From: a virus
DNA length: 23,817 nucleotides
Reading direction: 5' to 3' (one strand)
Virus record (IMG/VR): IMGVR_UViG_3300009094_000071
Coordinates: 1-23,817 of that record
Both the position numbers and the translations under genes were made by a program. The number at the start of each line of letters is the position of its first letter. Position 1 is the first letter of the stretch. This document shows, piece after piece, positions 1 through 23,817 of the stretch. The notes under the pieces were generated by a model, which was not told the origin of the DNA, made no database searches, and saw nothing but the letters and a program-made list of their open reading frames with translations.

Positions 1-239
1 CGCGTCGCATATTGCGCGTCGGTCTCGCCCGGTCCGCGAGGCATTAGTCGATCGGCGCCGATCAACGGTAAGGCCGAAGCGTCAGCCAAGCCCGGCATGC
101 GCGCCTTAAGCGCATGCTCGGACTTGACCAGTAGCGCATCACCGAGCAGACCGATCGTGTAGAGAAACTTACCGCCAGCTTCCCGCGGATCGCTCAGCCA
201 AGGAGAGGCCAGCGCTAAGAGCGAGTCTCGGATACTCAT
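1..239 (-). CDS. Distal baseplate / tail fibre-region protein, 3' end outside window
   Basis: The gene starts with ATG at 239, sharing an ATGA overlap with the stop of the baseplate J gene, and runs off the left edge after 79 codons. The visible part begins MSIRDSLLALASPWL and contains LPLIGADR followed by RGPGETDAQYATR. From memory, an RGPGE-type motif of this kind occurs near residue 70 of tail proteins encoded directly after baseplate J in Mu-like phages. That slot is filled in Mu by gp48, which joins the baseplate wedge to the tail fibres. The role is therefore inferred from order and this short motif. The start is well supported by the overlap; the product name is tentative because most of the protein is missing. 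Confidence 0.6.
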   Translation of the reverse strand, partial: MSIRDSLLALASPWLSDPREAGGKFLYTIGLLGDALLVKSEHALKARMPGLADASALPLIGADRLMPRGPGETDAQYAT

Positions 240-2023
240 ACCGTGGCCACCGTAAGGGTTACGGTCCCCAATACCGCATTTTGCAGCGATGTCAGCGCGA
301 AGTCTGCAGCGGATCCCCCTAGCAAGAGCGAGTCGACCCGCTGGACGTAAGACTCGGATCCTGAAACCTTGCCGGCTGCGTAAAGAATGCCTTCAATCAC
401 CGAAATCGGAAGGAGTCCCGAGTAGCCACCGATCGGGAAACTCGCAAAGAAAGCAGCGAGCGCCACTCCCGCGGCGGACAAGTAGGCCGAGCCTTGTGCG
501 GCGGGGACGGTAACGGTGGCACTGATCGAAACCGTCGCGGTGCTGGCAGCGAGCGTGCTTTCGGTCACGGCTTGGCCAACAACGCGTTCTTGAAGTAGCA
601 GATCCAACAACCCCAGGTCCCCACCTTCCAGACTGCCCCCCGTGGTGTAAGCGCCATTTCCAGCGGAGCCGACCAGCTCCACAGTGGTACCCGTAACCGT
701 TCCGACTTCCCAAAAACCGTTTGCGGCCGTGTTGCCTTCGACGCCGGCGATATAGACCGTGTCACCGGTGAGCAGTCCGGTCGTATCAGCGATCGTGATA
801 ACAATCGGCGTGGCGTTGGTCGCGTTGGTGATCGGTGCCTGGACGATCCCGGTCGGTGCGCCCGTAGCATTCGCGACGATTACATTCACCGTGCCGGTCG
901 TGGTGTCGGTCAGCACTATCACCTTAGTGATAGCTTGACTCAGGTTCACCGTGCCGAGGACGTTGCCGGAGAATGCGAATGCAGATTCGACGAACAGCGT
1001 GAGCGCTGATAGCGTGACATACGCATACGCGCCAGCCGCCCCACCGGGCGAGATTGACTGAAGTCGGAGCAAACACCTAGCAGCAAGCGCCACGTTGCTT
1101 TCCCAGGTGTCGCCGACGAAAGAGCCGGTGTTACTGCAGTAAACGCCGGGGTAGGTAGTGACTAGTTGCGTGATCTCTCCCGGCGCAGCCGTGCCGTTCG
1201 GACCGGCAAAGTCGGCCTGAATATTGGCGGTCACCGGAATGTAAGCTCCGTTCGTTACGGTGCCCGATAGGGTGCCGGACGCGAGCCCGCTCGTGAATGT
1301 GACGACGTTAGTTCCGGAGTTTACGGTCAGTAGACGCTGGAAAGTGTTATCAATGCCGGTCAGGCTCTTGGTCGACAGCACACCAACAAAGAGCACGTCA
1401 CCAGCGACTAGACCCGAGGTACTCGAGAGAGTGAGACTAACCGTGGAGCCTCCCACCGATCCGGCGGTTACGTTGCGCCCGGTCGATGGTGACAACGTTA
1501 GGCTTGAGGTATTGGAATAAGTCGGTTGCGCGGCGGTAATGGCCGCGACGTGAAATTGCCCCGTAGCGAGCGGACCGACCGTGCTTACGCTGGTGTTTAC
1601 GAGATAGAGCACGCCCGCGGCGTAGGTTTGCGGTAGTCTAAACTCGTCATAGAGCTGCTCGGCCAAGACATCGAGCCACCCAAGGGTCCCGCTGGGATTG
1701 GCCGATGCATCGGACGGATCGGCTGTTACGGGGTTGGTGATTACGGTGCCATCAGGCTTGACGAATGTCACCGTACCGGTCGCCGCCCATTGCAGGAAGC
1801 CGGCCTGAGCGAAGGCCGAAACCAAAGCGTCCTGTTCGGCTAGACCCGATGCGGTGATCGCCAGAATTGTGCGTGCCATCCCGCCCGATTGCCAGGAGGT
1901 AACCGGTAATTCGACCGTCTCGGCAACTGACAGCTGTTTGCCGAGCCAAGAATCAGCAGGCGTTACCGCACTACTGATGCCGCTCGGAGCGGGCACGAAA
2001 AGATCACTAATCGGGAGTGTCAC
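236..2023 (-). CDS. Baseplate wedge protein J-like (Mu gp47 type), 595 aa
   Basis: This is the large baseplate wedge protein that, with the gp25-like protein, forms the ring around the tail hub. The N-terminal part (about 1-180) and the C-terminal part (about 470-595, with ATVTVPAAQGSAY and a VQRVDSL segment) look like the two ends of the J family. Between them are beta-rich insertions. Residues 398-467 (ITNATNATPIVITIADT, TGDTVYIAGVEGNTAANG, AYTTGG) have the form of the E1_FCCH-like repeat found in many phage tail proteins, and 184-258 is a second, less typical copy. At 595 residues it is longer than a typical J protein of roughly 350-400, which the inserts explain. It starts with GTG in a GTGA overlap with the upstream wedge gene and ends in an ATGA overlap with the next gene. 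Confidence 0.85.
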   Translation of the reverse strand: MTLPISDLFVPAPSGISSAVTPADSWLGKQLSVAETVELPVTSWQSGGMARTILAITASGLAEQDALVSAFAQAGFLQWAATGTVTFVKPDGTVITNPVTADPSDASANPSGTLGWLDVLAEQLYDEFRLPQTYAAGVLYLVNTSVSTVGPLATGQFHVAAITAAQPTYSNTSSLTLSPSTGRNVTAGSVGGSTVSLTLSSTSGLVAGDVLFVGVLSTKSLTGIDNTFQRLLTVNSGTNVVTFTSGLASGTLSGTVTNGAYIPVTANIQADFAGPNGTAAPGEITQLVTTYPGVYCSNTGSFVGDTWESNVALAARCLLRLQSISPGGAAGAYAYVTLSALTLFVESAFAFSGNVLGTVNLSQAITKVIVLTDTTTGTVNVIVANATGAPTGIVQAPITNATNATPIVITIADTTGLLTGDTVYIAGVEGNTAANGFWEVGTVTGTTVELVGSAGNGAYTTGGSLEGGDLGLLDLLLQERVVGQAVTESTLAASTATVSISATVTVPAAQGSAYLSAAGVALAAFFASFPIGGYSGLLPISVIEGILYAAGKVSGSESYVQRVDSLLLGGSAADFALTSLQNAVLGTVTLTVATV

Positions 2024-2412
2024 GCGGTCACCTGCAGGAGGCTAACGGTAGCGTCACGCGCCGCAACAACCAACCGAAAAGGCCCTTGTGCATCCCCGAC
2101 CACCAATCCGACCGTGAGCACCCCCAATACGAAACTGGCGGTGCCGGAGCACGACACCACGCGCTCGTCCTTGAGACACTCCGCCGCGGCCTCCGATGCG
2201 ATGCGGCCGAGCTCAGCGGGACCGATGTCGTCGTTTAGCTCTCCCAGTAACTCGTAGCCATAGTCCGGATCGTCTATCAATCGCCCGTTGGGTGTTTGCA
2301 GACGACGCACCAAAGCTTCTGCTAGAGCGCGCCGTCCCGAAACGGATTTCATCGCAGGATCCATCCCGGTCATGCTGGCGTTCATCGCGACATCTACGCC
2401 GTAGTCTGTCAT
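2020..2412 (-). CDS. gp25-like baseplate wedge protein (Mu gp46 type), 130 aa
   Basis: This small protein has the layout of the T4 gp25 / Mu gp46 lysozyme-like wedge family, which triggers sheath contraction from the baseplate without being an active lysozyme. Visible features are the segment GRRALAEALVRRLQTPNGRLIDDPDYGYEL at about residues 26-55, typical of these proteins, then an IGPAELGRIASEAAAECLKDERV helix and a C-terminal beta strand pair (FRLVVAARDATVSLLQVTA). Length fits the family. The ATG at 2412 overlaps the hub gene stop as ATGA, and its own stop overlaps the GTG start of the J gene. The position between hub/spike and J is the standard order of Mu-type baseplate genes. Confidence 0.85.
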   Translation of the reverse strand: MTDYGVDVAMNASMTGMDPAMKSVSGRRALAEALVRRLQTPNGRLIDDPDYGYELLGELNDDIGPAELGRIASEAAAECLKDERVVSCSGTASFVLGVLTVGLVVGDAQGPFRLVVAARDATVSLLQVTA

Positions 2413-3512
2413 GGCAGAGGTAACCTCTGTGCTTTTACCAACACGCCCACCGTGTCGAGCTCGCCCTGGGTAACGGGACCTGGAGTTAGGACGACATTTC
2501 CGGAGGACGGGACGTTTACCGTATCGCCGTAGCAGATTACCGCGCGCGCCTCACCGGCCACGTCCATTCCTCCCACTATGAAAGGCTGCGTAGGGAGCCC
2601 ATCGAGAAAACCTACCGCTATCGTCGATCCGGACTGAGGCTTACAGTTGAGTCCGGCCACGCCGTTGCGTAGCGGTATCGCTACCACAGGCGGCAGCGAC
2701 AGTGAGGCATTTATCGCGCGCGCAGTAACCGTGCTCCCGTCGCTGCTTTCCACGACGTACCCATACGTACCTAAAAACGTCAGCCTGGACACTTCGCCGC
2801 GAATGATCTCGCGAAGCGCGGCCATCATACGATCTGGCTCGTCGGACGGGCCCGACACAAGCACCGTGTGACGCAGCTTCCCCTCGTTGTCGCTCTCGAT
2901 ATGAACCATATTGATGGCTTGAGTGTCCGGCACGAGGGCGTTGGAAAACGTGGCACCCGGCACGAATTCCGCGTAACTCTCGGTCGAGATCACGAATTCA
3001 CCGCGTGCTGGATCGAAGCTATTAACGAGAAACTCGCCGGTGATGTCCACGGTCGGCCGCGCGCTAAGCTGGGTTACGCCAGCGTTGTCCACGTACCACG
3101 CGAGACCGACCAGCTGACGCAGGATACGTTGCGCCGGAGCCGCTTCACGTAGGAAGTAATCTCCGATCGCTTGATTGCTGGCACCCGCGACCGTTTCCCC
3201 GACTTCTGCCGCCAGGTCGCGAGCAATGAGAGCCGTGCTAATGCCGCCCGGTAAGCGGTACGCTCGCGCGCCAACATCCTTACGCCAGCCGCCGTAACCA
3301 CCCACGATGCGGGCCACACGTTGACCGGCAAAGACGGCTTGCCGGTAAATGGTCCCTACTAAAGCCAAATCCCCGCACGTAAGCGTTGCCGTTGCCGCAA
3401 GATCGGTAGTGTCGGCAAAGCGCAGGTCCGCCACCCACGCGCCGGTAAAGGGCAACGTCAGCGACCCCGAGTGAGCGCGGAATCCGCCGAAGGAGAGAAA
3501 CTCGTCCGTCAC
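2409..3512 (-). CDS. Baseplate hub protein with OB-fold spike-like C-terminal part, 367 aa
   Basis: The protein sits where Mu encodes its hub (gp44) and spike (gp45). Residues 1-235 look like hub domains: beta-rich N-terminus, the helix STALIARDLAAEVG, and REAAPAQRILRQLVGLAWYVDNAGV, typical of gpD/gp44-like hubs. Residues about 240-316 (FLGTYGYVVESSDGSTVTARAI, PPVVAIPL, GSTIAVGFLDGLPTQPFIVGGM) resemble the OB-fold that opens gp45/gpV-type spikes. The C-terminus ends soon after, with no long beta-helix and no iron-binding HxH tip. I infer that hub and spike-base functions are combined in one chain. The start is GTG at 3512 in a GTGA overlap. Family assignment is good; the exact domain split is approximate. 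Confidence 0.75.
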   Translation of the reverse strand: MTDEFLSFGGFRAHSGSLTLPFTGAWVADLRFADTTDLAATATLTCGDLALVGTIYRQAVFAGQRVARIVGGYGGWRKDVGARAYRLPGGISTALIARDLAAEVGETVAGASNQAIGDYFLREAAPAQRILRQLVGLAWYVDNAGVTQLSARPTVDITGEFLVNSFDPARGEFVISTESYAEFVPGATFSNALVPDTQAINMVHIESDNEGKLRHTVLVSGPSDEPDRMMAALREIIRGEVSRLTFLGTYGYVVESSDGSTVTARAINASLSLPPVVAIPLRNGVAGLNCKPQSGSTIAVGFLDGLPTQPFIVGGMDVAGEARAVICYGDTVNVPSSGNVVLTPGPVTQGELDTVGVLVKAQRLPLP

Positions 3513-4159
3513 TGGGTTGCGCTTTCCCCTTCTGAGCTGAATTTACCCCATAGCTTTTCTACCTCTTGCTCCTGCGCACTCGGGCCACTGAGCGCTTCCT
3601 TCAGCTGATTTGTGAGCGCATCGCCTTGATTGGCAACCGACTGCGCAGTGGCTTCGGTCGGGGTGAGTTTCTTCGTACCCTTTGCCGTGCCGACCGCCGA
3701 GCCCTTGGGCTGCGGAGTGTACTCGAGAAACTTGCACTTGGACGAAAACATCAGCGTCGGCGAGCGAGTCAAGATGCCAATTTCAACGCACACAACGGAG
3801 CTGATTCCGAGATCGTCCAAGAATGGGTGAAAGATCTGGATCGCTTCGACTTGTTTTTTCGTCGGATCGTACTTCAGGGCTTTGATAAACTCCGCCCATT
3901 CCTGGAAGTGGTTATGCCCCGTTCCCATGGTGCCGTTGTCCCATAGGAAAAATTCAATCTCCCCAGTTCCCGGCGGGAGCTGTGTGAAGGTGATCGTGGA
4001 GCCCTTGGTGCCTTTTCCCTTTTTGACATCGAATTCATGCTCGCGTGCCCAGCCGCTTAGAATGCAGTAGCCAGGACTGAGAATGCCGGGCGAGCCCCCG
4101 ATCTGCACGACGTCGTGCACCCACGGGAAGCGAAGCGGATCGATGATTCCGGAGCCCAT
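3509..4159 (-). CDS. Tail hub-adapter / tube-baseplate connector candidate, 216 aa
   Basis: I do not recognise this family with certainty. The gene lies between tape measure and hub, where myophages encode a LysM-type or gpU-like adapter that links the tail tube to the hub. The first 150 residues are beta-rich with many aromatic positions (GYCILSGWAREHEFDVKKGKG, GEIEFFLWDNGTMGTGHNHF, VEAIQIFHPFLDDLGISSVV, LMFSSKCKFLEYTPQPK), consistent with a tube-like or adapter fold. The last 60 residues are polar and helical (EATAQSVANQGDALTNQLKEAL), probably a flexible tail. The ATG at 4159 overlaps the tape measure stop as TAATG. The connector role is inference from position. Confidence 0.55.
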   Translation of the reverse strand: MGSGIIDPLRFPWVHDVVQIGGSPGILSPGYCILSGWAREHEFDVKKGKGTKGSTITFTQLPPGTGEIEFFLWDNGTMGTGHNHFQEWAEFIKALKYDPTKKQVEAIQIFHPFLDDLGISSVVCVEIGILTRSPTLMFSSKCKFLEYTPQPKGSAVGTAKGTKKLTPTEATAQSVANQGDALTNQLKEALSGPSAQEQEVEKLWGKFSSEGESATQ

Positions 4160-5859
4160 TATCCTAAGCCCTGTGCAAGGGCCATGCGTTCGAAGGTCGT
4201 CGCGACCATGATCTCGGTGATCTCTTGGGCGCTCTTTCCTGCTCCGTCGATGTTTATTGCGCCTATGTGGATCACGGCTCCCCCGCGGCCGCCCCCGGAC
4301 GAGGCGCCTGCAGCCATGCCCCGCGCAGCCGCGCCAGCCATCTTCTGTGTCGCGCCACTGACGCGAGGGATTGCCGCTTCGGCGCCGCGTGCAACGCCCT
4401 CTCCGAGCCCACCCTTTCCGATTTCAAATCCGATTTTGCTCGGGGAGTGGATCCCCAAGACGGACTTCAGGCCGCTCGCGACATCGCCGCCAAGCTTTTT
4501 GACCGCCTCGACCGCGCGCCCGATGCCGTTTTTTATCCCGTTGACGAGCCCGTCGATCAAGCCGGACGCGGCTTCGGCGCCCGCTGAAGCAATGTCGATA
4601 AGGACGCCCACGCCTCGGACAAAGTTAAGTACCATTCCTGCCGCAAAAACCGCCGCGCCTCCGATCAGCTCAATATTCGCGACAAGAAACTTTAGGAGCA
4701 CATTTCCCCCGTCTATCCCGCCGAAGGAATCGCCGATCTTGCTGAGCTCCTTCCCGATCGGCTTGAGCGCAATCCCGACCCTAAGCGCCGCGATCACGAT
4801 TGCTAGCAGCGCGGCCTTTATGATCGGAAGTATCTTGCTCGCAGCCACAGAGATCGCGTTAAAAGCTCCGGTGATGACGGTCTTCATGAACTTTCCGGAC
4901 ACTGAGTTTCCGTCAAACAGGGCCGTGATTTGCTTCAGCCCGTTTAAAAACGGCTCAAGGTTCACCCCGTCAAAGAGCTGCGCAATTTTTTCGCGGAGTC
5001 CGGCCATTTGAGCCTTGAAACCGAGCGCCATTTTCTGTGCGCCCCCGGCGAACTTCTTGTTTAGCGCTTCGTTTAGGAGATCCGTTGTCACGATCCCGGG
5101 CTTCAGCGCGCCTTCGAGTTTCATGCTCGCGATCGTTTTGGCCGTGACCTTGGCCTTTCCGCCCCCCGCCTCGATCTTGGCGAAGAGATTTGTCGCGGCT
5201 TGGCCCGCGGACTCGCCCATTACTGCGGTAGCGTCCGCAATGCCCGCGAGCGCATTCTTCAGCTTCTCGCCCTTGAGACCGGCGCTTGCCAGGTCGGTGC
5301 CCATCTTCGTGAGTGCGTCACCGGTCGCGATTCCGGTCGCGGCAAGCGCGTCGATCTGATCGTCCAGCTCTGCCGCGGCTTCCTTCGATCCGAGCAATAC
5401 TTCCGCCTGGATAAGCATCGTCCGCTGAGCGTCCGATGCCTCTAGTGTGAATTTGGTGATCGACACGGCAGCTTCGAGCGCCGCGCTCGCGATCTTGCCA
5501 AGCGTTGCGATTAGCGCCCCGCCGGCCGCAACCGCGATTCCGATTGGTCCAGCCATGGCGCCCAGTCCGCCGGCCAAACCGCTGGCGCCACCGGCCGCTT
5601 CCCCGAGGCCAGTAGATACATTTGGTAACAGGGACGTCAGTCCGGAGAGCTTGGCTTTTTCTTGCTCCAGGGCCGCGGTGAGCATGTGCGAGTCGCCGGT
5701 CAGTTTCTTGTGTCCGCCGACATCACCGATCGCATTGGCCCTGGTCAACGCATTCGTCGTCGCCTTAAGAGCGCCCTCTAGAACCTTGACGGCTTCAGCG
5801 GATTTTTGCGCCTCCGCCGCGATATTCCCCTTCAGGTCGACTTCGTAGACGAATGCCAC
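4159..5859 (-). CDS. Tail tape measure protein, 566 aa
   Basis: This protein sets tail length and fills the tail tube before DNA ejection. It shows the usual composition: Ala/Gly-rich helices, a charged N-terminal helical region (about 10-75), a strongly hydrophobic stretch at 91-133 and another at 341-365, and the common tape-measure motif LGIHSPSK at 468-475 followed by a Gly/Ala-rich tail. At 566 residues it is short for the family, suggesting a fairly short tail. The start is GTG at 5859, six bases after the stop of the small upstream ORF and preceded by AAGAAGGAG as a Shine-Dalgarno sequence. A 298-codon open frame on the opposite strand inside this gene is a high-GC shadow. Confidence 0.85.
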   Translation of the reverse strand: MAFVYEVDLKGNIAAEAQKSAEAVKVLEGALKATTNALTRANAIGDVGGHKKLTGDSHMLTAALEQEKAKLSGLTSLLPNVSTGLGEAAGGASGLAGGLGAMAGPIGIAVAAGGALIATLGKIASAALEAAVSITKFTLEASDAQRTMLIQAEVLLGSKEAAAELDDQIDALAATGIATGDALTKMGTDLASAGLKGEKLKNALAGIADATAVMGESAGQAATNLFAKIEAGGGKAKVTAKTIASMKLEGALKPGIVTTDLLNEALNKKFAGGAQKMALGFKAQMAGLREKIAQLFDGVNLEPFLNGLKQITALFDGNSVSGKFMKTVITGAFNAISVAASKILPIIKAALLAIVIAALRVGIALKPIGKELSKIGDSFGGIDGGNVLLKFLVANIELIGGAAVFAAGMVLNFVRGVGVLIDIASAGAEAASGLIDGLVNGIKNGIGRAVEAVKKLGGDVASGLKSVLGIHSPSKIGFEIGKGGLGEGVARGAEAAIPRVSGATQKMAGAAARGMAAGASSGGGRGGAVIHIGAINIDGAGKSAQEITEIMVATTFERMALAQGLG

Positions 5860-5865
5860 TAACGC

Positions 5866-6027
5866 TCACTCCTTCTTCAAAAGCGCGTGCAGGGCCCTTA
5901 CGGTGTCCGCAAACAATATTCCCGCGGCCTCCGCCCGCGGCGTCTCGTCGCCACGAAACCAAGCGCTGAGCCCATCGGCGAGTGGGTCGGCACTCTCTTG
6001 GAATGCCGCGAGCTCAGCGCGGATCAT
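5866..6027 (-). CDS. Small ORF after tail chaperone (gp42/GT-like position), 53 aa
   Basis: A 53-codon frame begins with ATG at 6027, overlapping the chaperone stop as ATGA, and ends six bases before the tape measure GTG. The product reads MIRAELAAFQESADPLADGL, then SAWFRGDETPRAEAAGILFADTVRALHALLKKE, a soluble helical protein. In many tailed phages the chaperone gene is followed by an overlapping ORF made by ribosomal frameshifting (lambda G/GT, Mu gp41/gp42). This ORF is in the -1 frame relative to the chaperone, as expected, but I see no canonical slippery heptamer at the junction (GTA AAA TGA), so separate coupled initiation is as likely. It fills the gap exactly and is very probably real. 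Confidence 0.7.
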   Translation of the reverse strand: MIRAELAAFQESADPLADGLSAWFRGDETPRAEAAGILFADTVRALHALLKKE

Positions 6028-6362
6028 TTTACATCCGCCTTCCCGGCCGCCCCCGTGAGATCAAGTAGCGCCTGCCCGCACGCTTCGGGAATTCCTGGCC
6101 AGTCATCTAGCAAGGCTTCGATTCCGGCTGCGTCGAGCTTGGGCCACACGATCAGCTTGCGGACGAGTAGCTCCTGTGAATCGGCTTTTAGCCCTTCGTC
6201 ATGGGTTTGCGAGCGCCAAAGCTTGTATTCCGGGCGCGATGGCTTGCGCAAAACAACGCACCAGATCGGCCCCTCTCCGTTTGAGCGGACGGCCTTGACG
6301 ACCGCTGTGCGCTTGTACTGCGCGTCGAGCGCGGCGATTTCTTCCTCAGTCGGTTGCGGCAT
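6024..6362 (-). CDS. Tail assembly chaperone candidate, 112 aa
   Basis: The gene lies between tail tube and tape measure, the invariant position of the tail assembly chaperone that coats the tape measure protein during tail assembly. The sequence is small and charged: MPQPTEEEIAALDAQYKRTA at the start, then PSRPEYKLWRSQTHDEG and helices (SQELLVRKLIVWPKLDAAGIEALLDDWPGI). The R-P-EYK-WR pattern is like other myophage proteins in this position. The ATG at 6362 is preceded by GGGAG about a dozen bases upstream; a 61-base gap separates it from the tube gene, one of the few gaps in the operon. Function is inferred from position, size and this motif. Confidence 0.7.
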   Translation of the reverse strand: MPQPTEEEIAALDAQYKRTAVVKAVRSNGEGPIWCVVLRKPSRPEYKLWRSQTHDEGLKADSQELLVRKLIVWPKLDAAGIEALLDDWPGIPEACGQALLDLTGAAGKADVK

Positions 6363-6423
6363 GGGTCTCGAGTCTCCCTGGCTCCGCTCCGTCCACGCCG
6401 CGAGCCGCTATTGTGGTTGCTTG

Positions 6424-6930
6424 TTAAGTACCTGCAGGCGGCAGGAGCGGATCGATCAGATCGTCCTTGCCGTTGAAAAGGATCTTGATCGGGTTCAGCT
6501 CGAATTTGCGCGAGAGCGCATCAGGACTGACACTGTGTCCGACTTCTGTCGAGTCGAGCGTGCACCCGAGAATCGTATCAGTGATCTGATCGAAGCCGTT
6601 CTCGCTGTACATGACGACGACCGAGAAGGAAACGTCAGCGTACCCGCCCCCGTTGATGCCTCCGGCCGCTGCCGCTTGCTGCGAAAGCAGATCCTGCAGC
6701 TGGTTAAACTCGGCCAGGTAAAGCTCGATGTCGGCGGTGTACGCATTGCGTCCGCGCGTCTTGCCAAGCGGATCCGGCGAGCCGGCTTCGACCATGCTGC
6801 GCGTGCGTTTGCGACTGTAATTGATCGACTTGCGCCCGATCACGATCTGGCCGGCAATATGGAGCTCGATTGAGCTCCAATCGTGGCGCACGCCGTTCAC
6901 CAAAGGTACGGGAATCGGAGTCGTTGCCAT
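6424..6930 (-). CDS. Tail tube protein (Mu gpM-like), 168 aa
   Basis: This is the inner tube subunit that polymerises under the sheath. The N-terminus (VNGVRHDWSSIELHIAGQIVIG, residues 10-31) and the following INYSRKRTRSMVEAGSPDPLGKTRGRNAYTADIEL segment are characteristic of Mu-type tube proteins, in which an N-terminal strand pair leads to a basic loop ending in a DP(x)G(x)TRG motif. The C-terminal half has FNQLQDLLSQ, a Gly-rich loop and strand pairs ending in LNPIKILFNGKDDL. Length is close to other 150-180 residue tube proteins. Its ATG overlaps the sheath stop by one base (TAATG), and sheath-tube pairing is the standard order. Confidence 0.85.
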   Translation of the reverse strand: MATTPIPVPLVNGVRHDWSSIELHIAGQIVIGRKSINYSRKRTRSMVEAGSPDPLGKTRGRNAYTADIELYLAEFNQLQDLLSQQAAAAGGINGGGYADVSFSVVVMYSENGFDQITDTILGCTLDSTEVGHSVSPDALSRKFELNPIKILFNGKDDLIDPLLPPAGT

Positions 6931-8522
6931 TAGTCCGCCTGTTCAGAGTTGAGGAAACTGATCGTTACGTTTTCGGTCAGCACGTAGCCGCGAGCGTTCA
7001 GGGTCACAGCGACATTGACCGCGTTAGTGGCACGCACATCGGTGCTCCGGTTTACGACCACCGTGTAGCCGCTGATCATATTCGCCGCGAGCATGCGGGT
7101 CTTGAGTGCAGTCCCGAGGGCATCTTCGATCGCGCGGGCGTCGTTCTCCACAAGCGTTCCGTTTGTGTTGAGCCGGACGTCCTCATTGATGACCTCTTGG
7201 CCTACCTCGTGAACGATCGTGCAAGCGCGATCCATCACGAGACCAAGAGGAAGGATCGTAAACGCGCTTCCCGGCGTGCTGCTCAGGTTTGGATTAACGA
7301 TGTAAAACGCCACTCCGAGACCGCGGCGCGTGCGTGCACTTGTGATACGCAGCGCATCGATTCCGGGGTTGATGTTTTCATCGTGGTAAATGAATCCGTC
7401 TTGCGGATCCGTTGCCGGATTGACGACGATCGTAGATAGGGCCCGGTCCTTGACGCGCCCGGCATGGCGTTGGGGAGGGATGGCGACCTCGCGTGCGGCC
7501 AAGGACCAGGCAAGCGGGCGCCGGTAGCTCGAGCTCCCGGTGAGAGCAAGCGGGTAGGCCGACGGTGTGTTGTAGTAACCAGCGCAGGGGCAAATACGCA
7601 GACCGTTATTTCCCGTAGTAGTACTCGATAGGAGCCCTAGCGCGGTGGTCCACGCGGCCTCGCTCTCAGCGCTACCGCCGAAAGCGGCCGGGCACGACGC
7701 ATCGCGAAGCGTCACGATCGCGCGCTCGAAGAGGTAGCTAGCTGTCAAAGCGTCAAGAGTGCCAGTGCTACCGTTTGACAGCGCGGAAATATCCGATGCG
7801 GCCATCGCAGGTCCGTTGCCGGTAGTGCCGCCAGCTCCTCCGCCTACGATATGCACGCTCCCCACGTCCGCATTGCTGTACGGGCTGGCCTTGTATGCGG
7901 CGATAGCCGCCTGGATATCAGCAATTGCCCACGCCGGTCCTTTGGTGCTCCATTTGATCAGGTTGCCGGCGACGAGCGTTTGCGTGCCCGTACCGAGCGT
8001 GAGCACCATTCCGGTGCTCGGAATCGTGTATGTAAGCGCGGTGCCGAGTGCGACGATCGGGCCGTAGTTGCGGCCAGCGTCGAGGGAGAACTGGAGTGTG
8101 ATTCCGGCCGTGGCAAGGGCTCCCCCTGCAACGACTTTCACAACGACGTAGTAATCGCTAAACGCCCCTTGCGTGGCATCCACCGCAACCGATGGCGCCG
8201 TCGCGGTACCGAGACTTGCGCCCGTACCCTGCGACAGCACAGGCGACGTTGCGGTGCCCTTAGTTGTCACCGGGACCGACATCGCCAGCACAGTACCGCC
8301 AGCCAGCGTGGCGAGCGCGGACGCTTCGACCAGATCGCACGGACCGAATGACGCCAGAAGAGTAGCGGGCGACTTGGTCGCCACAACTTGATTGTTGGCG
8401 ACCGCAGCCGTTGCTTGCGTCAAGTTTCCGCAGCCGATCACAAGCTGCGTACTCTGCAGCGGCACATTGACCGCAGCCGAACCGTTGTCGACAATCGTGA
8501 TGTTTACATCGCCATTGCTCAT
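6930..8522 (-). CDS. Tail sheath protein (Mu gpL-like), 530 aa
   Basis: This is the contractile sheath subunit. The N-terminal third (about 60-190) is a beta-rich surface region with Ala/Thr/Gly repeats. The middle contains YKASPYSNADVGSVHIVGGGA. The C-terminal third has the conserved sheath pattern: DRALSTIVVNPATDPQDGF, DALRITSARTRRGLGVAFYIVNPNL, then MDRACTIVHEVGQEVINEDVRLN and a final strand region (YVLTENVTISFLNSEQAD) that would interlock neighbouring subunits. Length is near the roughly 500 residues of Mu-type sheaths. The ATG at 8522 is preceded by AGGGTG a few bases after the stop of the previous gene. The tube gene follows with a one-base overlap. Confidence 0.9.
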   Translation of the reverse strand: MSNGDVNITIVDNGSAAVNVPLQSTQLVIGCGNLTQATAAVANNQVVATKSPATLLASFGPCDLVEASALATLAGGTVLAMSVPVTTKGTATSPVLSQGTGASLGTATAPSVAVDATQGAFSDYYVVVKVVAGGALATAGITLQFSLDAGRNYGPIVALGTALTYTIPSTGMVLTLGTGTQTLVAGNLIKWSTKGPAWAIADIQAAIAAYKASPYSNADVGSVHIVGGGAGGTTGNGPAMAASDISALSNGSTGTLDALTASYLFERAIVTLRDASCPAAFGGSAESEAAWTTALGLLSSTTTGNNGLRICPCAGYYNTPSAYPLALTGSSSYRRPLAWSLAAREVAIPPQRHAGRVKDRALSTIVVNPATDPQDGFIYHDENINPGIDALRITSARTRRGLGVAFYIVNPNLSSTPGSAFTILPLGLVMDRACTIVHEVGQEVINEDVRLNTNGTLVENDARAIEDALGTALKTRMLAANMISGYTVVVNRSTDVRATNAVNVAVTLNARGYVLTENVTISFLNSEQAD

Positions 8523-8526
8523 CGGT

Positions 8527-9396
8527 TCACCCTAGATCGATTGGAGTGGATGTCGTGCCGTCCGGCAAAATCATTGCGACGGTCGGCACCGGCCGCGTCC
8601 CGACCGGCGCGAAAGAATACAGGACGTCTGGCACCGGTACATCGATTTCCAGATTCCAGATCGCGTAGCGCCCAAGGATCTGCAATTTCGTCGCGTCGTC
8701 CGCCGAGCTTTGCCATCGCATAGTTCCCGGCCTGTGTATCCCATGCACTAGATCGGCAAGTGATTGCAGAATGATCAGCGCAAGCGTTGCGGTCGCGTCC
8801 CAGTCCGTGTCGGGATTCGTGATCTGCGTTGGCGGGTTGGCTGTGTTGTAAGTGCAACCCCAAAGGTGTACCTCGTACAGCTGTCGCTCCGTCCAGAGCG
8901 GGCGTTGCTGCATAGCAGCTAATTGCTCGGCCGTCGGCGCGAGCACCGCTTCCGCCGTTGCGCTGGAGCCGTCGCCCGTGATCGTTACCGTGGGCGCGCT
9001 CGTGTACCCCGAGCCCATGGCCGTCATTTGAATCCGATGCACGACGCCCGACAGCAAGACCGCCGTCGCCGTTGCCTGGACTCCGCCGGCCAGATTCGGA
9101 GCGGAGATCGTAACAGTGGCCGTCGTGTAGCTCTTGCCGTGATTCAGGACGAACACGGAGAGCACTCCCGCGCCTTGCGGTACCGTCACGGCAGCGATCC
9201 CGTGCCGCATAGATGCGTCGCGCGGGAGAAATTGAGACGATTTCGGGACGAACACGATCCGGTTCGGGCTCGCGTTCTCTGCGATGTGCTCCGGGCCCAG
9301 TAGGACGCTTCCGTCCACGAGCGGAGGGAGGTTTGCGGCCGCGATCCTCGCGACCACGTCCGTGCTGATCGTTTGCACGAGGTAAAGCCACTGCAT
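8527..9396 (-). CDS. Tail terminator / neck protein (Mu gp37-like position) with repeat insert, 289 aa
   Basis: The gene lies between tail completion protein and sheath, where Mu encodes the small tail terminator protein. The two ends look like one terminator-type domain: N-terminal MQWLYLVQTISTDVVARIAAANLPPL with VFVPKSSQFLPRD (1-60), and C-terminal RPLWTERQLYEVHLWGCTYN with a long helix (ATLALIILQSLADLVHGIHRPG) and final strands (165-289). Residues about 65-155 are an insertion of two copies of a Gly/Thr-rich repeat; the clearest is MGSGYTSAPTVTITGDG at 127-143, the other NHGKSYTTATVTISAP at 85-100. Such repeats occur on exposed parts of phage structural proteins. The ATG follows the previous stop directly (TGAATG). 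A longer overlapping frame is a shadow. Confidence 0.65.
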   Translation of the reverse strand: MQWLYLVQTISTDVVARIAAANLPPLVDGSVLLGPEHIAENASPNRIVFVPKSSQFLPRDASMRHGIAAVTVPQGAGVLSVFVLNHGKSYTTATVTISAPNLAGGVQATATAVLLSGVVHRIQMTAMGSGYTSAPTVTITGDGSSATAEAVLAPTAEQLAAMQQRPLWTERQLYEVHLWGCTYNTANPPTQITNPDTDWDATATLALIILQSLADLVHGIHRPGTMRWQSSADDATKLQILGRYAIWNLEIDVPVPDVLYSFAPVGTRPVPTVAMILPDGTTSTPIDLG

Positions 9397-9825
9397 TCAC
9401 CGCGCGCCTCCAAGTATTTTGGCGCCCGCCTCTTCGATGGCGCGGTCGATGGCCGCCGACCATTCAGCCGGAAGCGGACCAGTTGGCAGGATCGGACGTG
9501 CCGGCATGCGGCCGGTTCCGACCTGATGAAACGCACCGTACGACTCACCGAGCTCGATACGGATCCCGGCGCCCTGCGCGGCAGTCACAGAGACATTGCG
9601 CAATTCACCCGTGTCAGTGAGAGGCGGAGCGCTTCGCCCGCGAGCGACGGTCGCAGGCGCCAGCGGAGCCCATGCCGCGCCATACGGGTTTGCGCCATCG
9701 TCAAATTCCTTTTGGATGAGCTGCGCGATCGCTTCGGCTGCGCGCGGAGCAGCTTTCGACGGCACCGTCGCGAGCTCGTTAAGCGCACGCGTTATCGTTG
9801 CGAGAGCAGCGGCGCCGGCGCTCAT
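9397..9825 (-). CDS. Phage virion morphogenesis / tail completion protein (Mu gpG-like), 142 aa
   Basis: This resembles the gpG / HK97 gp10-like family of neck proteins that finish the tail or join it to the head. The pattern is a helical N-terminus (LATITRALNELATVPSKAAPRAAEAIAQLIQKEFDDG), then NPYGAAWAPLAPATVARG (about 46-63), PLTDTGELRNVSVTAAQG, and the signature YGAFHQVGTGRMPARPILPTG at about 95-115, which is typical of this family. The C-terminus is a helix (AEWSAAIDRAIEEAGAKIL). The start at 9825 overlaps the preceding stop as ATGA; the stop is followed directly by the ATG of the terminator-like gene. Position after the capsid genes supports the call. Confidence 0.85.
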   Translation of the reverse strand: MSAGAAALATITRALNELATVPSKAAPRAAEAIAQLIQKEFDDGANPYGAAWAPLAPATVARGRSAPPLTDTGELRNVSVTAAQGAGIRIELGESYGAFHQVGTGRMPARPILPTGPLPAEWSAAIDRAIEEAGAKILGGAR

Positions 9826-10082
9826 GTATCACCCTTAAACTGTGCGTTGGTAAGCGCTACGATCGTTGTCGCTGTAGTATTGGTCGACTTGATCCACGTA
9901 AAAGCCAGCCGGATCGGTACTCCTGCAGCGGCAGGCACGACAACCGATTGACCGCGCGCAGTGACGAGATTCACGTTCCCGGCCGCACCGACAACGAAGC
10001 CCGCGGCGGGCGAATTGAATTGCGCCGTAGTATTGCTGGGCGTGATCGCCACAGCCCCATCCCAGCTTTCGGAGGAAATCAT
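9822..10082 (-). CDS. Spike-base-like beta-barrel protein, 86 aa
   Basis: The short beta-rich product reads MISSESWDGAVAITPSNTTA, then AGFVVGAAGNVNLVTARGQS, with a C-terminal TWIKSTNTTATTIVAL. This pattern (ITPSNTT, then VGAAGNVNLVT, then a VPAAAGVPIRL strand and TTATTIVAL) is like the small proteins annotated in other phages and gene transfer agents as the RCAP_Rcc01079 spike-base domain. I recognise the motif order from memory only. Here the gene sits between the gp36-like and tail completion genes, so it may be a head or neck decoration. I chose ATG at 10082, which overlaps the upstream stop as ATGA; the longer frame starting at 10115 would overlap it by 37 bases. A GGAG lies about ten bases upstream of the chosen start. 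Confidence 0.65.
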   Translation of the reverse strand: MISSESWDGAVAITPSNTTAQFNSPAAGFVVGAAGNVNLVTARGQSVVVPAAAGVPIRLAFTWIKSTNTTATTIVALTNAQFKGDT

Positions 10083-10570
10083 ATGCTGGGCACTCCGCCG
10101 CTGTTTTGACCCCACCCTCGGGGTGCGCTTGATTGCACCTGAGGCAAGTCAGCTCCGCTATTCGTAAGCATGACCGAATTCGGCGTCACGTCCGGATGAA
10201 TCGCCTGGCGCTGCACGCCGGGAAACCAGCCGTTGCCTGGCGGCAAATTAGGATTCCCAATCGCCTCATAGTATCGGCGCAGGACACTTTGATCGGCGCC
10301 AGCGAGCGCGTTGAATCCGCGCGCTTCCATTAGCAGATAGCAAGCGATGTACGCCGTCATCTGCGTCAAGTCGGAGCCCCAGGCCAGCAAGAGCGGCTGG
10401 GCGTATCCGCCCTGGCCGTCGCTCACGCCGTAGCGGCCGCGCAGGTAGGAGTCCGCGCGAGCGCTTGCCGCGACGCACGCGGCCTGTTGCTGTCCGTTGG
10501 TGGTCGTGGCAAGCGCAGCCGGCGCGAGATAGTTCGCGAGATCGCTAGGCTGACAATATTGCGCCGGCAT
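10079..10570 (-). CDS. DUF1320 / Mu gp36-like head-tail protein, 163 aa
   Basis: The sequence matches the DUF1320 (Mu gp36-like) family, encoded just after the major head protein in Mu-like phages and thought to be a neck or head-completion adaptor. It opens with MPAQYCQPSDLANYLAPAAL, where the family often has an F/Y-x-x-x-x-DL pattern. It continues with CVAASARADSYLRGRYGV, the usual A-x(n)-AD-x-YL-x-GRY signature at about 35-48, then DLTQMTAYIACYLLMEARG and SVLRRYYEAI. The C-terminal 45 residues are Gly/Pro/Ser-rich and probably disordered. AAAGGTGACCT immediately before the ATG gives a good ribosome site. A 9-base gap separates it from the capsid gene. Confidence 0.8.
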   Translation of the reverse strand: MPAQYCQPSDLANYLAPAALATTTNGQQQAACVAASARADSYLRGRYGVSDGQGGYAQPLLLAWGSDLTQMTAYIACYLLMEARGFNALAGADQSVLRRYYEAIGNPNLPPGNGWFPGVQRQAIHPDVTPNSVMLTNSGADLPQVQSSAPRGWGQNSGGVPSI

Positions 10571-10579
10571 AGGTCACCT

Positions 10580-11599
10580 TTAGGATGGTCCGCTGCGCGC
10601 CGCCAAAAATGCAAATGACCAAGCCGGTGCCGCGCGCGCCCACGCGCCCCAGAGGAACTGGTGCGTGTCAAACACAACAGGGTCTTGCTCGTTCATGCGT
10701 GGCACGATCTGTGGCGACTCGCGAAGCGCCCATGTAAACGGCTTCATGGCCGCCGACGTGTCCATGAGGTACCACGTGTACACATTCTTCAAAAACTTGT
10801 TTTCGAGCCCAGTGACGCCGAAGCGCTTGAGGGGGTTATCGGCCGCTCCGACCTGACCGGTGATATTCACACCCCATTGCGGGGGCGCGAAGAAGGTCGA
10901 GCGCAGGATAAGCTCCACTTCGGCTTTTAGCTGCGGCGCGTGCATGAGCACGTCCGGGACAACGCCAAGCGGTTCACTATCTTCGCCCTTGAGCGTCGAC
11001 ATGTACTCCCAAAGCGTTGTGAACGCGACCGGGCTGAGCGCGCCTCCGACCGTCGTCGAGATGGTGCCGCCGCCGCTCTTGGGATAAGCGATCGATACGC
11101 CGCCGCCGGTGAAATCGTTTACGTACGTGCCTTTCGTCGCGTCGTACAGATCGATCGGGTGCGCCGTCGACCAGTTAGCAAGTCCGTCAAGTCCCGCTTG
11201 CGAGACCGCGTCGGAGTAAGCGCCGCTAGCTTCAAGAAGATCTCGGAGCTCGTAGTCCGGCCATCGTTTAATCTGAGCGGCCATGTCTGGCAGCATGCGG
11301 TAGTAGAGTCCAAATTGATCGTCATCGAGCTTGAAGCGATCGATCGCATAAGTGTCCTCGTAAGGCCGCGGCACAACCGAATAGAGCTGGGGAGCCGGCT
11401 CGTGCACGTGTCGAGGACCAGCCCAGATGCGCATCTTTGGCATCTTGCCGGTCCAGCCCATCGTCCAGATCTCGCTTGAGACCGGAACGGTGGTTGCGAT
11501 TTTCGGGGCAACCAAGTCGACGGAGAGCGACGTGTAGATCGACCCCCACATCGTATTGACGTTGGTGATGAAAACATTCAGGCCGGCGGGAGTGATCAC
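10580..11599 (-). CDS. Major capsid protein (Mu gpT-like), 339 aa
   Basis: This is the main head shell subunit. The N-terminus MITPAGLNVFITNVNTMWGS is like the gpT family, whose members begin with an I(T/N)-x-A-x-L-x-x-L/F pattern. Further family-like segments are VSSEIWTMGWTGKMPKMRIWAG (41-62), YEDTYAIDRFKLDDDQFGLYYRMLPDMA (80-107) and VLMHAPQLKAEVELILRSTFF near 220-240. The C-terminal part contains VYTWYLMDTSAAMKPFTWALRE and VVFDTHQFLWGAWARA, a typical capsid ending in which the protein is compared to a former Mu gpT of about 305 residues. The start is GTG at 11599 in a GTGA overlap with the decoration gene. A protease-scaffold gene two genes upstream fits this head type. Confidence 0.88.
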   Translation of the reverse strand: MITPAGLNVFITNVNTMWGSIYTSLSVDLVAPKIATTVPVSSEIWTMGWTGKMPKMRIWAGPRHVHEPAPQLYSVVPRPYEDTYAIDRFKLDDDQFGLYYRMLPDMAAQIKRWPDYELRDLLEASGAYSDAVSQAGLDGLANWSTAHPIDLYDATKGTYVNDFTGGGVSIAYPKSGGGTISTTVGGALSPVAFTTLWEYMSTLKGEDSEPLGVVPDVLMHAPQLKAEVELILRSTFFAPPQWGVNITGQVGAADNPLKRFGVTGLENKFLKNVYTWYLMDTSAAMKPFTWALRESPQIVPRMNEQDPVVFDTHQFLWGAWARAAPAWSFAFLAARSGPS

Positions 11600-12087
11600 G
11601 AGGGGCCTCCGGGGATCGAATTGGTCCCGAGTTTGACCGCGACCGGACCGAGGGCACCCGGGTAGGTCGTATCGTACGCTTCGATCACACCGGCAACCGG
11701 CAGCGAGCCGGCCGTCATCGTGACCGTAGTTTCATCTAGCAGGTAACAGAGCGCTCCAACGTTGGCCTGCGTTACCGCCCCGCCACCCGTCGCGCTTGCT
11801 AGGAAGAAGGTTCCTGTTGCGATCTCGACTGTAACGTCACCATCGCTAGTTCCACCAGTGATACCCGGCGCAGTGTCCGCGGTGCCAGGTCCGGCCTTCT
11901 CGATCAGGCCCCACACGACATCGGTTGCGCTCGCCGGCGAAGTTGCCGGGACAACGTAGCCGCTGCGCGTGATTGCGACCGAGCCGCGATAGACCTTCTC
12001 GGAAGCCTTTAGCGGCTGGTTGACCGGCTGCGTCGAGTTCCCCGGCGTTCCGTACCGCACAATTTTAACATCGGCTGATAGAGCCAT
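11596..12087 (-). CDS. Head decoration-like protein, 163 aa
   Basis: This beta-rich protein is encoded between the protease/scaffold and the major capsid protein, the usual place for a head decoration protein (lambda D or DUF2190-like). It begins MALSADVKIVRYGTPGNSTQ, then strands KVYRGSVAITRSGYVVPAT, VVWGLIEKAGPGTADT, a Gly/Thr loop, VTVEIATGTFFLASATGG and a final PVAGVIEAYDTTYPGALGPVAVKLG. The YRGS-x-x-x-x-x-x-GY element followed by a region ending in GVI is common in phage decoration proteins. The ATG overlaps the protease stop by one base (TAATG), and its stop overlaps the capsid GTG (GTGA). Role is inferred from position and fold pattern. Confidence 0.7.
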   Translation of the reverse strand: MALSADVKIVRYGTPGNSTQPVNQPLKASEKVYRGSVAITRSGYVVPATSPASATDVVWGLIEKAGPGTADTAPGITGGTSDGDVTVEIATGTFFLASATGGGAVTQANVGALCYLLDETTVTMTAGSLPVAGVIEAYDTTYPGALGPVAVKLGTNSIPGGPS

Positions 12088-12899
12088 TAGAATCTCCCTC
12101 CGCCGTTGGCGTTGACTGCGCGCTCACGTTGGGCCGCGATCATTTTCTTCCTGACATCTTCCCGTTGCGCGTCCGGCACCGAGAGACACGCTTCGTCGAT
12201 TTGTGCGAGCACTGCGCTCGGGAGTTCAGCTCCCGATTTGTGCGATGGCGTACGGAGCTGCTCGTCATCAATCGCTACGAGCGGGTGCTTTCGCATCGAA
12301 AGAAAATCCTTCACGAAGCGACTTGACTTGCTGCGCAGGTCTTTTGCCTCGTGCCGGGTGATACGGCGATTGGCGAGAGCACTGTCAATCGACAGTGTCT
12401 TTTTCTCGCTCGCGCGCTCCGCGGAGATCTTTCGTACGCGCTTTGCGGCGAGCTGCCCCTCGGCAATCATTGCCGCGAGCGCACCAACCGCACGCTGTCC
12501 GCACTTACCGGTTGCCGACTGAGCGAGTGCAAGAAGTTGCGTGGCAGCCTTTTGGGTTGCCTCTTCTTCCTCTGCGTCGTCGTCGGCCTCTTCTTCGGAT
12601 CCGGCTGCGTCGGCTTCCTCTTCGGAGCCCGCGGCGTCCTCTTCCTCTTCAGCTTCCTCGGGAGGCTCCGATTCACTTCCCTCGGTTGATCCGATTTCTT
12701 CTTCTTCGATCTCTTCGGTGCGTTTCACGCGCTTGGTGTGGCGCGTGCCGCCTTCGCCTTCGCCTTCCTCTTCTTCCTCTTCGGTTTTTGCGGGAGGCGT
12801 TTTCTCTGACGCGGCAAGCTCAGCCTTAGCGCGTGCGAGCGCTTTCTCCAGCTTCGCCACTGCCACACGCTTATGCTTAGCGGTCAGCTTTTTGGTCAT
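12087..12899 (-). CDS. Nested scaffold protein from internal start, 270 aa (proposed)
   Basis: Within the protease gene, ATG codon 383 (MTKKLTAKHKRVAVAKLEK) is preceded by GGAG at 12909-12912 with nine bases to the ATG, a convincing ribosome site inside a coding region. Translation from here would give a 270-residue protein containing only the scaffold part: basic helix, Glu-rich stretch and C-terminal helices. This mirrors lambda Nu3, an independently started scaffold in the same frame as the protease C. Another in-frame ATG at 12935 (MTENDRS) lies 36 bases upstream with a weaker AAGGC. That the scaffold is separately made is inference from the site and the lambda precedent. Confidence 0.5.
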   Translation of the reverse strand: MTKKLTAKHKRVAVAKLEKALARAKAELAASEKTPPAKTEEEEEEGEGEGGTRHTKRVKRTEEIEEEEIGSTEGSESEPPEEAEEEEDAAGSEEEADAAGSEEEADDDAEEEEATQKAATQLLALAQSATGKCGQRAVGALAAMIAEGQLAAKRVRKISAERASEKKTLSIDSALANRRITRHEAKDLRSKSSRFVKDFLSMRKHPLVAIDDEQLRTPSHKSGAELPSAVLAQIDEACLSVPDAQREDVRKKMIAAQRERAVNANGGGRF

Positions 12900-14045
12900 C
12901 GGGTTAATCTCCGGAGATCTGTCGTTTTCTGTCATGCCTTCGGCCTTGCGGTCAAGGCCTGGATTTTGATCGAGCTCGGCACGCATGGTGCTTAGGGTCC
13001 TATCGAGAGACCACACGGCATCAGCTAGACCCGCGTCTACGGCGTCTTGACCGTCAAAGGTATCCGCCTCCAACGCCTTGATCGTCTCAACCGAAAGGCC
13101 GCGCGCTTTTTCTACCAACCGGTAATAGAGATCCGCTAGGTGGTCGACGCGCTTTTGCAGGTGCGCCACCGTCTCATCCGTGAGTTCCACGTCCGGGTTG
13201 CCGTCTGCCTTACGTGCGCCACTTGTTACCACCGCAACCTTAAGCCCGGCCATCTTATTGGCCTTCGTTGCGTCGACCAGAGTGCTCGTTACGCCGATCG
13301 ATCCAATCTCGGCTGCAGGGGGTAGGTAAATGTCGTCTGCGACGCACGCCAGGGCGTAGGCGGCCGAGCAACATTTTTCGTCGGCGTAAGCGCATACGGG
13401 CTTCCCGAATTGCTTTTTGAGCTTCCGCATGGCGTCCACGGTCGCGTTGAGACCGGCCGCCATGCCGCCCGGAGAGTCGATTTTGAGGAGCACGCCGCGC
13501 ACTTCGTTGTCCGCAAGCGCGTCGTGAAAGCGCGCCATGATCGATTCGTAGTCATCGAAATACATCCACGTGTTGCCGGGCTTGCTTTCGAGCGGGCCTT
13601 CGATCGTCAACACGGCGATTCCGCCTTCGACAATTTCTACGCACGCTTCCTCGCGCGGCGCGTAACTCGCGGCCATCGCGTGCGGATCGATCAGCAGGAG
13701 AGTGCCTGCCTTGCGGCCGTCCGCAAACTTGCGCGGCCCGTCGAGTGTGGCAACGCGCGCGCGCAGCGTCTTGTCTCCGCGTTCGATCCCAGCGACCGCA
13801 CGATGATGTCCGTTGTGAATATAGAGCTTCCCGCCGTGCTCCAGCACGATCGGAGTGTGTTTACCGTGCGCGCCGTCAACGTATTGGCGCACCCGCTCGT
13901 CGCTCACATGTCTCTGTGTTGCCGTGAGCTCAGATAGTGGGATCTCGCGATACACGCTCCCGCGGATCGCTGCGCTGATAACCGTGCGGTCGCACTCATT
14001 CTTGTAAGCCTGAGCGCGGTCACGAAAACGCATAGGCACGCGCAT
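12087..14045 (-). CDS. ParB-like / S49 prohead protease / scaffold fusion, 652 aa
   Basis: Three parts are visible. Residues about 32-100 are a ParB/sulfiredoxin-like domain (YREIPLSELTATQRHVSDER, then KLYIHNGHHRAVAGI, with the G-H-x-R motif at 79-82). Residues about 135-350 are an S49 (SppA/ClpP-fold) peptidase: VRGVLLKIDSPGGMAAGLNA at 182-201, likely nucleophile Ser227 in KCCSAAYALA, EIGSIGV at 246-251, and a possible dyad Lys279. Residues 371-652 are scaffold-like: basic helix, very acidic Glu-rich stretch (422-496), then basic and helical C-terminus. In lambda and related phages the S49 protease carries the scaffold at its C-terminus and processes the prohead interior. ATG at 14045 overlaps the portal stop (TAATG). 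The ParB-like N-terminus is unusual. Confidence 0.85.
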   Translation of the reverse strand: MRVPMRFRDRAQAYKNECDRTVISAAIRGSVYREIPLSELTATQRHVSDERVRQYVDGAHGKHTPIVLEHGGKLYIHNGHHRAVAGIERGDKTLRARVATLDGPRKFADGRKAGTLLLIDPHAMAASYAPREEACVEIVEGGIAVLTIEGPLESKPGNTWMYFDDYESIMARFHDALADNEVRGVLLKIDSPGGMAAGLNATVDAMRKLKKQFGKPVCAYADEKCCSAAYALACVADDIYLPPAAEIGSIGVTSTLVDATKANKMAGLKVAVVTSGARKADGNPDVELTDETVAHLQKRVDHLADLYYRLVEKARGLSVETIKALEADTFDGQDAVDAGLADAVWSLDRTLSTMRAELDQNPGLDRKAEGMTENDRSPEINPMTKKLTAKHKRVAVAKLEKALARAKAELAASEKTPPAKTEEEEEEGEGEGGTRHTKRVKRTEEIEEEEIGSTEGSESEPPEEAEEEEDAAGSEEEADAAGSEEEADDDAEEEEATQKAATQLLALAQSATGKCGQRAVGALAAMIAEGQLAAKRVRKISAERASEKKTLSIDSALANRRITRHEAKDLRSKSSRFVKDFLSMRKHPLVAIDDEQLRTPSHKSGAELPSAVLAQIDEACLSVPDAQREDVRKKMIAAQRERAVNANGGGRF

Positions 14046-15526
14046 TACTCGGACTCCTTAGCTGGCTTGTCGCCGGACGCTTCAGGCTTCGCCTCGGACG
14101 CAGCCTTGGCGACCTGCACCGTAGGCGGCGCCTTGAATTCACAGTCGGGGAAGTTGCGGATTCCGAATTCCGACAGCGCGAATTTCTTCAGCTGCTCGGG
14201 ATCCTTGAATTGCACTCCAGCGGTAGCTAGCTGGTTCATGCCCCCGCCCAGGGCTGCAAATGCGGCGCTGTTCCGTTGGTAGCGGTCGATGGGGGCTACA
14301 TCCCAAGACGTAAACGGAGCGAGCGCGGCGTCGCCGAAATTCAAATACGCAAACGGCTGCTGAAAGTCCCGATGTAGCGTTTGCATCCACGACGTGTTGT
14401 CCCATTGCAGGCCCTGCTCGCGGATATCCATATGCGCTTTGGTCGCGGCAAACGCGCCGCCCTCGACCTCGGTAGTCAGGTTCTGAAACATCAGCGCGAG
14501 CACAATGCTCATGTCGCAACGATCGATCAGTCCCGGAAACGCTTGCCAGTTGCCGGCCGCGGCCTCGCGCAATTCGTAGTCGTATCCGTTTTGCGCATCG
14601 ACGCCGCGCGGGATGAGCATGGCGCTGTCACTGCCGAGATTGTAAAGCGAGCTTTCGAATTTCGCGCGCTCGCCCGGATCCGCAGCGGCTGGCGTGTACC
14701 CGATTCGCGTAGGGAGCCCGTGCACCTCGCTGTATCTCGCCCAGTCCCGGAGCGCGAAGTGGCGGATCAGCCACGGTTCAGCGACCGACCGCACAGCGCC
14801 GCGAATCCAACCGCGATACTGCCCGTAAGGCGCGTGCAGATACCACTTGCCGTCGCCCGGATTGATCGACAGCAATCCGTCCTGCGAAATCGCCACGTAC
14901 TTACGCGCGATCCAGTGATAGAAAGTGAAACGCGGGTGCCACGGTCGCGCATACGGCTTCCAGATTTCCCCCGCCGTGTCCCAAAGAATTTGGCCAGGCA
15001 CGAATCCCATGAATATCGATAGCGCCTGCGACTCCGGCAGTGCGTAGGACGACGCGAATTCAGGCCAGTGTGCGGCCCATGCATCACAGCACTCCTTGGC
15101 TGCGTCCGAGTCATCCGCCGGTGTGTGCTTTACCTCGCGTCCGAAAAGCCCGCTGATGCGCGAGCCAAGCGTGGCCTGCACGCGATCGTCGCCCAGCATG
15201 CTATCCACGAGCTGACCGCTGAGCTCGAAAATCCCCTGCAGATGCGACATGAGCGCCTGGCGCGTCGCCGCAACGGTCCACGAGTTTTGAATCGTGACAA
15301 GCGGGAGGTCTCGATAGACTATACCCGGACGGCGATTGACTATCGAGTCCGCAAGCGGATTGCCCGGCGGTTGAAATGCTGGATCGTTCAGCGGGATCTG
15401 CGACGGGTCGGTGCTGCCGACCATGTCTTGCACTGCGCGCGCAAGCTGCTCGGCCGGAATCGGCGTTGCAAATGGCGAGGCCGGGAGCGAGCCCGCCGGA
15501 TACTCGCCCCTGCCGTTAGTCGTCAC
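14045..15526 (-). CDS. Portal protein (DUF935, Mu gp29-like), 493 aa
   Basis: This is the DUF935-type portal, the dodecameric gate through which DNA enters and leaves the head. Family-like segments are PLVTIQNSWTVAATRQALMSHLQGIFELS (about 75-103), the WAAHWPEFASSYALPESQALSIFMGF region near 148-175, then PWHPRFTFYHWIARKYVAISQDGLLSI, GKWYLHAPYGQYRGWIRGAVRSVAEPWLIRHFALRDWARYSEVHGLPTRIGYTP, which is the most characteristic portion, and later LALMFQNLTTEVEGGAFAATKAHMDIREQ. The C-terminus is Lys/Ala/Glu-rich. Length is close to the Mu portal. Start is GTG at 15526 (GTGA overlap with the gene upstream). Terminase lies three genes upstream and the protease is next, in Mu-like order. Confidence 0.88.
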   Translation of the reverse strand: MTTNGRGEYPAGSLPASPFATPIPAEQLARAVQDMVGSTDPSQIPLNDPAFQPPGNPLADSIVNRRPGIVYRDLPLVTIQNSWTVAATRQALMSHLQGIFELSGQLVDSMLGDDRVQATLGSRISGLFGREVKHTPADDSDAAKECCDAWAAHWPEFASSYALPESQALSIFMGFVPGQILWDTAGEIWKPYARPWHPRFTFYHWIARKYVAISQDGLLSINPGDGKWYLHAPYGQYRGWIRGAVRSVAEPWLIRHFALRDWARYSEVHGLPTRIGYTPAAADPGERAKFESSLYNLGSDSAMLIPRGVDAQNGYDYELREAAAGNWQAFPGLIDRCDMSIVLALMFQNLTTEVEGGAFAATKAHMDIREQGLQWDNTSWMQTLHRDFQQPFAYLNFGDAALAPFTSWDVAPIDRYQRNSAAFAALGGGMNQLATAGVQFKDPEQLKKFALSEFGIRNFPDCEFKAPPTVQVAKAASEAKPEASGDKPAKESE

Positions 15527-16143
15527 GGAGCGACCGCCTCACGAGCGCGCGGAATGATCTCAGGCACACGCGGCTCATCGGTTAACGCCGGAGGCGTGTA
15601 TCCGTCGAGATCCGCGATTGCGTCCTCAAGCGTTGGGCGCGGCGGACCGATTGCGTCCAGCTTGCCGGCGTCCTCACCCGCATACGCGCGCAGGTCCTCT
15701 TTCCAAAATGTCGAGTAACGCCATTGCTTAAACATCGGCGTTGGCTGGCCGTGCGTGTCTACGATTTCGGCGAGCGCGCACAGTCCGCCATTGGCGACAC
15801 TGCGATCGCTGCCATCGGGATAGCGATATTCGGGTAAGTTGATCACGCGGCCGCTCGTGTGGCGGCGACTCGCCGTGATGAATGCGACGCCGCTCGCTTT
15901 GGTCGCGCGCGATACGAATGCCACGTACCAAGAGCGCACAACGCGATTGCGTGCATCGGCCATCATGCGCTGATGAGCCTCGAATGCCTCTTCGATCGAT
16001 GGCGTTGGCGGGGGAGCCTGAGGAGCTCCGGCTTCTTGGATGATCGTACGCAGCTGCTCGCGTGTGAGCGTGATTACTTCGTGCTTGGGTTCGATCGGGA
16101 CGTTAGCTGACGCGGTTGCTGTTACGTGCTCTTGCTTGGCCAT
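15523..16143 (-). CDS. Unknown protein upstream of portal, 206 aa
   Basis: I do not recognise this protein. It starts MAKQEHVTATASANVPIEPKHEV, a polar, probably disordered N-terminus, followed by a helix (TLTREQLRTIIQEAG), a Pro-rich linker and another helix (SIEEAFEAHQRMMADARNRVV). A compact middle region, WYVAFVSRATKASGVAFITASRR with INLPEYRYPDGSDRSVANGG, looks beta-rich; the C-terminal third is Pro-rich. No signal peptide or membrane segment is visible. AAGGGAG lies seven bases before the ATG, a strong ribosome site. Its stop overlaps the GTG of the portal. The slot between the ParB-like gene and portal would suit a packaging or head-assembly accessory, but that is only positional. Confidence 0.65.
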   Translation of the reverse strand: MAKQEHVTATASANVPIEPKHEVITLTREQLRTIIQEAGAPQAPPPTPSIEEAFEAHQRMMADARNRVVRSWYVAFVSRATKASGVAFITASRRHTSGRVINLPEYRYPDGSDRSVANGGLCALAEIVDTHGQPTPMFKQWRYSTFWKEDLRAYAGEDAGKLDAIGPPRPTLEDAIADLDGYTPPALTDEPRVPEIIPRAREAVAP

Positions 16144-16155
16144 GGCGTTGCTCCC

Positions 16156-16248
16156 TTAAGCGGCGCTCTGCTCGCTTGGGGCAACGGTGACATAGACTGC
16201 GTCCACACTGCAAGCGGACTTACCGACCCGGACGGCATCTTTTACCAC
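16156..16248 (-). CDS. Possible 30-aa mini-ORF between ParB-like gene and unknown protein
   Basis: A 30-codon frame starts with GTG at 16248, overlapping the last codons of the ParB-like gene by seven bases, and ends 12 bases before the next ATG. It reads VVKDAVRVGKSACSVDAVYV, then TVAPSEQSAA. It fills most of the 98-base gap in an otherwise tightly packed operon, but it has no clear Shine-Dalgarno sequence of its own and no family I know. It could be translated by coupling from the ParB-like gene, or may be chance. Confidence 0.25.
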   Translation of the reverse strand: MVKDAVRVGKSACSVDAVYVTVAPSEQSAA

Positions 16249-16904
16249 TCTGTGCGGGGAAATGCCTGGTCGCGACGCACGCGAGTGGCGAACTTTTGCA
16301 CAACCCTTTTTGACGGCAGCGACCTAAATAACGCTGCTACCCCCGACCCATACTTTAGAAGCCACTCAATAAGACGCATGCGAGGTAACGAGACGTCCTT
16401 CGAAGCGCAATAGGCAAGTATTTTTAGCGCATTGCCCATTAGCGCCGCGGGCACAACAGTTTCACGCATCCCGATCTCTCGGGCTCTCTCTTCGGACAAG
16501 TGTTTTACCAACCACCCGATCGCGTGGCTGGTGTTTGCCGGCGCGCGTTCAAGGAATTCTTCCGCCGCGCGACCGTTTAGGCAGCTCCAGCCATAGAACC
16601 AATCAGCGCCCCCAACCCTTCGAGTGTCGCCGTTAAGGGCAGCCCAGTGCACCTCTGCCCTGCCGTCATCGACGATGATGCACGGGACGCGAGCGATGCC
16701 AAGCGCTCGCGCGCTAGCTAAGCGCCGGTGGCCGTCGCACGCGATGTACCCCTGGCCGTTCTTTGCCACCACTAACGGGGTAACGATCCCGAGCTCGGCA
16801 ATACTTTTTGCCAGTCCAGCAATAGCTGTATCGGTCTGACGCCTAGGGTTCTGAACCACGCTATCGTGAATTTGATCGACGGCAATGTCCTTGATCGTAG
16901 TCAT
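16242..16904 (-). CDS. ParB/sulfiredoxin-like domain protein, 220 aa
   Basis: Residues 1-85 form a ParB-N/sulfiredoxin-like domain: IKDIAVDQIHDSVVQNPRRQ, a helix AIAGLAKSIAELGIVTPLVV, then GYIACDGHRRLASARALGI with the G-H-R-R motif that in ParB proteins lies in the nucleotide-binding site, and VPCIIVDDG. The C-terminal 130 residues are helical (NTSHAIGWLVKHLSEERAREIG, VSLPRMRLIEWLLKYGSGVAALF) and basic at the end; whether they include a helix-turn-helix is unclear. I chose ATG at 16904, preceded by AGTGGTGA; a GTG at 16934 would add ten residues but lies in a structured leader. Phage ParB-like proteins range from DNA-binding CTPases to nucleases, so the activity is open. Neighbours are terminase and portal. 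Confidence 0.75.
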   Translation of the reverse strand: MTTIKDIAVDQIHDSVVQNPRRQTDTAIAGLAKSIAELGIVTPLVVAKNGQGYIACDGHRRLASARALGIARVPCIIVDDGRAEVHWAALNGDTRRVGGADWFYGWSCLNGRAAEEFLERAPANTSHAIGWLVKHLSEERAREIGMRETVVPAALMGNALKILAYCASKDVSLPRMRLIEWLLKYGSGVAALFRSLPSKRVVQKFATRVRRDQAFPRTEW

Positions 16905-17034
16905 GTGTTCACCACTGCTTTGTTTTGACGACACAAGACAGCGCGCGATGAGTGGTGAAACTGCGCTCGCGACGTTACCGTCAGCGAGATCGCGCGCTGT
17001 CTTGTATCTGTTTCACCACTGAAACAGAGACTAG
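16905..17034 (-). promoter_or_regulatory. Structured leader / parS-like repeat region upstream of the ParB-like gene
   Basis: Between terminase and the ParB-like gene lie nested repeats. A perfect 17-base inverted repeat, ACAAGACAGCGCGCGAT (16933-16949) and its complement (16989-17005), encloses AGTGGTGAAAC (16951-16961). Complements of that element sit outside on both sides: GTTTCACCACT at 17010-17020 and TTCACCACT at 16908-16916, the latter in the ParB ribosome site. The upstream copy is also part of CTGTTTCACCACTGAAACAG (17008-17027), an 8-base-arm palindrome whose arms equal those of chromosomal parS. It could act as an RNA switch or as ParB binding sites. Confidence 0.6.
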
Positions 17035-17054
17035 CATACAAATCGAAGTCTGGC

Positions 17055-18386
17055 CTAGTACCTCGGTCTTCCGCCCGTCGTCGGCGCCCCTGAGCTTGAA
17101 CCCATCACGCCATCGTGCAGCGACACCAGAGCGTCGACTTCATCGTCCGGATCGCCCTCTGCTCCGCGAAAAAGTTGAATGCGACGCATGAATGGCCCCC
17201 ATTCATCCGCTATCGGCACCTGGATCTTTCCGCCGTTCCACGAGACGCGCGTCCGTTGGCTCCGCACCAGCTTGTTAAACCGCGCCGGGATCGCCTGAAC
17301 CTGTATCCCGCGAGATGCCAGGTAATGCACCGCGCCGATCTCAGGCCCGCTTACGTACGAGTAAATAGGGCACGTCCCGTACACCGCGATCGCGTCCCGG
17401 ATCTCGTGTTCGACCGCGTTTAGGTCGGCGTGAGTACGTCGCACTCGACGTAAAAAGAGAGCGCCTCCGTATGCCCGTCCGATAACAAGAGCGAAGTAAT
17501 CAGCGTTGGCCGCCGATGAATACGACATGTCCAGACCGATGGCGTCTCTAAATCCGTGGAAAGCGGGGAGCTCCGCATATCGCACGGGCTCACCGAATAC
17601 CTCACGACCAGGGACGAATGGCTGATTTTGGAATTGCGCATGCCAAAGCCTCTCACTCGGATCTACTTCAGCGAGCTCGCGACGAGTGCGCTCCAACGAC
17701 TCAGCCGACCAAACGTCCTCAGCGAAGGCCTTGCCATCCGCGTCGAGAGCCCCGTGGTGCACGTATTGCCAGGTCTCGGCCTTGCGAAGTAAACGCCGTC
17801 CTATCGGATCGTCGGGGTGCCAGCGTGACATCACGATCAGCACCGACCCCCGCTGGCCGGCTCGTACGGCGCGAGCGGTGTAGTGGGCAATGGCATGGTC
17901 GACCGCGTCTCGGGTCGCCGCGTCGTCCGCCGTGAGCTCGGTTATCGGATCGTCGCAAATCAGTACATCGACGTCGCGTCCAAGCCTGGACTGTTTGGCA
18001 CTCATCGTGCAGACCCCGCCGCCCGATTCGTTTTTCCAATCGACGATCGTATTTTCCCCACGCACAGGGCCGACTCCGACCTGCTCGCATACGGTGCGAA
18101 TCATCTTCCCCAATTCGTTTGCGCGTTCGTGGTCGGCCACGAGCAGAATCACCCGGAGCTTTGGGTTGCGGCATAGTAGCCACGCTACGCCGTAAATCGT
18201 TGTCCAGGTTTTGTAGTGCCTCACCGGGATCGCACAGCAAGCGCGCACCCCGCCACACTCCACGCTTTCGATCAGCTCGCACCACTCGTACAGATGATGC
18301 GGCGAACGGTGCTGCTCGCTTGACGCCAGCGGTATCCACGCGAGCAAACCTAGATCCAGCGCACGCTGCAGGGCCTCCGACATCAC
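17055..18386 (-). CDS. terL: Terminase large subunit, 443 aa
   Basis: This is the DNA-packaging motor. The N-terminal ATPase shows a Walker A-like IPVRHYKT at 53-60, where Tyr replaces the usual Gly of RHGKT/S forms, VILLVADHERANELG (79-93), a Walker B DVLICDDP at 140-147 and SVLIVMSRWHPDDPIG at 181-196, all in family order. A LWHAQFQNQP segment (248-257), typical of phage terminases, leads to an RNase H-like nuclease with IGLDMSY (Asp286) and GDPDDEVDAL (411-420) holding the expected catalytic acids. The start is GTG 18386 (GTGA overlap with the small membrane ORF) or ATG 18383 (TGATG). No small terminase subunit was recognised next to it. Confidence 0.88.
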   Translation of the reverse strand: MMSEALQRALDLGLLAWIPLASSEQHRSPHHLYEWCELIESVECGGVRACCAIPVRHYKTWTTIYGVAWLLCRNPKLRVILLVADHERANELGKMIRTVCEQVGVGPVRGENTIVDWKNESGGGVCTMSAKQSRLGRDVDVLICDDPITELTADDAATRDAVDHAIAHYTARAVRAGQRGSVLIVMSRWHPDDPIGRRLLRKAETWQYVHHGALDADGKAFAEDVWSAESLERTRRELAEVDPSERLWHAQFQNQPFVPGREVFGEPVRYAELPAFHGFRDAIGLDMSYSSAANADYFALVIGRAYGGALFLRRVRRTHADLNAVEHEIRDAIAVYGTCPIYSYVSGPEIGAVHYLASRGIQVQAIPARFNKLVRSQRTRVSWNGGKIQVPIADEWGPFMRRIQLFRGAEGDPDDEVDALVSLHDGVMGSSSGAPTTGGRPRY

Positions 18387-18511
18387 GGCATTCTCGGCTC
18401 ATCCGAGAATAGCCCAAACAGCCAGCGCAGCACCTGGACGTCCAGCCACAGTTGTTCCAGCAGCACGGCCACTCCAACGATTGCATCAGCAATGACGAAT
18501 AGAACAATCAC
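18383..18511 (-). CDS. Small membrane peptide, 42 aa, upstream of terminase
   Basis: A 42-codon frame starts at GTG 18511 in a GTGA overlap with the stop of the ribbon-helix-helix gene and ends in a GTGA/TGATG overlap with terminase. The product reads MIVLFVIADAIVGVAVLLEQ, LWLDVQVLRWLFGLF and SDEPRMP: one hydrophobic segment at about residues 2-18, then an amphipathic helix and a short charged tail. AGGTGG lies eight bases upstream. The size and layout resemble small phage membrane peptides such as holin-like or antiholin-like proteins, but nothing specific identifies it. The double overlap is the main evidence that it is real. Confidence 0.5.
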   Translation of the reverse strand: MIVLFVIADAIVGVAVLLEQLWLDVQVLRWLFGLFSDEPRMP

Positions 18512-18666
18512 TCCACAACCCACCTGACCATCCCCCCGACCCCGAGTCCGAGCCCCCGAGCCCAGTCCTGCCAGCGTCTGAGGCGATCGCTTTCGATCCG
18601 CAACACGACCCGAGCGTCTAGCCTGCGCCCCCTACCGCCACCCCGCTGAGCTCGAGCCGCAGCCAT
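18508..18666 (-). CDS. Small ribbon-helix-helix-like DNA-binding protein, 52 aa
   Basis: The 52-residue product begins with a basic Ala/Gly/Arg arm (MAAARAQRGGGRGRR), followed by LDARVVLRIESDRLRRWQDW, then ARGLGLGVGGMVRWVVE. The pattern of a short strand (RVVLRI), a helix (SDRLRRWQDWARGLG) and a second helix (VGGMVRWVV) is that of Arc/MetJ ribbon-helix-helix proteins, which bind DNA as dimers through the strand. GGGGTGG lies six bases before the ATG at 18666; an in-frame ATG at 18687 is an alternative. Its stop overlaps the next gene's GTG. It may regulate the late operon or help recognise the packaging site, since no small terminase is seen; both ideas are inference. Confidence 0.55.
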   Translation of the reverse strand: MAAARAQRGGGRGRRLDARVVLRIESDRLRRWQDWARGLGLGVGGMVRWVVE

Positions 18667-18710
18667 GTGGCCACCCCGTACACACATACCCCCCAGGGTG
18701 TCAACTCTTA

Positions 18711-18735
18711 CCTACCGCCCACCCCCCTACCCTCC
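18711..18735 (-). other. G-rich tract, possible G-quadruplex
   Basis: Read on the minus strand, this 25-base stretch contains G-runs of 2, 3, 6, 3, 2 and 2 separated by one or two bases (core GGGTAGGGGGGTGGG). It could form a two- or three-layer quadruplex in the transcribed-strand sense, about 45 bases before the ribbon-helix-helix gene start. High local GC could also produce it by chance. Confidence 0.35.
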
Positions 18736-18892
18736 TAACTCGCCTATCTCGATACCCGGCCCGTTCACACCCGCTCACATGGCCAGGGGGTGATGGAACT
18801 CATGCGTTGCCCATCCCCTACCCGCCCACCGTTTTTTGCTGGCGGATTTCTGTTGAGCCCACGGATACCCCGAAACTGTTTTCCAAAATGCA

Positions 18893-18911
18893 ACACCGTG
18901 CATCACGGTGT
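18893..18911. repeat. 8-bp-arm hairpin ACACCGTG-CAT-CACGGTGT
   Basis: This perfect inverted repeat with a 3-base loop contains one copy of the local GCATCAC motif in its right half. It is not followed by a T-run on either strand, so it is not a typical intrinsic terminator. It could be a protein-binding site for the replication or packaging machinery. Confidence 0.55.
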
Positions 18912-18958
18912 CAGCACTGCGCGGTGATGACAGGAAAGTCGAGTCTTCATCGTCGGTT

Positions 18959-18985
18959 ACATCACGTGCATCACTGGCATCACTG
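18959..18985. repeat. Three tandem 9-bp iterons
   Basis: Units ACATCACGT, GCATCACTG and GCATCACTG follow one another without gaps; the last two are identical. They are followed by an AT-rich patch (TAATTAAAAACA). Tandem short repeats next to AT-rich DNA are a common form of replication initiator site. Confidence 0.5.
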
Positions 18986-19158
18986 TAATTAAAAACACTA
19001 CTAGGGGGCGGTACTACTAGGTAGAGGGGTGCTGCAGGGGTCTCTATTAGGGAGGTGGCGATGCTGACGATGCGGGTGATGAGAAACGGGAAAAGGTGAG
19101 CAACTGCGACAGGTTGCGCAGCATCACCGGAATAAGGGTGTGGCGATGCGGATTGATG

Positions 19159-21243
19159 CTAGCAGGCGATGCGGGTCCAGTACCGGTGCGGTCGATCGGG
19201 TGGTGGCCATCGGTCGAAAACCGCTTTCCACCCGGCTCTCCGAAGGGCCCTGGCGACGCGGTGTTGGTCTGCGGGTTTCCAATCTTTCCGCTCGATTCCG
19301 AGCTCCGATAGGCAGTCGCCGACGGTGGTCCAATCACGGGTGGCGACATATTTTTCGATGTGTGCGTCCCATTCATCGCGCTGATCTCGGTTGGACTGAG
19401 CCTCCCGCAGTGCCAGGGCTTCGGCTGCGTCGGGCCACCAATGTTCGCCGGAGCGGTAGCGCACGACGGCTTCGCCGAAGAGCTGGGAGCGGTCGGCGGT
19501 GAGGAGCTCGATATCGATGGGGTGGACGACGTCGGTTTGGGTTGGCCAGATCCGGCGGTTGCCTGTTGGGTCGACTAGGTATTGCTCGACGTTGGTGGTT
19601 GCGGCGAAGACGCAGTGACGCGGGCGCGAGACGAAATGGCGTCCGTAGGCGGGGCGAAAGCGGTCGATGCGTCGAGAGAGGAAGGACTTTTTGGCTTCCT
19701 CGTCCACCGCTTTCATGGCGCTGAGCTCGTCGATGCACGCGCAGGCGACACCGTTGAGAGCCGCCATCGCGTCTTTGTCTCGGATGTTTGGCAGATCGGG
19801 GAGGTAGAATTCGTCGCCGAAAAGCACCTCGAGTGACGTGGATTTGCGTGCGCCCTGGCCGCCTTCGAGCACGAGGACGTAGTCCATTTTACAGCCGGGT
19901 TTGAGGCCTCGCGCGACCGCACCGATCAACCACATGGCTCCGATCCGGAGGTTTACCGGTAGGGGTGGCGCCCCGAGGTAAGTCGTTAGCCACTGATCGA
20001 GACGGGGCTTTCGGTCCCAAGCGTCCTCACACTTGGCGAGAAAGTCCTGCCACGGGTTGAACGCGTGCGCGCGAGCAGCGCAGGCCATGGCGTCGAAAAC
20101 GGCGGTCTTATCGAAGCGCGGACCGACCTGCTTGGCGAACCAAGCGGCAACGTAAAACCATTGGTCATCTGCGAAATCAGTCCCCCCGGCAGGCGACACA
20201 AATCCGTCGACGCGCGGACCGCTCGCTCCCCAAACCAATCGGTCGGCGAATTCGTTGTAGCGAAAGCATTCGCGCCAAGCCTCGTGATGCGTGAGGTAAA
20301 GCGCAAGGTTTGCTGCGGCCTTAGCCGCGGTGCCGTCGTTGTTCAGAATGAGCGACCGCATCCAAAGGCGTGGTTGTAAGTCGGTGACGCTCACTGGCGC
20401 GAGCACACGTAGCTCAGGAGGCACGGCCGAGACCGGATCAGGCACGGATGAGACCGCAGAGAAAAGCTCGTCGATCTGCCGCACGGTCCCGCCAGCCACG
20501 AGGAACGCGTGCGCGTCCTTGTGCGCCGGGAGCTCGATTACCTTGACCGAACGTGCATGGCCGGTCAGTGCTCGCGAGACTTGGGTGGCGTGTAGACGGC
20601 CAGCATCGTCGGCATCCGCAATAATGCGCACATCGCGATCCTTCAGCACGCTTTGAGCATGCTCGGCGTAATCCCCTAGGAGCTTGCCCGCTCCTCCCGA
20701 GTTGCATGTGGCGAGCAACCCTTCGGCCACAAGCGTGTCGACATCCTTCTCGCCCTCGACGAGATAAACGGGCGTGTCTGCAGGGGCTGCCAGGAGCTCG
20801 GGCAACCGATAGAGGACGCGACGCACACCGCGCACCTTCCAGTTCCATCCGCCGTTATCACCGCTTGGTTTACGTTGGAGGAATTTTTTTCCCGTCTTGC
20901 GCACGACTTGGTAAAGCAGCGTGCCCTGCTCGTCGACATAGTCGTACGTCGCAAGGATATCAGCACCGTCGCTGTGCGAGTGTCGCGCGCCCCCATTGAG
21001 TGGCGGCCCGTGCTGCTCGCCGCAGTTGCATCGACCCTGCATTCGGTGCACGTAGGCCTGAGAGTTTTCCTCCCGCCTGAGCGCGCCGGCATGTTCGTCA
21101 CGCACGCATCGCGCCCATTCATCGCCGGAGCGGAAACCCCAGCAGCGTTTGCCTTGCCCGCGGTCGGCACTCTCCCATCCGCCGCAAATCGGACACGGAT
21201 GACTGCGCGTGTAGCGCTGCTCGGTCGAGACGCCGAGTGTCAT
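19159..21243 (-). CDS. TOPRIM primase fused to VapE-type helicase, 694 aa
   Basis: This is a replication protein with primase and helicase parts. The N-terminus has a zinc-finger-like set (Cys17, Cys20, Cys34, Cys46). A TOPRIM domain follows: VYLVEGEKDVDTL at 159-171 with Glu163, and RIIADADDAG at 206-215 with the DxD acids. Residues about 400-610 match the virulence-associated E (VapE) helicase family: Walker A-like GGQGARKST at 461-469, NIRDKDAMAALNG, acidic pair in CIDELSAM (503-510), SRRIDRFRPAYGRH, FAATTN sensor (546-551) and arginine motif GNRRIWP (561-567). The start ATG 21243 lacks a good ribosome site; a stop codon lies seven codons upstream in frame, so translation may depend on the overlapping mini-ORF before it. 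Confidence 0.88.
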   Translation of the reverse strand: MTLGVSTEQRYTRSHPCPICGGWESADRGQGKRCWGFRSGDEWARCVRDEHAGALRREENSQAYVHRMQGRCNCGEQHGPPLNGGARHSHSDGADILATYDYVDEQGTLLYQVVRKTGKKFLQRKPSGDNGGWNWKVRGVRRVLYRLPELLAAPADTPVYLVEGEKDVDTLVAEGLLATCNSGGAGKLLGDYAEHAQSVLKDRDVRIIADADDAGRLHATQVSRALTGHARSVKVIELPAHKDAHAFLVAGGTVRQIDELFSAVSSVPDPVSAVPPELRVLAPVSVTDLQPRLWMRSLILNNDGTAAKAAANLALYLTHHEAWRECFRYNEFADRLVWGASGPRVDGFVSPAGGTDFADDQWFYVAAWFAKQVGPRFDKTAVFDAMACAARAHAFNPWQDFLAKCEDAWDRKPRLDQWLTTYLGAPPLPVNLRIGAMWLIGAVARGLKPGCKMDYVLVLEGGQGARKSTSLEVLFGDEFYLPDLPNIRDKDAMAALNGVACACIDELSAMKAVDEEAKKSFLSRRIDRFRPAYGRHFVSRPRHCVFAATTNVEQYLVDPTGNRRIWPTQTDVVHPIDIELLTADRSQLFGEAVVRYRSGEHWWPDAAEALALREAQSNRDQRDEWDAHIEKYVATRDWTTVGDCLSELGIERKDWKPADQHRVARALRRAGWKAVFDRWPPPDRPHRYWTRIAC

Positions 21244-21326
21244 GACGGACCGAGTCCGGCGTTAAGCTCTTCTGTCATCAGTACATCGACCACAGTCCAC
21301 GTCCTTACCAGCCGCGCGGCGGCCAT
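21240..21326 (-). CDS. Possible coupling/leader peptide before primase-helicase, 17-28 aa
   Basis: A short frame bridges the helicase end and the primase-helicase start. Its stop overlaps the primase-helicase ATG as ATGA. It can start at ATG 21326, inside the last codons of the helicase, giving 28 residues (MAAARLVRTWTVVDVL, MTEELNAGLGPS), or more likely at GTG 21293, which has AAGGA at 21302-21306 with eight bases spacing, the AAGGA sharing bases with the helicase stop. Since the downstream gene has no ribosome site of its own, this ORF may deliver ribosomes to it. The peptide itself has no recognisable function. Confidence 0.35.
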   Translation of the reverse strand: MAAARLVRTWTVVDVLMTEELNAGLGPS

Positions 21327-22753
21327 TTTCCAAACAAAGATTTGTAACGAGATGCGGCAAATCCCGGCTTAAAACCGCGTTTTTTGCCGAAGTCCTGCCA
21401 CGAAGAAAATGCTAAGCGTTGCTCTTGCAAGCTCAACTCAGGGAGCTCCGAGAAGAGTCGCTTGTATTGCTCGGCGGCCCAACCGATCCCAAAGCCGCGG
21501 GTCTCGGCAACGCTACGCACGCGCTTCCATTCGCGCGCCTTCGCATCGATGGGAGTCTCTGTGCCGGCGTACACAAGAGAGAGCGCGTAGTCGTAGATCC
21601 GCAACGGCTTGATGACGAGCGGTGGCTCGAACCCACAATAGGGACAGACACGCGAGCCTGCTGCGAACACCGAGCCGCATTGCTGGCATTGCCGCATCGG
21701 CGCTTCGCTCGTCCGCTCGATCGCCTTGCCGGTGAGTGAGTAGCGTCGATCTTCGGTTGGGTATCCGTGCGAAAGGGTCGCTCCGGTCAGATCGATCACG
21801 ACAGCGTGCGGCTTCTCGGGGTGTGGGCGCAGCACACGGCCGACAGCCTGCAAATAGCTCGACACGTGGCCAAACGTGCGCGCGAGAATGCAGGTACGCG
21901 CCGCGGGGACGTCGATGCCCTCGGTAAGGACGTTAACGTTAGTTAGGACGCGCGTGTCCCCGTCGACGAAGCGAGCGAGTGATGCCATCCGGTCGCGAGC
22001 GCAGGTATTCGCCTCGATTGTTTCCGCACGAACGCCGGCGGAGACAAATTCACGTCGGAGGCGTTCGGCGTGCTCCACACGGGACGCGAAAAGAAAAGAC
22101 CGCGACCCCTCCGCAAATGCGCGCCAGGCCTTGACCGGATCTTGAGCCAAGCCGTTGGCTGCCGTCTCGGGCGCGTAGACGCGGGCGTCGACTAGGTAAC
22201 CGCCTGCAACGAGCTCACGGTATCCGGCCGCGACAACGAGAGCCGAGAAAATGTCGCCTAGGGGTTCACCGGTCTGGCGCTCCGGTGTTGCCGTGAGTCC
22301 GACGGTGCGCGTTTCCCCGTAGTGGTCAATGACGGACTGCCACTCCGCCGCTCGATAGTGGTGCGCTTCGTCAAGGATCAAGAGCCCGATGGGCGGACGA
22401 TGCTCCCGTGCGAGCAGCGTTTGGACTGTCGCGATTTGAACACGCGCCTCGGGGCGAAACGGATAGCCGGGCGCGATACACGCGGTGTCAAAAAATTCGT
22501 CGAAGCGTCGGCGGGTCTGCTCGACTAGCTCCCGTCGATGTACGAGGAAGAGCACGGACTCGCTCGAGCGGCGAATGAATTCCTCAGCGAGGCGCGTCTT
22601 ACCCGCCCCGGTGGGGGCAACCAAGCAAACGGCGCGATGCCCGTTGCTCCACTCTCGCTCGACGTCGGTGACGGCTCGGTCTTGGTAGGGACGCAGCGGG
22701 TGCGGACTCGCCAGCGCTTGCGTCGGGCGAGTCTCTTGAGTAATGGTCGACAT
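21305..22753 (-). CDS. DEAD/DEAH-box superfamily 2 helicase with zinc ribbon, 482 aa
   Basis: This is an SF2 helicase of the SSL2/type III restriction-like group common in phage replication modules. Motifs in order: Q-motif-like LRPYQDRAV (20-28), motif I APTGAGKT (46-53), motif II DEAH (128-131), motif III TATP (154-157), motif V TNVNVLTEGIDVP (271-283) and motif VI QAVGRVLRP (302-310). A four-cysteine zinc ribbon (Cys356, 359, 370, 373) follows. The C-terminus carries two related 20-residue units, at 419-438 and 459-478, sharing RGF-x-x-G-x-A-x-x-Y-K-x-LF-x-x-x-P. The ATG at 22753 has GGAAAGG about ten bases upstream. It probably unwinds DNA during phage replication beside the primase-helicase; a role in recombination is also possible. 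Confidence 0.88.
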   Translation of the reverse strand: MSTITQETRPTQALASPHPLRPYQDRAVTDVEREWSNGHRAVCLVAPTGAGKTRLAEEFIRRSSESVLFLVHRRELVEQTRRRFDEFFDTACIAPGYPFRPEARVQIATVQTLLAREHRPPIGLLILDEAHHYRAAEWQSVIDHYGETRTVGLTATPERQTGEPLGDIFSALVVAAGYRELVAGGYLVDARVYAPETAANGLAQDPVKAWRAFAEGSRSFLFASRVEHAERLRREFVSAGVRAETIEANTCARDRMASLARFVDGDTRVLTNVNVLTEGIDVPAARTCILARTFGHVSSYLQAVGRVLRPHPEKPHAVVIDLTGATLSHGYPTEDRRYSLTGKAIERTSEAPMRQCQQCGSVFAAGSRVCPYCGFEPPLVIKPLRIYDYALSLVYAGTETPIDAKAREWKRVRSVAETRGFGIGWAAEQYKRLFSELPELSLQEQRLAFSSWQDFGKKRGFKPGFAASRYKSLFGKWPPRGW

Positions 22754-22957
22754 GTTCGGAGAGCCTTTCCGAGCCAGGGGCGGGGACGTTAACAGCGTCG
22801 CTCGCCCCAGCCTTTTCTAGGGTTGTATGCGGCCGGTCTGTCGGTGACCGATCTTGTGGTTGGTGTGAAACACGGATCTTCGCCCTTACACCGATAGGCG
22901 CGCGCGAGGCAACCAACGCGCGTTGAAAAATCAATTAACGCGTGGGACGCTCAGCGC
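22754..22957. promoter_or_regulatory. Divergent intergenic region with palindrome CAACGCGCGTTG
   Basis: These 204 bases lie between the diverging helicase and HVHW-protein genes and should hold promoters for both. A perfect 12-base palindrome CAACGCGCGTTG lies at 22914-22925, 32 bases before the plus-strand ATG, a plausible operator. I could not pick out a convincing -35/-10 pair for either direction, and the plus-strand gene has only a weak ribosome site. Confidence 0.4.
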
Positions 22958-23551
22958 ATGAGCGATCCATTCGAAGGCGCGACGTGGCTGAAAAACTTCC
23001 CTCACGCGGAGCAAGGCTGGCGAGACATCCCCGGTCAGCTCTTCATTCCGACCGCCGACATCGGGAGCCCGGTGTGGGGAAGTGTCGGGGACAGTGAGTT
23101 TTATGCCTATAAGTTTGGCTTAGATACGCACTGTTGGTTTATGTATCACTTGAACCACGACTATCGGGCAGGCACGCCGCTTTACGTACACGTGCATTGG
23201 ATGCCGGACGGGAGCGATCCGAATCCTGTGCGGTGGGTGATTCAGTACGTTTTCGCGAAAGGCCACAACCAGGGCAACTTCGAATTCGGCGACGGCTCAG
23301 GGAGCTCGATCACGGTCGAGCAGTCCCCGCCCGGCACGCCCTATCGGCACATGATCACCGAGCACGCCGACGGGATCATCGATCCTCGATTTGAGCCAGA
23401 CGGGATCCTGTGGACGAAAGTGTCACGCCAGACGAACGAAGCGACCGACAACGAAAATAACATTTTTGTCTTGACTTGCGATTTGCACTATCAAGCAGGC
23501 GAAACGCGGGCGACGCGAAACCGACTGCCACCGTTTAACGAAGGTGTGTAA
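22958..23551 (+). CDS. Virion-type HVHW-motif protein, 197 aa
   Basis: The protein belongs to a group I know from many tailed-phage genomes, usually left as hypothetical or structural: a short N-terminus with W-x-D-I, a strand region, then the signature HDYRAGTPLYVHVHWMP at about 67-83, WVIQYVFAKG, and a C-terminal LTCDLHYQAGETRATRNRLPPF. The pattern suggests a beta-sandwich virion component, but its exact place in the particle is not known to me. It is the only gene on the plus strand and diverges from the replication genes. Its stop codon lies inside the first of two tandem palindromes. No signal peptide or membrane segment is visible. Confidence 0.7.
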   Translation: MSDPFEGATWLKNFPHAEQGWRDIPGQLFIPTADIGSPVWGSVGDSEFYAYKFGLDTHCWFMYHLNHDYRAGTPLYVHVHWMPDGSDPNPVRWVIQYVFAKGHNQGNFEFGDGSGSSITVEQSPPGTPYRHMITEHADGIIDPRFEPDGILWTKVSRQTNEATDNENNIFVLTCDLHYQAGETRATRNRLPPFNEGV

Positions 23552-23585
23552 GACACGCGGTCAAGGTGTGTAATACACACTTTTT
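23544..23585 (+). terminator. Tandem GTGTGTAANACAC palindromes, second followed by T-run
   Basis: Two copies stand 22 bases apart: GTGTGTAAGACACGC at 23544-23558, overlapping the stop codon of the HVHW gene, and the perfect palindrome GTGTGTAATACACAC at 23566-23580, followed by TTTTT. The second can form a 6-bp stem with a 3-base loop and T-run, a modest intrinsic terminator. The two-turn spacing of the copies equally suits a repressor binding site. Confidence 0.45.
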
Positions 23586-23629
23586 GCAAATACATCGAGA
23601 GAAACCTCGAATTTGCAAATACATCGAGA
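23583..23629. repeat. Two 18-bp direct repeats TTTGCAAATACATCGAGA
   Basis: Exact copies lie at 23583-23600 and 23612-23629, 29 bases apart. Each starts with the palindrome TTTGCAAA. Between them CTCGA can pair with TCGAG of the first copy. The stretch is AT-rich compared with the rest of the window. Confidence 0.7.
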
Positions 23630-23704
23630 AAAACAGTACCCAAAAACCTCGGTAAAAGTGGCAGTTGACATTTAGCGGTACGCGAGAATCATGCCAATTG
23701 GGTC

Positions 23705-23802
23705 AGGTCAAAATGACCTTATGCCAGGTCAATATGACATGTATGCAAGGGTACTCTTATATATTACAGGTCAAAACGACCTTGACAGGGTCAAAATGAC
23801 CT
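23705..23802. promoter_or_regulatory. Array of four AGGTCA-nnn-TGACCT operators
   Basis: Four 15-base palindromes: AGGTCAAAATGACCT at 23705-23719, AGGTCAATATGACAT at 23726-23740, AGGTCAAAACGACCT at 23768-23782 and GGGTCAAAATGACCT at 23788-23802. Their starts are 21, 42 and 20 bases apart, so all face nearly the same side of the helix. An extra half-site (GGTCA) abuts the first. The last two flank and fill the promoter at 23782-23809. This is the form of a cooperative phage repressor operator; the repressor is not in the window. Confidence 0.75.
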
Positions 23803-23809
23803 GTATACT
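23782..23809 (+). promoter_or_regulatory. Rightward sigma70-type promoter under operator control
   Basis: A perfect -35 TTGACA (23782-23787) and a near-consensus -10 TATACT (23804-23809) are separated by 16 bases. The spacer consists almost exactly of the fourth operator palindrome, and the third ends on the first base of the -35. Binding there would block RNA polymerase. It reads out of the right end of the window. Confidence 0.75.
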
Positions 23810-23817
23810 TTAGGAAC

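Follow-up and report, generated by a model that had tools for sequence, protein, structure and literature searches.

A structured leader with a possible ribosome-site pseudoknot ahead of an inserted ParB-like gene in a phage capsid-gene cluster

Results

The ParB-like gene and its leader

The DNA analysed here (the window) is the whole 23.8-kb stretch of an unclosed virus contig of IMG/VR type. Its minus strand carries, in this order, genes for a helicase and a VapE-type primase/helicase, terL, a ParB-like gene, a gene for a protein of 206 aa and a Mu-type portal gene, followed 3' of the portal by the head protease, the major head protein and further late genes. A portal-based search of genomes for a prophage and host gave no match. 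Between the end of terL (17055) and the start of the ParB-like gene (16904) lies a leader of 150 nt, the elements of which are listed here together with the gene and the inserted segment that holds them.

17047-16193, minus strand: cassette of 855 bp that comprises the leader and the ParB-like gene and fills a variable slot flanked by terL and the next conserved gene
17037-16981, minus strand: candidate leader ORF of 18 codons (MLVSVSVVKQIQDSARSR, then a stop), spanning P1 and the 5' strand of P2, with no clear Shine-Dalgarno sequence
17028-17007, minus strand: P1 hairpin, a perfect 22-nt palindrome, TCTGTTTCA-GTGG-TGAAACAGA, with 9-bp arms
17020-17010, minus strand: element 2, AGTGGTGAAAC, complementary to the loop element at 11/11 positions, located in P1 in the stable fold
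17008-16989, minus strand: P2 stem, 5' strand, pairing with 16949-16930
16988-16966, minus strand: P3 hairpin, CUCGC-U-GACG-GUAA-CGUC-GCGAG, 9 bp with one bulge and a GNRA-type GUAA tetraloop, inside the P2 loop
16961-16951, minus strand: element 3, GTTTCACCACT, in the internal loop of P2, complementary to elements 2 and 4
16949-16930, minus strand: P2 stem, 3' strand
16916-16908, minus strand: element 4, AGTGGTGAA, complementary to the loop at 9/9 positions and containing the Shine-Dalgarno sequence GGTGA
16904-16242, minus strand: ParB-like gene, 220 aa

Residues 3-81 of the protein form a ParB_N domain (Pfam PF02195, E 2.1e-10), and hhalign coverage is confined to residues 2-96. Its C-terminal 136 aa show no convincing family match; a BLASTP pairwise alignment gives a hint that residues 137-164 pair with a ParB HTH, and a single-sequence AlphaFold model reached a pLDDT of 41 and was unusable. 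Searching with this single protein, we found no close homologs in viral contigs or genomes.

Leader and gene lie in a variable slot

A near relative (IMGVR_UViG_2162886013_000049, here G001) has a TerL 94% identical to that of the window and aligned DNA blocks that are ~81-87% identical. In the blastn comparison (G001/L012), homology ends at window position 17048 and restarts at 16192, and the slot in between holds, in G001, 269 bp that are unrelated in sequence and unremarkable in folding energy. This insert (L012 1495-1763) contains, on the opposite strand, a 65-aa proline-rich ORF (MFKRNKPSAPPDRPVYG...) with no Pfam match. In the more distant relatives G002 and G003, terL is followed by the next gene, and there is no ParB-like match in the contig. 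The GC content is 56.5% in the insertion versus 60.5%, and third-position GC is 0.62 in the ParB-like gene versus 0.66-0.73 in its neighbours.

The breakpoints with respect to G001, the absence of the gene from G002 and G003 and the lower GC thus identify leader and gene, on sequence grounds, as a moron-like cassette that fills a slot of variable content, rather than as a long-standing component of the late operon. The cassette is found in one phage and is missing from the corresponding position of a close relative. As in phage morons, an additional gene comes with an upstream element of its own, GC is lower and the content of the slot differs among close relatives; by contrast with morons, no promoter or terminator of its own can be recognised. 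A scan for sigma-70-like promoters found none. An intrinsic terminator was also considered and dropped, as the P2 stem is followed by GUCAAAAC, which has no U tract, and the minus-strand scan finds no terminator. The placement in a phage late operon, put forward in a previous sequence-only reading of this DNA, therefore has to be qualified, leader and gene being a lineage-specific insertion. The homologous phage loci lack the whole cassette, an absence that neither supports nor refutes the pairings described below.

The leader structure is strongly non-random

The sequence-only reading had noticed a perfect stem of 17 bp, which we find in place as the inner, continuously Watson-Crick part of a longer P2 of 20 pairs (19 Watson-Crick and one U.G). 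It had also proposed that the loop element GTTTCACCACT complements both the upstream AGTGGTGAAAC (11 nt) and the AGTGGTGAA that covers the ribosome site (9 nt), and both complementarities are exact. Missing from that description were P1, which holds element 2, P3 with its GUAA tetraloop, and the fact that the first pairing, and not the second alone, crosses the main stem as a pseudoknot.

A 20-bp stem occurred in 0 of 2000 first-order Markov simulations of the leader, in which the longest inverted repeat was 16, and P2 is the longest near-perfect inverted repeat within the window. In 2000 leader simulations, the complementarities had p values of 0.0012 (9 nt) and 0.0001 (11 nt). Folding gives z = -5.4, with 0 of 200 shuffles equally stable, and the three copies of AGTGGTGAA in the 23.8-kb window, where 0.13 are expected, are all at the leader. 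The leader structure is thus real and strongly non-random. Two of its traits are RNA-like: the sole non-Watson-Crick pair in P2 is G.U, and the P3 loop is of the GNRA type.

Only one of the two alternative pairings fits the stable fold

The stable fold, in which P1, P2 and P3 coexist, was evaluated at -56.7 kcal/mol. Pairing of elements 2 and 3, together with P3, reaches -26.8 kcal/mol and is thus ~30 kcal/mol worse; it clashes with P2, whose 20 bp would have to be crossed by a linker of just 1 nt. When the transcript is folded step by step as it grows, P1 forms ahead of element 3, initially extended by pairing of GAUACAAG with upstream sequence, and the 2:3 pairing appears at no step. The idea of an RNA switch that alternates between the two pairings is not supported by these results.

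The pairing of element 3 with element 4 is, by contrast, compatible with P1, P2 and P3, and the element 3 loop is mostly unpaired in the predicted ensemble. Of the two alternatives, the modelling thus leaves the loop:Shine-Dalgarno pseudoknot as the only one that fits the stable fold. The claim that this second pairing would be a pseudoknot is correct, since it crosses the main stem, but the distinction drawn between the two is not, as 2:3 also crosses P2. GGTGA sits 4 nt 5' of the ATG at 16904, and its duplex with the anti-Shine-Dalgarno sequence is valued at -7.4 kcal/mol, versus -12.3 kcal/mol for the loop:Shine-Dalgarno duplex, a value that does not include a pseudoknot penalty. The 13-nt linker has to cross the whole 20-bp stem, which it could do if nearly extended, and the pseudoknot is therefore a possible structure. 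The loop is therefore complementary to the Shine-Dalgarno sequence beyond chance and is free in the stable fold, as would be needed to sequester a ribosome-binding site.

Related leaders

None of the 80 distant phage ParB loci recovered with an alignment as the query has a comparable leader. In the 200 nt 5' of 79 other ParB-like genes of phages, inverted repeats reach 13 at most, versus 20 here. Among 2.9 million viral contigs, the exact P1, P1-loop and P2 patterns have no other occurrence; the 16-nt core of P1 is found in 11 other viral contigs, none of them near a ParB-like gene, probably by chance. Comparison of the leader DNA with phages and plasmids yielded chance-level matches only, and a covariance model of the leader, run against 98 loci and 30 whole contigs, returned the window itself as its sole match. 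Rfam at the gathering threshold gave no match for the leader, and at a permissive threshold matches were at chance level only, the best scoring 15 bits versus a threshold of 64. A self-cleaving ribozyme was dropped for want of an Rfam match, and an integron attC site was dropped as no GTTRRRY-type core sites were seen by eye.

Discussion

In this study, we have described an inserted phage cassette in which a structured leader precedes a ParB-like gene. The insertion, the hairpins as predicted folds, and the complementarity with its rarity are established. Our preferred explanation, which we hold tentatively and at somewhat less than even confidence, is that the leader lowers translation of the accessory ParB-fold gene, most likely via the 3:4 pseudoknot. 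A structured 5' leader would have arrived together with the gene, and its transcript would form three hairpins, namely P1, the 20-bp P2 and P3 with its GUAA cap. P2 and P3 would keep the anti-Shine-Dalgarno GUUUCACCACU single-stranded in an asymmetric loop, from which it could bend back to pair with AGUGGUGAA, which covers the ribosome site, and the resulting pseudoknot would reduce initiation, limiting ParB-like translation from read-through late transcripts. We infer the fold in the cell, the formation of the pseudoknot and the repression of translation. Any relief of the repression might come from a bound protein, translation of the leader ORF, processing within P2 or a transcript that begins within the leader. 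In favour of such a lock count the folding z-score, the rarity of the stem and of the 9-nt complementarity, the mostly unpaired loop, the more favourable energy of the loop:Shine-Dalgarno duplex, the RNA-like traits of P2 and P3, the shorter inverted repeats 5' of the 79 other genes, and the location of the Shine-Dalgarno GGUGA inside the stretch complementary to the loop. Against it count the failure of pattern, BLAST and covariance-model searches to find a homologous leader in the collections searched, the lack of an Rfam match and the nearly extended linker.

P1 also resembles a ParB-family DNA site, which the RNA reading does not predict and which weighs against it. The leader could accordingly be a DNA site for the adjacent ParB-like protein, used for autoregulation or in a centromere-like role, the RNA complementarity being a by-product of repeated inverted sites; from the sequence, we judge this unlikely, though worth serious attention. 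The half-sites would be the palindrome GTTTCAG-tg-GTGAAAC, an inverted GTTTCAC in the loop and a partial copy at the start codon. Those of P1 match parS (TGTTTCAC/GTGAAACA) and VirB sites and lie directly 5' of a ParB_N gene, and no other TTTCA-N0-8-TGAAA palindrome exists in the window; among the regions upstream of 79 other phage ParB genes, a single one has such a palindrome. The parS site is a 16-bp sequence, TGTTTCACGTGAAACA, with a spacer of 0 between its 8-bp half-sites; the P1 half-sites match it at 7/8 and 8/8 positions, but with 2 bp extra, and a true parS is absent from the window with <=2 mismatches allowed. The locus shares with parS and VirB sites the TGTTTCA/TGAAACA half-sites arranged as an inverted repeat beside a ParB-family gene, but its spacer of 2 is 2 longer than in parS and 1 longer than in VirB sites, and there is one full palindrome only. 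VirB sites (ATTTCAG-t-ATGAAAT) have a spacer of 1, and when 2 bp were added to a VirB site only a modest effect remained (PMC6410309). The DNA-site explanation further leaves P2 and P3 unaccounted for, their sequences being unrelated to ParB sites. The HTH of the ParB-like protein is putative, no sigma-70-like promoter was found, the 16-nt palindrome core recurs in the 11 other contigs away from ParB-like genes, and the GTGA of element 2 is equally explained as a Shine-Dalgarno copy.

The 20-bp near-perfect P2 beside P1 is a plausible double-stranded substrate for RNase III; it stands exactly between terL and the inserted gene and, with no U tract, is not an intrinsic terminator in the minus-strand direction, so that it might serve as a processing site or mRNA insulator, keeping the terL mRNA apart from the inserted gene and stabilising or trimming RNA ends. 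The complementarity to the Shine-Dalgarno sequence would then be incidental, and we consider this improbable, as it leaves the 9-nt and 11-nt complementarities (p ~0.001 and 0.0001) unexplained. It is quite improbable, too, that the inverted repeats are a functionless relic, left by template switching or recombination on arrival of the cassette, although the leader is at one margin of a foreign insertion that has lower GC and no relatives, and the same slot in G001 is filled with unrelated DNA. The ParB-like frame is intact and pairing is perfect across several nested hairpins, both of which speak against long neutral drift; a recent event would still fit. We regard as very improbable an ermC-like leader-peptide attenuator (1:2, 2:3, 3:4) driven by ribosomes on the 18-codon ORF. 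The four interlocking segments CTGTTTCA, AGTGGTGAAAC, GTTTCACCACT and AGTGGTGAA are present, and the ORF extends over segments 1 and 2 as well as the 5' strand of P2. However, 17% of simulated leaders contain such an ORF by chance, the one here has no clear Shine-Dalgarno sequence, and the 2:3 state carries the penalty of ~30 kcal/mol relative to P1+P2+P3 and is absent from step-wise folding.

Anti-Shine-Dalgarno/anti-anti-Shine-Dalgarno translational riboswitches and ermC-type attenuators have Shine-Dalgarno-like copies around one anti-Shine-Dalgarno element, an arrangement seen here in elements 2 and 4 around element 3. The present leader differs from them in that it has no ligand-binding fold known to Rfam, in that 2:3 is strongly disfavoured and in that the anti-Shine-Dalgarno is confined to a loop closed by a very stable stem. 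In the case of gene 32 of phages T4, T2 and RB69, a leader pseudoknot takes part in autogenous translational repression (PMC3014915). As in T4, a phage leader pseudoknot (a predicted one here) lies 5' of a gene for a nucleic-acid-binding-type protein and is proposed to restrict the ribosome site. The T4 pseudoknot, however, is situated 67 nt upstream, where it nucleates protein binding, whereas the predicted pseudoknot here itself includes the Shine-Dalgarno sequence; the proteins belong to different families, there is no sequence relation between the leaders, and by no tested feature is the present leader a member of the gene 32 family.

If the proposed translational lock works, a newly inserted gene with no promoter of its own would be kept quiet in a highly transcribed capsid-gene cluster, and the silencing RNA structure would travel with the inserted gene. 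If instead the DNA reading is true, the range of ParB-family sites would widen to include a spacer of 2 nt, for a ParB that stands alone in a phage. There is a slim chance that the cassette represents a new class of phage cis-regulatory RNA, one that brings its own pseudoknot lock and presents the anti-Shine-Dalgarno from the loop of a 20-bp stem; the ParB-fold protein under its control might bind it, and the repeated element would then be both RNA lock and ParB-type DNA site. As a single case with no relatives, the locus has limited general importance until more examples are found.

Other features of the window

A second ParB/Srx-type fold in this phage is possibly provided by the N-terminal extension of the head protease ORF (14045-12087, minus strand), which contains the motif NGHHR (LYIHNGHHRAVAGIERG) and gives a weak VapB-like match in Pfam. 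5' of terL, a short ORF of ~52 aa (~18666-18508, minus strand; MAAARAQRGGGRGRRLDARVVLRIESDRLRRWQDWARG...) is ribbon-helix-helix-like, has no Pfam match and could encode a small terminase or a regulator. Between the VapE-type gene and terL, ~450 bp (18700-19150, minus strand) are apparently non-coding and rich in short GTGATG/CTAGTAGTA repeats and G-rich runs, and this region is a candidate origin or packaging site. At the contig end, the palindrome GGTCAAAA(C/T)GACC is present in three copies within 100 bp (23706-23801), with a degenerate copy near 23727; the array lies 3' of a TTGACA hexamer, has a chance expectation of 0.03, and looks like the operator array of an early or immunity region.
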